A DNA stretch of 64,000 nucleotides, taken from positions 62,001 to 126,000 of the forward strand of contig NZ_JABBWV010000018.1 of assembly GCF_012999535.1 (NCBI RefSeq), given 5' to 3'. The DNA is from Microbispora sp. H11081 (lineage in GTDB: Bacteria; Actinomycetota; Actinomycetes; Streptosporangiales; Streptosporangiaceae). The position numbers were made by a program, and so were the translations under genes. How positions within the stretch are numbered: position 1 is the stretch's first letter; each line of letters starts with the position of its first letter. Positions 1 to 64,000 of the stretch are shown here, piece after piece. The notes beneath the pieces are model-generated. The model ran no database searches. It worked only from the letters and a program-made list of their open reading frames with translations, and was not told where the DNA came from.

Positions 1-489
1 GGCAAGCAGGAGCTCTACGTGGCGGCCCTGCGCAGCGCGGCGGCCGAACTGCGGGCACGCTTACAGCCCCAGGGCGAGGGCGGGCCGCTGGAGCAGCTCA
101 GCTCGGGACTGACGCGATACTTCGACTTCGTCGAGGAGCACGCGGCCGGCTTCGCGGCGTTGCTCAGGGGAGGCCCGGCCAACCGTGCCGGGGAGGTCGG
201 TGAGATCGTCGACGGGGTGCGCCAGCGCATGCTGCGCATGATCGTTCACCAGATGGGGGTCGAGGAGCCGGGCCCGGCGTTGCGCGTCACGCTGAGGTCG
301 TGGGTCGCCTCGGTGGAGACGGCCGGCCTCGACTGGCTGGAGCATCGTGACATGGATCGGGGCGAGCTGGAACGCCTGCTGGTGGACCAGATGGTCGCGC
401 TCCTGCGGGCGGCGAGCGGGCACGATCCCGGGGTGAGGGTGCTGCTGGAGAGCCTGCCGGCCGAACCGAACCGTGAGGCCGTTTCCTGA
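1..489 (+). CDS. TetR family transcriptional regulator, C-terminal part (5' truncated)
   Basis: The open frame enters from the window edge reading GKQELY. In TetR proteins this tract (K-x-x-L-Y/F) lies just after the recognition helix, so only the ligand-binding and dimerisation domain of about 160 residues is visible. The rest is all-helical and rich in Leu, Ala and Arg, as expected for a TetR C-terminal domain. The DNA-binding helix-turn-helix is outside the window. A GTG at 19 could be read as a start but has no ribosome binding site and would delete the start of a conserved helix, so I treat the gene as partial. The ligand and targets cannot be told. Confidence 0.72.
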   Translation, partial: GKQELYVAALRSAAAELRARLQPQGEGGPLEQLSSGLTRYFDFVEEHAAGFAALLRGGPANRAGEVGEIVDGVRQRMLRMIVHQMGVEEPGPALRVTLRSWVASVETAGLDWLEHRDMDRGELERLLVDQMVALLRAASGHDPGVRVLLESLPAEPNREAVS

Positions 490-670
490 TCAGCCGGGAG
501 ACGGATCTTCGGGAGCGTCCGGGGAACGCCCGAGGGCACGCACGACAAGGCGCACCGGTGGGGAAAGGGGGAACCGCCACATGGTCGTTCAGGCGGGGAG
601 GCGCCGGGCGGGCGGCGCCGACCCCAGACCCTCCCGTGACGGGGTAGTGGCCACGGGAGCGTGACACCTC

Positions 671-686
671 CGTCCCCTGGGGGACG
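671..686. terminator. Short perfect hairpin downstream of the TetR gene
   Basis: CGTCCCC and GGGGACG pair over 7 bp with a 2-nt turn. No T-run follows. It lies about 180 bases after the TetR stop and is a possible weak terminator. Confidence 0.3.
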
Positions 687-742
687 GCCTGTCGCTTCCG
701 GCCGAGGCAGACGGAAGCGGGCGAGAGGAGCAAGGCACTGAC

Positions 743-773
743 CGCTGTCCCTACGGGACGTACGCGGACAGCG
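743..773. terminator. Hairpin between the TetR gene and bldC
   Basis: CGCTGTCC (743-750) pairs with GGACAGCG (766-773) around a 15-nt loop. It lies just past the 3' end of bldC (minus strand) and 3' of the TetR gene, so it could terminate either. There is no T-tract. The rest of 490-879 shows nothing I can support. Confidence 0.35.
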
Positions 774-879
774 CGTGCCGGTCCTGGCCGGCGATCCCCT
801 CGCTGTGTCCGTTGGTGGACGCGCTCACATCCCCGACGCGAGCGCGCCGTTGTTCCCCCCTGACGTGACGGCCCACGTC

Positions 880-1083
880 CTACTCGGACCGCTGCTGCGG
901 AATCCCCGCGAGCAGCGCCCGAACCTCGGTCTCCCGGTAACGCCGGTGTCCGCCGAGGGTGCGGATGGACGTCAACTTGCCCGCCTTCGCCCACCGCGTC
1001 ACGGTTTTGGGGTCGACGCGGAACATCGTGGCGACCTCAGCCGGGGTGAGCAGTGGCTCGGCCTCGGGTGTACGAGCTGACAT
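880..1083 (-). CDS. bldC: BldC, MerR-type developmental DNA-binding protein
   Basis: A 67-residue protein beginning MSARTPEAEPLLTPAEVATM and containing VDPKTVTRWAKAGKLTSIRT and LGGHRRYRE, a winged-helix MerR-like DNA-binding domain without an effector domain. From memory it is nearly identical to Streptomyces BldC, which binds direct repeats cooperatively and delays entry into development. An in-frame ATG 30 codons upstream is rejected: the internal ATG has a GGAGGAG ribosome binding site about 8 bases ahead, and homologues start there. The gene is monocistronic, with about 480 bases of non-coding DNA upstream. Confidence 0.95.
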   Translation of the reverse strand: MSARTPEAEPLLTPAEVATMFRVDPKTVTRWAKAGKLTSIRTLGGHRRYRETEVRALLAGIPQQRSE

Positions 1084-1564
1084 TTGTGCGGCCTCTCCTC
1101 CGTGTGGACCGCCGGCAGCGATCCTGCGACTTGTCTGGCGCAAGTGCGCACAAGCCGGCAGGCTCCCCGTCACGTCGCACAGAGCGGCGTCCGACGGCGG
1201 TGAGAACGGGCTCGCAGCTCTCCGCTACGGGCTCCTCCTCCACCGCCTGGTGGGGCACCTCTCTGGACCGCTCCGATCGGGTAAAACCTGTCGGTCATGG
1301 CACTGTCACGGATGTCCTTCAATGATCCAAAACGTGCGGTTTCTAGGACCATTTACGGCATCACCCGATGTGACCATACAGCCACGTAGCGCGATTGGCG
1401 AGCCCTTAGGGCACAACGTCTCGACCACGGGTTGATGTCACGCTGGGTGATTCTAGCGACACGTTTCGTGGTATCGCAGTGAAAACGGCAAACTACTCAG
1501 TTCGTAGATGTGAGATCGACTATGTCATGACCAGAATCGGCAGGTCACGTCGTCTTCATGACCG
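1084..1564. other. Long non-coding region upstream of bldC
   Basis: About 480 bases without a credible gene. Base composition is more AT-rich than the coding neighbours around 1300-1540, as expected for regulatory DNA. A 9-bp inverted pair CGGCAAACT (1486-1494) and AGTTTGCCG (1567-1575) brackets the 3' end of the next gene. I cannot assign a promoter with confidence. Confidence 0.4.
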
Positions 1565-2431
1565 TCAGTTTGCCGATTCCAGGGCGCGGATCGACCTCCA
1601 GCGGAGGATGACCCGCTGATACATCGCGTAGGCAAGTTCTTCCTGACCGTTGTCCAAACCCGCCAGGGCCGTCGCGACCTCGGCCACCGACTGGTCGCCC
1701 TGGAGAGTCCGGTCGTCCATGAGGTGCACGAGGCCGCCGTAGTCGAGTTCCACCAGCGAGTGGGGGTGGAACTCCTCCAGCCAGCGGCCCACCTCCTCGA
1801 CCTCGGTGAGGGCCGCCACCTGACCCACGTGCCTGCGGATCACCACGAGCGCCCGCGCCACCCGGCGGCGGGCCTGGGCCATCGAGGTGACGTACAGCAT
1901 GTTCCTGGGCGGGGCGGCGGTGGTCTGCGCGCCCGGCTCGGCCGGCTGCTCCGAGCCCAGCACGAGCCACCGCTCTGCCGAGTCGAACGGCACGAACCAC
2001 GAGATCGGCACATGCCAGGCGCCCGTACGGATGTGGGTGCGCAGCGACGGCTCTCCGCGCTTGAAGCGGTCGAAGTCGTCGGCGGTCTGCTCCGCGATCG
2101 CCTGGGGAACGAACCGGGAGGCCAGCTTCATCGGAACGCTCCCGCGGAACGACGCGAACGCCAGCCACGACCGCAGCCTGCTCTGCCAGGGGCAGACGTA
2201 CAACGTCTCCTCGACCCGGCGCAGGTAGGCGTTGGGGCTCTCCCGCTCGGGGGCCGGCAGCGGCGGGACCGGCAGCAGGCGGCGGACCGCCTCGCCGTGC
2301 TCGACGGCGAGGGCTCGCGCCCGGCGCGGCCGGTCGCGTGATTCGGCGTAGCGGGCCCACCGAGCCTGATCCTGCGGGGTGAAAGCGGTCAGCGGCTCGT
2401 ACACACGGAGATAGGCGGCGTAGGGGAGCAC
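1565..2431 (-). CDS. Conserved actinobacterial protein of unknown function (bldC-vdh neighbour)
   Basis: About 288 residues starting at a GTG (VLPYAAYLRVYEPLTAF), the point where I recall the Streptomyces homologue between bldC and vdh (SCO4090) starting. There are no transmembrane segments and no enzymatic motif I recognise. It is rich in Arg, Trp and aromatic residues, for example ETLYVCPWQSRLRSWLAF and the FVPFDSAERWLVLG stretch. The open frame extends 39 codons further upstream to 2548, but that would run into the divergent vdh promoter. No clear ribosome binding site precedes the GTG, so leaderless translation is possible. Function unknown; its repeated position beside bldC is its main clue. 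Confidence 0.75.
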   Translation of the reverse strand: MLPYAAYLRVYEPLTAFTPQDQARWARYAESRDRPRRARALAVEHGEAVRRLLPVPPLPAPERESPNAYLRRVEETLYVCPWQSRLRSWLAFASFRGSVPMKLASRFVPQAIAEQTADDFDRFKRGEPSLRTHIRTGAWHVPISWFVPFDSAERWLVLGSEQPAEPGAQTTAAPPRNMLYVTSMAQARRRVARALVVIRRHVGQVAALTEVEEVGRWLEEFHPHSLVELDYGGLVHLMDDRTLQGDQSVAEVATALAGLDNGQEELAYAMYQRVILRWRSIRALESAN

Positions 2432-2565
2432 ACCAGAATCGTGCCACGGAGCAGGACGCCTGTGCAGCACCCTCTCGGCTTTCCATGATCGTTTTATGGG
2501 CGCATCGGATAAACTGAGGTCCGATCGCCGCAACGAGGCGGCGTACACGATCAGGAGTCACCACC

Positions 2566-3684
2566 GTGACCGACGTTTTCGGGCTGTCCCACAAGGACTC
2601 CGGCTCCGGCGACGACGCGAACCCCGTCCAGCCGGTGCGACACGAGCAGGTCGTCTTCTGCTCCGACGAGCGAAGCGGCCTCTACGCCATCATCGCGATC
2701 TACAGCACCGCCCTCGGACCGGGGCTCGGCGGCACCCGGTTCTATCCCTACGAGAGCGAGCAGGCCGCGCTCGCCGACGCGCTCAACCTCTCGCGGGCCA
2801 TGGCCTACAAGAACGCGCTGGCCGGCCTCGACCACGGGGGCGCCAAGGCGGTGATCATCGGCGATCCCGCGACCGGGAAGAGCGAGGCCCTGCTGCGGGC
2901 CTACGGCAGGTTCGTCCAGTCGCTGGGCGGCCGCTACTACACCGCCTGCGACGTGGGCACCTACAGCGAGGACATGGACGTGGTGGCGCGCGAGTGCTCC
3001 TATGTCACCGGCCGCACGCAGGCCCACGGCGGCGCGGGCGACTCCTCCATCCTCACCGCGTTCGGCGTGTTCCACGGCATGCGGGCCGCCGCCGACCACG
3101 CGTACGGCGCTTCCTCCCTGAGCGGCAGAAGGGTCGGGGTCGAGGGGGTCGGCAAGGTCGGCCGGCGCCTCGTCGACCACCTGATCGAGGACGGGGCCGA
3201 GGTCGTGATCTGCGACGTCGACGAACGGGCCGTCGAACGCGTGCGGCAGCGCCACCCCGCCGTCGAGGTCGTGCCCGACGCCGCCACGCTCGCGGCGTCC
3301 GACATCGACGTGTACGCCCCCTGCGCGCTCGGCGGCGCGCTCGACGACGAGACCGTCCCCCGCATCAAGGCGAGGATCGTGTGCGGCGGCGCCAACAACC
3401 AGCTCGCCCATCCCGGCGTCGAGAAGCAGCTCGCCGAGCGGGGCATTCTGTACGCCCCGGACTACGTCGTGAACTCCGGCGGGGTCATCCAGGTGGCCGA
3501 CGAGATCGAGGGCTTCGACATGGATCGGGCCCGGGCGCGGGCCGCGAGGATCTTCGACACGACCTCGAAGATCTTCCGCTCCGCCGAGGAGGAAGGCGTC
3601 CCTCCCGCGGTCGCAGCGGATAGGCTTGCAGAGCGGAGAATGTCGGAAATCGGTCGGCTAAGGGGTATTTGGCTCCGGCGCTGA
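2566..3684 (+). CDS. vdh: Valine/leucine dehydrogenase (Glu/Leu/Phe/Val dehydrogenase family)
   Basis: NAD-dependent oxidative deamination of branched-chain amino acids to 2-oxo acids, the first step of valine catabolism and a source of acyl-CoA precursors. The 372-residue protein shows the substrate-binding GGTRFYPY (55-62), the conserved lysines of [15 protein letters not shown] (K82 and K94), and a Rossmann motif GVEGVGKVG (191-199). The GTG start at 2566 has AGGAGT 8 bases ahead. Length is normal for valine dehydrogenase. It is divergent from the hypothetical gene at 1565-2431 across 134 bases. The branched-chain 2-oxoacid dehydrogenase-like genes at 23.4-26.9 kb could take its product further. 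Val and Leu preference cannot be separated from sequence. Confidence 0.9.
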
Positions 3685-3689
3685 CCGCC

Positions 3690-3715
3690 GCCGCTCGTAC
3701 GACGTACCGAGCGGC
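3690..3715 (+). terminator. Terminator-like hairpin after vdh
   Basis: GCCGCTCG (3690-3697) pairs with CGAGCGGC (3708-3715), and inner TAC/GTA pairs extend it past one bulge. It begins 5 bases after the vdh stop. Confidence 0.6.
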
Positions 3716-3749
3716 GCACAAACCAGGTACGGTAATAGGCGAACGAGAG

Positions 3750-3776
3750 ACTGACGCCTGAGTCAGGTGGCGTCAG
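3750..3776. terminator. Second hairpin between vdh and the DUF3073 gene
   Basis: ACTGACGCC (3750-3758) and GGCGTCAGT (3769-3776) form a 9-bp stem with a 10-nt loop, upstream of the DUF3073 gene. It could be a second terminator or part of a 5' leader. Confidence 0.35.
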
Positions 3777-3834
3777 TGCGCGGTGCGTTAGTGACGAGGG
3801 GTCGGGCACGACCCCGCATGAGGGGGTCGAGCCA

Positions 3835-4068
3835 ATGGGGCGCGGCCGAGCCAAGGCCAAGCAGGTCAAGGTCGCCCGTCAGCTGAAGTACAACAGCGGC
3901 GGTACGGATCTTGAGCGCCTGCGCGCGGAGCTCGGAGTCGTGGACGCCGACGATTCCGGCCACAGTGACGAGCATGACCCTTACGAAGAGTTGGCTGATC
4001 GCTACGCCGATTACGGGGTCGTCGACGACGAAGACGGTGGCGATGACGACCGCCGTGGGCGGCGTTGA
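3835..4068 (+). CDS. DUF3073 domain protein
   Basis: A 77-residue protein starting MGRGRAKAKQVKVARQLKY, the conserved basic N-terminus of DUF3073, followed by a strongly acidic tail rich in Asp and Glu and ending in Arg residues. The family is restricted to actinobacteria and has no known function. The charge layout (basic head, acidic tail) suggests a small nucleic-acid or ribosome-associated protein, which is inference only. AGGGGGT lies 7 bases before the ATG. It keeps its place beside vdh and purM as in Streptomyces. Confidence 0.9.
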   Translation: MGRGRAKAKQVKVARQLKYNSGGTDLERLRAELGVVDADDSGHSDEHDPYEELADRYADYGVVDDEDGGDDDRRGRR

Positions 4069-4091
4069 CCCGGTTCTGATCGCCAAGTGAG

Positions 4092-4118
4092 ACCCGGCGG
4101 GGGACGTTCCCGCCGGGT
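4092..4118 (+). terminator. Intrinsic terminator of the DUF3073 gene
   Basis: A perfect 10-bp stem ACCCGGCGGG / CCCGCCGGGT with a 7-nt loop, followed by TCTCTCTCC. It starts 24 bases after the stop codon. Confidence 0.75.
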
Positions 4119-4479
4119 TCTCTCTCCTGTGTCCGGCGACTGGTGCTCCCATGAGCCTCACCGCTCGCGTGAGAGTTACCTGACGGTTCCGTGGTCATTG
4201 TCTGTCGGTCATGCCGCCGGACGACGGGGGCGCGGCAGCGGGGATATGGCCAGAGACGGGGTGCGTCAAGCCAGAGGCGCCGCGGCTGTGCCGTGGGCGC
4301 CTTCACGCGTTCCCGGAGGCAGCCGGCCCTGAACTCACCCGCTCTCCTTTGGGCACATGAGCCGGGCGTGAACCCTCCGGCGAGGCGCCCCGGCGCGCGT
4401 AACGGAGGCGAGTGAGCCGGGGCGATGCCGCCGTCGCGTGCGCCGAGAGCCGGATGGATGGGACCGCCGAACCCACGCC
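4119..4479. other. Non-coding gap between the DUF3073 terminator and purM
   Basis: About 360 bases between two converging transcription units. The small open frames here have weak third-position G/C preference and no ribosome binding sites. I see no supported feature. Confidence 0.4.
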
Positions 4480-5508
4480 TCACTGGCGGAAACGGGCTCG
4501 GCCCTCCCCGGGGACGATCTCACCCAGCACCCAGGCGGGCAGGCCGCGCCCGGTCAGCAGGGCGAGTGCCTTGTCGGCCTCCGCCGCGGGGACCACCGCG
4601 CACATGCCCACGCCGAGGTTGAACGTCTTGTCCATCTCCTCCTGGGGCACGCCGCCGCGCCCGGAGAGCACGTCGAAGATCGCGGGTGGCGTCCAGGAGC
4701 CGCGGTCGAGGACGGCGTCGACCGTGCCGGGCAGCGACCTGGCGAGGTTGGCCGCCAGCCCGCCGCCGGTGATGTGGGCCAGGGCGTGCACCTCGGTCTC
4801 CCGGATGAGCGCCAGGCAGTCCAGCGAGTAGATGCGGGTGGGTTCGAGCAGTTCCTCGCCGAGCGTGCGGCCCAGCTCGGGCAACTCCTGCTCCAGGTCC
4901 AGCCCGGCGGTCTTGATCACGTGCCTGACCAGCGAGTATCCGTTGGAGTGGATGCCGCTGGAAGCCAGCCCGAGCACCACGTCTCCCGGCCTGACCCGGT
5001 CGGGACCGAGCATCTCGTCGGCCTCGACGACCCCCGTGCCCGCGCCCGCGAGATCGTACTCGTCGGGGCCCATCGCCCCGGGGTGCTCCGCGGTCTCCCC
5101 GCCGACGAGCGCGCAGCCCGCGAGGCGGCAGCCCTCGGCCACGCCGCCCACGATGTCGGCGATCCGCTCGGGGACGACCTTGCCGCACGCGATGTAGTCG
5201 GTCATGAACAACGGCTCGGCCCCGCAGACCACGAGGTCGTCGACGACCATGCCGACGAGGTCGATGCCGATCGTGTCGTGCTTGCCGAGCCGCTGGGCCA
5301 GCATGACCTTGGTGCCCACGCCGTCGGTCGACGTGGCCAGCAGCGGCCTGCGGAAGCGCAGGAACGCCGAGGCGTCGAAGAGCCCGGCGAAGCCGCTGGC
5401 GTCGTCCACGACCTCGGGGCGCCGGGACCGCGCCACGCGCGACTTCATCAGCTCGACGGCGCGGTCGCCCGCCTCGATGTCGACGCCGGCGTCGGCATAG
5501 CTGGTCAT
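4480..5508 (-). CDS. purM: Phosphoribosylformylglycinamidine cyclo-ligase (AIR synthetase)
   Basis: Catalyses ATP-dependent closure of FGAM to aminoimidazole ribotide, step 5 of de novo purine synthesis, in the cytoplasm. The 342-residue sequence has the family signatures SYADAGVDIEAGDRAVELMK at the N-terminus, STDGVGTKVMLA, GGETAEHPG and ASSGIHSNGYSLVR, plus the glycine-rich HITGGGLAANLARSLP. Full length. Its ATG overlaps the purF stop by 4 bases (ATGA), so it is translationally coupled and co-transcribed with purF. Confidence 0.97.
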   Translation of the reverse strand: MTSYADAGVDIEAGDRAVELMKSRVARSRRPEVVDDASGFAGLFDASAFLRFRRPLLATSTDGVGTKVMLAQRLGKHDTIGIDLVGMVVDDLVVCGAEPLFMTDYIACGKVVPERIADIVGGVAEGCRLAGCALVGGETAEHPGAMGPDEYDLAGAGTGVVEADEMLGPDRVRPGDVVLGLASSGIHSNGYSLVRHVIKTAGLDLEQELPELGRTLGEELLEPTRIYSLDCLALIRETEVHALAHITGGGLAANLARSLPGTVDAVLDRGSWTPPAIFDVLSGRGGVPQEEMDKTFNLGVGMCAVVPAAEADKALALLTGRGLPAWVLGEIVPGEGRARFRQ

Positions 5509-6941
5509 CGCTGGGCCTCCAGCACGAACTTGCCCACCCTGTCGTCCTCGATCGGGATGGGGTACTCACCGGTGAAGCAGGCGCGGCAGAGCCGGTCGGC
5601 CGGCAGCGTCGTCGCCCGGGTGAGCCCGTCGAGGGAGATGTACCCCAGGCTGTCGGCGCCGAGCGATGCGCGGATCTCCTCGACCGACAGCGACCCGGCG
5701 ATCAGCTCCGCGCGGGTGGCGAAGTCGATGCCGTAGAAGCACGGCCAGGCGACCGGGGGTGCGGAGATGCGCACGTGGACCTCGGTCGCCCCGGCCTCGC
5801 GCAGCATCTTCACGATGGCCCGCTGGGTGTTGCCGCGGACGATCGAGTCGTCCACGACCACAAGGCGCTTGCCCTCGATGACCTCACGCAGCGGGTTGAG
5901 CTTGAGGCGGATGCCGAGTTGCCGGATCGTCTGCGACGGCTGGATGAACGTGCGGCCGACGTAGGAGTTCTTCACCAGGCCCTGGCCGTACGGGATGCCG
6001 CTCTCCTCGGCGTAGCCGATGGCGGCGGGGGTGCCGGACTCCGGCGTGGGGATCACGAGGTCGGCTTCCACCGGGTGCTCGCGGGCCAGCACGCGGCCGA
6101 CCTCGACCCGGGTCGACTGCACGCCGCGCCCGGCGATCGTGGTGTCGGGCCTGGCGAGGTAGACGTACTCGAACAGGCAGCCCTTGGGCTCGGCCGCCGC
6201 GAAGCGGCGCGAGCGGACGCCGCGCTCGTCGATGGTCAGCAGTTCTCCGGGCTCGATCTCGCGGACGAACGTCGCGCCGACGATGTCGAGGGCCGCGGTC
6301 TCGGAGGCGACCACCCAGCCGCGCTCCAGCCGGCCCAGCACCAGCGGGCGGATGCCCTGCGGGTCGCGGGCGGCGAACAGCGTCGTCTCGTTCATCCAGA
6401 CGAGCGAGTAGGCGCCCTTGATGTCGGGGAGCAACTCGGCCGCCACGTCGTCGACCGGCCGCGAGGAGTCCTGCGCCAGCAGCGCGGTGAGCACCTCGGT
6501 GTCGGTCGTCGCGCGGGTGGAGCCCGGCGCGAGGCGCTCCGCCAGGTGGGCGGTGTTGATCAGGTTGCCGTTGTGGGCGAGCGCGAGCCCGCCGCCGTCG
6601 GTCGAGCTCAGCGTGGGCTGCGCGTTCTCCCAGACACTCGATCCGGTCGTGGAGTAACGGCAGTGCCCGATGGCCAGATGCCCCCGCAGGGTGCCGAGGA
6701 TCGACTCGTCGAAGACCTGGGCCACGAGGCCCATGTCCTTGTAGACGAGGATGCGGCTGCCCTCGCTTACCGCGATGCCCGCGGACTCCTGTCCACGGTG
6801 CTGTAACGCGTAGAGGCCGTAGTAGGTGAGTTTGGAGACGTCCTCCCCGGGAGCCCATACGCCGAAGACGCCACAGGCGTCCTTCGGAGCGCGGTCCTGG
6901 GGGTCAAGGTCATGGCCCAGCCGGCCGTCGCCCTTCAACAC
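5505..6941 (-). CDS. purF: Amidophosphoribosyltransferase
   Basis: First committed enzyme of purine synthesis: PRPP plus glutamine gives phosphoribosylamine. The N-terminal nucleophile glutaminase uses the Cys of DACGVFG (C23), after a propeptide that is removed in this family. The PRPP loop VVVDDSIVRGNT lies at 361-372. 478 residues, full length. A GTG start at 6941 is the furthest upstream in frame. The binding site is weak, so the true start could be a few codons later but must precede C23. It is first in the purF-purM pair and divergent from the DUF4190 gene over about 160 bases. Confidence 0.96.
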   Translation of the reverse strand: MLKGDGRLGHDLDPQDRAPKDACGVFGVWAPGEDVSKLTYYGLYALQHRGQESAGIAVSEGSRILVYKDMGLVAQVFDESILGTLRGHLAIGHCRYSTTGSSVWENAQPTLSSTDGGGLALAHNGNLINTAHLAERLAPGSTRATTDTEVLTALLAQDSSRPVDDVAAELLPDIKGAYSLVWMNETTLFAARDPQGIRPLVLGRLERGWVVASETAALDIVGATFVREIEPGELLTIDERGVRSRRFAAAEPKGCLFEYVYLARPDTTIAGRGVQSTRVEVGRVLAREHPVEADLVIPTPESGTPAAIGYAEESGIPYGQGLVKNSYVGRTFIQPSQTIRQLGIRLKLNPLREVIEGKRLVVVDDSIVRGNTQRAIVKMLREAGATEVHVRISAPPVAWPCFYGIDFATRAELIAGSLSVEEIRASLGADSLGYISLDGLTRATTLPADRLCRACFTGEYPIPIEDDRVGKFVLEAQR

Positions 6942-7104
6942 GTACTTGAGTCTATTTGGGCATTGGCGCTGCTCAAACCGGGGGATGCCTGTTAGGCGCC
7001 GGGGACATCACCCGCGCTTTGCCGTGTCGTCCCTGCTCACACGCGTATTTCGGGGGAGTCTGAGCTTTCGGGCAGGTCCCAGAATCGGTACGGGAGGGAT
7101 CATC

Positions 7105-7734
7105 GTGGCGACACCCCAGGACCCCGGGCAGCCGCGGGAGCCCTACGGCCAGGGGAGCCCTGAGGGACAGGGGCCGCCGCCGGGACCCGGCGAGCCACGG
7201 CGGCCTGAAGAGCCGTCCGGGCCCCCTGGGACCCCCGGGGAGGGCCCGTACGGAGCGCCATGGGGACCGCCAGGAGGCCCGCCGTACGGCCAGCCTCCCT
7301 ATGGGCAGCCCCCGTACGGACAGCCCCCGTATGGACAGCCGCAGTACGGGGGGCCGCTGCCGCCTCCTCCGGCACAGGGCGGATCTCCCGGTGGACCATG
7401 GGGGCCGCAGCCGGGAGGCGGGCTCGGCACCGCCGCGCTGGTGCTCGGGATCTCCTCGGTCGTCCTGCTGCTGGTCTGCGGCGCGGGCACGCTCGTGGCG
7501 CTGGCCGGGATCGTCGTCGGCATCGTGGCGATGGCGAGGAACTCCAACAGGCGCAGGGCGATCGGCGGGCTGGTGCTCAGCGCGCTGACCCTGCTGATCG
7601 CCCTGGTCGTCGGCGTGATCCTCTACAGCTGGTTCCAGACGAGGAACGTCGGCGAGTGCTTCGACCGGGGGCGCTACCCCACGCAGGAGGACGCGCAGCG
7701 CTGCGTGGAGGACAAGCTCACCGGGCCCCGGTAG
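7105..7734 (+). CDS. DUF4190 domain membrane protein with Pro/Gly/Tyr-rich N-terminus
   Basis: A 209-residue protein. The first 115 residues or so are low complexity (Pro, Gly, Gln, Tyr) with four PYGQP-type repeats. Two membrane helices follow (GTAALVLGISSVVLLLVCGA and a second around ALTLLIALVVGVILYSW), separated by a short basic turn, MARNSNRRRA. A short C-terminal domain with two cysteines (NVGECFDRGRY, RCVEDKL) ends the protein outside or inside the membrane. The layout matches DUF4190 proteins, whose role is unknown. GTG start with GGAGG 7 bases ahead. Confidence 0.85.
   Translation: MATPQDPGQPREPYGQGSPEGQGPPPGPGEPRRPEEPSGPPGTPGEGPYGAPWGPPGGPPYGQPPYGQPPYGQPPYGQPQYGGPLPPPPAQGGSPGGPWGPQPGGGLGTAALVLGISSVVLLLVCGAGTLVALAGIVVGIVAMARNSNRRRAIGGLVLSALTLLIALVVGVILYSWFQTRNVGECFDRGRYPTQEDAQRCVEDKLTGPR
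7282..7341 (+). repeat. Four 15-bp tandem repeats inside the DUF4190 gene
   Basis: Consecutive units of the form CCGTACGGACAGCCC, encoding Pro-Tyr-Gly-Gln-Pro four times in a disordered N-terminal tail. Confidence 0.75.
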
Positions 7735-7773
7735 CCGCCGGGACGGCGTCCACCAGAAGGGCCACCAGAGAGG

Positions 7774-8214
7774 TCACCAGAGGGGCAGCAGCGGCGACAG
7801 ATCGGCCCGGGCCCCGCTGGCCGAGATCTTCCCCGCGCCGGTGGCCCCGGCCCAGGAGAGCCGTCCCGTGGCCAGTTCGAGCCAGGTGCGGGGGTCGGTC
7901 TCGATGACGTTGGGCGGGGTGCCCCGGGTGTGCCGGGGCCCTTCCACGCACTGCACCGCGGCGTACGGCGGGACCCGCACCTCCACCGACCGGCCGGGAG
8001 CCCGCGCGGCCAGCTCCTCCAGCAGGTGCCGTACGGCGGCGCGGGCGGCGGCCCTGACGGGCGTGAGCCCGGCCTCGTAGGCGTCGAGCACGGCCAGCAC
8101 GCACGCGTTCCCCGCCGCGCTCTCGGGGCCGTCGAACGGCGGCCTCCCGAGATCGGCGAGCTGGGCGTCGAGCGCCTCTCTGATCTTCCCCGGGTCGAGT
8201 CTGCGTGCCGGCAC
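7774..8214 (-). CDS. Sterol carrier family protein
   Basis: About 146 residues from GTG 8214, with the conserved block [20 protein letters not shown] followed by [20 protein letters not shown] and a C-terminal [17 protein letters not shown]. This matches the small actinobacterial sterol-carrier (SCP2-like) family found beside purF in Streptomyces. The frame stays open to 8352, but that extension runs into the sigma-factor promoter. The ligand is unknown. It is convergent with the DUF4190 gene and divergent from the ECF sigma gene. Confidence 0.8.
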
Positions 8215-8363
8215 CGGCCCATTGTCCCGGATCCGCCGCGCCGCCCCCTCCACGCGGAACGCCCGGACGGTCGAGATCTCGCGGGAAATGATGGGCGGGC
8301 TCCGTACATGGGAGGGATGTCCGCAGTCGCATCGAGCAAGGGGAACGATCATGGGAATCGCCC

Positions 8364-8912
8364 GTGGATGACGAACCGTCCGCCAGGTTCGAGGCCGTCT
8401 ACCGGGAGACGTACGGCCGGCTCACGGCCTACGCCGTGCGCCGCTGCGACTCGCCGCAGGACGCGGCCGACGTGGTGGCCGAGGTCTTCACCGTCGCCTG
8501 GCGTCGGGTGCACGAGTTACCGGCGGGGGACGAGGCCGTCCTGTGGTTGTACGGCGTGGCCCGTAACGTGGTGGCCAACCACCGCAGGGGCGAGGTCCGC
8601 CGCCAGGCCCGCAGCGCGCGGCTCGACGCCGAGCTCGCCGACCTGTACGAGGACTCTCCCGACAGCGGGCTCGAACTGTCCGCGATCGGCGAGGCGTTCC
8701 GGAGCCTGCCCGACGACGACCGTGAGTTGCTGTCGCTGGTGGCATGGGAGGGGCTGGGCCGCGCGGAGATCGCCACCGCGCTCGGCCTGTCGCGCAACGC
8801 CGTACGCATCCGGCTCCACCGCGCCCGCAGGCGCTTTTCCCGCGCGCTCGCCGAGGCGGGCGTCCATCGCACGTCACAGAGCCGGCTGACGCCGTCGGGG
8901 AGGTCGCTGTGA
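8364..8912 (+). CDS. ECF-type RNA polymerase sigma factor
   Basis: 182 residues with region 2 ([52 protein letters not shown]) and region 4 ([20 protein letters not shown] and [20 protein letters not shown]). It directs promoter-specific transcription. The GTG start has no strong binding site. The stop overlaps the GTG of the next gene (GTGA), a common arrangement with a cognate regulator. The target regulon is not visible. Confidence 0.9.
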
Positions 8913-9547
8913 AGGACATCGACGAGATGATCGGATCGCTGGCCCGGGTCGAACCCGGTGCGCCGGGTGGCCGCCCGTCCGACGCGGGGGCGCGGGCGTT
9001 GCTGGCCTCGATCACGGCCGAGTCGCCCGGCGGCGGCCGGCCCGTCCCCGCGCGGGCGAGGCGTCGCGGCCCCCGCCGGCTGGCTCTGGGCCTGACGGCC
9101 GCCGCCGTGATCGCCACGGGCATCGTCGTCGGCCCGAGCCTGCTCGACGACGGACCCTTCACCACACCCTCCTACGCGTTGACCAAGGACGCCGACGGGG
9201 TCGTGTGGGTCAGGGTCCGCGACTTCCGCGACGCCGCGGGGCTGGCGAGGCAACTGCGTGACCTGGGCGTCCCCGCCATCGTCGACTACGTGCCCGCCGG
9301 GAGGAAGTGCCGAGAGCCGAGGGCCACCTATGTGGAGGACGTCCCCCGGGGCATCTACTATCCGCCCACCAACCTTCCCGGCTCGAAGCATGGCTGGCAG
9401 ATGCGCATCGACACCCGGTTGTTCAAGCCCGGCCAGACCTTCGTCTGGACCGTCACCGCGCTGCCCGGTGGCAGAAGCAGCACCAGCACGATCCTCATGA
9501 ACGACCCGGTGAAGCCATGCGTGCTCGTGCCCGACGGCACCCGATGA
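8909..9547 (+). CDS. Single-pass membrane protein coupled to the ECF sigma factor
   Basis: 212 residues. The N-terminal 55 residues are cytoplasmic, then comes one membrane helix (LALGLTAAAVIATGIVVG), then a predicted extracytoplasmic domain of about 140 residues with two Cys. The position and GTGA overlap suggest a sigma regulator. However, I see no HxxxCxxC zinc anti-sigma motif, so direct sigma binding is inference. The outer domain ends in a proline-rich PVKPCVLVPDG segment. It may be a sensor. Confidence 0.65.
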   Translation: MKDIDEMIGSLARVEPGAPGGRPSDAGARALLASITAESPGGGRPVPARARRRGPRRLALGLTAAAVIATGIVVGPSLLDDGPFTTPSYALTKDADGVVWVRVRDFRDAAGLARQLRDLGVPAIVDYVPAGRKCREPRATYVEDVPRGIYYPPTNLPGSKHGWQMRIDTRLFKPGQTFVWTVTALPGGRSSTSTILMNDPVKPCVLVPDGTR

Positions 9548-9590
9548 CACCCGATGACACCGATCCGCGTGCTCGTCACCGTACGGGGAG

Positions 9591-11018
9591 TCAGGCGACC
9601 GGCTCGGCGACGGCGGGTTCGCCGGGCTCGGCGGGCTCGGCGGCGGCGGCCCGGGTGCGGCGCAGGGAGTAGATGCTGACGGGAACGCCGACCAGCACGA
9701 TCGCCGCGGCGATCAGCAGGGTGAACCGGTAGGCATCGAGGAAGGCGTGCAGCGGAGCGCCGCCCACCGCGCTCTGTCTGGCGGCGAGGATCGCGCCGAG
9801 GATCGTGATGCCGAGCAGGCCGAAGACCTCGCGGGAGACGTTGAGCACGCCTGAGGCGACACCGGCTCTCGCGGGCGGCATCGCGTTCAGCACCACGTTG
9901 GTCAGCGGGACGAGCAGGCCGGCGCCCGCGCCGTACAGCAGGAACCAGGGGAGCAGGTCGCCGTAGTGGGAGCCCTCGCCCGCGCTCGACAGCCCGCCGA
10001 TGGCCACCGCCATCAGGCCGAGCCCGGCGGCGACCGTGCCCGCGTTGCCGAAGCGCTCGGCGATCCGCGGCGAGACGCTCGCGATCACCGCCATGAGCAG
10101 CGCCATGGGCACGAAGCCAGCCCCCGCCTCCGTCGGGGAGAACCCGAGCGCGCTCTGCAGGTAGAGCGCGGTGAAGAAGTAGATGCCGAAGACGCCGAAC
10201 GACCACAGGCCCATCGCCAGCAGGCCGCCGCTGAAGACCCGCTCACGGAACAGCGTGAGGTCGATCATCGGCTGCGCCGTACGGGTCTCGACGACCAGGA
10301 ACGCGACGGCGGCCACGGCGAAGACCGCGAACGCCCCGAGGATCGGCGCCGAGGTCCACCCACGCGCTTGGCCTTCGATGAGCGCGTAGGTGAGGGCGAA
10401 CAGCGCCAGGGCGGAGGTGGCCAGGCCGGGCAGGTCGAGGCGCACCCGGCCGGGCGCGGCCCGTTCGACCCTGATCGAGCGCAGCCCGATCGCGGCCGCG
10501 ACCAGGCCGATCGGCAGGTTGATCAGGAAGATCCAGCTCCAGTGGGCGTTCTCGCTGAGGAACCCGCCGGTGAGCGGGCCGATGGCGAGGGCCAGGGCGC
10601 CGACCGCGCTCCAGACGCCGACGGCCGTCGCCCGCTCGCGCGGATCCGGGAAGATCCGCGGCAGCAGGGCCAGCGTCGACGGGGTCACCAGCGCCGCGCC
10701 GAGCCCCTGCACGGCCCGCGCCGCGATCAGCGTCTCCTGGCTTCCCGCGAGGCCCGCCGCCACCGAGGCGAGTGTGAAGACCGCCAGGCCGCCGAAGAAC
10801 GCGGCCCTGGGGCCGAAGACGTCCGCCAGGCGTCCGCCCGCGAGCAGGAGGCCCGCGAAGACCAGGATGTACGCGCTCACGATCCACTCCAGGCCGGAGA
10901 TCGTCAGCGCCAGGTCGCGCTGGATCGTGGGCAACGCCACGTTGACCACGTTGTTGTCCAGGTAAGTCGCGAATGTCGCGAGTGACACCGCGACCAGCGC
11001 CCACCACCGTCCGGACAT
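9591..11018 (-). CDS. MFS multidrug exporter, DHA2 (14-helix) type
   Basis: 475 residues, almost wholly hydrophobic. Family marks are the start WALVAVSLATFATYLDNNVV, the motif A-like GGRLADVFGPR, and the motif C-like PSTLALLPRI and GPLTGGFLSE segments. It resembles EmrB/QacA drug:H+ antiporters. GAGGAGG lies 4 bases before the ATG. The promoter region, shared with the divergent TetR gene, holds three palindromes, so expression is probably repressed by that TetR and induced by the exported drug. Confidence 0.9.
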   Translation of the reverse strand: MSGRWWALVAVSLATFATYLDNNVVNVALPTIQRDLALTISGLEWIVSAYILVFAGLLLAGGRLADVFGPRAAFFGGLAVFTLASVAAGLAGSQETLIAARAVQGLGAALVTPSTLALLPRIFPDPRERATAVGVWSAVGALALAIGPLTGGFLSENAHWSWIFLINLPIGLVAAAIGLRSIRVERAAPGRVRLDLPGLATSALALFALTYALIEGQARGWTSAPILGAFAVFAVAAVAFLVVETRTAQPMIDLTLFRERVFSGGLLAMGLWSFGVFGIYFFTALYLQSALGFSPTEAGAGFVPMALLMAVIASVSPRIAERFGNAGTVAAGLGLMAVAIGGLSSAGEGSHYGDLLPWFLLYGAGAGLLVPLTNVVLNAMPPARAGVASGVLNVSREVFGLLGITILGAILAARQSAVGGAPLHAFLDAYRFTLLIAAAIVLVGVPVSIYSLRRTRAAAAEPAEPGEPAVAEPVA

Positions 11019-11029
11019 GCGTCCTCCTC

Positions 11030-11091
11030 ATGTACGTCGTACATGTACGGCGTACATGTACTTCGCACAGGAGACCTTGTACGTCGTATAG
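11030..11091. promoter_or_regulatory. Three TetR-type palindromic operators between the MFS and TetR genes
   Basis: ATGTACGTCGTACAT (11030-11044) and ATGTACGGCGTACAT (11043-11057) are perfect 7+1+7 palindromes sharing two bases. A third, TTGTACGTCGTATAG (11077-11091), matches with mismatches at the end. They cover the intergenic space from the MFS ribosome binding site to just before the TetR leader, so the regulator should repress both genes. Confidence 0.8.
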
Positions 11092-11127
11092 TTGTCAAGT
11101 GCCGAGGAGGCGGGGAGGCTGCGGATC

Positions 11128-11823
11128 ATGGCGAACGCGGAGCGGCTGAGCCGCCTGAGTCTGGTCGAGAAGGCCGTCGAGCTGGCCGACGCCGAGAGCC
11201 TGGAGTCGGTCACCGTGCGGCGGCTCGCCCAGGAGCTGGGGGTGACCCCGATGGCTCTCTACTGGCACGTCAAGAACAAGGACCAGCTGCTCGTCTGCGT
11301 CGCCGACCATCTGCTGACCGAGGTCACCGCCGAGTTCGACGCGGCCGCGCCGTGGAACGCGCGGCTGCGGGTGATGGTCGAGGCGCTGGTCGGGGTGATG
11401 CGCAGGCACCGGTACATGCCGGGGCTGTTCACGATGGTCGAGAAGCAGGAGCTGCCGAGCTTCAGGCGGGCCACCGACACCGCGCTCGACCTGCTGTGCC
11501 AGGCGGGTTTCACGCTGAGCGAGGGCTACTCCGTCTCCATATACCTGCTGCACGGCGCCATGGCCCTGGTGGACAGCGAGCCCGGCCACCCCGAGGCGTG
11601 CACCCCCGAGGAGGCGGCGGAGTCGCGCCGCCAGACGCGGCTGGCGCTGGAGTCGCTCCCGGCCGGCCAGTTCCCCCGCATCGTCGAGTACGCGAGGGCG
11701 ATGGAGGAGGAGCCCGACGTCGACGCCTACTACGCGTTCGGCCTGGATCTCCTGATGTCCGGGGTCGAGGCCATGGCCGCGAAGAGGACGCCGAGCAGCG
11801 CGACGCAGAACAGCACGAGATAG
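11128..11823 (+). CDS. TetR family transcriptional regulator of the adjacent exporter
   Basis: About 231 residues. The helix-turn-helix is VTVRRLAQELGVTPMALYWH followed by VKNKDQLL, of the TetR class that carries a TetR_C domain. ATG 11128 has GGGGAGG about 9 bases upstream. A TTG at 11092 in the same frame lies inside an operator and is rejected. Its C-terminal coding sequence overlaps the 3' end of the convergent MFS gene by 94 bases. Confidence 0.88.
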   Translation: MANAERLSRLSLVEKAVELADAESLESVTVRRLAQELGVTPMALYWHVKNKDQLLVCVADHLLTEVTAEFDAAAPWNARLRVMVEALVGVMRRHRYMPGLFTMVEKQELPSFRRATDTALDLLCQAGFTLSEGYSVSIYLLHGAMALVDSEPGHPEACTPEEAAESRRQTRLALESLPAGQFPRIVEYARAMEEEPDVDAYYAFGLDLLMSGVEAMAAKRTPSSATQNSTR

Positions 11824-13181
11824 GTGGTGCGGAACCCCGCCATGAGCTCCCGCAGCGCGCCGGGGGACACCTGGGAGAGCGTCCCGGCGTAGACCTGGTC
11901 CCGCAGCGCGGGGGCGACCGAGGCGGTCAGCACGCTCAGCGTGGTCGCCACGCTGAGCACGATGCCGACGTTCATGACCATCACCCGGAAGCCGTTCACC
12001 ACCCCGCGGCTCTCCACCGGCAGCGCGCCCATGACCTGCGTCGTGTTGCCGGTGAGGAAGGCGCCGCTGCCGCATCCGCACACGAAGAGCCCGGCGCCGA
12101 TCACCCAGTAGGGCGTGGCGGGGCCGGACGAGAGCGTGAGGACGAGCAGCCCCGCCGCCGTCAGGGTGCACCCTCCCACCGACAGCGCGTACGGGCTCAC
12201 TCTGCGGCCGAGCGCGCCCGCCAGAGGAGAGGCGAGGGTCATGCCCACGGGGACCGGCAGCACGGCGAGGCCGGCGGACAGCGGGTCGGCCCCGCGCGCG
12301 GCCTGGAAGTAGAGCCCGACGAGCAGGATCAGCGACGAGCGCGCCAGCGAGTTGGCGAACGACGCGAGGTTGGCGCACATCAGCATGCGCCCGCCGAACA
12401 ACGTGAGGTTGAGCACCGGGTTGCGCGCCCTGCGCTCCACCGCGAACAGCGCGGGGACGAGCGCGGCGGCGACCAGGCCGGGCAGCGGCTCGCCCTGGCT
12501 GATCGCGATCAGCACGGCCGACAGCGCGGCGAACACGATCACGTTGCCCAGTGCGTCCACGGACTGCCGGGGGCCGGCCGGGACCTTCCGCAGCACGACG
12601 GCGCCCCAGACGAGCGCGATGACCCCCGCCGGGACGTTGATCCAGAAGATCCACCGCCAGCCGAGCGTGTCGGCGATCAGGCCGCCGAGGGTCGGCCCGG
12701 CGAGCTGGGCCACCGAGAGCGTGGCCATGTAGACGCCCATCCCCTGGCTGAGCCTGTCGGGCGGGAAGGCGGCGGTGACGATCACCGTGCCGTTGGCGAG
12801 GATCATGGCCGCGCCGAGCCCCTGGACCCCCCGCAGGGCGATGAGCACGCCGACGTCGGGCGCGATCCCGGCGAGCAGCGACGCGCCGGTGAAGAGGGCG
12901 AAACCGACGAGGTAGACCTCACGCCTGCCGAGCAGGTCCGCGACGCGGCCGAAGAACACCAGCGTCGCGGTGCTGATCAGCAGGTGCGACAGCAGGATCC
13001 AGCTCGATGCCAGCGGCCCGGCCTCGAAGTGCCGTACGACCGAGGGGAGTGCGACGTTCAGCGTGCTGGAGCTGAGCCCGATGAGCACGAGACCGAGCCC
13101 GGTGACGGAGCAGACCTTCCAGGCGTACCGGAGGGCCATCGCATGATCGGGGGAGCCGGGGTCGTGGGGGGTGTCGGCCAT
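11730..13181 (-). CDS. MFS exporter, DHA2 type
   Basis: 483 residues, 14 predicted helices, starting with a soluble 15-residue tail. Motifs include GRVADLLGRREVYLVGF (motif A), RGVQGLGAAMILANGTVIV and LAGPTLGGLIADTLGWRW (motif C region). Distinct from the 9.6-kb exporter in sequence. It ends inside the TetR gene, tail to tail. It may belong to the same resistance locus, but it has no operator of the same type in its own upstream region, so co-regulation is unproven. Confidence 0.88.
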   Translation of the reverse strand: MADTPHDPGSPDHAMALRYAWKVCSVTGLGLVLIGLSSSTLNVALPSVVRHFEAGPLASSWILLSHLLISTATLVFFGRVADLLGRREVYLVGFALFTGASLLAGIAPDVGVLIALRGVQGLGAAMILANGTVIVTAAFPPDRLSQGMGVYMATLSVAQLAGPTLGGLIADTLGWRWIFWINVPAGVIALVWGAVVLRKVPAGPRQSVDALGNVIVFAALSAVLIAISQGEPLPGLVAAALVPALFAVERRARNPVLNLTLFGGRMLMCANLASFANSLARSSLILLVGLYFQAARGADPLSAGLAVLPVPVGMTLASPLAGALGRRVSPYALSVGGCTLTAAGLLVLTLSSGPATPYWVIGAGLFVCGCGSGAFLTGNTTQVMGALPVESRGVVNGFRVMVMNVGIVLSVATTLSVLTASVAPALRDQVYAGTLSQVSPGALRELMAGFRTTYLVLFCVALLGVLFAAMASTPDIRRSRPNA

Positions 13182-13239
13182 GCCGTCGATTCTTGCCTGC
13201 GCAGTAAGTCATGGTTTGTCCAGGTATCCACTAGAGAAT

Positions 13240-13274
13240 CGCCGCAGGCTACCCCTCTGCTGCGGCGGTTTTCT
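13240..13274 (+). terminator. T-tailed hairpin upstream of the first collagen-like gene
   Basis: CGCCGCAG (13240-13247) pairs with CTGCGGCG (13260-13267) and is followed by GTTTTCT. It points rightward, although no rightward gene ends just before it. It may insulate the collagen-like gene or attenuate a longer leader. Confidence 0.55.
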
Positions 13275-13292
13275 GACAAGCCGCCCTACTGA

Positions 13293-13408
13293 TAGCGGAG
13301 ATGCGCATCCGTGACGTTTAACGTGCCAACCGACATATCGCATGGCGCGTGTATCACATGAATAACTTCTGTCTCCGTGTGCTTCGTGTGCTTCAGGAAG
13401 GAAGTCCC
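13293..13408 (+). promoter_or_regulatory. Leader/promoter of collagen-like gene 1, duplicated at 14394
   Basis: TAGCGGAGATGCGCATCCGT at 13293 recurs with few changes at 14394, and matching tracts (AACCGACATAT / AACCGGCATAT) follow in both leaders. The tract runs to the GGAAGGAAG ribosome binding site. Confidence 0.5.
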
Positions 13409-14311
13409 GTGTCTATCAAGTTGCCGGGCGGGCGCACCATCGGCCTGATGACGGTCGGTGCCCTGGCCGGGTCGGTTCTGGTTCTGGGCGGCGCGGCCAC
13501 CGCCTCGTCGGCGAGCGATGCCGTGTACTACGCGTGCGTGAACAAGAGCACGCGATACATGCGCCTGGTGAACGCGACCACCAAGTGCAAGACGACCGAG
13601 ACGAAGGTCTCGTGGAACAGGACGGGCCCGCAGGGTCCCGTGGGCATCGGCGGCACCGGTCCCCAGGGCCCGCAGGGTCCGCAGGGGCTGCGTGGTCCGC
13701 AGGGCATGCGCGGTCCGCAGGGCCCCAAGGGCGACATCGGCCCGCAGGGACCGAAGGGCGAACCCGGTGCGCCGGGCGCGAAGGGCGCCGACGGCAAAGA
13801 TGGTAAGGACGGCGCGAGCGGTCCTGCGGGCCCCCAGGGCATCAGGGGCGACAAGGGCGAGCGTGGCCCGGCCGGCCCGGCCGGCCCGGCCGGCCCGGCG
13901 GGCGCGGACGGCAAGAACGGCAAGGACGGCAAGGACGGCGAGGACGGCAAGAGCGCCTACGAGATCTGGAAGGCGCAGCCCGGCAACAGCGGGAAGTCGG
14001 TCGCCCAGTTCCTCGCGTCGCTGAAGGGTGAGAAGGGCGACAAGGGCGACCCGGGCGGCTCGGGTGGCTCGGGTTCCGGTGGGACTCCCACCACCAGCTA
14101 CAAGTCGGACAGCTTCTCCTTCGGCGGCCAGGGCGGCACCAAGATCGTCATGTGCGCCACCGGCGTCGCCACAGGCGGCGGCTACAGCGCCTCCGGCAGC
14201 GCCAGTGCGCAGCTCTCGGTCAACAGCCCGTACTTCCTGAACAACAAGCCGGCCGGTTGGCAGGTCTCGGGCAAGAACGCCAGCGGCACGGTCTACGTGC
14301 TCTGCCTGTGA
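13409..14311 (+). CDS. Secreted collagen-like protein 1
   Basis: 300 residues from GTG 13409 (GGAAGGAAG upstream). A signal peptide (residues 1 to about 30) ends ATASSA. A short domain with two Cys follows (YYACVNKS...TTKCKT). Then come three Gly-X-Y triplets, a GIGGT break and about 33 uninterrupted Gly-X-Y triplets rich in GPQ, GPA and [22 protein letters not shown] hinge comes next, then a charged tract and a C-terminal domain of about 75 residues with two Cys (VMCATG, VYVLCL) that may trimerise the fibre. It should form a triple-helical extracellular stalk. It lacks an LPXTG motif or other anchor, so it is probably released or bound non-covalently. Paralogue of the next gene. Confidence 0.88.
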
Positions 14312-14325
14312 CGTGACCGGTGAGG

Positions 14326-14353
14326 ATGGCGGAGTCCGTGGGGGCTCCGCCAT
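14326..14353 (+). terminator. Terminator after collagen-like gene 1
   Basis: ATGGCGGAG (14326-14334) pairs with CTCCGCCAT (14345-14353) over 9 bp, 14 bases after the stop. The loop TCCGTGGGGG is copied in the hairpin after gene 2. Confidence 0.65.
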
Positions 14354-14393
14354 GCTCGCGTCCTGCCCTTTCTTGACCACTCGGACTCACCGG

Positions 14394-14509
14394 TAGCGAA
14401 GATGCGCATACGTGATCTTCCGGATGACAACCGGCATATTTCGTGATGCGTGTCTTATGCGTACAACCTGCGTGCCCACGCAGTTCGTGTGCCTCAGAAA
14501 GGAAGTTCC
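14394..14509 (+). promoter_or_regulatory. Leader/promoter of collagen-like gene 2 (copy of 13293 leader)
   Basis: TAGCGAAGATGCGCATACGT is the duplicate of the element at 13293. The leader ends in AAAGGAAG before GTG 14510. Confidence 0.5.
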
Positions 14510-15307
14510 GTGGCTATCAAGTTGCCGGGCGGGCGCACTATCGGTCTGATGACGGTCGGTGCCCTGGCCGGGTCGGTCCTTGCCCTGGGTGGCGCGGCCA
14601 CCGCTTCATCGGCGAGTGACGTCGTGCTCTACGCCTGTTCGCACAAGACCACGGGTGACGTGCGTCTGGTCGACGCCCCCACCGCATGCAGACCGGCCGA
14701 GGCCGCGGTGTCGTGGAACCAGACCGGGCCTCAGGGCCAGACAGGCCCGCAGGGTCCCGTCGGCCCCGCCGGTGCGCAGGGTCCCGAAGGTCCTGCCGGG
14801 CCCGAAGGTCCCGAAGGTCCTGCCGGTCCCGCCGGTCCGGCCGGTGTGCAGGGTCCTGCCGGGCCCGAAGGTCCCGCCGGTCCCGCCGGTCCTCAAGGTC
14901 CTGCCGGGCCCGCCGGTCCTGCCGGTCCGCAGGGCGAAAAGGGCGCAAAGGGCGACCCGGGCGAGGACGGCGCCCCGGGTACGGACGGCAAGAGCGCCTG
15001 CGAGATCTGGAACGAGGGCGCCTGCAGTGCCCAGGACGAGGCCGACTTCCTCCAGTGGCTCAAGGGCCAGGGTGGCTCCGGCGGCGCCCCCGCGCTGAGC
15101 TCGCGGATGGCGAGCCAGTTCATCTCGGGGAACATCGGCTCCGTCTCCTGCGCGGCGGGAGAGACGGTCACCGGCGGCGGCTTCAAGATCAGCTCCGGCA
15201 GGGCCGTCACGGGCAGCTACATGAGCGGCAACGGCTGGAGGGTCGAGCTGGCGAGCGACGGCGACGGGAACGGTCTCGTCTACGCCATCTGCACCAAGAC
15301 CTCCTAG
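14510..15307 (+). CDS. Secreted collagen-like protein 2
   Basis: 265 residues with the same plan as the upstream paralogue: a nearly identical signal peptide, an N-terminal two-Cys domain (LYACSHKT...TACRPA), 30 uninterrupted Gly-X-Y triplets dominated by GPA and GPE, the hinge [11 protein letters not shown] and a C-terminal two-Cys domain ([15 protein letters not shown]). Here the hinge gains two Cys (SACEIW, GACSAQ), which could cross-link chains. The first 32 or so residues are almost unchanged between the copies while the rest has diverged, so the duplication is not recent or the signal is under selection. Confidence 0.88.
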
Positions 15308-15316
15308 GGGCGTCCC

Positions 15317-15340
15317 GGTGGAGTCCGTGGGGGCTCCGCC
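15317..15340 (+). terminator. Hairpin after collagen-like gene 2
   Basis: GGTGGAG and CTCCGCC pair (one G-T) around TCCGTGGGGG, a copy of the gene 1 terminator. Confidence 0.5.
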
Positions 15341-15392
15341 GGCGCGCCGCACCTGCTTGCCGTACGCGAAGAGGCGTTGGCGTACGGCGAGG

Positions 15393-15430
15393 CGAAGGCC
15401 CTTCCGGAGGGGTTACCGGAAGGGCCTTCG
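15393..15430. terminator. Strong bidirectional hairpin between collagen-like gene 2 and the PucR gene
   Basis: CGAAGGCCCTTCCGG pairs perfectly with CCGGAAGGGCCTTCG (15 bp) around an 8-nt loop, followed by TTGTTCC. It lies at the convergent end of two genes. Confidence 0.75.
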
Positions 15431-15536
15431 TTGTTCCGGGGACGGGGCCGTGACCGGCCGGACACGGTTCGGGCACCCGAGCGGCGGTGGTCCGCCGGGC
15501 ACGACCCTCGCGGTGCCCGGTCGCGCCCCGGCCGTC

Positions 15537-16670
15537 CTACCGGCGGTAGCGGCCCGAGAGGCGGGCGAGTTTGAGGCTGAGATGCAGGCTCAGCCGCTCC
15601 CCTCCGTCCCTGAGGTCGGTCTCCGCCAGTTCCTCCACTCGCCGCAGCCGATAGTAGAGCGACGTACGGTGCAGACGGAGCCTGCGGGAGACGGCCTGGG
15701 CGTTGCCGGCGAGGTCGAGGTAGACCTCCAGAGTCTCCAGCAGCGGCCGGTGCTGTGCCTCGTCCAGCAGCCGTGCCAGCCCCGGGTGGAGGTGGTCGTG
15801 CGGCATCGCGGACAGCATGCGGTAGACGCCGAGGCGGCCCCACTCGGCCGAGCGCCCGAACTCGGGCACCTTCGCGGCGATCTCGGCGGCGTGCAACGCC
15901 TCCTCGTACGACTCGGCCGCGAGGGAGAGCGAGGGGCGTGGCGAGCCGATCCCGACCAGGACCGGCGTCCCGAAGGCCGCGTGCATCTCCTCGGGGAAGG
16001 CACCGGTGCCCGCGGTGAGCAGGACGGCGTGGTCGTAGCGCACCAGGTGGAGGGGATGATGCCTGGACAGGCGCCGCCGCAGGGCCAGCAGCCCGCGCTC
16101 CAGCGCCAGCCGCAGGGACTCGCCGGCCTCGCCGTCGGCGGCCCTGGCGACCGCCACGGTCACGGGCGCGCCGCGCGGGAAGGCGCCCGCCTCGATCAGG
16201 GTCCTGCCGGCGTCGGGCTCGCGGAGCAGCAGTCCGGTGACGGCCTCCAGTTCGCGCCGCGAGGCGAGTTCCGAGACCAGGCTCTCGTGGAACAAGGCGA
16301 GGGCCAGGGTGGGCGCCGCCTCCGCCGCGATGGCGATCTCCGGCTCGGTCATGGCCGGGGCCTCGTCGACGAACCAGAGGAAGCCGAGCGACAGGCCGTC
16401 GTGCCGTACGGGAACGCAGACGCGCGGCAGCAGGCCCAGTTCGGGCGCGCCGGGCGTGCGCAGCGGCGCCGTCGCCTCGTGGATGCCCGCGGCGCGCAGG
16501 AAGTCGCGCACGTCGGAGGTGGTCTGGCGGCGCAGGATCGACTGGCGGCGGACGTCGTCCATCGGCCCGTCCTGCTCACTGTAGGCGACGACGCGCTGGC
16601 GGCCGTCCTCCAGCAGCAGAGGTCTTTCGAGGCGGAGGGCGAGGTCGTCCACGATTCGCTGCAGATCCAC
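15537..16670 (-). CDS. PucR/CdaR family transcriptional regulator
   Basis: About 377 residues. The C-terminal helix-turn-helix NAQAVSRRLRLHRTSLYYRL plus RRVEELAETDLRDG is the PucR (HTH_30) domain. The central part is GGDEF-like, and the N-terminal region (VVAYSEQDGPMDDVRRQSIL, CVPVRHDGLSLGFLWF) resembles a GAF-type sensor. Of two adjacent GTG codons after GGAGG, the second (16670) has better spacing; the frame could also start at 16673 or 16700. Divergent from the M6 protease across a 9-bp inverted repeat, which it may bind. Its ligand is unknown. Confidence 0.85.
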   Translation of the reverse strand: MDLQRIVDDLALRLERPLLLEDGRQRVVAYSEQDGPMDDVRRQSILRRQTTSDVRDFLRAAGIHEATAPLRTPGAPELGLLPRVCVPVRHDGLSLGFLWFVDEAPAMTEPEIAIAAEAAPTLALALFHESLVSELASRRELEAVTGLLLREPDAGRTLIEAGAFPRGAPVTVAVARAADGEAGESLRLALERGLLALRRRLSRHHPLHLVRYDHAVLLTAGTGAFPEEMHAAFGTPVLVGIGSPRPSLSLAAESYEEALHAAEIAAKVPEFGRSAEWGRLGVYRMLSAMPHDHLHPGLARLLDEAQHRPLLETLEVYLDLAGNAQAVSRRLRLHRTSLYYRLRRVEELAETDLRDGGERLSLHLSLKLARLSGRYRR

Positions 16671-16698
16671 CACTCGGCCTCCACGTGGGCGATTCGAC

Positions 16699-16736
16699 AC
16701 TTGTAGGAGAAGCGCCCACCGGACTTCCCTACAAGT
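16699..16736. promoter_or_regulatory. Inverted repeat between PucR and M6 protease genes
   Basis: ACTTGTAGG (16699-16707) and CCTACAAGT (16728-16736) are perfect inverted copies separated by 20 bases. They fit an operator for a dimeric regulator controlling one or both divergent genes. Confidence 0.55.
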
Positions 16737-16762
16737 GACCGATGATCCACGTCAAGAGTCTC

Positions 16763-16768
16763 TATAAC
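16763..16768 (+). promoter_or_regulatory. -10-like box TATAAC of the M6 protease gene
   Basis: TATAAC lies 11 bases before the GTG start, and no ribosome binding site is present. The transcript may begin at or within a few bases of the start codon (leaderless). No clear -35 is seen. Confidence 0.4.
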
Positions 16769-16778
16769 GTCATAATTC

Positions 16779-18887
16779 GTGAAACTCTCAAAAACGGTGT
16801 TCCCGGGCATCGTGGCGTTCCTCGCCCTCGTCCCCCTCGCGCTGGCGGCGGCGCCCGCGTCGGCGGCCCCCGGCGAGGACCCCGGTCTCCCCTGGCGTCG
16901 TGACCACTGGCCGCAGACCCAGCCCTGGCAGCGCGACCAGCCGGACGAGGCGCAGGCCCTGCGCGGCCGCGCGTCCCGGGTCGTCGCCCCGATCGATCCG
17001 CAGAACTGGAAGAACCCCGACCACATGACGTGGTCGGACTACAAGAAGATCCCCGGCACCGACTGGGCCAACCCGGCCGTCAAGGGCTCCGCGCGGACCT
17101 TCAAGGGCGCGCTCGTGCTGGTGGACTACCCCAACCAGCCGTTCGTGGTCACCCAGCCGCAGAACTCGACCGTGTTCGGCAACCCCAGCGCCGAGGCCCA
17201 CGACATCCCCCGTGACAAGGTCGCCAAGTTCTACCAGGACTTCCTCAACACCCCCAACCAGCTCAACAAGGGCCACACCCTGCACGAGTACTGGATGGAG
17301 GACTCCGGCGGCCGGTACGGCGTCGACCTCACCGCGTTCGGTCCGTACACCATGCCGGGCAAGTCGTACGAGTACGGCATGGAGTATCAGCGGGACGCCT
17401 GCCCGGCGGGGGACAACTGCAGCAGGGACCTGCGTACGGACGGCAACACCGCCTGGGTGAACGCCGTCGGCCAGGAGGTGGCGAGTCAGTTCGACTTCGT
17501 CTTCTACCTGAGCGCCGGCCAGGACGAGTCGGCGACCTGGCAGGAGTTCGGCATGATGAAGTTCCCCACCAAGGAGGACGTCACCGACGAGTTCGGCCCG
17601 CCGGACCCGAACCTGCCCAACTGGTCCCGTACGCGTTACGTGGACTGGACGTCGTGGGCCGCGGGCTCGTCGTTCTGGCCGAACGCGCGCTTCGGCGTCG
17701 ACTCGGTCCAGACCGAGAGCTCCGGCATGGGGACGTTCGCCCACGAGTTCAGCCACATCATGGGCATCGCCGACAACTACAACAACCCGTACGGCAACCC
17801 GCCGATCCGGGCCTACACCGGCGTCTGGGAGATGCTCAGCCGCGGCAGCTTCAACGGCCCCGGCGGCCCGCACAGCCGCTGGCTGATCCCGCCGACGGCG
17901 GGCGCGTCGATGGGCGCCCAGCACATGCTGCGCAACAAGATCAAGCTGAACATGGTGGACGAGCAGAACGTCCTGCGCCTGTCGCGTGAGGCGCTCCGCG
18001 ACTCCGGCGTGGTCGTCGCCAACGTGACCGCGCGCGCGATCCAGCCGGGCAAGAACGGCCTGATGGGCGTCAACGTCTCCTTCGACACCGGCGACAAGTC
18101 CACCGGGTCGTGCAGCCAGCGGACCGACCCGCTCTGCGACGGCGGCTCCTACGACAACTACACCGTGGAGGTCGTCGACCGGATCGGCACCGACTCCTTC
18201 ACCCCCGACTCCGGGGTGCTCCTGGCCAAGACCAAGAACCAGGACCGGGCGCCGTTCGAGTGGGTGATCGACGCCAACCCGCAGGACATCAACATGACCG
18301 ACTACGTCCTGCCCGACGGCACCAAGGTCCCGATCACGATCGGCGACTACCGGCAGCTCGCCGACGCGCTCTTCCACGCCGGCACCGACTCGGGCAGCCA
18401 GTACGAGTACGTCGACCAGGCCAACCGCCTGCACTTCTACATCACGGACGTGCAGCGCGACGCCAAGGGGATCCTGTCGTACACGGTGGCGATCAAGTCC
18501 CTCGACGGCTCGGGCCCGCAGAAGCGCGGCGTGAAGCTGCTGCCGGGCGCCGGCGTCCCCGCCGCCGAGAAGGGCGTGTCGATGTGCAGCTTCCCGCTGT
18601 CCAACACCGGCAAGGCCGCCCCCGCCGACGCGCAGCACCCCGAGGACGTCAGCGCGTACCTGAACAGTGACGTCTACCGGCTGAAGGCCGAGGTCGAGGG
18701 GAACGGCTGGACCACGATCACGCCCAACGCCCTCGCGGCCGTCGACTTCGGCGCCAAGAAGACCGTCACCGTCTTCGCCCAGCAGTCCGCGGGCGGCAGC
18801 CGTCACGCCACGGTGAAGCTCACGGCCACCTCCGAGAGCGACCCGACCAAGACGATGACCGCCACCTGCCACGTCAACGCCGTCTGA
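16779..18887 (+). CDS. Secreted M6 family (immune inhibitor A-like) metalloprotease
   Basis: 702 residues. A signal peptide (1 to about 29) ends APASA. The zinc motif HEFSHIMGIAD has the two His and catalytic Glu of HExxH at 322-326, followed by a Met-turn-like EMLSRGSF tract. The C-terminal 350 residues are beta-rich and carry several Cys, probably for substrate or matrix binding. M6 enzymes are secreted zinc endopeptidases. It lies beside two collagen-like secreted proteins and a PucR regulator. No Shine-Dalgarno precedes GTG 16779, and a -10-like TATAAC sits 11 bases upstream. Confidence 0.88.
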   Translation: MKLSKTVFPGIVAFLALVPLALAAAPASAAPGEDPGLPWRRDHWPQTQPWQRDQPDEAQALRGRASRVVAPIDPQNWKNPDHMTWSDYKKIPGTDWANPAVKGSARTFKGALVLVDYPNQPFVVTQPQNSTVFGNPSAEAHDIPRDKVAKFYQDFLNTPNQLNKGHTLHEYWMEDSGGRYGVDLTAFGPYTMPGKSYEYGMEYQRDACPAGDNCSRDLRTDGNTAWVNAVGQEVASQFDFVFYLSAGQDESATWQEFGMMKFPTKEDVTDEFGPPDPNLPNWSRTRYVDWTSWAAGSSFWPNARFGVDSVQTESSGMGTFAHEFSHIMGIADNYNNPYGNPPIRAYTGVWEMLSRGSFNGPGGPHSRWLIPPTAGASMGAQHMLRNKIKLNMVDEQNVLRLSREALRDSGVVVANVTARAIQPGKNGLMGVNVSFDTGDKSTGSCSQRTDPLCDGGSYDNYTVEVVDRIGTDSFTPDSGVLLAKTKNQDRAPFEWVIDANPQDINMTDYVLPDGTKVPITIGDYRQLADALFHAGTDSGSQYEYVDQANRLHFYITDVQRDAKGILSYTVAIKSLDGSGPQKRGVKLLPGAGVPAAEKGVSMCSFPLSNTGKAAPADAQHPEDVSAYLNSDVYRLKAEVEGNGWTTITPNALAAVDFGAKKTVTVFAQQSAGGSRHATVKLTATSESDPTKTMTATCHVNAV

Positions 18888-18906
18888 CGGCACTGACGCA
18901 CGTTGA

Positions 18907-18949
18907 GGCGGCCGTCCTTCCGACACCCCCTCCCGGAAGGGCGGCCGCC
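18907..18949 (+). terminator. Terminator after the M6 protease gene
   Basis: A 16-bp stem (18907-18922 with 18934-18949, one G-T pair) and an 11-nt loop, starting 19 bases past the stop. Confidence 0.7.
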
Positions 18950-18964
18950 GGCGGCGTGACATGA

Positions 18965-19001
18965 GAAGGCCCTTCCGGACGATCCGTCCGGAAGGGCCTT
19001 C
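18965..19001 (-). terminator. Terminator of the purQ-purL unit
   Basis: A perfect 17-bp stem (18965-18981 with 18985-19001) with a 3-nt turn, 34 bases beyond the purL stop. Its core GAAGGCCCTTCCGG is identical to that of the hairpin at 15393. Confidence 0.7.
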
Positions 19002-19034
19002 GTACGCTCGGGATCAGCCCGAGATCACTCGAGG

Positions 19035-21286
<2,252 letters not shown>

Positions 21287-21287
<1 letters not shown>

Positions 21288-21970
21288 CACGCGTTCACCA
21301 GCCTCTTGAGGATCGAGGTGAAGAAGTGGCGGCCGTCCACGCTGGGCGCGCCGGTCAGTTCCTCGACCGCGTGCTCCGGGTGGGGCATGAGACCGACGAT
21401 GTTCCCGGCCTCGTTGGTGATGCCCGCGATGTCGTTGAGCGAGCCGTTCGGGTTGCCGCCCGCGTAGCGGAAGACCACCCGGCCCTCGCTCTCCAGCGCC
21501 GCGAGCGTGGCGGCGTCGGCGACGTACCGGCCCTCGCCGTGCTTGATCGGCAGCACGATCTCCTGGCCGTCGGTGAAGTCCCCCGTCCACGCCGTACGCG
21601 TGTTCTCCACCCGGATGCGCTGGTCGCGGCAGATGTAGTGGAGGCCCTCGTTGCGGGTCAGCGCGCCGGGCAGCAGGTGCGCCTCGCAGAGGATCTGGAA
21701 GCCGTTGCAGGTGCCGAGCACGGGCAGCCCGGACCGGGCGGCCGGGATCAGCTCGGTCATGAGGGGGGAGAACCGGGAGATCGCCCCGCAGCGAAGATAG
21801 TCGCCGTAGGAGAACCCGCCCGGCAGGAAGACGGCGTCGACGTCCTTGAGGTCGTGGTCGGCGTGCCACAGGGGCACGGCCTCCGCTCCGGCCAGCCGTA
21901 CGGCTCGCGCGGCGTCCTGGTCGTCGAGTGTTCCGGGGAAGGTGACGACGCCCACCCGGGCAGCGCTCAT
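21287..21970 (-). CDS. purQ: Phosphoribosylformylglycinamidine synthase glutaminase subunit PurQ
   Basis: Class I glutamine amidotransferase that supplies ammonia to PurL. 227 residues from ATG 21970, with GGAGGG 9 bases upstream. The nucleophile is in [14 protein letters not shown] (C88), and the His/Glu pair is in [12 protein letters not shown]. An ATG 8 codons earlier lies within the leader and lacks a binding site. It overlaps purL by 4 bases. Confidence 0.96.
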
Positions 21971-22218
21971 GACAGTATTCCCTCCAAGGCGCACGCCGCC
22001 GTCTCATGTGCCGGACGGCGGTCGGTGGCGGTACACCTCAGGGTATCGGAGCCGCCAAACAGGCTCCTCCCGTGGCGGCCAGTCCCGATCACGCACGCAC
22101 ACCGCCGGGGTTCCCGGGCACTGCGCGGTGCCTCGCGACGGTTCTCGCAAGCCTGGGGCGGGGGGCGCGGGACCGGATCAGGGCCGCGCGGGATGCGCGG
22201 GACCCCAGGGCTGCCCAG

Positions 22219-22240
22219 GCCGGCCTCGGGTGAGGCCGGC
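22219..22240 (-). terminator. Hairpin downstream of the anti-sigma-type ATPase gene
   Basis: GCCGGCCTC and GAGGCCGGC pair over 9 bp with a GGGT loop, 24 bases beyond the stop. The remaining 21971-22218 region, upstream of purQ, shows nothing else I can support. Confidence 0.55.
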
Positions 22241-22263
22241 GGGTAACGGTGCCTCGGCGGTCC

Positions 22264-22713
22264 TCAGACCCCGGCGAGGTGACGGTCGAGGGTGAGGTGA
22301 TGGGCGATGGCGTTCTTGTCCCAGTCGAGTTCCTTGCACATGCGCACCGTGGTGCCGCGCCCGGGCGTGATGTCGAACGAAAGATCGTCCACGACGGCCC
22401 GCATGATCAGGATGCCCCGTCCGTTCTCGGTCTCCGCCGGCGGGTACTGCCGGGGGATCATGTGCAGCCCTTCGCCCTCGTCGGCGACGCGCAACTCGCA
22501 GCGGCCGTTGCCGATGGTCGCCATGACCTCGTAGCGGTTGGCGGGACCACCGTGCCGTACGGCGTTCGCGCACGCCTCGGACGTCGCCAGGAGTATGTCG
22601 GACACGCACTCCTCGGTCACCCCGAGAGACCGGAGCGCGTCTCCCACCACCCGGCGCACCATGGGGATGCCTATCGCGTCCCGTGGCATCGCCAGTGAGA
22701 ACTCAATATCCAC
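22264..22713 (-). CDS. ATP-binding anti-sigma-type regulator (HATPase_c_2, RsbW-like)
   Basis: 149 residues. A Bergerat-fold kinase domain: N box LLATSEACANAVRHGG, G1 LRVADEGEGL, G2 ENGRGILIMRAVVDDL and GRGTTVRM. Streptomycetes have many such RsbW-like proteins that bind sigma factors or anti-anti-sigma proteins. GTG 22713 has GGGAGGGG upstream and is preferred to GTG 22743. It is unusual here because it splits purS from purQ-purL. No partner gene lies next to it. Confidence 0.85.
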   Translation of the reverse strand: MDIEFSLAMPRDAIGIPMVRRVVGDALRSLGVTEECVSDILLATSEACANAVRHGGPANRYEVMATIGNGRCELRVADEGEGLHMIPRQYPPAETENGRGILIMRAVVDDLSFDITPGRGTTVRMCKELDWDKNAIAHHLTLDRHLAGV

Positions 22714-22886
22714 CGGACCCCTCCCGGTGTCGAAGGTCACCAAGGAAGGCTTCCCCGATGAATCAGGGCTAACCGCAAAATCACGTTGCTGTTAATCAGG
22801 GCGCGCCGTATAGGTGGGTTCGAGAGGGACCGAAGCCTCATTTGAGGTTGATATGAGGCGGAAATAGTGGTGTGAAATGCGTCACT

Positions 22887-23132
22887 TCAGCTCTCGACGT
22901 GGATCGAGAAGTCCTCGATGACCGTGTTGGCCAGCAGGGTTTCGGCCATCTTTCGGACGTCCGAAAGTGCGGCCTCGTCGGCCGGGCCGTCCAGTTCCAG
23001 CTCGAACCGCTTGCCCTGCCGCACGCCGGCGACCCCGGAGAAGCCGAGTCGCGGCAGCGCCCGGGCGATCGCCTGGCCCTGCGGGTCAAGGATCTCCGGC
23101 TTGAGCATGACGTCGACGATCACGCGCGCCAC
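22887..23132 (-). CDS. purS: Phosphoribosylformylglycinamidine synthase subunit PurS
   Basis: 81 residues, MARVIVDVMLKPEILDPQGQ at the start and FELELDG plus NTVIEDFSIHVES later. PurS is a small dimer that bridges PurQ and PurL. GTG start with GGAGGAAC 6 bases ahead. Here it is separated from purQ by about 900 bases and another gene, so its supply depends on readthrough or its own promoter. Confidence 0.95.
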   Translation of the reverse strand: MARVIVDVMLKPEILDPQGQAIARALPRLGFSGVAGVRQGKRFELELDGPADEAALSDVRKMAETLLANTVIEDFSIHVES

Positions 23133-23429
23133 GATGTTCCTCCAGTTCGAAATGGCCCGCCGGTGTCGGGGGGTCCGCCTGGGTCAAGCCTAGTGCCGCC
23201 CCGCCGTCGCGCCCCCTGTGGCCCCGGTGGCGCGGGTGTGGCGTCTCGTGGTCCGGGAATCGGAGAAGTGTGGACGAGACGGCGGGGCTTGCGCTAGGGG
23301 GTGCGAGTTCTGCCACGATGTCCACATATGCGCCCGGTCGTCCACCCCAGCGGCCGTACGCCACACGACCCGGCCTCGCTGCGGGGGTGACCCCTCCCGC
23401 GGGGGGCCCGACACGCACAGGAGTGGCAC
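23133..23429. promoter_or_regulatory. Divergent promoter region, purS and 2-oxoacid dehydrogenase genes
   Basis: About 300 bases between two outward-facing genes. It must hold both promoters by position. I see no operator strong enough to name. Confidence 0.4.
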
Positions 23430-24521
23430 GTGACAGCCGACGCCCCTCGAGGTGTAGACGCACCCCCGGAGCTCGTCCAACTGCTCACCCCGGAAGGGGA
23501 GCGGGTCGAGCACCCCGACTACGACATCGAGCTGACCGCTGAGGAGGTCCGCTCCCTCTACCGTGACCTGGTCCTCGTCCGGCGGATCGACCTGGAGGCC
23601 GTCGCGCTCCAGCGGCAGGGAGAGCTCGGCATCTGGGCGTCCCTGCTCGGGCAGGAGGCGGCGCAGATCGGCTCGGGGCGGGCGCTCACCGACGCCGACA
23701 TGGCCTTCCCCACCTATCGCGAGCACGGCGTGGCCTGGTGCCGCGACGTCGACCCGGTCAAGCTGCTCGGCCTGTTCCGCGGGGTGAGCAACGGCGGATG
23801 GGACCCGGCCGAGCACAACTTCCACCTCTACACGATCGTCATCGGCTCCCAGACCCTACACGCGGTCGGCTACGCCATGGGCGTCCAGCGCGACGGAGCC
23901 GACGCGGCCACGATCGTCTACTTCGGCGACGGCGCCACCTCCCAGGGCGACGTGAACGAGTCCTTCATCTGGGCCTCGGTGTTCAACGCCCCCGTCGTCT
24001 TCTTCTGCCAGAACAACCAGTGGGCCATCTCCGAGCCGCTGGAGAAGCAGTCGAAGATCCCCCTCTACAAAAGGGCCTCCGGCTTCGGGTTCCCGGGGAT
24101 CCGGGTCGACGGCAACGACGTGTTCGCCTGCCTCGCCGTGACCCGCCGAGCGCTGCAGAACGCCCGCGAGGGGCAGGGGCCCACGCTGATCGAGGCGTTC
24201 ACCTACCGGATGGGCGCGCACACCACCTCGGACGACCCCACCCGATACCGCCTCGCGGACGAGCTTGAGGCGTGGAAGCTGAAGGACCCCATCGAGCGGG
24301 TCAAGGCGTACCTGTTCAAGAACCAGCTCGCCGACCAGGAGTTCTTCGAGAAGATCGACGCCGAGGCCGACGCGCTCGGCAAGGACGCGCGCAGCCGGTG
24401 TCTGGCGCTGCCCGACCCGCCGCCCGGGGCTATCTTTGAGCACGTGTACGCAGGCTCCCACGCACTTCTCGACGAGGAACGCGAGCAGTACCTGACCTAT
24501 CTGGCGGGGTTCGAACGATGA
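23430..24521 (+). CDS. 2-oxoacid dehydrogenase E1 component, alpha subunit
   Basis: Thiamine-diphosphate decarboxylase of a pyruvate or branched-chain 2-oxoacid dehydrogenase complex. 363 residues with the TPP motif GDGATSQGDVNESFIWASVF through CQNN (166-196), and phosphorylation-loop-like YRMGAHTTSDDPTRYR. The similarity pattern fits the BkdA/PdhA group. It stops in an ATGA overlap with E1 beta. Which 2-oxo acid is used is open; vdh in the same window would make branched-chain substrates. GTG with AGGAGT upstream. Confidence 0.9.
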   Translation: MTADAPRGVDAPPELVQLLTPEGERVEHPDYDIELTAEEVRSLYRDLVLVRRIDLEAVALQRQGELGIWASLLGQEAAQIGSGRALTDADMAFPTYREHGVAWCRDVDPVKLLGLFRGVSNGGWDPAEHNFHLYTIVIGSQTLHAVGYAMGVQRDGADAATIVYFGDGATSQGDVNESFIWASVFNAPVVFFCQNNQWAISEPLEKQSKIPLYKRASGFGFPGIRVDGNDVFACLAVTRRALQNAREGQGPTLIEAFTYRMGAHTTSDDPTRYRLADELEAWKLKDPIERVKAYLFKNQLADQEFFEKIDAEADALGKDARSRCLALPDPPPGAIFEHVYAGSHALLDEEREQYLTYLAGFER

Positions 24522-25492
24522 CCACTCTGACTCTCGCCAAGGCGTTGAACGAGGGCCTCCGCCGCTCCATGGAGGACGACCCCAAGGTGCTCGTGATGGG
24601 AGAGGACGTCGGCAAGCTCGGCGGCGTCTTCCGCGTCACCGACGGCCTGCAGAAGGACTTCGGCGAGGACCGCGTGATCGACACGCCGCTCGCCGAGTCG
24701 GGCATCATCGGGACGGCGATCGGTCTTGCCCTGCGCGGCTACCGGCCCGTCTGCGAGATCCAGTTCGACGGGTTCGTGTTCCCGGCCGCCGACCAGATCA
24801 TCACCCAGCTCGCCAAGATGCCGCTGCGGTCGCTCGGCACGCTCAAGCTGCCCGTCGTCGTACGCATCCCCTGCGGCGGCGGCATCGGGGCGGTCGAGCA
24901 CCACTCCGAGTCGCCCGAGGCGTACTTCACCCACACCGCGGGCCTGCGCGTGGTCGCGTGCTCCAACCCCGCGGACGCGTACACGATGATCCAGGACGCC
25001 GTCCGCTCCGACGACCCGATCATCTTCTTCGAGCCGAAGCGCCGCTACTGGGACAAGGCGGACGTCGACCTCGCCGCCCCAGGCCTTCCGCTCGATCGCG
25101 CCCGCACCGTACGGCAGGGCCGTGACGTCACGCTGGTCGCGTACGGGCCGATGGTGAAGACCTGCCTGGAGGCCGCCGCGGCGGCCGAGGAGGACGGGCG
25201 GAGCATCGAGGTCGTCGACCTGCGCTCGCTCAACCCCCTCGACGTGGACGTACTGACGGAGTCCGTCACACGGACCGGACGGTGCGTCGTCGTCCACGAG
25301 GCCCCGGTCTTCACCGGTTTCGGGGCCGAGATCGCGGCGCGCGTCACCGAGCGCTGCTTCTACAGCCTGGAGGCACCGGTGCTGCGTGTGGGCGGGTTCT
25401 CCACGCCCTACCCGCCGTCCCGGCTGGAGGACCACTACCTGCCCGACCTGGACCGCGTGCTCGACGCCGTGGACCGTACGTTCGCTTACTGA
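24518..25492 (+). CDS. 2-oxoacid dehydrogenase E1 component, beta subunit
   Basis: 324 residues completing the E1 heterotetramer. Characteristic stretches: VLVMGEDVGKLGGVFRVTDG, DTPLAESGIIGTAIGLALRG, EIQFDGFVFPAADQI, and near the C-terminus YPPSRLEDHYLPDLDRVLDA. Coupled to E1 alpha by 4-base overlap and followed 16 bases later by E2. Confidence 0.92.
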   Translation: MTTLTLAKALNEGLRRSMEDDPKVLVMGEDVGKLGGVFRVTDGLQKDFGEDRVIDTPLAESGIIGTAIGLALRGYRPVCEIQFDGFVFPAADQIITQLAKMPLRSLGTLKLPVVVRIPCGGGIGAVEHHSESPEAYFTHTAGLRVVACSNPADAYTMIQDAVRSDDPIIFFEPKRRYWDKADVDLAAPGLPLDRARTVRQGRDVTLVAYGPMVKTCLEAAAAAEEDGRSIEVVDLRSLNPLDVDVLTESVTRTGRCVVVHEAPVFTGFGAEIAARVTERCFYSLEAPVLRVGGFSTPYPPSRLEDHYLPDLDRVLDAVDRTFAY

Positions 25493-25508
25493 GGGGGAGG
25501 GATCTGCC

Positions 25509-26915
25509 ATGCTGCGCGAGTTCAGGCTCCCCGACGTGGGCGAGGGACTGACCGAGGCCGAGATCGTCAGGTGGCATGTCGCCCCTGGCGACTCTGTGAA
25601 GATCAACCAGACGATCGTGGAGATCGAGACGGCCAAGGCCGTCGTCGAGTTGCCGTGCCCGTACGAGGGCACCGTTTCCGCTCTGATGGCCGACGAGGGC
25701 CAGACCGTCGACGTAGGCGCCCCGATCATCTCCGTGGAGGACGGCGAGGGCGGCGATGCCGCCGGCTCGCGTCAGGAGGCGCTGGCCGGTGACCTGGTTC
25801 CCGACGTGGGGAACGGCGCCCGGGCTGAGGGGTCGGCGCAGGGGTCGGCTCAGGCTCCCGCCAAGGAGCAGCGTCAGCCGGTGCTGGTCGGATACGGCGT
25901 CAAGACGAGCGCCACCCGCCGCCGTCCCCGCAAACCGGCGTCCCCCGCGCCTTCCGCTCCATCGGTCTCTGCGGTACGGGTTGCCGGGGTGATCCCAAGT
26001 GCGGGGACAACCCCAGGTGCCGGGATGACACAGGGCAACGGCTCCGGTGTGCGGGAACGGGTGCGCGTCCTGGCGAAGCCGCCGGTGCGCAAGCTCGCCA
26101 AGGACCTCGGCGTTGACCTGGCCGCCCTCACGGGCACCGGCCCCCAGGGGTCGATCACCCGGGCGGACGTGGAAGCGGCGGTCGCGGCCCCCGCCCCGAG
26201 CGCCACCCGGGAGGCGGGCGTACGGGAGGAGCGCGTCCCGGTCAGAGGGGTCAGGAAGGCGACCGCGCAGGCGATGGTGTCCAGCGCGTTCTCGGCCCCG
26301 CACGTGACCGAGTGGCTCCAGGTCGACGTGACAGAGACGATGGAGGCGGTGCGGCGGCTGCGTACGCTGCCCGAGTTCGCCGAGGTCAAGGTCTCCCCGC
26401 TGCTCCTGGTCGCGAAGGCGCTGATCACGGCGGTGAAGCGGCACCCCATGGCCAACGCCTCGTGGACCGGCGACGAGATCGTGGTCAAGCACTACGTGAA
26501 CCTCGGCATCGCCGCGGCCACCGATCGCGGGCTGATCGTGCCCAACATCAAGGACGCCGACGCGATGTCGCTGCCCATGCTCGCCAAGGCGCTCGGCGAG
26601 CTCACCGAGCGGGCGCGTACGGGCAAGTGCCAGCCGGCCGAGCTCAGCGGCGGCACGATCACGATCACCAACGTGGGCGTCTTCGGCGTCGACGCGGGCA
26701 CCCCGATCCTCAATCCCGGAGAGGTGGCGATCCTCGCCGTGGGCCAGATCAGGGACATGCCCTGGGTGGTCGACGGGCAGCTCGCCGTCCGCAAGGTCAC
26801 CACCCTGGCGCTGTCGTTCGACCACCGCGTGGTCGACGGCGAGCTCGGCTCCTACGTCCTGCGTGACGTCGGCGCCATGCTGGAGGACCCCCTCCGCATG
26901 CTCGCCTGGAGCTGA
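25509..26915 (+). CDS. Dihydrolipoamide acyltransferase (E2) of a 2-oxoacid dehydrogenase complex
   Basis: 468 residues. Single N-terminal lipoyl domain with the lipoylated Lys in IETAKAVVELP (K43), an Ala/Pro-rich linker, a peripheral-subunit-binding domain (VLAKPPVRKLAKDLGVDLAA...GSITRADVEAA), then the catalytic domain ending in SFDHRVVDGELGS (His and Asp of DHRxxDG). ATG 25509 follows GGGGGAGGG. The operon has no E3, so lipoamide dehydrogenase must be encoded elsewhere. Confidence 0.93.
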   Translation: MLREFRLPDVGEGLTEAEIVRWHVAPGDSVKINQTIVEIETAKAVVELPCPYEGTVSALMADEGQTVDVGAPIISVEDGEGGDAAGSRQEALAGDLVPDVGNGARAEGSAQGSAQAPAKEQRQPVLVGYGVKTSATRRRPRKPASPAPSAPSVSAVRVAGVIPSAGTTPGAGMTQGNGSGVRERVRVLAKPPVRKLAKDLGVDLAALTGTGPQGSITRADVEAAVAAPAPSATREAGVREERVPVRGVRKATAQAMVSSAFSAPHVTEWLQVDVTETMEAVRRLRTLPEFAEVKVSPLLLVAKALITAVKRHPMANASWTGDEIVVKHYVNLGIAAATDRGLIVPNIKDADAMSLPMLAKALGELTERARTGKCQPAELSGGTITITNVGVFGVDAGTPILNPGEVAILAVGQIRDMPWVVDGQLAVRKVTTLALSFDHRVVDGELGSYVLRDVGAMLEDPLRMLAWS

Positions 26916-26985
26916 TCGCCCCGCTCAAGTCGACTGCAAGATCCGGACCAGTGAGGTCCAAGCGGCGGTTCCTAGGTTTTCGGCT

Positions 26986-27120
26986 GTGACCCTCATCCCG
27001 AGCGGCAGGCGGGACGTCACCGTGCGCCGCGTCCTCCCGAAGACCGTGCGCCCGGAGGTCCCCGCGACCCGGTGGGACAACAGTGAATGTCCCGCCGGGC
27101 CGCCGACAGGGCCGCGATGA
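26986..27120 (+). CDS. Candidate 44-residue peptide, possible substrate of the next protein
   Basis: GTG 26986 opens a 45-codon frame starting VTLIPSGRRDVTVRRVLPKT and ending CPAGPPTGPR. Third positions are G or C in nearly every codon until the last 14, which overlap the next gene if that starts at 27087. Its TGA overlaps ATG 27117 (ATGA). No clear ribosome binding site; a TAGGTT 7 bases before the start could make it leaderless. It has one Cys and one Trp near the C-terminus. Being paired with a PpiC-related maturation-type protein makes it a candidate modified peptide; this is inference, and it may also be a leader peptide. Confidence 0.4.
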   Translation: MTLIPSGRRDVTVRRVLPKTVRPEVPATRWDNSECPAGPPTGPR

Positions 27121-27956
27121 GCGTCGTGCCCGCCACCGCGTTCGCCGCCGTACTGCTGCGTGGCCTGCTCGGCAGGCGTACGGCCGTACCCGGGCCGTCG
27201 CCTGAGGGCGTGCGCGCGCCGGACGGGCGCCCGGTCCTCCGGGCCGCAGGTCACCTGGTCACGGTGGACCGGGTGCGCCTGCCCGTCGCCGACGCGCTCA
27301 TGCTGGTGCGCGGGCGGCCGTACGGTGACCGTGCCGGGCGCTGCCCGCTCGAAGAGATCGTCGAGCAGTGCCTGCTGATGGACGAGACGCTGGAGGACGG
27401 CGAACCGCTCGACGACGCCGAACTCCTGGCGGCAGCCGAGGATTTCCGTGCCGGCCACGGCTTGGGCGACCGCGCGTCCACGCTGGCCCGGCTGGCGGAG
27501 CTGCCGTTGTCCGGCGAGCAGTTCGAGGCGTTCATCGCCGGGATCGCGCGGCGGCGGCGCTTCCGGCGGCGCAAGGAGGCCGAGCTCGCGTCTGCCCACC
27601 TCGCCGCCCACCGCTCGGACTTCGACCGCGTACGCGCCCTGTGGGTGACGGGCTCGCGGCCGGTGAACGGGGAGTCGCTGCGCGGCCCGGACGGCCTGGT
27701 GTGGAACGGGGAGGCCATGGTGACCGTGGGCGAACGGTGGGTCAGGGACCTGCCCGCGCCCCTGCGCCACGCCGTGCCCGGCGCCCTGGTCGGCCCGATG
27801 ACGTACGGCGAGGGCTATCTGACCGGGATCGTGCTGGAGCGCCGGCCGGCGCGGGACGGTGACGCGGAGACGCTGGCCGCGGCGGGCGAGGCCGCGTTCG
27901 GCGAATGGCTCGCCGCCCGGCGCAGGCGGGCCTCCGTCGAGTGGCACTGGCAGTAG
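27117..27956 (+). CDS. PpiC/SurA-type peptidyl-prolyl isomerase-related protein (peptide maturation type)
   Basis: About 279 residues. The N-terminal part (residues 1-90) is basic and Pro-rich. The middle, VRLPVADALMLVRGRPYG...IVEQCLLMDETLEDGEPLDD, resembles a SurA-like helical domain with HLAAHRSDFDRVRALWVTG. The C-terminal VGPMTYGEGYLTGIVLERRP and EWLAARRRRASVEWHW resemble PpiC-type folds. The ending recalls the TIGR04500 putative peptide maturation family as I remember it. No signal peptide, so it is cytosolic. ATG 27117 is coupled to the 44-codon frame; ATG 27087 is an alternative. Confidence 0.55.
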   Translation: MSVVPATAFAAVLLRGLLGRRTAVPGPSPEGVRAPDGRPVLRAAGHLVTVDRVRLPVADALMLVRGRPYGDRAGRCPLEEIVEQCLLMDETLEDGEPLDDAELLAAAEDFRAGHGLGDRASTLARLAELPLSGEQFEAFIAGIARRRRFRRRKEAELASAHLAAHRSDFDRVRALWVTGSRPVNGESLRGPDGLVWNGEAMVTVGERWVRDLPAPLRHAVPGALVGPMTYGEGYLTGIVLERRPARDGDAETLAAAGEAAFGEWLAARRRRASVEWHWQ

Positions 27957-28068
27957 TCGTCATGCGGGACGGCGGATCCGATCCGCGGCGTGGGGGATGA
28001 GAGGATGATCGCTGTCAACGGCGCGGCCACGGAGGCCGCGTGAGCTTCGTCCATCCCAGGGGGAGAGC

Positions 28069-28374
28069 ATGTTCCGCCACGTCGTGTTGCTGCAGTGGAC
28101 CGATGACGCCACCGAGGAGCAGCGCGAAGAGGTGGCCAGGCGGCTGAGCGAGCTGCCGGACGCCATCCCCGAGCTGCGTTCCTACCAGATCGGCCCGGAC
28201 GCGGGCGTCAACCAGGGCAACTTCTCCTTCGCCGTGGTCGCCGACTTCGACTCCCCGGAGGACTACGTGGTCTACCGGGACCACCCGGCCCACCTGGCGG
28301 TGGTCGACGAGTGCATCGCCCCGATCCTCGCCGCCCGCGCCGCCGTCCAATTCCCTCCCCGCGTGATCTTGTAG
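28069..28374 (+). CDS. Dabb (stress-responsive alpha-beta barrel) family protein
   Basis: 101 residues, MFRHVVLLQWTDDATEEQRE at the start and AVVADFDSPEDYVVYRDHPA H later, the ferredoxin-like dimeric alpha-beta barrel of Dabb proteins. Some members act as small cyclases or have no known reaction. GGGGAGAGC precedes the ATG. The last codons (Val-Ile-Leu-stop) lie inside the left arm of the palindromic element that starts at 28363, so that element abuts or has invaded the 3' end. Confidence 0.85.
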   Translation: MFRHVVLLQWTDDATEEQREEVARRLSELPDAIPELRSYQIGPDAGVNQGNFSFAVVADFDSPEDYVVYRDHPAHLAVVDECIAPILAARAAVQFPPRVIL

Positions 28375-28599
28375 TTTGTCGCATCCAGGGCCTCCCGCCT
28401 GGGGAAACACCATTGGTGATCATGCAGATGGTGTGCGTATATCCGTCTGAGCTGCAGAAACGCCCCCCGTGATCATGCAATTGCATGATCACGGGGGGCG
28501 TTTCTGCAGGTAGGTGGCGCAGTTGGGCAAGATCTGCATGATCACGCAGGGTCTTCGCCCAGGTCAGAGCGGGTCGCTGCGACAAACTACAAGATCACG
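28363..28599. mobile_element. 237-bp element of concentric inverted repeats (MITE-like or regulatory)
   Basis: Three nested inverted repeats share one centre near 28480.5. The outer arms are 21 bp and perfect (28363-28383 with 28579-28599), the middle arms 14 bp (28416-28429 with 28532-28545), and the inner is a perfect 58-bp palindrome with no loop (28452-28509). The motif GTGATCATGCA appears four times, and the outer arms carry the related GTGATCTTGTAG. No open frame and no clear target-site duplication. It sits between two convergent genes. It could be a non-autonomous mobile element, a cruciform-forming site or a bidirectional terminator. Confidence 0.7.
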
Positions 28600-28616
28600 G
28601 TGGTTGAAGTGGGGGA

Positions 28617-30440
28617 TTAGAAGGAGTCTTCGGGGAGGTCCATGAGGTCCTGGCCGGTGGCGGCGAGGATTCGGCGTTCGGCGGCCAGCCGGGGCAGGAC
28701 GTTCTGCGCGAAGAACGAGGCCGCGGCGACCTTGCCCGTGTAGAACGCCTTGTCCTTCTCCGAGGCGGACAGCGCGTTCAGCGCGACCTCGGCCTGGCGC
28801 AGCAGCAGCCAGCTCAGCACCAGGTCGCCCAGCGCCATGAGGAACCGGGTGGTGTTGAGCCCGACCTTGTAGACCTCCTGCGGCGTCTCCATCGAGGAGA
28901 TCGCCCACCCGGCCATCGTGTCGGCCATGGCCTTGACCTCGACCGCCGCCTCGGCGAGCAGGCCGCGCTCGACCTTGAGCCGCCCGTTGCCCGCCTCGGA
29001 GCCGGCGAACTCGTTGATCTCGCCGAGCAGCGATCCCAGCGCCGCGCCCTGGTTCCGCAGGACCTTGCGGAAGAACAGGTCCTGGCCCTGGATGGCGGTC
29101 GTGCCCTCGTACAACGAGTCGATCTTCGAGTCGCGGATGTACTGCTCGATCGGGTAGTCCTGCAGGAAGCCCGAGCCGCCCAGCGTCTGCAGCGAGCGGG
29201 CCAGCAGCTCGTACGACCGCTCGGAGCCGACACCCTTGACCAGCGGGAGCAGCAGGTCGTTGAGCGCCTCGGCGGCCTCGTCGCGGCGGCCCTCGAACTC
29301 CGCGATCTGGATCTGGTCCTGGATGGTCGCCGTGTAGAGCACGAGCGCCCGCATCGCCTCGGCGTACGACTTCTGCAGCATGAGCTCGCGGCGTACGTCG
29401 GGGTGGTGGGTGATGGTGACGCGCGGGGCGGTCTTGTCGCCCGAGCGGGTGAGGTCGGCGCCCTGGACGCGGTTCTTGGCGAAGTCCAGCGCGTTGAGGT
29501 AGCCGGTGGAGAGCGTGGCGATGGCCTTGGCGCCCACCATCATGCGGGCGTGCTCGATCACCATGAACATCTGCCGGATGCCGTCGTGGGCGTCGCCGAC
29601 CAGGTAGCCGATGGCGGGGTGCTTCTCGCCGAGGGTGAGCTCGCAGGTCGTGGAGACCTTGAGGCCCATCTTCTTCTCGACGTTGGTGACGTAGACGCCG
29701 TTGCGCTCGCCCAGCTCACCGGTCTCCAGGTCGACCAGGTACTTCGGCACGAGGAACATCGACAGGCCCTTGGTGCCGGGCTTGGCGCCCTCGGGCCGGG
29801 CCAGCACGAGGTGGAAGATGTTCTCGGCCATGTCGTGCTCGGCGCTGGTGATGAAGCGCTTGACGCCCTCGATGTGCCAGGTGTCGTCGGGCTGCCGGAC
29901 CGCCTTCGTACGGCCGGCGCCGACGTCGGAGCCGGCGTCGGGCTCGGTGAGCACCATGGTCGCGCCCCAGTGCCGCTCGACGGCCATCTCGGCGAACCGC
30001 TTCTGCTCGGGGGTGCCGAGCTCGAACAGCAGGCGCGCGAAGGCGGGGCCGCAGGCGAACATCCAGACGGCGGGGTTGGCGCCGAGCACCATCTCGGCCA
30101 TGGCCCACACGAGGCTGCGCGGGGCGGGCGTGCCGCCGAGCTCAGGCTGCAGTTCGAGGCGCCACCACTCGGCGTCCACCCAGGCCTGGTAGGAGCGCTT
30201 GAAGCTCTCCGGCATGGTCACGCTGTGGGTGGCGGGGTCGAATACGGGCGGGTGGCGGTCGGCGTCCTCGAACGACTCGGCGATCGGGCCCGTGGCCAGC
30301 CGGTTGACCTCGTCCAGCACGCTTCGCGCGGTGTCCTCGTCGACGTCGGCGAACGGGCCGGTGCCGAGGATCTCACTGCGGCCGAACACCTCGAAGAGGT
30401 TGAACTCCAGGTCGCGGAGGTTGCTCTTGTAGTGACCCAT
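28617..30440 (-). CDS. Acyl-CoA dehydrogenase (long, FadE-type)
   Basis: 607 residues, the long form with a C-terminal extension. FAD-dependent alpha-beta dehydrogenation of acyl-CoA in beta-oxidation. Motifs: [13 protein letters not shown] (FAD/substrate region), [20 protein letters not shown], and [15 protein letters not shown] near the catalytic base region. AGGAGC lies upstream of ATG 30440. The promoter contains two palindromes (30477-30515). Confidence 0.92.
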
Positions 30441-30476
30441 CTGTGTGCGCTCCTAGAACCGAACCCGGGGGTAACG

Positions 30477-30515
30477 TACTGGTCGGTAACTCTAAAGGAA
30501 TGCTACCCATGGGTA
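30477..30515 (-). promoter_or_regulatory. Operator-like palindromes upstream of the acyl-CoA dehydrogenase gene
   Basis: TACTGGTCGGTA (30477-30488, imperfect palindrome) and TACCCATGGGTA (30504-30515, perfect 12-bp palindrome) lie 37-75 bases upstream of the start. They fit binding sites of a TetR-type fatty acid regulator, none of which is encoded next to it. Confidence 0.5.
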
Positions 30516-30663
30516 ACCCCACTTATCCATGGCCTGGGCCACAGATTGCCGGGTTCGTGACGCACAGACGGTAAAGTCCCGTTGTGAGAAGACCGCGAGC
30601 CGCGGCCTTCCCGGACGAGGTGCCCGCCGTACCCGGACCAGCGAAGACGGTGGGCGTAAGGAC

Positions 30664-30909
30664 ATGGACCAAGTTCTGCAGATCGCCGGCGCCATCCTCA
30701 TCCTCGGCGCGTTCCTGCTCTCCCAGATGAACGTCCTCGACAACCGCTCGAAGATCTACCTGGTGCTCAACCTCGCCGGCTCCGCGGTGCTCGCGGTGCT
30801 CGCGTACGTGGACGACGACTGGGGGTTCCTGCTGTTGGAGGGGGTCTGGGCCCTGGTGTCCGGAGCCGGCCTCCTCCGGGCGCTGCGACCCCGGCGGGCG
30901 GCCACGTAA
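30664..30909 (+). CDS. Small CBU_0592-like membrane protein
   Basis: 81 residues with three hydrophobic stretches: VLQIAGAILILGAFLLSQM, KIYLVLNLAGSAVLAVLAYV and FLLLEGVWALVSGAGLLRAL. The layout matches the small CBU_0592-type membrane proteins of unknown role. ATG 30664 follows AAGGA. The C-terminus is basic (RPRRAAT), so it is probably inside. Confidence 0.8.
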   Translation: MDQVLQIAGAILILGAFLLSQMNVLDNRSKIYLVLNLAGSAVLAVLAYVDDDWGFLLLEGVWALVSGAGLLRALRPRRAAT

Positions 30910-30951
30910 CCCGCTTGACACCTTCGCCGGTGTCTCGATTGGGTGGGCGCC

Positions 30952-31347
30952 ATGATTGAGATCCAGACGATGACGATCGACTGCGCCCGGCCGTACGAGC
31001 TGGCCCAGTGGTGGAGCGAGGCCCTGGGCTGGCCGCTCGTCGACTCGGAGCCGGAGGACGACGAGGTCATGCTCGATCGTCCGGACGGCCCGCCGCACCT
31101 GCTGTTCATCCAGGTGCCCGACGGCAAGACGGTCAAGAACCGCCTGCACCTCGACGTGCGGCCGACCGGGGACGGCACCCGCGACCAGGAGGTGGAGCGG
31201 CTGCTCGCGCTCGGGGCCAAGCCGTACGAGGACCACCGCACCGCGGACGGCGCGGGCTGGGTCACTCTCCTCGACCCCGAGGGCAACGAGTTCTGCGTCT
31301 GCCGCGGCGCGGCGGAGCGGGAAGCGAAGACCGAGTCCGCAGGGTAG
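30952..31347 (+). CDS. VOC family (glyoxalase-like) protein
   Basis: 131 residues: MIEIQTMTIDCARPYELAQW, LLFIQVPDGKTVKNRLHLDV and WVTLLDPEGNEFCVC, typical of a glyoxalase/bleomycin-resistance-type fold with metal ligands near the His of RLHLDV and the Glu of EGNEF. Reaction unknown. The chosen ATG follows GGGTGGG; an ATG three codons earlier is weaker. Confidence 0.85.
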   Translation: MIEIQTMTIDCARPYELAQWWSEALGWPLVDSEPEDDEVMLDRPDGPPHLLFIQVPDGKTVKNRLHLDVRPTGDGTRDQEVERLLALGAKPYEDHRTADGAGWVTLLDPEGNEFCVCRGAAEREAKTESAG

Positions 31348-31351
31348 AGGC

Positions 31352-31801
31352 TCAGTTGCCCCTGGCGCGCCCGCGCATCGAGACCGTGAGAACGGCGGTG
31401 ATCAGCAGCACGAGCGCGCCGCCCAGCAACGCGTCCCAGGCCGCGCCGAAGACGCCCTCGCGGTCGATCACGAGCTGCACCGGGTACATCAGCGCCGCCG
31501 CGCCGAGGGCCGGGTAGAGCGAGAAGCGCCAGGGGTGGCGCAGCGCCCAGAGACGGGCCTGCCGGGTCGCCCGGTCGCCGGCGTCGGGCTTGGAGATCGC
31601 GCCGATCGCCGCGACCAGGGTGAACACGGTGAGGCCCACGCACAGGGCCCAGGTCAGGTCGGCCGGGCCGGGCAGGATGACGCCCAGGAGGAAGCTGGTG
31701 GCCGCGACCGCCCCGCCGGACGTCGCCGCTGCCCGCCAGGGCGCGCCGCGCAGGGCCGCGCCGGCCAAGGACATCTCGTCCATTCGGGTCAGTTCGTTCA
31801 T
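31352..31801 (-). CDS. Small integral membrane protein
   Basis: 149 residues from ATG 31801. Four hydrophobic segments: GGAVAATSFLLGVILPG, WALCVGLTVFTLVAAIGA, FSLYPALGAAALMYPVQLVI and ALLGGALVLLITAVLTVS, ending in RGRARGN. No family I can name. It faces the VOC gene tail to tail, 4 bases apart, and is divergent from the GNAT gene. Confidence 0.7.
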   Translation of the reverse strand: MNELTRMDEMSLAGAALRGAPWRAAATSGGAVAATSFLLGVILPGPADLTWALCVGLTVFTLVAAIGAISKPDAGDRATRQARLWALRHPWRFSLYPALGAAALMYPVQLVIDREGVFGAAWDALLGGALVLLITAVLTVSMRGRARGN

Positions 31802-31886
31802 GCCATAAGCGTGCCCTTCTGGGCGGTTCCGCGGCATCGGGGAAGTCCCTGACCCTCCCCTGACCCGCCCCGGTTAGTCTCCCGGC

Positions 31887-32336
31887 ATGGATCTCGAATT
31901 CCGTACGGCCAGGCGCGCGGACGTGCCCGTCATCGTGGCGATGATCACCGAAGACCCGGTCACCGCCTCGCGGCCGTCATCCGCCGTGGAGCCGGACTAC
32001 TACGTCGCCTTCGAGGCGGTGGACGCCGACCCGCGCAACGAGCTGATCGTCGTGGAGTCGGACGGCGAGATCGTCGGAACCATGCAGCTCACCTACATTC
32101 CCGGGCTGTCGCGCCGGGGCGGCGAGCGCGCGCAGATCGAGGCGGTCAGGGTCGCCGTGCCGCTCCGCGGCCGTGGCATCGGCACGGCGATGCTGCGGTG
32201 GGCCGTCGAGCGGGCCAGGGAACGCGGCTGCGCGCTGGTGCAGCTCACGTCGGACAAGGCCCGCACCGAGGCCCACCGTTTCTACGGCGCGCTCGGCTTC
32301 ACGGCCTCACATGAGGGTTTCAAGCTCCTCCTGTGA
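31887..32336 (+). CDS. GNAT family N-acetyltransferase
   Basis: 149 residues: acetyl-CoA loop VAVPLRGRGIGTAMLRWAVE, and TSDKARTEAHRFYGALGFTA at the C-terminus (motif B). The substrate is unknown. Its last 30 bases overlap the 3' end of the convergent oxidoreductase gene. Confidence 0.87.
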   Translation: MDLEFRTARRADVPVIVAMITEDPVTASRPSSAVEPDYYVAFEAVDADPRNELIVVESDGEIVGTMQLTYIPGLSRRGGERAQIEAVRVAVPLRGRGIGTAMLRWAVERARERGCALVQLTSDKARTEAHRFYGALGFTASHEGFKLLL

Positions 32337-34352
32337 CAGCGGGGCGACGTCGACGAAGTTGTCGTGGTAGACCGCGCCCCTGCCCATGTCGGCGTCCCGC
32401 TCGTCCACCAGCGCGTTGGGGTTGGCCCCCGCGGCGAACTTCGGCCAGTGCCCCTTCGGCGCCGCCACCACGCCCGGCGCCACCCGGTCGCTGACCTCGA
32501 CGTACGCCCGGAACTCGCCGTTGTGGTTGAAGACCCGGGCGGCCTGCCCGTCCACGAGGCCCCGCGACGCGGCGTCGGCCGGGTTGACCAGCACCCGCGG
32601 CCCCTTCGACCGCCTGCGCAGTTCGGGGTTGTTGCCGAACGTCGAGTTCAGGAACGTGTGCGAGGCGGGGGTGAGCAGCACGAGCGGGTACGGCCGGTCG
32701 GCGGGAGCCGTACGGGCCGTGAGCGAGGGGATGTAGCCCGCCACACGCGGCAGCCCGGCGGCCTCGGCCCGCTCCGACGCGAACTCCAGCCGTCCGCTGG
32801 CTGTCGGGAAGCCCTCGGTGAAGGGCACGAAGGGCTCGGCCACCGGCAGCCGCGCCCAGCCCCGCTTGCGCATCTCCTCCAGTGAGACGCCGGCCTGGGC
32901 CAGCGTCTGCTCGGCCAGTTCGAGGTCGGAGTCGTACAGGGACGGCTCGGTCAGCCCCATCTTCCTGGCGAGCCTGCGGAACGTCTCGGTCGTCGACAGG
33001 CACTCGCCCGGCGGTTCGACGGCGGGCTCGTTCCACACCATGTACATGTGCCCGTATCCGTGGTGCACGTCGAGGTGCTCGATCTGCATGGTGGCGGGCA
33101 GCACGTAGTCGGCGTAGTCGGCGGTGTCGGTCGGGAAGTGCTCCATGACCACGGTGAACAGGTCCTCGCGCGTCAGCGCGGCCCTGATCCGGTTCTGGTC
33201 GGAGGTGGAGCCCACGGGGTTGGCGCCGTAGACCCACAGGCACTTGACCGACTCGTCCAGGCCGTCGGCCAGCCGGGTCATCGCCAGCGTGCGCACCGGG
33301 TGGGGGAGCAGGTCGTCGCGGGTGTCGGGACCAGGCGGCGCGTACGCCGAGGTGGAGTAGGCGACGCCGCCGCCCGGATAGCGCCAGTCGCCGGTCACGC
33401 CGGGGATGCAGGCGATCGTCCGCATCGCGGTCCCGCCGCCCTCGTGCCGCTGGATGCCCATCGTGGCCCGGATGCCGGTCGGCCGGGTGTGCGCGAGCCG
33501 TACGCCGAGCGCGCGGATGCGCTCCTCGGGCAGCCCGGTGATCTCGGCCACCAGGGACGGGGGATGCCTGCGGATCTCGGCCTCGAACTCGTCCCAGCCG
33601 AGCGTGTGCTCCTCGATGTACGCGCGGTCCTCCGCGCCCTCCTCCAGCACGACGTGCAGCAGGCCGAGGGCGAGCGCCGCGTCGGTGCCCGGCCTGATCG
33701 CCAGGTGCTCGTCCGCCTGGTCGGCCGTACGGGTGCGGATGGGGTCGATGGCCACGACGTACGCCCCCGCCGTACGGGCGTCCTGGATGAACTTCCACAG
33801 GTGGTGGCCGCTGGTCAGCGTGTTGGTGCCCCACAGCAGGACGAGCCGCGAGAGCGCGAAGTTCTCCGGGTCCATGCCGCCCGGCGTGCCGTTGGTGTAG
33901 CGGAGGCCGTCGTTGCCCGCCCTGGCGCAGATGTTGGGGTCGTGGCGGGACGCGCCGAGCATGTTCCAGAACCGCCGCCCCGCGTGACCAGACTCGCCCT
34001 GGACGAAGCCGAGCGTGCCGGTGCCCAGGTAGGGCCAGATCGACTCGCCGCCGTGCTCCTCGACGATCGACGACAGCTTGGCGGCGATCTCGGAGAGCGC
34101 CTGGTCCAGGCTGATCCGCTCGAACCGGCCGGCTCCCTTGGGCCCCACCCTCTTCAGCGGGTGGAGAAGGCGGTCGGCCGACCGCACCTGCTCCAGGTAG
34201 CGGTTGACCTTCACGCACAGCGCCCCGCGCGTGTAGGGGTGGTCGCGGTTGCCACGCAGCCCGACGGCCTCGCCGTCACGTACGGCGACGACCCAGGAGC
34301 AGGTGTCGGGGCAGTCGAGCGGACATGCGCCGAGGACGGGTAGCGTGCTCAT
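32307..34352 (-). CDS. Molybdopterin-dependent oxidoreductase with [4Fe-4S] domain
   Basis: 681 residues, DMSO-reductase superfamily. N-terminal cluster ligands C10, C14, C18 (CPLDCPDTC) and C46 (RGALCVK). Molybdopterin-binding stretches include GTLGFVQGESGHAGRRFWNM, LVLLWGTNTLTSGHHLWKFI and, at the C-terminus, VLVNPADAASRGLVDGQAAR. No Tat signal precedes the cluster, so it is probably cytoplasmic. Redox partner and substrate unknown. No molybdenum cofactor genes are nearby. Confidence 0.9.
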   Translation of the reverse strand: MSTLPVLGACPLDCPDTCSWVVAVRDGEAVGLRGNRDHPYTRGALCVKVNRYLEQVRSADRLLHPLKRVGPKGAGRFERISLDQALSEIAAKLSSIVEEHGGESIWPYLGTGTLGFVQGESGHAGRRFWNMLGASRHDPNICARAGNDGLRYTNGTPGGMDPENFALSRLVLLWGTNTLTSGHHLWKFIQDARTAGAYVVAIDPIRTRTADQADEHLAIRPGTDAALALGLLHVVLEEGAEDRAYIEEHTLGWDEFEAEIRRHPPSLVAEITGLPEERIRALGVRLAHTRPTGIRATMGIQRHEGGGTAMRTIACIPGVTGDWRYPGGGVAYSTSAYAPPGPDTRDDLLPHPVRTLAMTRLADGLDESVKCLWVYGANPVGSTSDQNRIRAALTREDLFTVVMEHFPTDTADYADYVLPATMQIEHLDVHHGYGHMYMVWNEPAVEPPGECLSTTETFRRLARKMGLTEPSLYDSDLELAEQTLAQAGVSLEEMRKRGWARLPVAEPFVPFTEGFPTASGRLEFASERAEAAGLPRVAGYIPSLTARTAPADRPYPLVLLTPASHTFLNSTFGNNPELRRRSKGPRVLVNPADAASRGLVDGQAARVFNHNGEFRAYVEVSDRVAPGVVAAPKGHWPKFAAGANPNALVDERDADMGRGAVYHDNFVDVAPLSQEELETLM

Positions 34353-34407
34353 GCTCCGACGTTAGCGCGCCGCCAGGCGTGCCCCCGCGTGCCCCCGCAC
34401 GCCGCGC

Positions 34408-34460
34408 CCGCGCTCTCCTCTGCGCCGGTCCCGCGCTCTCCTCTGCGCCGGTCCCGCGCT
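34408..34460. repeat. 23-bp tandem repeat, 2.3 copies
   Basis: Units 34408-34430 and 34431-34453 are identical, and seven bases of a third follow. Located between the oxidoreductase start and the methyltransferase 3' end (convergent with neither). Confidence 0.7.
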
Positions 34461-34498
34461 TCCCGGCACTTTCCCGGCACTCCGGTCCTGTGGGCCCC

Positions 34499-35324
34499 TC
34501 AGGCGGCGGAGCAGATGTAGAGCATCATCCTGCGGCGGTCGAAGTCGAGGTCGTACGTCCGGGTCTCCTCGGCCCGCAGCCCGGTCGCGGCCAGCAGGCC
34601 GGCGACGGCGGCGTCGGGCAGCACGGCCTTGGTCCAGCCGCCGAGATAGCGCCGGGTCCGCCCGGTCGCGTCGACCGACTCGGCGTAGTAGTTCATGATC
34701 TGCACGCCCTCCTCGGGGAGGTAGCGGTGGGCGCTCAGCACGAACTGCTCCTCTCCTCCCGAGGAGGCGGGGAAGGCGACGAGGTCGCCGTTCTGCGCCA
34801 GCAGGCGGTCCTGCTCGGCCAGGGCGTTGTCGAACGCGAACCGCCCGCCGGGCGCGAGGTGCGCGCGGACGCGGGAGAAGACCTCGTGCCTGTCGGCCTC
34901 GTCCGCGAGCAGCCCGAGGTTGTTGGCGGGCAGCAGCACCAGGCCGAACCGCTCGTCCAGCCGCAGGTCGCGCATGTCGGACTCGACGATCGTCACCCGC
35001 CGGGCCACGCTCTCGTCCTCGCGCTCCAGGCGGCGGCGCAGCAGGGCGAGCATGTCGGGCGAGGCGTCGAGGGCGATCACCTCGTGTCCCTGCCTGGCCA
35101 GCGGCACCGTGATCCGTCCGCTGCCGCAGCCGAGTTCGAGCACCGGCCCCGGGCTGTTCGCGGCCAGCTTGAGGTAGTCGTCCAGGTCCCACTCGTACGC
35201 CTGGGGAGAGCGCGTCGTAGAGGGCGGCGAAGTAGCCGGTGTACACCGGCATGACCTCGGTCAGCGGAAGGCGCATCCGGCGGAGCATCTCGAAGACGCC
35301 GAAGAACCGAGGCTCGGGGTACAT
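34499..35324 (-). pseudogene. Class I SAM-dependent methyltransferase, frameshifted
   Basis: ATG 35324 (AAGGGAG 6 bases ahead) starts MYPEPRFFGVFEMLRRMRLP and reads well to about residue 41, then the frame is lost at the CCCC run at 35203-35206 on the minus strand. Removing one C gives LSQAYEWDLDDYLKLAANSP and then VLELGCGSGRITVPLARQG (motif I) and continues to ICSAA. The restored protein would be about 274 residues. It follows the MFS gene by 11 bases in the same operon. It may be a genuine mutation or a homopolymer sequencing error. The C-terminal part alone (34499-35143) lacks the N-terminus. Third-position GC is normal on both sides, so any decay is recent. Confidence 0.75.
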
Positions 35325-35335
35325 TCCGGCTCCCT

Positions 35336-36598
35336 TCACGTGGTGGTCTGGGCGGCGGGCCGCAGCCCGGTCCGGTGGCCGACGACGACCGCGCCGGCGC
35401 CGAGCAGCCCCGCGACGGCGAACGCCACGCGGGGGCTCTGCCCGGTCATGGCCGTGAGCTGCCCCGCCAGCACGGCGCCGAGGGGATAGGCGGCGACGGC
35501 CAGCGTGCGCGCCGTCGCCGTCACCCTGCCGATCAGCTCGGGGGGCACGACCCGCTGGCGCAGGGCCCGGATGTGCACCGTGGCCAGCACGCTCGTCAGC
35601 CCGATCACGAGGTTGGCGGCGGCCAGCCAGGCCACCGAGGGGGCCGCCGAGGCGGCGGCCAGCGCGCCCGCCAGCACGAGCAGCGCGCCGGAGATCAGGG
35701 TGGGAGCGGCGACGCGGCGGCCGAGCGGACCGGCGATCGAGGCGCCGAGCACCCCGCCGCCCGCGCCCGCGGCCAGCGCGACGCTGGCCCCGGCCGGCCC
35801 GCCGCCCAGCGTGTGCACGGCGAAGAAGACGATCAGGGTCTCGACGGCGAGCAGCAGGTTGACCACGACCTGCAGCCCGCACACGGCCCGCACCAGCCGG
35901 TGCCGCCGCAGGTAGGACAGCCCTTCACGCAGGTCGCCCGCCGCCCGCCGCACCGACAGGCCGCTGCCCCGCTCCCGCCGTACGGCGTCGCGCGGCAGCA
36001 GCCACAGCGTGACCACCGAGACGCCGTACGACGCGGCGTTGACGAGGAGGCAGACGCCCGCGCCGGGGCCCGCGGCGATCGCCCCGGCCAGGGCGGGCCC
36101 GGCGAGCACCCCGAGTTGGGTGCTGAGCTCCAGCCGGGAGTTGCCGGCCACCAGGTGGGCCGGGGCGAGGATGCCCTGCAGCATGGCCGCGTGCGCGGTG
36201 TCGAACAGCACGCCGAACACCGCGGCGACCACCGCCAGCCCGAGCAGGACCCAGACGGGGGCGGCGCCGGCCAGGGCGAGCGCGGTGAGCAGCGTGAAGA
36301 CGGCCAGCCTGGCGGTGTCGCAGGCCAGCATCACCCGCCGGGTGTCGAGCCGGTCCACCAGCGCGCCCGCGACCAGCCCCGACAGCAGATAGCCGATCGT
36401 CTGCGGGGTGGCCGCGAGCGCCGCGAGCACCGGGTCGGAGGTCTGCTGAAGCACCAGCAGCGGGATCGCGAGCAGCGCCATGCCGTCGCCGACGGCGGAC
36501 ACGCTCTGCCCTCCCCACAGCAGCAGGAAGGGCAGGTCGCGGGGCCTGGACCCGGCGTGGGACGCCGTGGAGGCGCCGGGCGCGGCAGGGCGCGTCAC
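35336..36598 (-). CDS. MFS exporter (macrolide-efflux type)
   Basis: 420 residues, 12 helices, similar in layout to MefA-type exporters: FLLLWGGQSVSAVGDGMALL at the start, GALVDRLDTRRVMLACDTAR (motif A), and LDGRVTATAR-like IGRVTATARTLAVAAYPLG. GTG 36598 overlaps the stop of the HDO gene (GTGA). It should export the product of the peptide/HDO unit and give self-resistance. Confidence 0.88.
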   Translation of the reverse strand: MTRPAAPGASTASHAGSRPRDLPFLLLWGGQSVSAVGDGMALLAIPLLVLQQTSDPVLAALAATPQTIGYLLSGLVAGALVDRLDTRRVMLACDTARLAVFTLLTALALAGAAPVWVLLGLAVVAAVFGVLFDTAHAAMLQGILAPAHLVAGNSRLELSTQLGVLAGPALAGAIAAGPGAGVCLLVNAASYGVSVVTLWLLPRDAVRRERGSGLSVRRAAGDLREGLSYLRRHRLVRAVCGLQVVVNLLLAVETLIVFFAVHTLGGGPAGASVALAAGAGGGVLGASIAGPLGRRVAAPTLISGALLVLAGALAAASAAPSVAWLAAANLVIGLTSVLATVHIRALRQRVVPPELIGRVTATARTLAVAAYPLGAVLAGQLTAMTGQSPRVAFAVAGLLGAGAVVVGHRTGLRPAAQTTT

Positions 36599-38406
36599 CG
36601 GCCGGCGCGCCAGGCGACGCGCTGGATCACCGCGGCCGGGCCGTACGCGTAGTGCGCCCTGATGCCGTCGAGGAAGCTCCAGGTGAGCTGGGGCACCAGG
36701 GCGGCGGAGGCGATGGTGTCCGGCCCGATCGGATGCTCCGCCAGCAGGTCGAGCATCTCCCGCACGTCGTGGGCGTGCCCGAGGTCGGTGTCCTCGGCGT
36801 CGTGCCGCCGCATCACGTCGAGCAGCGGCCGGGCGTCCGGCAGCCGCTCGGTGACGGTGCGGTAGAACGACACGTGCCTGTCGGCGGGGCCGTCCCCTTC
36901 GGCGCGCAGCGTGAGCTGCAGGAAGGCGACCGCCAGCACGTACGCCTTCCAGTCGCGCCCGGCGAGGCCGCGCAGCGCGCCGGTGAAGGCGCGGGTGCTC
37001 GGCAGCGGGCGCATGTGCTCGACGGCGAGGCCGCCGAACGCGCTCCCGCGCGCCTTGTCGATGCCCTCGCGGAACATCGCGCCATGCTCGAACTCCTCCT
37101 CCAGGTGGTGCACGAGGTGCAGGCGCATCCGGGGGTCGGGGCAGGCGGCGATGCCGGCCCCGCAGTGCTGCCAGATGGCCGCCACGTAGTGGTGGTTCTC
37201 GACGAGCCAGCCGTACACGAGGGGCAGCGTTGGCCGCTCGGTCATCTCCGTCCACAGGCGGTGGCCGTCGATGGCGCGCATCCACGTGCCGACGAGCTTC
37301 TCCAGCGCCGCGCCGCCGCCGTCCACGGGCCTGTGGCGGTACGGCGCGGCCAGGCGCGCCGCCGCCTTCGCCACTTCGGGCGCGTCGTCGAGCACGCCCT
37401 CCCCGTACGCGTACGCGGTGGCGACGGCGGCCCGCATCCCCGGGGTGAGGCCGGGGTCGCCGTGCGCCGCGAGATGGAGGATCTCGGCGGGCCACACGGG
37501 CAGGCCGCCGGCCTCGCCGCCCAGCGCGGCGGGGGCCGTCTCGCCGGCCGCGGTCAGCTCCGGCATGACCCCGACCAGGTCGCCGGAAAGGCCCCGGTGC
37601 AGCGAGTCGAGCCAGCGGACGATCGCCTCGGCCACGAGCGTGATCTCGTTGAGCGCGTCGGCGAGGTCCCACGCCGTCACCACCGCGGCGGCCTCGAGGG
37701 CCTCCTTCCAGTTCGAGCCGTGGCCGAGCCCGAGGTCGGTCTTGACGTGCTCGAAGATGGCGCTCATCGCCTCCGGGGCCACCTGGCCGCTCGCGGCGAC
37801 GTGCTCGTGCCAGCCCGCCACCGAGGTCCGGTTGCCCGCGGTGAACTCCAGCAGCCCGGAGCACAGGGCGGCGGGCAGCGGGCCCGCCTCGGCGACCGTG
37901 CGCATCAGGTGGATCCACTCGACCGTGGCCGGCCACGGCCGGGCGGCGCGGACCAGGGCGCGGTCGCAGCCGAGCGCGGCCAGGCCGTTCTCGAAGTAGG
38001 TGTCGTGGTCGGCCTCCTCGACCACGTGCCTGGCCTGCAGTTCGTTCAGCGCGTCGGGGCGGGGGCCCGCGCCGACGCCGGGCGCCATCCGGAACGGCGC
38101 CGCCGCCAGGTAGTGCCGGTTCTCCAGCAGGTAGGCCCGCAGGAAGGCGGCGGCCGTGCCCGCCCTGACCTCGCTCCACGCGGGGTGGGAGTAGACGTGC
38201 TCCAGGCAGGCCTCGTACTGGCCGAGCACCAGGGCCTGCGCCTCCTCGGCGGTGAGCGTGCCCGCCTCGTCCCCGGTGACGAGGGTGGGCGAGATCCTGT
38301 CGAGCAGCGCCTCGGCCGCCGTCGCGGGGACCTCGGCGCGGTCGAGCAGCAGTGCCGGGTCCGCTGCGGGACCCAGAAGGAACGGTGTCGTCCGGCGGAG
38401 CCTCAC
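36595..38406 (-). CDS. Two-domain haem-oxygenase-like di-iron (HDO) enzyme
   Basis: 603 residues. Both halves carry the iron-containing redox pattern: domain 1 has LLENRHY (93-99), EEADHDTYF (130-138) and TDLGLGH (223-229); domain 2 has LVENHHY (401-407), HLEEEFEH (434-441) and DTDLGHAHD (539-547). HDO members known from the literature (UndA, BesC, SznF) use O2 to cleave or oxidise amino acids and fatty acids. Full-length duplication within one chain is unusual. GTG with GGAGGAAGC upstream. Placed between a 31-codon peptide gene and an exporter. Substrate could be the peptide, an amino acid or a fatty acid. Confidence 0.85.
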   Translation of the reverse strand: MRLRRTTPFLLGPAADPALLLDRAEVPATAAEALLDRISPTLVTGDEAGTLTAEEAQALVLGQYEACLEHVYSHPAWSEVRAGTAAAFLRAYLLENRHYLAAAPFRMAPGVGAGPRPDALNELQARHVVEEADHDTYFENGLAALGCDRALVRAARPWPATVEWIHLMRTVAEAGPLPAALCSGLLEFTAGNRTSVAGWHEHVAASGQVAPEAMSAIFEHVKTDLGLGHGSNWKEALEAAAVVTAWDLADALNEITLVAEAIVRWLDSLHRGLSGDLVGVMPELTAAGETAPAALGGEAGGLPVWPAEILHLAAHGDPGLTPGMRAAVATAYAYGEGVLDDAPEVAKAAARLAAPYRHRPVDGGGAALEKLVGTWMRAIDGHRLWTEMTERPTLPLVYGWLVENHHYVAAIWQHCGAGIAACPDPRMRLHLVHHLEEEFEHGAMFREGIDKARGSAFGGLAVEHMRPLPSTRAFTGALRGLAGRDWKAYVLAVAFLQLTLRAEGDGPADRHVSFYRTVTERLPDARPLLDVMRRHDAEDTDLGHAHDVREMLDLLAEHPIGPDTIASAALVPQLTWSFLDGIRAHYAYGPAAVIQRVAWRAGR

Positions 38407-38449
38407 GCTTCCTCCAGCGGGGTCGGGTGCACGGGTGCCAGTCGGGGGA

Positions 38450-38477
38450 GGTGCCGGGAGGCGCGCCTCCCGGCACC
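38450..38477 (-). terminator. Perfect hairpin between the peptide gene and the HDO gene
   Basis: GGTGCCGGGAGG pairs with CCTCCCGGCACC (12 bp, GC-rich, 4-nt CGCG loop that itself can pair), 14 bases past the peptide stop. No T-run; it is likely to attenuate or process the transcript so that the peptide is made in excess of the enzyme. Confidence 0.65.
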
Positions 38478-38490
38478 CCGGCGTGCCCTG

Positions 38491-38586
38491 TTACTCGACG
38501 ACCGCGGGCCGCAGGTCGTCCGCGGCGCTCTCGGCGCGCACGACGATCTCGGCGAGGCCCTCGAGTTCCTCGGTGGTCAGGTGCAT
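38491..38586 (-). CDS. 31-residue peptide encoded ahead of the HDO enzyme
   Basis: ATG 38586 is preceded by GAGAGGAGGTGTGAG, the most complete Shine-Dalgarno in this part of the window. The frame MHLTTEELEGLAEIVVRAES continues for 11 residues to RPAVVE and a TAA stop. It is acidic, helical in pattern (LTTEELEGLAEIV), with no Cys, Ser/Thr-poor at the end. Such a short, well-translated gene before a modifying enzyme and an exporter is the usual look of a RiPP precursor or peptide carrier. I know no family that matches it. Nearly all third positions are G or C. Confidence 0.65.
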   Translation of the reverse strand: MHLTTEELEGLAEIVVRAESAADDLRPAVVE

Positions 38587-38710
38587 CTCACACCTCCTCT
38601 CCGGGGTTTCGGACGATCACGATTGTTTCCGCGGCCCGCGAGCGCCGTCCACGCCGTACGACTGGCCGGATGGGGCGTTTCCCCTAGTGGACAGCGGGTC
38701 GAGGCCGGGA
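38587..38710 (-). promoter_or_regulatory. Promoter region of the peptide-HDO operon
   Basis: 124 bases between the reductase 3' end and the peptide. It contains the ribosome binding site and an AT-richer tract, ACAATCGTGATCGTCC, about 30 bases upstream of it. It could carry a promoter separate from the long upstream operon. Confidence 0.4.
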
Positions 38711-39739
38711 TCAGCCGACGAGCCCCCACGGCTCTGGGGTGCGCAGGGCCAGCCTGGGGCGGGTCCTGGCCCACCACCGGACGGATTCGGCCAGCACGGA
38801 GGCGGGGTCGAGCACCGGGCGGGTGGGCGTGAACGGCTTGGGCATGCTCGTGTAGCTCTCGAACATCCCGAGCAGTTCGACGGCCTGCGACTGCACCGGG
38901 GACAGGTGGCGGCGGGCCAGCGGCAGGAAGAACCGGTGCCACCGCTCCGTCGCGATGAAGGGCGGGGCGGCGATGGGGGCGGCCCCGGCCGCCGCGCGCA
39001 CCTCGTTGAGCGTGCCGCAGATGACGTCGACGAGAGCGGCCAGGCGCAGGGTGGCGTCCCCAGCCGCGATGACCTCGGTCGCCGGGGTGTCAGGCGGGTC
39101 GCCCAGGGCGGCGCCGGCGATCACCTCGGCCACCTGGTCCACCGGCGCTATCTCCGCGTACCCCTCCGGGTCGCCCACCACCGCCGCGGCCAGCCCGGAC
39201 ACGAGCGTCTGCAGCAGCGTGTAGGGGCCGGAGAAGCGCGCGATGGCGCCGTCGGAGCGCCGGCCGAGGATGAGGGGCGGGCGCACCACGGTCACCGGCC
39301 CCCGGTGCCGTTCGAGCACCAGCCGTTCGCAGCGCGCCTTCGACCACTCGTAGGCGTTCCGGTAGCGGCCGAACTCCGACGGCGGAAAGGTCTCGTCCGG
39401 CTCGCGCCCGTCGGCGTACGCGGTGGATACGTGCACCACGTGGGTGCCCTCGCCGGCCAGGTCGAGCACGCCGAGCGTCGGCCCGACGTTGGCGGCCACG
39501 GCCTCCTCGCGGGTCATCGTCCACCGGGTGGACGCCGCAGTGTGCACGATCACGTCCCACGGCCCCGCCAGTTCGGCCGGCGGGGGCTGCGCGCCCATCG
39601 ACCACCCGACCTGCCCGGGCTCGCGCGGCGTGCGTACGGCGAGGGTCAGCTCGATCCCGTCGCGCCCGGCCAGCAGCCGGGCCGTCTCGGAGCCGACGAC
39701 CCCGGCCGCGCCGGTCAACAGGACCCGTGCGGCGCTCAT
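38711..39739 (-). CDS. NAD(P)-dependent extended SDR, thioester-reductase-like
   Basis: 342 residues. TGAAGVVG (9-16) binds NAD(P), and VHVSTAYADG then YEWSK (Tyr130, Lys134) form the active site. The long C-terminal region (YASMPKPFTP-like SYTSMPKPFTPTRP) resembles thioester reductase domains that release acyl-ACP as aldehyde. The ATG overlaps the KAS stop (ATGA). The next step could be transamination by the operon's class III aminotransferase. Confidence 0.8.
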   Translation of the reverse strand: MSAARVLLTGAAGVVGSETARLLAGRDGIELTLAVRTPREPGQVGWSMGAQPPPAELAGPWDVIVHTAASTRWTMTREEAVAANVGPTLGVLDLAGEGTHVVHVSTAYADGREPDETFPPSEFGRYRNAYEWSKARCERLVLERHRGPVTVVRPPLILGRRSDGAIARFSGPYTLLQTLVSGLAAAVVGDPEGYAEIAPVDQVAEVIAGAALGDPPDTPATEVIAAGDATLRLAALVDVICGTLNEVRAAAGAAPIAAPPFIATERWHRFFLPLARRHLSPVQSQAVELLGMFESYTSMPKPFTPTRPVLDPASVLAESVRWWARTRPRLALRTPEPWGLVG

Positions 39740-40983
39740 CCCTCGCCGCCCTGCCAGGCGAGGGGAGCCAGCACCAGGCAGGCGTTGTGGCCGCCGAAGC
39801 CGAAGGAGTTGGACAGCACGGGCGCGGGCGCGATCCGCCGGGGCTCCGCCGTGACGAGGTCGAGCAGGTCGGCGTCCGGCCCGCCGCCGAGGTTCGCCAC
39901 CGGCGGGACCAGCCCCCGCGAGGCGCAGGCCAGCGCCGCCACCGCCTCGAAGGCGCCCGCGCCGCCGAGCAGGTGGCCGGTGACGCCCTTGCTCGCCGTC
40001 ACGGGGGGCATGTCGCCGCCGAAGCAGGCGGCGATGCCGCGCGCCTCCGCCCGGTCGTTGAGCACGGTCGCGGTGCCGTGCGCGTTCACGTGCCCGATCT
40101 CGGCGGGCTGCAGGGCGGCGTCGGCCAGCGCCAGCCGCATGCAGGCCGCGGCGGTCGAGCCGTCCTGCACGGGCGCGACGATGTGGTGGGCGTCCGAGGT
40201 GGAGGCGTAGCCGAGGACCTCGCCCAGGATGGGCGCCCCCCGGGCCACGGCGCGGTCCCAGCGTTCCAGGACCATCGCCGCCGCGCCCTCGCCCATGACG
40301 AACCCGTCGCGATCCCGGTCGAACGGACGGGAGGCGGCCGAGGGGTCGTCGCCGCGCTGCGACAGCGCGCCGATGCGGGAGAACGCGGCGAGCACGAGCG
40401 GGGACAGCGCGGAGTCGACCCCTCCCGCCACGACCCGCTCCAGCTCCCCTGAGCGGATCTTCTGCGCCGCCTCGCCGATCGCCGTCGCGCCGCTTGCGCA
40501 GGCGGTCGAGTACGTGAGGCACGGCCCCCGGGCGCCCAGGCGCAGCCCGATCCGCGCGGCGGGGGCGTTGGCCATGATCCGGAGCACGGTGTAGACGGGC
40601 ATCTCGCCGGGCTCGCCGCCGTGGTCCAGCACGACCTCCCTGGCGACGTCCAGCCCGGCGGCGCCGATGCCGACGCTCACGCCCATCTCGTCTCCGGCGG
40701 GGTCGTCGAGGCCGGCGGCCCGGACGGCGTCGACCGCCGCCGCGAGCATCAGCACGGCCGAGCGGTCCATCTGCCGCGACTCGCGCACCGTCACGTACGC
40801 CGAGGGGTCGAAGTGCGGCACCCGGCAGGCGAAGGTGACCGGCGAGCGCCCCTCGACCAGCTCGGGCAGCGTGGCCGCCGTGGACTTGGCGGCCAGGAGC
40901 GTGTCCACGGTCTCGTCCACGGTGAGCCCGGCGGGCGACTTGACCCCCAGCCCGGTGATCGCGACGCGGCGCCGGGGGGTCAC
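39736..40983 (-). CDS. Beta-ketoacyl-ACP synthase (KAS II type)
   Basis: 415 residues, single condensing enzyme with complete catalytic set: Cys162 in STACASG, His302 in NAHGTAT, Lys332 and His337 in ASKGVTGHLLG. It condenses acyl-ACP with malonyl-ACP. GTG start overlaps the ACP stop (GTGA). Dedicated to this operon and not the housekeeping fatty acid set, since no FabG, FabZ or FabD lies beside it. Confidence 0.92.
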   Translation of the reverse strand: MTPRRRVAITGLGVKSPAGLTVDETVDTLLAAKSTAATLPELVEGRSPVTFACRVPHFDPSAYVTVRESRQMDRSAVLMLAAAVDAVRAAGLDDPAGDEMGVSVGIGAAGLDVAREVVLDHGGEPGEMPVYTVLRIMANAPAARIGLRLGARGPCLTYSTACASGATAIGEAAQKIRSGELERVVAGGVDSALSPLVLAAFSRIGALSQRGDDPSAASRPFDRDRDGFVMGEGAAAMVLERWDRAVARGAPILGEVLGYASTSDAHHIVAPVQDGSTAAACMRLALADAALQPAEIGHVNAHGTATVLNDRAEARGIAACFGGDMPPVTASKGVTGHLLGGAGAFEAVAALACASRGLVPPVANLGGGPDADLLDLVTAEPRRIAPAPVLSNSFGFGGHNACLVLAPLAWQGGEG

Positions 40984-41231
40984 GCCCGCTCCAGGATCAG
41001 GCGGTGCAGGGAGTCGACCGCGTCTCCCACGTTCTTCATCTCCATCAGGTCGTCCACCCTGATCCGTACGCCGAGGGCGGATTCGAGGCGGGCCCCGATC
41101 TCCATCAGCTCCAGGCTGTCGACCTGGTACTCCTCCCTGAGGTCGGTCTTCTCCGTCACCTCGGTCTCCAGCAGGCCCATGACCGAGGCGATCCTCGCCC
41201 GGACGAGGGCCGACAGCTCGCTGCGGTCCAC
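40980..41231 (-). CDS. Acyl carrier protein
   Basis: 83 residues. Phosphopantetheine site QVDSLELMEI (Ser39), with conserved helix II/III pattern. It carries the growing chain for the KAS, dehydrogenase and reductase. AAGGAG lies 8 bases before GTG 41231. Confidence 0.93.
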   Translation of the reverse strand: MDRSELSALVRARIASVMGLLETEVTEKTDLREEYQVDSLELMEIGARLESALGVRIRVDDLMEMKNVGDAVDSLHRLILERA

Positions 41232-41235
41232 AGCA

Positions 41236-42498
41236 TCAGCTCCTTGGGGAATCGGCCGGCGCGCACAGCCCGGGAGAGCGTTCGTCGAGGTCGAGCGAGG
41301 CCCGCAGGCCCAGGGCGCGGCGCCCCAGATACTGACGGGCCGCCGCCGGGGTGGGCGGGTGGAACCTGATCGCCTGCGCGTCGCGCCACAGGCGCTCCAG
41401 CACGCCCCCCTTGCCGTACGACACGCCGCCCGCGCATTCGGCCACGGCGGCGACGAGGTCGGGCACGGTACGCACGGCCTGCTGCTTGACGGCCAGCGCC
41501 GCCGCGAGCAGGGCCTGCGGGTCGGCCCCCGCGTCCATGCGGGCCGCGACGGCGGCGCAGCCCGCCTCCAGGGTGAGCAGGGCGGCGACGTGCTCGCCCA
41601 GCGTCGCCTGATAGCTCGGCAGTTCGGCGCGGGCGGCTCCCAGGTGGGCGATCCGCATGCGGTGCAGCAGCCCGGCCCCGGCGTCGAGCGCCGCCCGGGC
41701 GAGCCCGAGATAGCAGGCCGTCGAGGTGAGCGCGAACCAGATCACCCCGGCCGCGAGGATGTCGTCGTCCTCGGCCCCGGCCGGGGCGCGGTAGAAGACC
41801 AGCTCGTCGGGGATCACGCACCGGTCGAGCAGCAGGGTGTTGGACGCCGATCCCCGCATGCCGAGGGTGTCCCAGTCCTCCCGTACGGAAAGGCCGGGCG
41901 CGGTGGTGGGGAGCAAGGCGACGATCACCTCCACTGGCCCGTCGCCCTTGTCGGTCGCGAGCTGGAGGCAGACCAGGTCGGCCTCCTTGACGAGCGAGCA
42001 CGGCCGCTTGGTCCCCGAGGCCTGCCAGCCGCCGGGCACCGGGACGGCGGTCAGCGTCGAGCGCGAGGCCGACCCGCCCAGGTTCGGCTCGGCGAACGCC
42101 GAGGCGAGCAGCCGGTTCTGGGTGGCGATCGCCTCCATGAGCAGCCAGGACGTGTCGGTCCTGCGCCGCCAGTGCTCGACCATCAGGCCGACGGAGAACA
42201 GGTGCATGTTGAGGGCCACGGCCAGCGCGGGATCGGCCGCGCCGAGCGCGCGCTGGACGGCGCAGCACTCCGTCAGGCCCAGCCCGGCCCCGCCGAACTC
42301 GCGGGGGACGGGCAGGCCGGGCCAGCCGAGCGACTTCAGGAGGGCGATGCTGTCCATCGGGGGCCGCCCGGCCAGGTCCGCCCCGGCGGCGTGGCCCGCG
42401 ATCTTCGCGAGGGCGTCTTCTGGCAGGAAGGCGCTCGTGTCGGGCCAGCCGCCCGGCCACAGGCCGGGTGGCTGCGTGCGGGTGGTCGCGGTCGTCAT
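41236..42498 (-). CDS. Acyl-CoA (or acyl-ACP) dehydrogenase
   Basis: 420 residues: FAD-binding region GTKRPCSLVKEADLVCLQLA, EFGGAGLGLTECCAVQRAL near the N-terminus, and C-terminal helices with CAGGVSYGKGGVLERLWRDA. Placement beside an ACP suggests an ACP-bound substrate. It probably passes electrons to the fused ETF encoded upstream in the operon. ATGA overlap with the aminotransferase. Confidence 0.87.
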   Translation of the reverse strand: MTTATTRTQPPGLWPGGWPDTSAFLPEDALAKIAGHAAGADLAGRPPMDSIALLKSLGWPGLPVPREFGGAGLGLTECCAVQRALGAADPALAVALNMHLFSVGLMVEHWRRRTDTSWLLMEAIATQNRLLASAFAEPNLGGSASRSTLTAVPVPGGWQASGTKRPCSLVKEADLVCLQLATDKGDGPVEVIVALLPTTAPGLSVREDWDTLGMRGSASNTLLLDRCVIPDELVFYRAPAGAEDDDILAAGVIWFALTSTACYLGLARAALDAGAGLLHRMRIAHLGAARAELPSYQATLGEHVAALLTLEAGCAAVAARMDAGADPQALLAAALAVKQQAVRTVPDLVAAVAECAGGVSYGKGGVLERLWRDAQAIRFHPPTPAAARQYLGRRALGLRASLDLDERSPGLCAPADSPRS

Positions 42499-43805
42499 CG
42501 GGACACCTCCACGGCCGCCGCCCCGACCGCCGCCGACAGCGCGTCGAACGCCCGCTCGACGTCGGCGCGGGTGGCGACGAGCGGAGGCAGGAGGCGGAGC
42601 GTCTCCGGGCGGCTCAGGCAGGGGGAGACCAGCAGGCCGCGCTGCGCCAGCCCGATCTGCACCTCTCCCGACAGCTCAGGGCTCGCGAAGTCGACCCCCC
42701 ACAGCAGGCCGCGCCCGCGGGTGCCGGTGACGGCGTCCGGGTGCGTGCGCCGCAACTCGGCCAGCCCGGCGCGGATCCAGCCGGAGATCGTCTCGCCCTG
42801 GCCGGCGAGTCCCTCCACCGCGGCCAGGGCGGCGGGCACGGCGGCGGCGCACAGCGGCTGCCCGGCGAAGGTGGCGCTATGCCTGAAGGGGTCGTCGAGG
42901 AGCGGCCGGTAGAGCTCGTCGGAGCAGACGGCGGCCGAGATCGGGACCACCCCGCCGCCGAGGGGCTTGCCGAGGAGCACCGCGTCCACGGGCAGGCCCG
43001 CGTGCAGCGCGAGCGAGGGCTTCCCCGCCCTGCGCAGGCCCGTCTGGATCTCGTCGGCGATCGCGAACGCGCCGGCGGCGTGCGCGTCCTCGCACCACCG
43101 GGCCAGCACGCCGGGGTCGAGCGGCACCACGCCGTTCTCGCCCTGGACCGGCTCGAACACCACGGCCGCCACGTCCCCCTCGGCGCAGGCGCGCAGCACC
43201 GCGCCGGGGTCGCGGGGGTCGAGGTGGGTCGCGTGCGGCAGGACGGGCTCCAGCCCGGCGCGGAAGCGCTCGTGGTGGGTCAGGGCCAGCGCGCCCAGCG
43301 ACTTGCCGTGGAACGCGCCGCGTACGGCGAGGACGCGCGGCCGTCCCGAGGCCAGCCGGGCCAGTTTGACGGCCACCTCGACGGCGTCGGAGCCGTTGAC
43401 CCCGAAGTAGACGCGCCGCAGCCAGCCGCCGAGATGCTCCGACAGCCGCTCGGCGGCCTCCGCCGTCACGGGGTTGACCAGCGACCTGCTCGACACCGGC
43501 ATCGCGTCGAGTTGCCGGCGTACCGCCTCCGTCACGGCCGGGTGCCGGTGGCCGAGGAGCGTCACGGCGTACGACCCGAAGTCGAGCATCCTGCGGCCGT
43601 CGGTCAGCGTGATCTCGGCGCCCGACGCCGCGGCCTCGGCCGCGCCCTGCCCGGCGAACTTCCCGGCCAGCGCGACGGCGGGCGAGAAGTGCCGCTGCAC
43701 CCGGCGGAAGGCGTTCTTCGCGGCGTTCCCCGCGGGGTTGCCGAGCGCGCTCCTTCCCGGGTCGCGCGCCGTCCGTGCGCCGTCCGTCGTGAGGGCGCCC
43801 GTCAC
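42495..43805 (-). CDS. Class III pyridoxal-phosphate aminotransferase
   Basis: 436 residues. Schiff-base Lys280 in LLGKPLGGG, Asp251 of IADEIQTGLR, and glycine loop FGVNGSDAVE. Family members act on amino groups far from a carboxylate (ornithine, GABA, putrescine, DAPA). Here it could aminate the aldehyde formed by the SDR. GTG start overlaps the stop of the SRPBCC gene. Confidence 0.9.
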   Translation of the reverse strand: MTGALTTDGARTARDPGRSALGNPAGNAAKNAFRRVQRHFSPAVALAGKFAGQGAAEAAASGAEITLTDGRRMLDFGSYAVTLLGHRHPAVTEAVRRQLDAMPVSSRSLVNPVTAEAAERLSEHLGGWLRRVYFGVNGSDAVEVAVKLARLASGRPRVLAVRGAFHGKSLGALALTHHERFRAGLEPVLPHATHLDPRDPGAVLRACAEGDVAAVVFEPVQGENGVVPLDPGVLARWCEDAHAAGAFAIADEIQTGLRRAGKPSLALHAGLPVDAVLLGKPLGGGVVPISAAVCSDELYRPLLDDPFRHSATFAGQPLCAAAVPAALAAVEGLAGQGETISGWIRAGLAELRRTHPDAVTGTRGRGLLWGVDFASPELSGEVQIGLAQRGLLVSPCLSRPETLRLLPPLVATRADVERAFDALSAAVGAAAVEVSR

Positions 43806-44245
43806 GATGCCGCCACTCCGGCCCTGCGGCCGATCTGGTCGAGGATGGCGCGGGAGTTGTCCTCAAGCGCGCGGGCGGCCACCGGGTTGAGCATCTCGGC
43901 CATCAGGGGGATGCCGATGTCGAACTCCACGCTCAGCTCGACCATGGTCCCCTCAGGCCCGGCCGTCACCTGCCAGTGGCCGTTGAAGTAGGCGAGGTCG
44001 CCCTCGGTCTGCTCGAATTCGATGCGGTGGGCGTCGTGGTCGATGCGTTCGCGTTCCTCCCACTCCAGCTCCGACCCTTTGAGCAGCACCGCCCACCGGC
44101 TCCAGCGCAGCTCGCCGTCCTCCTTGAGAATCTCGATCTCCCGGACCTCGGGCATGTAGCCGGGGAAGGCCTCGCAGTCGAGTAACACCTTCCACACGTG
44201 GTCGACCGGGCAGTCGGTGATGTGCTGAGTCCGCACGACGGGCAT
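43802..44245 (-). CDS. SRPBCC (polyketide cyclase / COQ10-like) family protein
   Basis: 147 residues from ATG 44245 (AGGAG 7 bases ahead; GTG 44251 is an alternative directly touching the binding site). HITDCPVDHVWKVLLDCEAF, EDGELRWSRWAVLLKGSELE, and FDIGIPLMAEMLNPV. A hydrophobic-cavity fold used by aromatase/cyclases and lipid binders. A role in holding or cyclising the ACP-bound chain is inference. Confidence 0.82.
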   Translation of the reverse strand: MPVVRTQHITDCPVDHVWKVLLDCEAFPGYMPEVREIEILKEDGELRWSRWAVLLKGSELEWEERERIDHDAHRIEFEQTEGDLAYFNGHWQVTAGPEGTMVELSVEFDIGIPLMAEMLNPVAARALEDNSRAILDQIGRRAGVAAS

Positions 44246-44255
44246 CTTCACTCTC

Positions 44256-45620
44256 CTAGCCGAAACTGTTCCTGCGGGTCAGGGCGGCGCCGACGGCGAG
44301 CAACGCGAGCGCGCAGCCGGCGAGCAGCGCCCGGGCCGGGCCGGTGACGGCCGGGCCGGCGGCGCCGGCCAGCGCGAGGCTGGCGGCGGCGGTGGCGAGG
44401 GCGGTCATCACGGCGTCGGCCAGTGCCATCGCGGCGGAGGCCGTGCCCTGCTCGGCCTGGGACGCCAGGTCGAGCACCGTCGCGTTGAGCGCGATCATGA
44501 CGAGGTTGGCGCCGAAGCCGGTGAGCGCCCATCCGGCGTACACCAGGGCGATCGGCCCGGCCAGGCCCGCGGCGGTCACGGCCAGGGCCGCGACCTGTGT
44601 CAGGGTCCCCGCGATCGCGACGTGCGGGCGGCCGAAGCGGGCGAGCCACGGCGTGCTGTGCAGCAGGCCCCCGGCGGCGAACCCGACGATCCCGGTCGAC
44701 AGCGCCGCCCCGGCGGCCGACAGGGACAGCCCCCGCCCCTCCGACAGGGCGAGCGGCAGGACGAACGCGAGCCCGGCCCACGGGCCGCCCGCGAGCCCGC
44801 GCAGCAGCACGGCGGCGGGCAGGCCTGGAGCCAGGCGCAGCGCGCCGGGAGGCAGCAACGGCCGCCCGCCGAGCACGACCGCCGCGAGCGAGGCCGCCAG
44901 CACCGGCCACGCCCAGGCGGGCGGCAGGTGCCGGAGGTTCATCAGCGTCACCACGCCGCAGGCCAGCAGGCCCGCCGCGGCCAGGCGCGCGGGCAGCGTG
45001 CCTAGCCCACCGGGCGCGCCCGGCCGGTCGTGCCACAGGCCCACGATCGAGGGCCAGATGAGCGCCAGCGCGACGGCCTCGACGACCGGCACGGGCGCCA
45101 GCACCCACCGCCAGCCCACCGTGTCGGTCACCACGCCGGCGATCAGCGGACCGGCCAGCGCGGGCAGGGCCCACGCCATGGCCAGCCAGCCGAGCAGGCG
45201 GCCGCGGCGGGCCTTCGGGTAGTAGCGGCCGATGATGACGTAGACGCACACCCACACCAGGCCGTGCCCGATCCCCTGCACGACGCGCCCGGCCAGCAGC
45301 CAGCCGGCGAACGGCGCCGTGGCGCAGACCAGCAGGCCCGCGCCGTGCAGCGCCGCGCCGGTGACGAAGACCCGCAGCGGCCCGAGCGTTCCCGCCAGGA
45401 TCCCGCCCGCCACCAGCGCCACGAGCTGGGCGAGCACGAACAGGCCGAAGACCAGGACGTACAGGGACCGGCCCCCGATCTCGGCGAGCGCGGCGGGGGC
45501 GAGGGTGGCGGTCGCGGTGGCCTCGAACGAGGCCACCGTCACGGTCAGGATGAGCGTGAGCGTGAGGCGGGGGCGGCCGGCCGTCGCCTCCTGCGCGTTC
45601 GCGACCGCGGGCCCGGTCAA
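44256..45620 (-). CDS. MFS transporter in the chain-building operon
   Basis: 454 residues, 12-14 helices: SFEATATATLAPAALAEIGG, motif A-like YYPKARRGRLLGWLAMAW, and RVVQGIGHGLVWVCVYVII. TTG start with GAGGGGG 5 bases upstream. Probably an exporter for the operon product. Confidence 0.87.
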   Translation of the reverse strand: MTGPAVANAQEATAGRPRLTLTLILTVTVASFEATATATLAPAALAEIGGRSLYVLVFGLFVLAQLVALVAGGILAGTLGPLRVFVTGAALHGAGLLVCATAPFAGWLLAGRVVQGIGHGLVWVCVYVIIGRYYPKARRGRLLGWLAMAWALPALAGPLIAGVVTDTVGWRWVLAPVPVVEAVALALIWPSIVGLWHDRPGAPGGLGTLPARLAAAGLLACGVVTLMNLRHLPPAWAWPVLAASLAAVVLGGRPLLPPGALRLAPGLPAAVLLRGLAGGPWAGLAFVLPLALSEGRGLSLSAAGAALSTGIVGFAAGGLLHSTPWLARFGRPHVAIAGTLTQVAALAVTAAGLAGPIALVYAGWALTGFGANLVMIALNATVLDLASQAEQGTASAAMALADAVMTALATAAASLALAGAAGPAVTGPARALLAGCALALLAVGAALTRRNSFG

Positions 45621-45644
45621 GGTTGCCCCCTCACGACCGCCCCC

Positions 45645-46148
45645 TCACAGCTGCCACGTCATCCAGTCGATGGGGGCGAGACCCAGACGCGTACGCAGCG
45701 CCTCGATGTCGGCCCCGATGCGGATGCTGGGGAAGAAGCCCTTGGCCGTGCGGATCACCGGCATCCTGATGGGCAGGTCGCCTTCGAGCCCGGCCGCCGC
45801 GCGCAGCGCCGTCTCCCTGGCCGCGTGCGCCTCCGCCCGGCCCGCCCCGAAGCTCGTGGGCAGGTCGCGCAGGAGCGCGGCCTCCGCGACGTCGCCAAGG
45901 CAGACGCGCAGAGCCAGCTCGTCCCTTGGGCATTTGCCCTGATAACCGGCGAGGATCAGGCGGGCGTAGACGACCGCGTGCAGCGTCTCGGAGGCCGCCT
46001 CCACGCAGGTGGGCCAGTCGTCGTCCGCGAGCGCGGCCTCGATGTCGGCCAGCGAGCTCTGCACTTCGAGCACGTACACCCAGGCGGCGGGGGCGGCCCG
46101 GGTCGCGAACCACAGCGCGTCGTACGAGCCGGTCGCGGTGGTGGTCAC
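45645..46148 (-). CDS. Helical partner of the nucleotidyltransferase, unknown function
   Basis: 167 residues from GTG 46148, overlapping the nucleotidyltransferase stop. Mostly helical (YDALWFATRAAPAAWVYVLE, TLHAVVYARLILAGYQGK), then an extended GEGLEGDLPIRMPVIR-like tract (LEGDLPIRMPVIRTAKGF) with FFPSIRIGADIE. The layout recalls HEPN-type helical proteins paired with minimal nucleotidyltransferases, but I see no RxxxxxH RNase motif. I do not recognise the family. Confidence 0.65.
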   Translation of the reverse strand: MTTTATGSYDALWFATRAAPAAWVYVLEVQSSLADIEAALADDDWPTCVEAASETLHAVVYARLILAGYQGKCPRDELALRVCLGDVAEAALLRDLPTSFGAGRAEAHAARETALRAAAGLEGDLPIRMPVIRTAKGFFPSIRIGADIEALRTRLGLAPIDWMTWQL

Positions 46149-47116
46149 GCGCCCACCTCCCGCAGGGCCGCCGCCAGCGCCCGCTCGTCCACGGTCAGCC
46201 GCAGCAGCCCGGCGCCGAGCAGCGCGGCGACCTCGCCGGGGCCGGTCGCGGCCAGGACCTCGGCGCAGGGGCCGCTGGCCGGGCGGCGGCCGGGTTCGAG
46301 CCGCCCGAGCGGGGTGAGGTGGTGGAGCTGCCTGCCGACCGGCACGTCCGCGGTGCCCGTCCCCGGCTCGAAGCGGCTCAGCGCAAGCGGGTCGAGGCCG
46401 TCGAGACCGAGCCCGGCGACCAGTTCGGCCACGTCCCCGCCGCCGGCCGCGGACATGGCGGCGCGTACGAAGTCCTCGGGCACTCGGGCCCTGGCCACCC
46501 GGGCGGGCAGCCACTTGCGGCCGATCGGCGGGTAACCCGCCGCCGCCGCGGACAGGCTGAGCAGAGACCTGCCGCACACGCGCCACAGGTGGCCAGCGTC
46601 CGCGCCTGAGCGGGCGACGACCTCCGCCGTGCCCCACGCGGCCACGACGGCGGTGAGCGCGACGCGCAGCAGGTACGCCAGCGCGTCCTGGCGCCGCTCG
46701 TCGTCCAGGATCGGGGGCGTGCCCGTGTCGATGGGGATGGCGGTGCACCAGCGGGTCAGCCGGCCCGTCTCCTCATGGCCCAGCGTCACCTCCGGCGTCA
46801 TCCGGCCCAGCTTGGTCACGACGCTCTCGGACGGCAGGCGGGACGTCACGTCCTCGGCGTACGTCGCGGGATAGTGCTCGACGTCCACGGTCAGCGAGCC
46901 GATGAAGAAGAGGTAGGGCGGCGCCGGCCTCGGCACCTCCGGGGAGAAGACGTGGACGTCCACGTCGCTGCCCCGGTTGCCGAATCCCTGCGCGAGCGAA
47001 CCCACGAGATACGCGGGCCCGGTGGTGAGGAGGCTGCCGCCGTGCCGCCGGAGCTCCTCGAGCGTGGTGCCGACCTTGGCCAGCGCCTGGTCGGCGATCA
47101 GCAGGGCGTCTGTCAC
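46145..47116 (-). CDS. Minimal nucleotidyltransferase domain protein
   Basis: 323 residues. The Pol-beta-type motif GSLAQGFGNRGSDVDVHVFS gives the Gly-Ser (39-40) and Asp-x-Asp of SDVDVHVF (50-57) that bind metal and NTP. The rest is a helical, Ala-rich substrate domain. Could transfer a nucleotide to a small metabolite for activation or resistance. GTG 47116 with AGGAT upstream, and an operator-like palindrome lies about 100 bases further upstream. Confidence 0.78.
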   Translation of the reverse strand: MTDALLIADQALAKVGTTLEELRRHGGSLLTTGPAYLVGSLAQGFGNRGSDVDVHVFSPEVPRPAPPYLFFIGSLTVDVEHYPATYAEDVTSRLPSESVVTKLGRMTPEVTLGHEETGRLTRWCTAIPIDTGTPPILDDERRQDALAYLLRVALTAVVAAWGTAEVVARSGADAGHLWRVCGRSLLSLSAAAAGYPPIGRKWLPARVARARVPEDFVRAAMSAAGGGDVAELVAGLGLDGLDPLALSRFEPGTGTADVPVGRQLHHLTPLGRLEPGRRPASGPCAEVLAATGPGEVAALLGAGLLRLTVDERALAAALREVGA

Positions 47117-47209
47117 ATCACATCCTTTGGGCGGGAATCGAAGATCATCGCGCGGGGGGATGGAGCGAGTCTCGTGAGGCCGTCCCCTGGGCGTCCAGGG
47201 CCGTACGGT

Positions 47210-47237
47210 GGCCGTTTCGGGCATGCCGGTAACGGCC
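47210..47237. promoter_or_regulatory. 28-bp operator-like palindrome between nucleotidyltransferase and ETF genes
   Basis: GGCCGTTTCGGGCA and TGCCGGTAACGGCC are inverted copies with 12 of 14 matches. The half-site recurs at 49089 and 49160. Confidence 0.6.
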
Positions 47238-47250
47238 GGACCCGCCCGGA

Positions 47251-49011
47251 TCAGCCGGTCAACGACCGAAGCTCGCCCACCAGCGCGGGCACGGCCTCGG
47301 CCCAATCGGCGACCACCCCCGCGTCGGCGCAGGAGAAGACGGGGGCGTGCGGGTCGGGGTTGACCGCCAGCACGAACCCGGCCCGCCGTACGCCGGACAT
47401 GTGCGTGTTCTTGCCCGAGGCGCCGAGCAGCACGTAGAGGGCGGGTGCGACGGCCCTGCCGGTGATGCCGATCTGGCGGGACCGTGGCAGCCAGCCACGG
47501 TCGGTCACCTTGCGCGTGGCCGCGAGCTCCGCGTCGAGCACGTCGAGAAGCGGCTTCAGCTCGGCGTACCGCTCCGGGTCCACGCCCTGGCCCACGCCGA
47601 CCACGACGCGGGCCGCGGCCAGGTCCGCCGGGTCGTCCTCGGCCACCCTCTCGCTCACCGTGACCCTGCCCCGCGCCTCGACGTGCGCGGTCGTGATCGG
47701 GGCGGCGCCTGCGGCGCGTGGCGGGAGCACGGGCAGGACGCCCGGCCGTACGGTCGCCAGTTGCACGGGGGAGTGCACGCTGACGCGGGCCAGGCCGGCG
47801 GCGGTGGACTTCCAGCAGACCAGCCGCCCGTCCGCCGTCTCCAGCGTCTCCGCGTCGCCGACGAGACCGGCGCCGAGCCGGGCAGCCAGCCGCGCCGCCG
47901 CCTCCCGTCCCCAGGTCGTGCCAGGCGCGAGCACGGTCCCCGTCCCCGCGTCCGCCAGCAGGAGCGCGGCGGCCGTGGCGAGGTCCTCGGCCTCCGGCCG
48001 GGTCACGACGACCTCGTCCGCGCCCCACGACCAGGCGGTGTGCGGATCGGGCCGCCGCCCGCACAGCAGCACGGTGCGGTCCGCGCCGAGGGCCGCCGCG
48101 GCGGACAGCAGTTCGCGGGTCACCCGCTCGCGGCCGGTCTCCGCGAGAACGGTCACCACACCTCCCGCCACGCCGGTCCCGCCCGGGGGAGCGAGCGTGG
48201 CGGCCCCGGGCCCCGGGAAGGAGGCGGGGCGCGACAGCGCGCCGCTCGCGGCGAGCAGGGCGACGGCCTTCCTGACCTGGCGCTCCACCGAGCCCGACAG
48301 CCGCACGCCCGCGCGGCGGGGCGCCGCCGTAAGGACCTCGTCGACCCGGGTCGGGCTGCCCACGGCGCCCCACGGCCCCGGCCCGAGATCGGCCGAGGTC
48401 AGCACGGTGATCCGGTCGTCGCCCGCGCGGCGGTCCTGGGGCACCTTGCAGGGGTCGCAGGACCGCTCGGCGACGCTGATCACGGCGGGCACGCGGGTCC
48501 ACGCGGTCATGTGTCCGTCGTCCCGTTCGCAGCGGGCGTGCAGCGTCCGCCCCTCGACGGTGAGGTCGCGCACCCCGGTCAGCAGCGGGAGATCCAGCAG
48601 TTCCGCCACCTGCGGGGCGACCTGCCCGGTGTCCGCGTCCACCGAGCCGAGGCCCGCGACGACCAGGTCGTACGGCCCGTCCCTGCGCAGGGCGGCGGCA
48701 AGCGCACGGGCGGTCGCGAGCGTGTCCGACCCGGCGAGGACGGGATCGGTGATCAGAACGCCGTCGTCGGCGCCCCAGGCGATCGCCTCCCTGAGCACCT
48801 CCGCGGCGGCGGGCGGGCCGAGGGTGTAGACCGTGCAGGCGCCGCCGGTCGCGCGGGCCGTTTCCACGCCCTTCGCGACGGCCCTGCGGCAGTAGGGATT
48901 CATCTCCAGTGGCCGGCCCTCGCGCCGGAGGCGGCCGTCCGAGTCGAGACAAAGGTCGTCGTGCAGCGGCACCTGCTTGGCCAGGACGGCGATGCGCAGA
49001 CTTCCTGCCAT
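47251..49011 (-). CDS. Electron-transfer flavoprotein, beta and alpha subunits fused
   Basis: 586 residues. The first 250 or so match ETF beta (RIAVLAKQVPLHDDLC, GLGSVDADTGQVAPQVAELL, VPQDRRAGDD). The rest matches ETF alpha: VVVGVGQGVDP and the FAD site WLPRSRQIGITGRAVAPALY with GKNTHMSGV and NPDPHAPVF. Bacterial ETF is normally two separate proteins, so one chain is unusual. It would pass electrons from the operon's acyl dehydrogenase to the respiratory chain. ATG 49011 is chosen; the frame is open further upstream into the promoter. Confidence 0.85.
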   Translation of the reverse strand: MAGSLRIAVLAKQVPLHDDLCLDSDGRLRREGRPLEMNPYCRRAVAKGVETARATGGACTVYTLGPPAAAEVLREAIAWGADDGVLITDPVLAGSDTLATARALAAALRRDGPYDLVVAGLGSVDADTGQVAPQVAELLDLPLLTGVRDLTVEGRTLHARCERDDGHMTAWTRVPAVISVAERSCDPCKVPQDRRAGDDRITVLTSADLGPGPWGAVGSPTRVDEVLTAAPRRAGVRLSGSVERQVRKAVALLAASGALSRPASFPGPGAATLAPPGGTGVAGGVVTVLAETGRERVTRELLSAAAALGADRTVLLCGRRPDPHTAWSWGADEVVVTRPEAEDLATAAALLLADAGTGTVLAPGTTWGREAAARLAARLGAGLVGDAETLETADGRLVCWKSTAAGLARVSVHSPVQLATVRPGVLPVLPPRAAGAAPITTAHVEARGRVTVSERVAEDDPADLAAARVVVGVGQGVDPERYAELKPLLDVLDAELAATRKVTDRGWLPRSRQIGITGRAVAPALYVLLGASGKNTHMSGVRRAGFVLAVNPDPHAPVFSCADAGVVADWAEAVPALVGELRSLTG

Positions 49012-49334
49012 ATTTCCCGCCTTCAACTGGAAATAATGAGATATAAATGCGCTCCTTCTGTATAGAAGATCCGGCGGCATTTTCTTATGGCCGTTACCGG
49101 CGTGTCCGATAGGGGACACCCTTCTATTTATTACCTACAGGTAGTACATGGATTGCGCTGGCCGTTTTCGGCAGTGCCGGATCCGGACAGCTCGCCTCCC
49201 TGGACGTCCGGCGGGAGCACTGTGGAGACTCTCGAACCAGACGCGAGATTCCAAAACGTCCTTTTGTTTCACAATTGTTGCGCGGCTCTCGCGTCCAGGA
49301 AACGGCCTCATCCAATTTTCGGAGGACGGTCTAC
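49012..49334. promoter_or_regulatory. Divergent promoter region of the two gene clusters
   Basis: 323 bases, AT-richer than its surroundings. It holds two copies of GGCCGTTnnCGGC (49089-49102 and 49160-49173), an inverted repeat GTGTCC/GGACAC (49102-49119) and a small dyad TACCT/AGGTA (49132-49143). Short frames here lack binding sites and codon bias. Confidence 0.6.
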
Positions 49335-50453
49335 TTGCCTGATCGATTTCGCTGGCCCCTGGTCGTCATAGGCGGAGGGTCGGCCGCGGCAGTACAGGTA
49401 CTCAAAGGGGTGACTCCGCCCGAGGACATCCTCGTCGTCAGCGACAGGCTGGGGACCGGCATGGCCTTCCTTGGCGAGGCCGTCCTCCAGTCCTACGCAC
49501 ACGAACTGGCCGTCTCCGCCGACAGCGGAGAAGTGGGCCGGCTGCTGCCGGTCGGCGGCATGCGGCCGAGCGCGGCGGTCTACGACGACTACGTACGCTC
49601 CCGCCTGCTGCGGGCCGGATGCGAACTCCTGACCGGCACGGTCGTCGACATCAGACAGGTGGACGGGGAGTTCGAGGTGTCGCTGCGCGGCGGCGACCGC
49701 GTGATCGCCGAGTCGGTTGTCCTCGCCACCGGTTCGGCCCCGCGCCGCCCGCCGGCGGCGTGGGAGGCGATCGGAGCGCTGAGCTACGCCGACGTCTACC
49801 TCCGGCAGCGGCAGGGCGACTGCGGCTCGTGGCGGGACCGCTCGGTCGTGGTGGTGGGCGCGGGCAACTCGGCCATGCAGACCGCCGCGCTGATGGCCCC
49901 GGCCGCCCGCGACGTCGTCGTCCTGGCCAACAGGTACGTCGGCTCCTATCCCGTCGAGACCTCCGACAGGTTCGCCTGGCGGGCCCCCTCCCAGCTCACC
50001 TGCGAACTGGTCGTCAAGGGCGGCAGGGAGTGCCGCTCGGGGGTGCCGATCCCGTGCGTGCGGCACCTCGTCTACGACACGCTCACGATCGAGGACGGCG
50101 ACGTGTGCCTCACCTACCGGGAAGAGCGCAACCGCAACCCGCTCGGCGTCTGGTCGATGCCGCCGCGGTGCGACCACGTCGAGGCGCTGCCACTGGGCGA
50201 CGGCGCGTGGCACGAACTGCGGCGGGCGGCGGAGACCACCGTCGTCTGGGCGACCGGCAGCGAACCCGTCTATCCCCGCTGCGCGTTGCTCGACGGGCTG
50301 CCGCGCACCGCCTCCGGCGCCATCCCGGTGGACGACAAGGGCCGCACGCCCATCCCCGGCCTGTACGCGGTGGGCGCCTGCGCCGGCCGCCGTGCGGTCA
50401 ACGAGACCTTCCCCGCCATCTCCACTCTCGCGAAGAGCCCTCAGTATGGATAG
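49335..50453 (+). CDS. FAD-dependent pyridine nucleotide oxidoreductase
   Basis: 372 residues from TTG 49335 (GGAGG 9 bases upstream). FAD fingerprint VVIGGGSAAAVQ (10-21) and NAD(P)H site VVVVGAGNSAMQTA. C-terminal GLYAVGACAGR binds the flavin again. No redox-active CxxC, so it is a flavin monooxygenase or NAD(P)H oxidoreductase type and not thioredoxin reductase. First gene of the plus-strand operon. It overlaps the next gene by 8 bases. Confidence 0.83.
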   Translation: MPDRFRWPLVVIGGGSAAAVQVLKGVTPPEDILVVSDRLGTGMAFLGEAVLQSYAHELAVSADSGEVGRLLPVGGMRPSAAVYDDYVRSRLLRAGCELLTGTVVDIRQVDGEFEVSLRGGDRVIAESVVLATGSAPRRPPAAWEAIGALSYADVYLRQRQGDCGSWRDRSVVVVGAGNSAMQTAALMAPAARDVVVLANRYVGSYPVETSDRFAWRAPSQLTCELVVKGGRECRSGVPIPCVRHLVYDTLTIEDGDVCLTYREERNRNPLGVWSMPPRCDHVEALPLGDGAWHELRRAAETTVVWATGSEPVYPRCALLDGLPRTASGAIPVDDKGRTPIPGLYAVGACAGRRAVNETFPAISTLAKSPQYG

Positions 50454-51075
50454 CCGAGACGACCGGCCGTACAAGATCTTCACGGTGGAGGGGATCGACG
50501 GCGCGGGCAAGAGCACGCTGATCGACACGCTCCACCGGACGCTTCCCGGACTCACGCTCAGGGAGCGGCTGTCGCCGCAGATGGGCAACGTCTACCGGGA
50601 GATCATCGACGAGCCGACCGGCTGGCTCGTCCGCTACCAGGACGTCGTGCCGTCGCAGGTGCGGTACGCCTCCTACATCGTCGACGCCATCATGCAGTTC
50701 CGCTGCAGGCAGCCGCGCTACGCCGAGTACGACTGGCTGCTGTTCGACCGATGGCTGCCGACCTACGAGGTGTACTGCGGCGACCTCGGCAAGCACGAGG
50801 AGTGGTATCGCCGGTTCGCCGCGTTCATCCCCCAGCCCGACGTGCTGTGCTACCTGCGGGTCTCCCCGACGGTGGCGCTGGAGCGGCTGGTGTGCCGCGG
50901 CGACTGGACGGTGGACAACTGGGACCGCGGTCAGCTGCTCACCGACCTCGAACGCCTGGCGGCCCGCTACGACCGGCTCATGGCCGACTCCGGCTGCGTC
51001 GTCGTGGACGGCGACGGCGAGCCCGAGGAGGTCGCCCGCAAGGTGCTCTCGCTGGTCGCGGGGGTGCGCGCATGA
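50446..51075 (+). CDS. Thymidylate kinase-like P-loop kinase 1
   Basis: 209 residues: P-loop EGIDGAGKST (about 15-24), DR motif FDRWLPTYEVYCG and a lid-like PTVALERLVCRGDWTVDNWD. The fold is that of dTMP kinase, but a chromosomal tmk is unlikely inside this operon, and a paralogue lies at 57329. It may phosphorylate a biosynthetic intermediate. Confidence 0.8.
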   Translation: MDSRDDRPYKIFTVEGIDGAGKSTLIDTLHRTLPGLTLRERLSPQMGNVYREIIDEPTGWLVRYQDVVPSQVRYASYIVDAIMQFRCRQPRYAEYDWLLFDRWLPTYEVYCGDLGKHEEWYRRFAAFIPQPDVLCYLRVSPTVALERLVCRGDWTVDNWDRGQLLTDLERLAARYDRLMADSGCVVVDGDGEPEEVARKVLSLVAGVRA

Positions 51076-51983
51076 CCTCTCCGCTGCTGGTCGCGGACAC
51101 CACTCCGGCCTGGGCGGACGGGCCGGTGGCCACCTACCGGGAGGTGCTGGCCGCCCCTCCGGAGCCGGGCGTCCTCGTCTTCCTCGGGTTCCCGTACGTC
51201 CACTGGGACGCCGCCATCGAGGGCCGGCTGCCCGCGGTGTACGGCACCCGGGCGTACGCCGAGGCGCTGAAGGACTACCTGGGCCGGGTCGGCACCGCGC
51301 TCGACGGGGCGTCGTTCGTCAACCCGCCGGCGGCGGTGGCCGTCACCCGCGACAAGCTCGCGGTGAAACGGGTGCTGCGCGAGGCGGGCGTGCCGACCCC
51401 CCGGGCGTACACGCCGGGGAGCCGCGAGGAACTGCGCGAGCTGATCGGCGGCGGCCTGTACGTCAAGGCCGTCTGCGGATCGATGGGCAAGGGGATCACC
51501 CACCTCACGCCCGGCCGCTGGCGCACCGGCTATCTGTTCGACGGGGCCGCCCTGCGCTCGCCGAGGGGCGAGCACTGGCCGCCGCGCGAGGTGCCCGTCG
51601 GCACCGACGCCCTGCTGGACGCGCTGTGCGCGACCGACGGGTTCCTGTTCGAGGAGGAGATCAGGGGCGACGAGCTGCGCGTCACCGTCGTGGACGGCGA
51701 GGTGCTGCGCGTGGACCCGCCGGGGGCCCTCTCCGAGGACGTCGCCGCCCGGGTGCGGGAGGCGACGTCGGCGGGCGCGCGGGCGCTGTCGCTGCGCTAC
51801 GCCGTCTTCGACGTGCTGCTGGACGCCCGCCTGCGGCCCTACCTCATCGACGTCCAGGCCTTTCCGGCCCTCGAGACGCCGCCGGACCTGTGGCGGCTGG
51901 TCGTGGACCGGCTCACCCGCGAAACACCCCAAGAAGGAAGGACAGTGCCGTGCAGACAACCGAGGAGTTCTTCGACGCTCTGA
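51072..51983 (+). CDS. ATP-grasp family ligase 1
   Basis: 303 residues. DKLAVKRVLREAGVPTPR starts the ATP-grasp core, LYVKAVCGSMGKGIT binds ATP, FLFEEEIRGDELRVT and YLIDVQAFPALET supply the metal ligands. RimK-like layout. ATGA overlap with the kinase; its last 34 bases overlap the next gene. Probably forms an amide or similar bond by an acyl-phosphate. Confidence 0.78.
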   Translation: MTSPLLVADTTPAWADGPVATYREVLAAPPEPGVLVFLGFPYVHWDAAIEGRLPAVYGTRAYAEALKDYLGRVGTALDGASFVNPPAAVAVTRDKLAVKRVLREAGVPTPRAYTPGSREELRELIGGGLYVKAVCGSMGKGITHLTPGRWRTGYLFDGAALRSPRGEHWPPREVPVGTDALLDALCATDGFLFEEEIRGDELRVTVVDGEVLRVDPPGALSEDVAARVREATSAGARALSLRYAVFDVLLDARLRPYLIDVQAFPALETPPDLWRLVVDRLTRETPQEGRTVPCRQPRSSSTL

Positions 51984-52645
51984 ACAGGGACGTCAAGGCG
52001 ACGGAGTGCGTGGACAACCCGTTCTTCGCCGCGTTCAGGGATGGCGAGATCACGGTCGACGACGTGAAGGTGTTCGCCGACCAGTACTACCTCTACATCC
52101 GCACCTTCCCGCAGATCCTGGCAGGACTGTCCCACCGGGTGGAGGACGAGAAGATCCGCAAGGAGCTGGCGAAGACGATCGTCTCCGAGCTCGGCGGCGG
52201 CGAGGGCGAGATCCACTTCCGGATGTTCGAGAAGGCGTGCGCCCCGCTGGGCGTGAAGATCGCCGGGGTCGGCGAGGTCGACTACCTGCCGGAGACGACC
52301 GCGCTCGTGGACGGCATCAAGAAGATGTTCCTGGAGGACAAGGTCGAGGCGGCGCTCGGCGGCCACTACACCATCGAGCTGAGCGGCCTGCCGATGATCG
52401 CCAGCTTCTACGAGGGCTTCCGCCGCTTCCCCGAGTCGAACGTCGAGAGCCTGGAGTACTTCTACCTCCACCTGCTCATCGAACGCGAGCACGTGGAGTG
52501 GATCCACGCGGCGGTGGAGCAGGTCACCGGGGCCGAGGCGGCCCACGCCGAGATCCGCAGGGGCGCGCTGACGATGGCCGGGCTCCTCGGGGACTTCTGG
52601 CGGGCGCTGCACGCCCGTACGGCCAAGCAGCCGGTGATCGCATAA
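51950..52645 (+). CDS. Haem-oxygenase-like di-iron enzyme (CADD/PqqC-like)
   Basis: 231 residues from GTG 51950 with GGAAGGA upstream. Candidate iron ligands: E80/E85 and H89 in ELGGGEGEIHF, H139 and E143 in GGHYTIELSG, H181 and H186 in EREHVEWIH. It is a single-domain member of the same superfamily as the tandem enzyme at 36.6 kb. Known relatives cleave or decarboxylate amino acids or oxidise cofactors. The substrate here is unknown. Confidence 0.82.
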   Translation: MQTTEEFFDALNRDVKATECVDNPFFAAFRDGEITVDDVKVFADQYYLYIRTFPQILAGLSHRVEDEKIRKELAKTIVSELGGGEGEIHFRMFEKACAPLGVKIAGVGEVDYLPETTALVDGIKKMFLEDKVEAALGGHYTIELSGLPMIASFYEGFRRFPESNVESLEYFYLHLLIEREHVEWIHAAVEQVTGAEAAHAEIRRGALTMAGLLGDFWRALHARTAKQPVIA

Positions 52646-52654
52646 GTGGGCGGC

Positions 52655-53764
52655 ATGACCGGTGACTTCAGGGTCATCGACGCCGACGGCCACGTGATGG
52701 AGCCCGACGACCTGTGGGTGCGCTACATCGACCCGGCCTTCCGGGACCGCGCGCCCCAGCGTTTGTCGAGGACCGACCGCGGCTGGGCCCAGATGATCGT
52801 CGACGGCGAGCCGATGTACCGCAACTACCCCGACGAGCTGGTCGAGCTGTTCCACGAGCGCACGATGGAGTCGTACGGGGACTACCTGCCGTTCGACCCG
52901 CCGTCCCAGCTTCGGGCGCTCGACGCGCAGGGGGTCGACATCGCCTTCCTCTACCCCTCCCTGGGGCTGGGGGCGGCGGCCATCGACCACCTGGACCCCA
53001 AGCTCGCCGCCGCCATCTGCCGGGCGTACAACACCTGGCTGCGGGACTTCTGCACGGCGGACGCGCGCCGCCTGCGTCCCGTCGCGCTGCTGAGCCTGCA
53101 CGACGTGAACCTCGCGATCGCGGAGTTGCGGCACGCGGTGGAGCGGCTCGGCATGCGCGCGGTGATCCTGCGGCCCAACATGGTGAACGGCCGCCCGGTG
53201 GGCCATCCGGACAACGCGCCCTTCTGGGCGGAGTGCGCCGCGCTCGACGTCACGGTGAGCTTCCACGAGGGATGCCACACGCGGCTGCCCGCCGCCGGCG
53301 CCGACCGCTTCACCAGCCACTTCGCGATGCACGCCTGCTGCCACCCGATGGAGCAGATGATGGCGTTCATCTCCCTGGTCGAGGGCGGCGTGATGGAGCG
53401 CCATCCTGACCTGCGGTTCGGCTTCCTCGAAGCCGGCTGCGGCTGGGTGCCGTACCTGCTGTGGCGGCTCGACGACCTCGAATACCGGCACTGGCAGTTC
53501 CAGATCCCCGAGGTGAAGCGGCCGCCGAGCGAGTACTTCGCCCGGCAGTGCTGGGTCACCGTGGAGGGCTGCGAGCCGTACCTCGGCAAGCTCGCCGAGG
53601 ACATCGGCACCGACCGGCTGCTGTTCGCCAGCGACTACCCGCACCCGGACCACGAGTTCGGCGAGGAACTGGAGGACGTGCTCAAGGCGCCGCTGGCGGA
53701 GGAGGTCAAGCGGCGCATCCTGTGGGACAACCCCGCGGCCTTCTACCGGATCGAGCATGCGTGA
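52655..53764 (+). CDS. Amidohydrolase 2 family protein (ACMSD-like)
   Basis: 369 residues. TIM-barrel metal-dependent hydrolase or decarboxylase: IDADGHVMEPDDLW at the start, SFHEGCHTRLP, and FASDYPHPDHEFGEELEDVL, with the Asp and His of DYPHPD as expected catalytic or metal ligands. ATG 52655; a GTG right after the upstream stop (52646) is possible. The stop overlaps the aminotransferase start. Confidence 0.85.
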   Translation: MTGDFRVIDADGHVMEPDDLWVRYIDPAFRDRAPQRLSRTDRGWAQMIVDGEPMYRNYPDELVELFHERTMESYGDYLPFDPPSQLRALDAQGVDIAFLYPSLGLGAAAIDHLDPKLAAAICRAYNTWLRDFCTADARRLRPVALLSLHDVNLAIAELRHAVERLGMRAVILRPNMVNGRPVGHPDNAPFWAECAALDVTVSFHEGCHTRLPAAGADRFTSHFAMHACCHPMEQMMAFISLVEGGVMERHPDLRFGFLEAGCGWVPYLLWRLDDLEYRHWQFQIPEVKRPPSEYFARQCWVTVEGCEPYLGKLAEDIGTDRLLFASDYPHPDHEFGEELEDVLKAPLAEEVKRRILWDNPAAFYRIEHA

Positions 53765-54878
53765 CGTGTACACGGTGACCGACGAGCTGGCCGGCCGGTT
53801 CGACGCGGTCAACCTGGGCAGGGGCGTGCCCGACTTCGGCGGGCCGTCCCCGCTCCACGCCGCCGCGGCCAGGGCCGTGCGCGACGGCCCGCACCAGTAC
53901 GTCGCCTCGGAGGGCACGCGGGAACTGCGCGCGGCCCTGGCGGAGCACTACGCGGGCGCCTACGACCCGGACACCGAGATCACCGTCACCGCCGGGGCGA
54001 CCGAGGCGCTGCGCTGCGCGCTCGCTTCTGTGCTCGCGCCCGGCGACGGCGTGCTGATCCCCGAGCCCTGCTACGACGCCTACCCGCCGCTCGTCCGGTC
54101 GTGCGGCGGGCGGCCGGTGCCGGTGCCGCTGCGCCGCGAGGGCGACAGGTACGTCCTCGACCCGGCGGACCTGCCCGTCGCCGGGGCGAGGGCGCTGCTG
54201 CTCAACGCGCCGCACAACCCCACGGGCTGGATGCCGGGGGAGGCGGAGCTGGCCGCCCTCGCGGAGTTCGCCGTCCGTCACGACCTCGTCGTGGTCGCCG
54301 ACGAGGTCTACGAGCAGCTCTGGTACGGCGAGCCGCACCGGAGCGTCGCCACCCTGCCGGGCATGCGGGAACGGACGATCGTCTGCTCGTCGGCTTCGAA
54401 GACGCTGAGCGTCTGCGGGTGGCGGGTGGGCTGGGCGCTCGCCCCCGCGCGCCTGACGGCCGCGCTGCGCGACGTCCACAGGTTCACGACCTTCTGCGCC
54501 CCGGCGCCGCTCCAGGCCGCGGTCGCGGCCGGGCTGCGCTGGGCGGGAGAGACCGGGTGGTTCGCCGCGCAGCGGGCGGAGTACGCCGTACGCCGCGGCC
54601 TCCTGCTCGACGCGCTCGAAGCCGCGGGCTGGTCCCCGGCGCGACCCGCCGGGGCGTTCTTCGTCCTGGCCCGCACCCCGGTGACCGGAGATGATCCCTT
54701 CGAGGCCAACGATCGGCTGGTTCGTTCGCGCGGGGTCGCAGGCCTGCCGATGACGACGTTCCACTCCCGTCCGGAAAGGGCGGCCGGCCTGCTGCGCTTC
54801 GCGTTCTGCAAGCGGCTCCCGGTGATGGAGGACGCGCACCGCAGGCTGACCGGCTCCCTGGTGAAAGGGGATGTGTGA
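53757..54878 (+). CDS. Class I/II pyridoxal-phosphate aminotransferase
   Basis: 373 residues. Schiff-base Lys215 in SSASKTLSVCGWRVGW, Asn155 in NAPHNPTG, Asp182 of ADEVYEQLWY, fold type I of the aspartate/alanine/kynurenine aminotransferase group. Overlaps the amidohydrolase by 8 bases. The substrate is not evident. Confidence 0.9.
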   Translation: MRDVYTVTDELAGRFDAVNLGRGVPDFGGPSPLHAAAARAVRDGPHQYVASEGTRELRAALAEHYAGAYDPDTEITVTAGATEALRCALASVLAPGDGVLIPEPCYDAYPPLVRSCGGRPVPVPLRREGDRYVLDPADLPVAGARALLLNAPHNPTGWMPGEAELAALAEFAVRHDLVVVADEVYEQLWYGEPHRSVATLPGMRERTIVCSSASKTLSVCGWRVGWALAPARLTAALRDVHRFTTFCAPAPLQAAVAAGLRWAGETGWFAAQRAEYAVRRGLLLDALEAAGWSPARPAGAFFVLARTPVTGDDPFEANDRLVRSRGVAGLPMTTFHSRPERAAGLLRFAFCKRLPVMEDAHRRLTGSLVKGDV

Positions 54879-56533
54879 TGACGGTCGGTGTCTCCCGGTC
54901 GGTGAAACTGCCCGACGGGCGCGAGCTTCCTTGGGAGGGGTTCAGCACCGGCCCCTCGGTGCTGACGGACGAGCGGATCGACGGGCTGGCCCGCGACCTG
55001 CTGGGCCTGGATCCCGCGCGGGTCTCCGCGGAGGCCGCCGCGCGGCTGCGGCCGTACGTGGCCGCCCCGGGGACGGAGCCTCCGCCGTTCGTCCTCATGC
55101 ACTCGGCGACCAGGACGACCAAGGGCTTCGAGGGCGACGTGGCCGAGATCGCCGCCGGGCGGGTCGCCTACGACGTGCCCGGTTATCTGGAGGCCCGGGT
55201 GGTCAGCCTCGCCCGTCCGCAGGACTTCGCGGTGGGCAGGCACGCTCCCTGGCGCGAGGCCGTGGGGCTGGCCGGGATCGACCACCTCGACATCGGCGAC
55301 GTCGAGACCTACTACCTCTCCCAGGCCCTGCTGCTGGCGGCCAGGGACCGCCCGGCCGTGCTCGACCCCCTGGTGGCGTGGTACAGCGCCAGGCCCGGGG
55401 TGGTCACCCGGCTGTACGCGCTCGACCAGGAGATGCAGATCTTCCTGCTCTGGCTGGCCGATCGGGCCGGGGCCGACGTGCTGCGCGTCGACGCCAACGA
55501 CCCCGTGGTCTCCAGCAGGTGGAACCGCAAGAACCACATCCACCCCGCCGTCGCCGACGTGGCCGATCTCGACTGGGCGGGCCTCGCTCCTGACGACCTG
55601 CTCGCAGCCGAGCAGCGCCGCTCCGAGGGCTTCCGCCGCCTGGAGATGGCCGTGCCCGTGCTGCCCGGCTATCTGGTGCCCCGCGGCGAGGACCCGGCCG
55701 GTTTCACCGCCCGCCTCGTCGAGGCGGCCCGCGCGCTGCGCGAGCGGTACGGCCTGACCGCCGGATGCCTCAAGCCGGGGGAGGCGGGCGACGGCGCCCG
55801 CATCGTCACCGGGCTCGACCTGGCCGACGAGGCGGCGCTGGCCGCGCACGCCGCCGAGGCGTTCGCGCACGGCGACGACTACCTGCTGGAGGCGCACGTC
55901 GCGTTCCCCAGGTTCTCGGTGTCGGGGCGGGACTTCATCGCCGCGCCGTCCGGCCACGTCAGGTACGGCCAGGTGGCCGAGGGGCTCACCGTCCAGCTCA
56001 TGAACGGCTGCTCGTGGGAGGGCAACGCCACCCTCGACAAGGACTCGTGCCGGGGGCTCGGGGTGCCGGAGGAGTTCTTCGTGCCCATGATGGACGCGAT
56101 CGGCGCCGTACGGGAGGCGTTCAACGGCCCGGCCGCGGCCCGGGAGGGCTGCCAGGGCGGCCTCGCCATGGGCGGTCTCGACTTCGCGATCGGCACGGTC
56201 GGCGGCCGGTTCGGCGCCCGGCCGATCCTGGGCGTGATCGACTTCAACCTGTCCTCCCACGGCGCGGAGTACATGCGCGCCTTCCAGGAGGGGCTCGGCG
56301 ACGCGGACTACGTCGCGACGCGGGTGTACCGCCCGGCGGCGGGGGCCGGCCTCGGCGCCACCCGCGAGGCCGTGGAGGCGCTCGCCGGCGGACGGCGGGC
56401 CGGGGTGGTCGGCTGCGTCCCCGGCCGGTGGGGCATGGTGGCGGTGGAGGGCTCCGACACGCTCGACGCGGTGGACGCCGCGCTCGGCCTCGTCCGCGGC
56501 CTGAGCGGCGCCGGCCTGGCGGTGCCGCCGTGA
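54878..56533 (+). CDS. ATP-grasp-like protein of unknown specificity
   Basis: 551 residues, no exact family recognised. ATP-grasp-like elements: GCLKPGEAGDGARIV (Lys and Gly loop), YLLEAHVAF (Glu) and ILGVIDFNLSSHGAEYM (Asp and Asn near the metal). The N-terminal 250 residues are Leu/Asp-rich with HPAVADVADLDWAGL. It is larger than the usual ATP-grasp ligase, so an extra substrate domain is likely. ATG 54878 has AAGGGG 7 bases ahead. Confidence 0.7.
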   Translation: MTVGVSRSVKLPDGRELPWEGFSTGPSVLTDERIDGLARDLLGLDPARVSAEAAARLRPYVAAPGTEPPPFVLMHSATRTTKGFEGDVAEIAAGRVAYDVPGYLEARVVSLARPQDFAVGRHAPWREAVGLAGIDHLDIGDVETYYLSQALLLAARDRPAVLDPLVAWYSARPGVVTRLYALDQEMQIFLLWLADRAGADVLRVDANDPVVSSRWNRKNHIHPAVADVADLDWAGLAPDDLLAAEQRRSEGFRRLEMAVPVLPGYLVPRGEDPAGFTARLVEAARALRERYGLTAGCLKPGEAGDGARIVTGLDLADEAALAAHAAEAFAHGDDYLLEAHVAFPRFSVSGRDFIAAPSGHVRYGQVAEGLTVQLMNGCSWEGNATLDKDSCRGLGVPEEFFVPMMDAIGAVREAFNGPAAAREGCQGGLAMGGLDFAIGTVGGRFGARPILGVIDFNLSSHGAEYMRAFQEGLGDADYVATRVYRPAAGAGLGATREAVEALAGGRRAGVVGCVPGRWGMVAVEGSDTLDAVDAALGLVRGLSGAGLAVPP

Positions 56534-56556
56534 CCGGGCCGCCGCACCGCCCGGCG

Positions 56557-57294
56557 TCAGACGGCCGGGCGGGACCGCGCGGAGGCCGCCACGGACGCGT
56601 CCACTGCCGCTTCCACGAGGGCACGGAACAGCGGGCCGCTGGTCGCGCGCTCGGACGCCTCCTCAGGGTGCCACTGCACGCCGAGGGCGAACCAGTCGCC
56701 CTCGGCCTCGATGGCCTCCACGATGCCGTCGGGGCTGACGGCCACCGCGCGCAGGCCGTCGCCGAGCCGGTCGACCGCCTGGTGGTGCCTGCTGTTCACG
56801 GTCGCGCGCACGCCGCCGAGCGCCGCGGCCAGGCGGCTTCCCTCGGTGATCTCGATCTCGTGCCACACCGTGGGCAGGTCGTCGCCGCCGTGGTCGCCCA
56901 CTCCCGGCAGGTCGCCGATGTGCCCGTACAGCGTGCCGCCGAGCGCCACGTTGAGCACCTGCTCACCGCGGCACACGCCGAACAGCGGCACCTTGTCCTC
57001 GGCGGCCCAGCGGGCCAGGGCGATCTCCACGATGTCGAGGTCGGGCAGCGTCTCCTCCTCGCGCGGCGCCGCGCCGTACGAGATTGGGTCGACGTCCTTG
57101 CCGCCGGGCAGCAGCAGGCCGTCGCACATGGCGTAGAGGGCGCGCACGCCAGGGAGGTCCATCGGCGGGATCGGCAGCGGCACGCCGCCCGCGGCCCGCA
57201 CCGAGGTGAAGAAGTCCGGAGTCTGCATCCAGCGTTCGCGCTTCCCCGGACGCCGCCAGGGGCGCAGGGGGACACCGATCAACGGCTGATCCAC
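56557..57294 (-). CDS. Gamma-glutamyl-GABA hydrolase family (class I glutamine amidotransferase-like) protein
   Basis: About 245 residues. Nucleophile elbow VPLFGVCRGEQVLNVALGG with Cys and ALGVQWHPEEASERAT with His and Glu, the triad of the PuuD/GATase class I group. It lies alone on the minus strand inside the operon. GTG 57294 is preceded by TACACT and 7 bases, fitting a leaderless start; ATG 57327 is an alternative 11 codons upstream. It may cut a gamma-glutamyl tag, as PuuD does in putrescine catabolism. Confidence 0.83.
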   Translation of the reverse strand: MDQPLIGVPLRPWRRPGKRERWMQTPDFFTSVRAAGGVPLPIPPMDLPGVRALYAMCDGLLLPGGKDVDPISYGAAPREEETLPDLDIVEIALARWAAEDKVPLFGVCRGEQVLNVALGGTLYGHIGDLPGVGDHGGDDLPTVWHEIEITEGSRLAAALGGVRATVNSRHHQAVDRLGDGLRAVAVSPDGIVEAIEAEGDWFALGVQWHPEEASERATSGPLFRALVEAAVDASVAASARSRPAV

Positions 57295-57328
57295 AGAGTC
57301 GAGTGTAAAGACGTCGAGGGGGCCCATA

Positions 57329-58015
57329 GTGAGCCATAACCGAGAAGTCCGGCGGAACTTCGCTCTGATCGCGGTGGAGGGAGTCGACGGCGCGGGCAAG
57401 TCCACGCTGGTGCGCGGGCTCGTCGCCGCCCTCGACGCAGGCCGCGACGCGGGCGGCGGGCGGGGCGCGCTGCTCGCCCGGCCGTGCCGCGAGATGGTCG
57501 GCGTGTTCCGCGCGCTCATCGAGACCCGCGACGACGAGTCCGTCCTCTACCAGGACGCGATCCCCGGCGACCTGCGCCACTCGCTCTACGTCATCGAGAA
57601 CCTGCTCCAGTTCCGCTACCAGGGCCCGCTGTTCGAGCAGTACGACGCGGTCGTCTTCGACCGGTGGCTGCAGACGAACGCGGTCTACTGCGGGCCGGTC
57701 GAGGAGAACCGGGCGTGGTACGCACGGCTCGCCGACGCCGTCCCCAGGCCCGACGTGCTGTTCTGGCTGCGGGTGGACCCCGATCTCGCGTACCGCAGGC
57801 TGGTGGAGCGGTCCGACAGGTGGACGCGCGTCTACTCCCCGCGCGGGCTGCGCGACAAGCTGGAAGGGCTGTGCGCGGGCTACGAGCGGGAGATGCTCGG
57901 CGCGGGCGCGGTCGTCCTCGACGGCGCCGCCCCGCCTGAGGAGGTGCTCGCCCGCGCCACGGCGGTCCTCGCCGAGCACGGCCTGCCGGTCCCCGCGCTG
58001 AGCGAGTCGCCGTGA
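57329..58015 (+). CDS. Thymidylate kinase-like P-loop kinase 2
   Basis: 228 residues: P-loop EGVDGAGKST (about 17-26), FDRWLQTNAVYCGPVEENR, and DPDLAYRRLVERSDRWTRVY. Clear paralogue of the kinase at 50446 (shared FDRW..VYCG). GTG with GAGGGGG upstream. Its promoter overlaps the leader of the opposite-strand amidotransferase gene. It may act after or before the metallophosphatase domain encoded next. Confidence 0.8.
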   Translation: MSHNREVRRNFALIAVEGVDGAGKSTLVRGLVAALDAGRDAGGGRGALLARPCREMVGVFRALIETRDDESVLYQDAIPGDLRHSLYVIENLLQFRYQGPLFEQYDAVVFDRWLQTNAVYCGPVEENRAWYARLADAVPRPDVLFWLRVDPDLAYRRLVERSDRWTRVYSPRGLRDKLEGLCAGYEREMLGAGAVVLDGAAPPEEVLARATAVLAEHGLPVPALSESP

Positions 58016-60033
58016 GGTACGCCCTCGTCGCCGACCTGCACGGGCGTGGTGACCGGCTGGAGCCGATCGCGCGGGCGGCGGCGGGGCACGGCGCCCGGCT
58101 CGTGCTGCTCGGCGACTACCTGGACGCGAAGGTCTCCAAGCGGGACGCGGCGGTGTGGCGGCCCGCGGCCGAACTCGTCGATCACGACGGGCCGCTGTGG
58201 GACCTGCTGGCCGGGCGGGCGGCGGAGGGCGGCCTCCTCCTGGGCAACCAGGAGGAGCGGATCAGGGACGCCCTGGCCGATCCCGGCGGGCCTGGCGCGG
58301 CCTCGTTACGGCCGCTGCTGTCCGCGCCCGCCCGGCTGCGTGCCGGCCGGGCCCTGCTGGTCCACGGGCACGAGTTCGACTGGTTCCGCGTCGAGGGCGG
58401 CGTGTGGGCGCCGAAGGCGGCCGCCCCCGTGGACGACGAGGTGACCTTCTACGGGCACAGCCACCAGCCCGCCCTCATCCGCCTGACCACGTCCCCCGGC
58501 GTCCTGACGTACGAGGTCCTGCGGGCGGTCGAGGGGGTGGCGGTGCCGGTCGACGGGGCGCACCTCGTCAACGTGGGCCCGGCGAAGGACGGCCACTGGC
58601 TGCTGTACGACGAGGAGGAGGGCACCGTCGCCTTCCACGGCGGCGCGCCCGTGGCAGGCGGCCGGTGCCGGGTCCGCCTGCCCCGCGAGGGCCGCGAAGG
58701 ACGCGACGGCAGGCTCGTGATCATCGGTGGCGCGTCCCCGCGCGCCGCCGCCCGCCGCCTCGGCGTCGAGACGTTGTTCGTCGAACATCCCGCGCGCTTC
58801 GCGCCGCACCCCCTTGAGCTGGAGTCCGCAGGGCCGGAGCCCGCGGGGCCGGCGTCCGCGGGGCCGGCGTCCGCGGGGCCGGAGTCCGCGGGGCCTGCGT
58901 CCGCAGTGCTTGGGGAGCGGGCGCTGCTGCTCGACTACGAGCGCGACCGCGGCCTGCTCGGCGCGATGGCCGCCGCGCACCACCGGGAGTCGCCGTTGGC
59001 GGGCGCGCTGTCCATGACGGAACCCGGTCTGCTGCCCGCCGCCCGCCTCCGCGACGAGCTCGGCCTGCCCGGCGCCTCCGCCCGTACGACCGGTCTGCTG
59101 CGCGACAAGCGGCGCATGCGCGCCCTGCTCGACGGCCGCAGGGGGATGGCCGTCGCCTGGGCGGCGGGAACCGGCCCAGCCGACGTCGAGCGCTTCGCCG
59201 CCCGCCACGGCTACCCCTGCGTGGTCAAGCCCGTGGACGGTGCCGGGAGCGCGGCCGTGACCAGGGTGGACGGCCCGGCGTACGCGGCGGAGGCGGCCCG
59301 TCTCGCGGGCCCGGAGTTCATCGTCGAGGAGTTCCTCGACGGGCCCGAGGTGAGCGTCGAGAGCCTCAGCTTCGGCGGCGAGCACGTGATCGTCGCCGTC
59401 ACCGGCAAGGGGCTGACGGCCGGCTTCGTGGAGATCTCCCATGTGGTGCCCGCCCCCCTGCCGCCGGGCGACCTGGAGCGGGTGGGCGACCTCGTGCGGA
59501 CCTTCCTCGACCTGGCGGGGCTGCAGGACGGCCCTGCGCACACCGAGGTGGTGCTCACCGCCGGGGGCCCGAGACTCGTCGAGTCGCACGACCGCGTCGG
59601 CGGCGACCGCATCAACGACCTGGTCCGCCTGGCGTACGGCGTTGACATGGTGGAGGCCGCGGTCGCCTGGTTCGCGTACGGCGAGCGGCGCGTCACGGCG
59701 CCGGGGGAGGCCGCCAGGGGCGCCGCGGTGACGTTCCTCACCGCCCCTCTCAGCCGGGGCAGGGGCCTGGTCACGGCCGTGGACGGGGTCGAGGAGGCGC
59801 GCGCGGAGGCGCGGCTGGTGAAGGTGCGCGTGGGCCCGGGAGACACGGTGACGGCGGTGCGCGACTCCCACGACCGGCTCGGCTACGTGCTGGCCGACGG
59901 GCCGACCGGCCCCGAGGCGCTGGCCCGCAGCCGCGCGCTGGCCGCGCGGATCGAGTTCACCGTGAAGGAGCTCCCCCAGGACGGCGAAGAGCCGGGGAGT
60001 GCGGACGGCGAAGAGCCGGGGGGCGCCCGGTGA
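58012..60033 (+). CDS. Metallophosphatase fused to an ATP-grasp domain
   Basis: 673 residues. Residues 1-250: calcineurin-like phosphoesterase, DLHGR (8-12), LLGDYLDAK, GNQEER, VHGHEFDW and YGHSHQP. The usual GNHE is GNQE here, so metal binding may be altered. A repeated Ala-Gly-Pro-Ala-Ser linker (about 271-300) follows. Residues 350-620 are ATP-grasp: YPCVVKPVDGAGSAAV, FIVEEFLDGPEVSVE and LVESHDRVGGDRINDLV. The fusion joins removal and formation of phosphate/acyl-phosphate chemistry. It starts 4 bases inside the preceding stop and ends in a GTGA overlap. Confidence 0.82.
   Translation: MRYALVADLHGRGDRLEPIARAAAGHGARLVLLGDYLDAKVSKRDAAVWRPAAELVDHDGPLWDLLAGRAAEGGLLLGNQEERIRDALADPGGPGAASLRPLLSAPARLRAGRALLVHGHEFDWFRVEGGVWAPKAAAPVDDEVTFYGHSHQPALIRLTTSPGVLTYEVLRAVEGVAVPVDGAHLVNVGPAKDGHWLLYDEEEGTVAFHGGAPVAGGRCRVRLPREGREGRDGRLVIIGGASPRAAARRLGVETLFVEHPARFAPHPLELESAGPEPAGPASAGPASAGPESAGPASAVLGERALLLDYERDRGLLGAMAAAHHRESPLAGALSMTEPGLLPAARLRDELGLPGASARTTGLLRDKRRMRALLDGRRGMAVAWAAGTGPADVERFAARHGYPCVVKPVDGAGSAAVTRVDGPAYAAEAARLAGPEFIVEEFLDGPEVSVESLSFGGEHVIVAVTGKGLTAGFVEISHVVPAPLPPGDLERVGDLVRTFLDLAGLQDGPAHTEVVLTAGGPRLVESHDRVGGDRINDLVRLAYGVDMVEAAVAWFAYGERRVTAPGEAARGAAVTFLTAPLSRGRGLVTAVDGVEEARAEARLVKVRVGPGDTVTAVRDSHDRLGYVLADGPTGPEALARSRALAARIEFTVKELPQDGEEPGSADGEEPGGAR
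58822..58905 (+). repeat. 15-bp tandem repeats in the metallophosphatase/ATP-grasp linker
   Basis: Units like GGGCCGGCGTCCGCG repeat about five times, encoding Ala-Gly-Pro-Ala-Ser between the two domains. Confidence 0.75.
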
Positions 60034-61298
60034 GGGGCGAGCGCGAGCCCCGGAGGTTCCTGCTGCTGACCTCGGACCGGGCCGAGCCCTTCGACCTGCT
60101 GGCCGGCGACCCCGGCGCCGAGCCGCTCGTCATCACCAAAGCGGCACACGCGGGCCGTTACCGGGAGGCCGCCGCCGTCGAGACCGTCGCCGACCTGGCC
60201 GACGTGACCGCCGTGCGCGACGCCGCCGCCCGCCTCGTTGGCGACGGCCTGCACGCGGTCGCCGCCGCCAACGAGCGCGCCCAGTTGTCCGCCGCCTTCG
60301 TGCGCTCCTACCACGGCGTGCGGGGCATGCCGTTCGACACGGCCGTCGCGTTCACCCGCAAGGACGTGATGAAGCGGGCGATCGTCGCGGCGGGCCTGCC
60401 GCACGTGCCGTTCCGCGCGATCGGCGGCCTCGACCGGCTGCCCGAGGCGGCCAAGGAGCTGGGCTGGCCCGTGGTGGTCAAGCCCGCCGTCGGCGCGGGG
60501 GCCCGCGACGTGGTGCGGCTGGAGGAGGACACGCCGCCGCCTGAGTCGCTCGCCCGGCTGCCCGCCCCGCTGGTCGTCGAGCGGTACGCCGAGATCGACA
60601 GGGAGCTGCACTGCGACGGCGTGGTCCACGACGGAAAGGTCGTGTTCGCGTCGGTGTCGCAGTATTTCCAGCGCGTCCTCAGCGTGGGCAACCGGTTCCT
60701 CGGCTCGTTCACCCTGCCCGAGGCCGACCCCGCCGCCGCCCTGACGCGGTCGCTGCACGAGGCGGCGGTCGCCGCGCTCGGCATGCGCGCGGGCGTCACC
60801 CACATGGAGGCGTTCGAGACCGGGGGAGAGCTGCTGTTCAGCGAGATCGCCTGCCGTCCCGGCGGCGGCGGCGTCGTCCAGGCGATCAGGGACCGGCACG
60901 GCGTGGACCTGTGGCGGGCGTTCGTCTCCACCGCGCTCGGCGACGACCCCGCGCCGCGCCCGGCCGACGGCGGCGGCGTGACGGGCTGGATCGGGCTGCC
61001 GGGCCGCAACGGCGTGGTGCGCGAGATCAGCGACGCCGCCGCACTCGCCGCCGTGCCCGGTGTCACGCACCTGACGATGCACCACCGGCCGGGCCAGCGG
61101 GTGGCGGCCCGGCACTCGTCGGTGTTCTACGCCGGCCTCGCGCTGTTCCGGGTGGACACGCCCCGCGAGGCGTACGGCGTGCAGCGGGAGCTCGCCCGCC
61201 GCTACGTGCTGGAGACCGAGCCCGACACCGAGCCCGACACCGAGCCCGACACCGAGCCCGACACAGGGCCCGAGACAGAACGGGAGACAGGCGCATGA
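60030..61298 (+). CDS. ATP-grasp family ligase 2
   Basis: 422 residues. TRKDVMKRAIVAAGLPHVPF, WPVVVKPAVGAGARDVV, VVERYAEIDRELHCDG, and LLFSEIACRPGGGGVVQAI, full ATP-grasp set with the Glu/Asn-like metal ligands in SEIACRPGGG. The C-terminus ends in a Thr-Glu-Pro-Asp repeat tail. GTGA overlap with the preceding gene and ATGA with the next. Confidence 0.82.
   Translation: MRGEREPRRFLLLTSDRAEPFDLLAGDPGAEPLVITKAAHAGRYREAAAVETVADLADVTAVRDAAARLVGDGLHAVAAANERAQLSAAFVRSYHGVRGMPFDTAVAFTRKDVMKRAIVAAGLPHVPFRAIGGLDRLPEAAKELGWPVVVKPAVGAGARDVVRLEEDTPPPESLARLPAPLVVERYAEIDRELHCDGVVHDGKVVFASVSQYFQRVLSVGNRFLGSFTLPEADPAAALTRSLHEAAVAALGMRAGVTHMEAFETGGELLFSEIACRPGGGGVVQAIRDRHGVDLWRAFVSTALGDDPAPRPADGGGVTGWIGLPGRNGVVREISDAAALAAVPGVTHLTMHHRPGQRVAARHSSVFYAGLALFRVDTPREAYGVQRELARRYVLETEPDTEPDTEPDTEPDTGPETERETGA
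61215..61262 (+). repeat. Four exact 12-bp repeats in the ATP-grasp 2 tail
   Basis: ACCGAGCCCGAC repeated four times exactly, encoding Thr-Glu-Pro-Asp repeats near the C-terminus. The size may vary among strains by slippage. Confidence 0.8.
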
Positions 61299-62515
61299 CG
61301 AAGGTGCTCGTGTACGGCTACGCCAAGGCGCTGCTCGACGCGGCGTGCGCCTTCCTCCCGCCGGGCTCCGTGGTCGTCGTCGAGGAGCCGGACCTCGTCG
61401 CCAGGCGCGGCCTCGCGGACCACGCCGCCCGGTGCCCGGTGGTCGCCCGGCTGGTCGTGGCCGAGCACATGGGCGCGGCGCCGGCCGTGCCGCCCGGCTG
61501 CGCGGACGCGACCGGCGTGCTCCCCGGGCTGGAGTACGGCGTGGAGTCCGCCGCGGGCGCCGCCGAGCTGCTCGGCCTGCCCGGAGCCACCTCGGGGGCG
61601 GCGCGGATCCTGCGCGACAAGGCGCTGCTGCGCGAGGCGACCTCCGCCGCGGGCGTGCCCAACCCCGAATGGGCCGAGGTGGCGACCCCAGGGCAGGCCC
61701 GCGCCGCCGTGACGCGGTTCGGCGGCCACGCCGTGCTGAAACCCGCCAACCGGCAGGCCAGCCTGGGCGTGCAGCTCCTCGGGCCGGGCGACTCGGTCGA
61801 GGAGGCGTGGCGCCGGATGACGGGCGTGGAGGAGACCGCGTTCGTCCCCGACCGCGGGATGCCCGCCCGATATCTGGCCGAGCGCCGCCTCAGGGGGCTG
61901 GAATACAGCACGGAGGCGTTCGTGAGGGACGGTGAGATCGTCTTCTTCAACCCCACGCTGAAGCGGGTCGCCCCTGGGCCGAACCCCGTCGAGATCGGGC
62001 ACGTGGTGCCCGCGCCGCTCGGCGGGCCGGAGGCCGCGCGGCTGCGTGAGCTGACCGCCAGGCTCGTCGCCGCCACCGGCTACCGCACCGGCGTGCTGCA
62101 CGCGGAGTGGATCGACGACGGCGGTTTCCACCTGGTGGAGTGCGCGGGACGCATGCCGGGGGACGGCATCTTCGACCTCGTCGAGCGGGCGTACGGCTTC
62201 TCCCCTGTCCGGGCGTTCGTCGAGCTGATGTGCGGCGCCGCCCCCACCCTGCCCGGCGCGGCGCGTGCCGGCGCGGCCGTGCGCTTCGTCACCGCCCCGC
62301 CGGGCCGGGTCGCGCACGCCGAGTGGCCGCCGTACGAGGGGGCCGAGTGCGTGCTCACGGCACGCCCCGGCGACGTCGTGGGGGAGCTGAGGTCGTCCTG
62401 GGACCGGCTGGGCCACGCCGTCGCCACCGGCCGCACCGGCCGGGAGGCCGAGGAGCGGGTGGTCAAGGCGGTGTCCCTGCTGTCCCTGCGCACGGAGGAG
62501 GAGGCGCTGCGGTGA
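61295..62515 (+). CDS. ATP-grasp family ligase 3
   Basis: 406 residues. LRDKALLREATSAAGVPNPE, HAVLKPANRQASLGVQLL, GLEYSTEAFVRDGEIVFF, and FHLVECAGRMPGDGIFDLV. Similar in arrangement to carnosine-synthase-type ATP-grasp enzymes (GLEYSTEAF). ATGA overlap with the preceding gene. Confidence 0.83.
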   Translation: MTKVLVYGYAKALLDAACAFLPPGSVVVVEEPDLVARRGLADHAARCPVVARLVVAEHMGAAPAVPPGCADATGVLPGLEYGVESAAGAAELLGLPGATSGAARILRDKALLREATSAAGVPNPEWAEVATPGQARAAVTRFGGHAVLKPANRQASLGVQLLGPGDSVEEAWRRMTGVEETAFVPDRGMPARYLAERRLRGLEYSTEAFVRDGEIVFFNPTLKRVAPGPNPVEIGHVVPAPLGGPEAARLRELTARLVAATGYRTGVLHAEWIDDGGFHLVECAGRMPGDGIFDLVERAYGFSPVRAFVELMCGAAPTLPGAARAGAAVRFVTAPPGRVAHAEWPPYEGAECVLTARPGDVVGELRSSWDRLGHAVATGRTGREAEERVVKAVSLLSLRTEEEALR

Positions 62516-63771
62516 TCGGCCGGCTCGGGGTCTTCGCCGCGGCGGCGCTCGTGCCGCGCACCTCCCACGGGCGGTGGCTGGCCGGGTCCGGCGCGGTCGA
62601 CGCGTTCGGCACCGGCCTGTTCGTCACCGGCTCCGCCCTCTACTTCACCCAGGTGGTCGGGCTCACCCCCGGCCAGGTGGGTCTCGGCCTCACGCTGGCG
62701 GCGCTGTCGGGCTTCCTGGCCGCGGTGCCGATCGGGATGGTGGCCGACCGGCTGCGGGCCGGCCGCGTCTATCTCGCCCTGCAGGTGTGGCGCAGCGCCG
62801 GTTACGTCGCGTACGGCCTGGCGGGCGACTTTCCCACGTTCGTGGTCGTCGCCTGCCTGATCGGGCTGGCAGACACCGCCGTGCCCCCGGTCTGGCAGGC
62901 CATGACGGCGGCGGCGGTCCCGGCCGAGCACCGGGTCGACACCCTCGCCAAGGCGAGGGCCGTCCGCAACATCGGCTTCGGCCTGGGCGCGCTGTCTGCG
63001 GCCGTGGTCATCCACATCGGCACGCGGCAGGCGTTCATGGCGCTGGTCTTCGCCAACGCCGTCACGTACGCCGTGGAGGCGGTGCTGCTGCGGCGGGCCG
63101 GGTTCGGGCGCCTGGAGACCGCCGGGCCCGCGGGGCAGACGCGGCGCGACCTCGGCGGCGACGCCCGCTATGTGGCGTCCGCGCTGCTGAACGGCGTGCT
63201 GACCTACCACATGCCGCTGCTGTCCCTCGGACTGCCGCTGTGGATCGTGACCGCCACGACCGTCCCGCCCGCGATGATCGGCGTGCTGGTCGCCGTCAAC
63301 ACCGCGCTGGCCGTGCTGCTGCAGGCGCGGCTGGCCCGCTCCGCCGTGACGCTGCCCGGCGCCGCGGGCAGCATGGTCAAGGCGGGGCTGTCGCTCGCCG
63401 CGTTCGGCGTCACCGCCTTCCTGCTGGCCTACGTCGGCGCGCCCTGGGTCGCCGCGGCCGTCGCCGTGGCCGCCGTGATCCTGCTCACCGGGGGCGAGCT
63501 GTGGCAGTCGGCCGGAGCATGGACCATCTCCTACGAGCTGGCCCCGCCGGAGCGGCGGGCGCGCTACCTGGCCACCTACCAGCTGGGGGCGGCCCTCCAG
63601 GGCATACTCGCGCCCCTCGTCATCACGGGCGTCGTGCTGCGCCTGTCCGGCGGGTGGCTGCTGTTCGCCGCGGTCGCTGCGGTGGCGGGCCTGCTGCACC
63701 GGCCCCTCGCGCACGCGCGGCGCGCGGCGGCCAGGCCCCCCGAGCCTGCGTCCCCCGAGCCGGCGACCTGA
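62512..63771 (+). CDS. MFS transporter at the end of the ligase operon
   Basis: About 419 residues, 12 helices. GMVADRLRAGRVYLALQVWR (motif A) and GSMVKAGLSLAAFGVTAFLL. GTG 62512 overlaps the stop of the previous gene (GTGA), so it is translationally coupled. Probably exports the product and protects the producer. Confidence 0.85.
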   Translation: MIGRLGVFAAAALVPRTSHGRWLAGSGAVDAFGTGLFVTGSALYFTQVVGLTPGQVGLGLTLAALSGFLAAVPIGMVADRLRAGRVYLALQVWRSAGYVAYGLAGDFPTFVVVACLIGLADTAVPPVWQAMTAAAVPAEHRVDTLAKARAVRNIGFGLGALSAAVVIHIGTRQAFMALVFANAVTYAVEAVLLRRAGFGRLETAGPAGQTRRDLGGDARYVASALLNGVLTYHMPLLSLGLPLWIVTATTVPPAMIGVLVAVNTALAVLLQARLARSAVTLPGAAGSMVKAGLSLAAFGVTAFLLAYVGAPWVAAAVAVAAVILLTGGELWQSAGAWTISYELAPPERRARYLATYQLGAALQGILAPLVITGVVLRLSGGWLLFAAVAAVAGLLHRPLAHARRAAARPPEPASPEPAT

Positions 63772-63783
63772 GGAAGAGGGCAC

Positions 63784-64000
63784 ATGGTCAGACGACTGGT
63801 GCTGTGGCGGCACGGCCGTACGGCTTGGAACGCCGACGACCGCTTCATGGGGCACACCGACGTGCCCCTGGACGCCACGGGGGAGGCGCAGGCGACGCGG
63901 GCCGCGGCCGTGCTCGCGGCGGTACGGCCGGACGCGCTGGTCACCTCTGACCTGTCCAGGGCCGTGTCGGCCGCCGCCGCGCTCGGGCGGCTCGCCGGGC
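63784..64000 (+). CDS. Histidine phosphatase family protein (3' truncated)
   Basis: The first 72 residues: LVLWRHGRTAWNADDRFMGH is the RHG motif of the phosphoglycerate mutase-like fold (His9 phosphorylated). Ends at the window edge. ATG 63784 is 12 bases after the transporter stop, with AGGAAGAGGG upstream. It may remove a phosphate added by the operon kinases. Confidence 0.83.
   Translation, partial: MVRRLVLWRHGRTAWNADDRFMGHTDVPLDATGEAQATRAAAVLAAVRPDALVTSDLSRAVSAAAALGRLAG

What the first reader, a model, noticed from the sequence alone, without database searches (positions are those of the whole stretch)
38450..38586. 31-residue peptide gene coupled to a two-domain HDO enzyme and exporter
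Seen: a 31-codon frame with a near-perfect Shine-Dalgarno, a strong hairpin right after it, then (with its own binding site) a 603-residue protein containing two full HDO motif sets, an MFS exporter joined by GTGA, and a methyltransferase. Known: HDO enzymes use O2 and two irons to cleave or oxidise amino acids and fatty acids, and short genes before modifying enzymes are typical of RiPP precursors. Inference: this is a new peptide-modifying system or one using the peptide as a carrier. I recall no family of RiPP with a tandem HDO enzyme.
Basis: partly seen in the sequence, partly recalled or inferred. Interest (0 to 1): 0.85.

Follow-up and report, generated by a model that had tools for sequence, protein, structure and literature searches.

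The report
Conserved mini-peptide with tandem diiron enzyme
A tiny 31-amino-acid protein gene sits just before a gene for an unusual double iron enzyme and an export pump, and the same pairing recurs in other soil bacteria, which suggests that the enzyme chemically alters the end of the small peptide to make an unknown natural product.

Summary
The 31-codon gene is real and conserved. All four loci found with the tandem HDO gene (window, L002, L003, L007) carry a 31-33-residue peptide directly upstream, ending exactly in LR(A/P)AVVE, then a hairpin-prone spacer of 84-94 nt. In 293 sampled genomes the peptide profile has two strong hits, both beside the tandem gene. Domain 1 has a confident heme-oxygenase-like fold and the six metal ligands of the mangotoxin enzyme MboA, with its H-x3-D-x4-H spacing and following Asp; a domain-1-only profile did not list MboA, a mixed-family profile did. 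Domain 2 has Gln for one ligand Glu in 4 of 4, so "two full motif sets" is off by one residue. MboA grips a peptide's C-terminal carboxylate and desaturates that residue. Best reading: a RiPP-like pathway in which the HDO oxidises the C-terminal residue of ...AVVE. A sister system (winged-helix-HDO plus a 23-25-residue peptide ending in CG) lies in 6 loci, once within 5 kb of the tandem gene. HDO-modified RiPPs are known (VarO, thiovarsolins); this tandem type was not found in my literature searches. No product, translation or chemistry is shown.

The parts
38491..38586 (-). 31-residue peptide gene, probable precursor, C-terminus LRPAVVE
   Evidence: conserved in L002, L003, L007; strong profile hits only in tandem-HDO genomes among 293
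38593..38598 (-). AGGAGG ribosome-binding site of the peptide gene
   Evidence: sequence
38450..38477 (-). 12-bp perfect stem, 4-nt loop, between peptide gene and HDO gene
   Evidence: 0 of 1000 shuffles reach it; stems in the same spacer in L003, L007 and, imperfect, L002
36595..38406 (-). 603-aa tandem heme-oxygenase-like diiron protein
   Evidence: Pfam TENA_THI-4 1.3e-7; internal repeat by hhalign 2.4e-9
37552..38259 (-). HDO domain 1, complete ligand set E131 H134 E187 H220 D224 H229 (plus D135)
   Evidence: AlphaFold2 model pLDDT 81.5; PDB fold matches incl. CADD, UndA, HrmI; ligand table
36598..37323 (-). HDO domain 2, five of six ligands, Gln497 in place of Glu
   Evidence: domain-2-only profile weakly finds PqqC, 0.0051
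35336..36598 (-). MFS exporter, overlaps HDO stop by GTGA
   Evidence: MFS_1 6.4e-33, TIGR00900 2e-63; relatives downstream of the tandem HDO in L002 (50% identity), L003 (44%) and L017
34499..35324 (-). SAM methyltransferase, daptide-type MTase-like, reads in two frames
   Evidence: NF041820 1.1e-45, 156 bits against cut-off 175 for the C-terminal part; frame change seen

Best explanation
It is a ribosomal-peptide (RiPP-like) pathway. The 31-33-residue peptide is the substrate: an acidic N-terminal part serves as the recognition segment and the invariant C-terminal LR(A/P)AVVE holds the reaction site. The hairpin after the peptide gene gives more peptide than enzyme. HDO domain 1 binds two irons, takes the free C-terminal carboxylate of ...AVVE as a ligand to one iron, as MboA does with Leu-Ala-Arg, and uses O2 to oxidise the C-terminal residue, most likely by C-beta/C-gamma desaturation or a further step (decarboxylation) at the Glu. 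Domain 2, which lacks one ligand, holds the peptide or carries out a second, different step. A short product is cut off by a protease not recognised nearby and leaves through the MFS pump. Shown: conservation, gene order, fold and ligands of domain 1. Inferred: translation, substrate, reaction, release and export.
Confidence: 0.57

Rival explanations
1. The peptide is a carrier (scaffold): a small building block is attached to its C-terminal Glu, modified there by the HDO and partner enzymes, and released, as with LysW-type amino-group carrier proteins or PEARL scaffold peptides (both recalled).
For: Invariant terminal Glu; partner genes in L003/L017 (ALDH-like by eye, TauD, amidohydrolase-like by eye) look like small-molecule chemistry; exporter is MFS rather than a peptide ABC pump.
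Against: No ATP-grasp or LanB-like ligase among 20 proteins scanned (14 window, 2 L002, 4 L003); other neighbours were not scanned. Peptide is about half the size of LysW (recalled) and has no Cys or His pattern for metal.
Confidence: 0.17
2. The short frame is a regulatory leader peptide (nascent-chain arrest or attenuator) that controls the enzyme-exporter operon in response to a metabolite.
For: Short frame plus hairpin ahead of an enzyme and an efflux pump is also the layout of resistance leaders (recalled); a conserved C-terminus would fit arrest. In the predicted folds bases at or near the HDO ribosome-binding site are partly paired in L002, L003 and L007 by helices other than the main stem.
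Against: In the window the long stem ends well before the HDO ribosome-binding site, which is predicted in the loop of a 4-bp hairpin; stem sequences differ between loci; conserved residues also in the N-terminal half (EEL, RA); no Rfam family (two hits, best E 0.14, below gathering scores, other strand).
Confidence: 0.15
3. The peptide is a small protein subunit or activator of the HDO, not its substrate.
For: Acidic, helix-prone sequence by eye and strict co-occurrence.
Against: The strictest conservation is at the extreme C-terminus with a fixed end in 4 of 4; the sister HDO carries an unrelated short peptide in the same place, also with a fixed end.
Confidence: 0.08

Closest known systems
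Thiovarsolin VarO (HDO in a thioamidated RiPP cluster; PMC6511847)
   Same: Heme-oxygenase-like enzyme and MFS gene with a precursor gene in actinomycetes; deletion of varO loses the dehydro products (section 19)
   Different: VarO works on Arg, in most clusters in a repeated core, with YcaO-TfuA; here no YcaO/TfuA among 14 scanned window proteins, a tandem HDO, no repeats, C-terminal AVVE
Mangotoxin MboA (HDO on the tripeptide Leu-Ala-Arg; PMC13185094)
   Same: Six ligands with the same third-helix spacing and the extra Asp in domain 1; acts at the C-terminal residue of a peptide; mixed-family profile match 4.4e-7
   Different: Substrate made by ATP-grasp ligases, needs redox partner MboB; neither recognised here; domain-1-only profile does not list MboA
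Daptides (MpaABCDM; PMC10036551)
   Same: Ribosomal peptide altered at its C-terminal residue; window methyltransferase resembles the daptide one
   Different: Daptides have an invariant C-terminal Thr and use MpaB/MpaC, an aminotransferase and a methyltransferase; no HDO in the passages seen. The class-III aminotransferase in the window recurs with the neighbouring KS cluster
PqqC/PqqD (PDB 5sxy, 5vrd, natural PqqCD fusion)
   Different: PqqC is cofactor-less and acts on a late intermediate (recalled); no PQQ genes seen among scanned genes

Membership tests
HDO superfamily | heme-oxygenase-like helical fold | tested here: met
HDO superfamily | 3 His / 3 carboxylate ligand set | tested here: met
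   Domain 1: E131 H134 E187 H220 D224 H229 in 4 of 4; domain 2 only five of six, Gln497
HDO superfamily | binds two metals and activates O2 | not testable with these tools
   needs protein
RiPP | conserved short precursor gene beside modifying enzyme | tested here: met
   4 of 4 tandem-HDO loci
RiPP | precursor peptide is modified after translation | not testable with these tools
   no mass data
RiPP | recognition element (RRE) or equivalent | tested here: inconclusive
   N-terminus of tandem HDO shows no match to the sister enzyme's winged helix; RREs are found in about half of prokaryotic RiPP classes (PMC10036551 abstract passage)
Thiovarsolins | YcaO and TfuA genes | tested here: not met
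   none among 14 proteins of 34499-49119 scanned with Pfam and NCBIfam
Daptides | C-terminal Thr in precursor | tested here: not met
   C-terminal Glu in 4 of 4
Daptides | daptide methyltransferase | tested here: inconclusive
   156 bits against cut-off 175 on a fragment; gene reads in two frames
Amino-group carrier protein pathways | carrier with dedicated ATP-grasp ligase | tested here: inconclusive
   no ATP-grasp hit among 14 window, 2 L002 and 4 L003 proteins; other neighbours not scanned
Attenuator or arrest leader | RNA structure that hides the downstream ribosome-binding site | tested here: inconclusive
   window: site outside the long stem; L002, L003, L007: site or its edge partly paired in other predicted helices

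The most novel reading that the evidence does not exclude
A previously undescribed RiPP class in which diiron HDO enzymes read the free C-terminus of a very short precursor and rewrite the last residue (Glu in the tandem type, Cys-Gly in the sister type), for instance to a dehydro-, vinyl- or alkynyl amino acid, with a ligand-deficient second HDO domain acting as the peptide-binding element in place of an RRE.
Probability: 0.4. Interest if true: 0.85.

Novelty: new variant of a known kind. Interest (0 to 1): 0.68.

Why it matters
HDOs are a large family (more than 10,000 members, about a dozen functionally validated, PMC13108848 section 4) whose substrates are hard to guess. Here the likely substrate is genetically encoded next to the enzyme, so both can be tested together directly. 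Chemistry at a peptide's C-terminus (alkene, alkyne, decarboxylated ends) is wanted for peptide tools. The sister system suggests that HDO-peptide pairs may be a wider, overlooked RiPP type that is easily missed because the precursors are only 23-33 residues long.

Tried and rejected
Window biosynthetic neighbours as part of the system: the TR-KS-ACP-ACAD-aminotransferase-cyclase genes upstream (38711-44251) were considered as partners. Cyclase, aminotransferase, ACAD and TR recur together in L015 and L016, KS in L015 only, ACP in neither. In those stretches (19.9 and 16.0 kb) there is no HDO hit at 1e-3, no frame ending in VVE and no peptide hit better than E 0.097; L015 has one methyltransferase hit between 1e-6 and 1e-3. 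So they are treated as a separable neighbour; they may still feed the same product.

Daptide reading: rejected as membership (C-terminal Glu). Embedded RRE in the tandem enzyme: hhalign of its first 75 residues against the sister winged helix gave nothing. Winged helix as RRE: only weak PDB sequence hits, PqqCD at E 0.38 among sigma factors, so it is called winged-helix, not RRE. ALDH/LuxC-like label of the ~310-aa protein after the HDO in L002/L003/L007 and the amidohydrolase-like label: by eye only; Pfam and NCBIfam gave no hit at 0.001 for either (for the first at E up to 1: only a TAL-effector hit at 0.22), the PDB nothing useful for the first. The ornithine-cyclodeaminase-like, ThiF-like and cysteine-desulfurase-like labels are by eye and were not scanned.

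First structure job, full-length tandem with 3 sequences: pLDDT 52, not used. Second job on domain 1 with 13 rows succeeded. Domain 2 was not modelled alone. MboA did not appear in the rows shown by Foldseek and VIA; it was found by sequence profile only, and not by the domain-1-only profile. Plasmids and viral contigs: no relatives. Slips: the L003 peptide was first translated one base off (replaced); the L002 enzyme start used (gap 97) is not a start codon, the TTG three bases earlier gives 94; a folding-energy test with mononucleotide shuffles was supplemented by a stem test with dinucleotide shuffles.

Full report
Observation. On the minus strand the window holds, in order, a 31-codon ATG frame (38491-38586), a spacer of 84 nt with a perfect 12-bp stem (38450-38477), a 603-aa gene (36595-38406), an MFS gene joined by GTGA (35336-36598) and a methyltransferase. 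The ribosome-binding site of the small frame is AGGAGG at six nt from ATG. None of 1000 dinucleotide shuffles of the spacer reaches the 12-bp stem. The folding energy of the whole spacer is not special against mononucleotide shuffles (z -0.7), because it is very GC-rich.

Is the peptide conserved? A scan of genome contigs found two relatives of the 603-aa protein: L002 (Streptomyces malaysiense) and L003 (Streptantibioticus silvisoli, Streptomycetaceae), 57% identity (the scan uses short patterns from the window protein and finds close relatives only). In the window's own order 1 of 345 genomes (E up to 1e-20), and in its phylum 1 of 396 (E up to 1e-8), have it, the one being the window's genome. 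It is rare. All four loci have a peptide directly upstream, with 84, 94, 87 and 88 nt to the enzyme gene: MHLTTEELEGLAEIVVRAESAADDLRPAVVE, MAEEISIEELQEIADVEARAAEASQELRAAVVE, MAEQITVEELQEITALEERAEAAAAALRAAVVE, MAEEITVEELNEITELEQRADAAAAALRAAVVE. Thirteen of 31 positions are invariant, and 4 of 4 end at the same Glu. Local alignment scores of the window peptide to the others (65, 64, 65) exceed the best of 5000 shuffles each (55, 52, 47). A profile of the four peptides was run on 293 genomes: 226 have some match at E up to 0.1, but only G494 (1.1e-16) and G345 (1.2e-15) are strong, both with the tandem gene; the next match is 1.6e-3, and the weak rows listed lie inside open frames of 140 aa or more (not all rows are listed by the tool). 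The closest pair, L003-L007, differs at 3, 1 and 10 first, second and third codon positions. Between the window and the other three, nonsynonymous codons outnumber synonymous ones (17 to 2, 15 to 5, 15 to 7), so most of the constraint sits in the invariant positions.

Hairpins. Perfect stems (loop 3-10) beyond all 1000 shuffles were found in the spacer of the window, L003 and L007. L002 has an imperfect stem in the predicted fold (10 + 4 bp) but fails this test (956 of 1000 shuffles reach its longest perfect stem). At the sister loci the same test gives 0 of 1000 for L009 and L010 (near-identical), 11 for L008, 23 for L025, 956 for L017 and 390 for L024. So 5 of 10 loci pass outright. In the window the enzyme's ribosome-binding site lies outside the long stem; in L002, L003 and L007 the site or its edge is partly paired in other predicted helices. 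A stem after a precursor gene is usual in peptide operons (recalled), but regulation is not excluded. Rfam has no family there at gathering score.

What it probably does. [quoted passage not shown] a review says that in five 3H/3C HDOs with substrate-bound structures the substrate binds Fe1 (PMC13108848 passages). A precursor whose C-terminal end never varies is what such an enzyme would need. I therefore expect oxidation at the terminal Glu (or, less likely, the Val pair) of ...AVVE. This is inference. The downstream genes differ: in L003 and L017 an unassigned ~310-aa protein (also in L002), a TauD-type oxygenase and an amidohydrolase-like protein follow, then MFS; in the window MFS and a methyltransferase follow. 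The shared core is peptide, tandem HDO and an MFS pump in 4 of 4 (L002 50% and L003 44% identity to the window's; L007 by its longer stretch L017, where the MFS match lies in two frames).

A sister system. In the same samples single HDOs with an N-terminal winged-helix domain appeared; a profile found 6 loci in 5 of 293 genomes. All six have a peptide of 23-25 residues ending in CG immediately upstream (four distinct sequences: MVKITVVKVEAPERDSKMAAVVTCG, MMKITVKKVEAPAGGSKIASVTTCG in two genomes, MSITIKPVEKPAMSKVAGAVLCG in two genomes, MSISIKPVEKPQISKVSGAVLCG). MFS genes follow in five of the six (L024's by eye); in L025 the next frame is cysteine-desulfurase-like by eye. The five distinct enzymes aligned have all six ligands. 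In G494 the sister enzyme and the tandem enzyme lie about 4 kb apart.

Known or new. An HDO proposed to desaturate Arg in a ribosomal peptide is known: VarO of the thiovarsolins (PMC6511847, section 19 read and passages seen). A 2026 HDO review (passages and section 4 read) cites that paper for ribosomal peptide modification; the word tandem occurs in it once, in another sense. Searches of the open-licence library for heme oxygenase-like with RiPP, diiron, precursor peptide, RRE domain, leader peptide, and for iron-containing redox enzyme showed no tandem-HDO or HDO-plus-short-precursor system in the listings; subscription papers are not covered. I rate it a new variant of a known kind: an HDO-based RiPP with a different enzyme architecture and a C-terminus-directed precursor.

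Limits. Four and six loci; no product; domain 2, protease and recognition unexplained; the methyltransferase reads in two frames and may not work.

Noticed in passing
L008, L009, L010, L017:2841-4004, L024, L025: A sister system: winged-helix-HDO fusion with a 23-25-residue peptide ending in CG just upstream, and in five of six an MFS gene downstream; 6 loci in 5 of 293 genomes.
   Followed up: partly
window 38711-49119: Minus-strand cluster of thioester-reductase-like SDR, FabF-like KS, ACP, acyl-CoA dehydrogenase, class-III aminotransferase, cyclase, MFS and fused ETF; part of it recurs without HDO in L015 and L016. Looks like a reductive amine- or aldehyde-forming acyl pathway.
   Followed up: partly
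window 35150-35324: The methyltransferase's N-terminal part and remainder lie in different frames; real frameshift or assembly error not decided.
   Followed up: partly
L002:11850-12803, L003:9700-10629, L007:3320-4306: A ~310-aa family (51% identity of L002's to each of the others) with no Pfam or NCBIfam hit for L002's and L003's, always after the tandem HDO in these three; ALDH/LuxC-like by eye.
   Followed up: partly
L002:3508-9716: A small protein with a double-glycine-type leader (ELDAVSGG) and two ABC-transporter-like proteins, NHLM-type by eye, directly before the peptide gene in S. malaysiense; may be a second peptide export system.
   Followed up: no
L017:5260-7586: Between the two HDO systems of G494: an ornithine-cyclodeaminase-like and a ThiF/E1-like protein, both by eye.
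   Followed up: no
L017:13130-14394: The MFS match after the tandem HDO in G494 lies in two reading frames.
   Followed up: no
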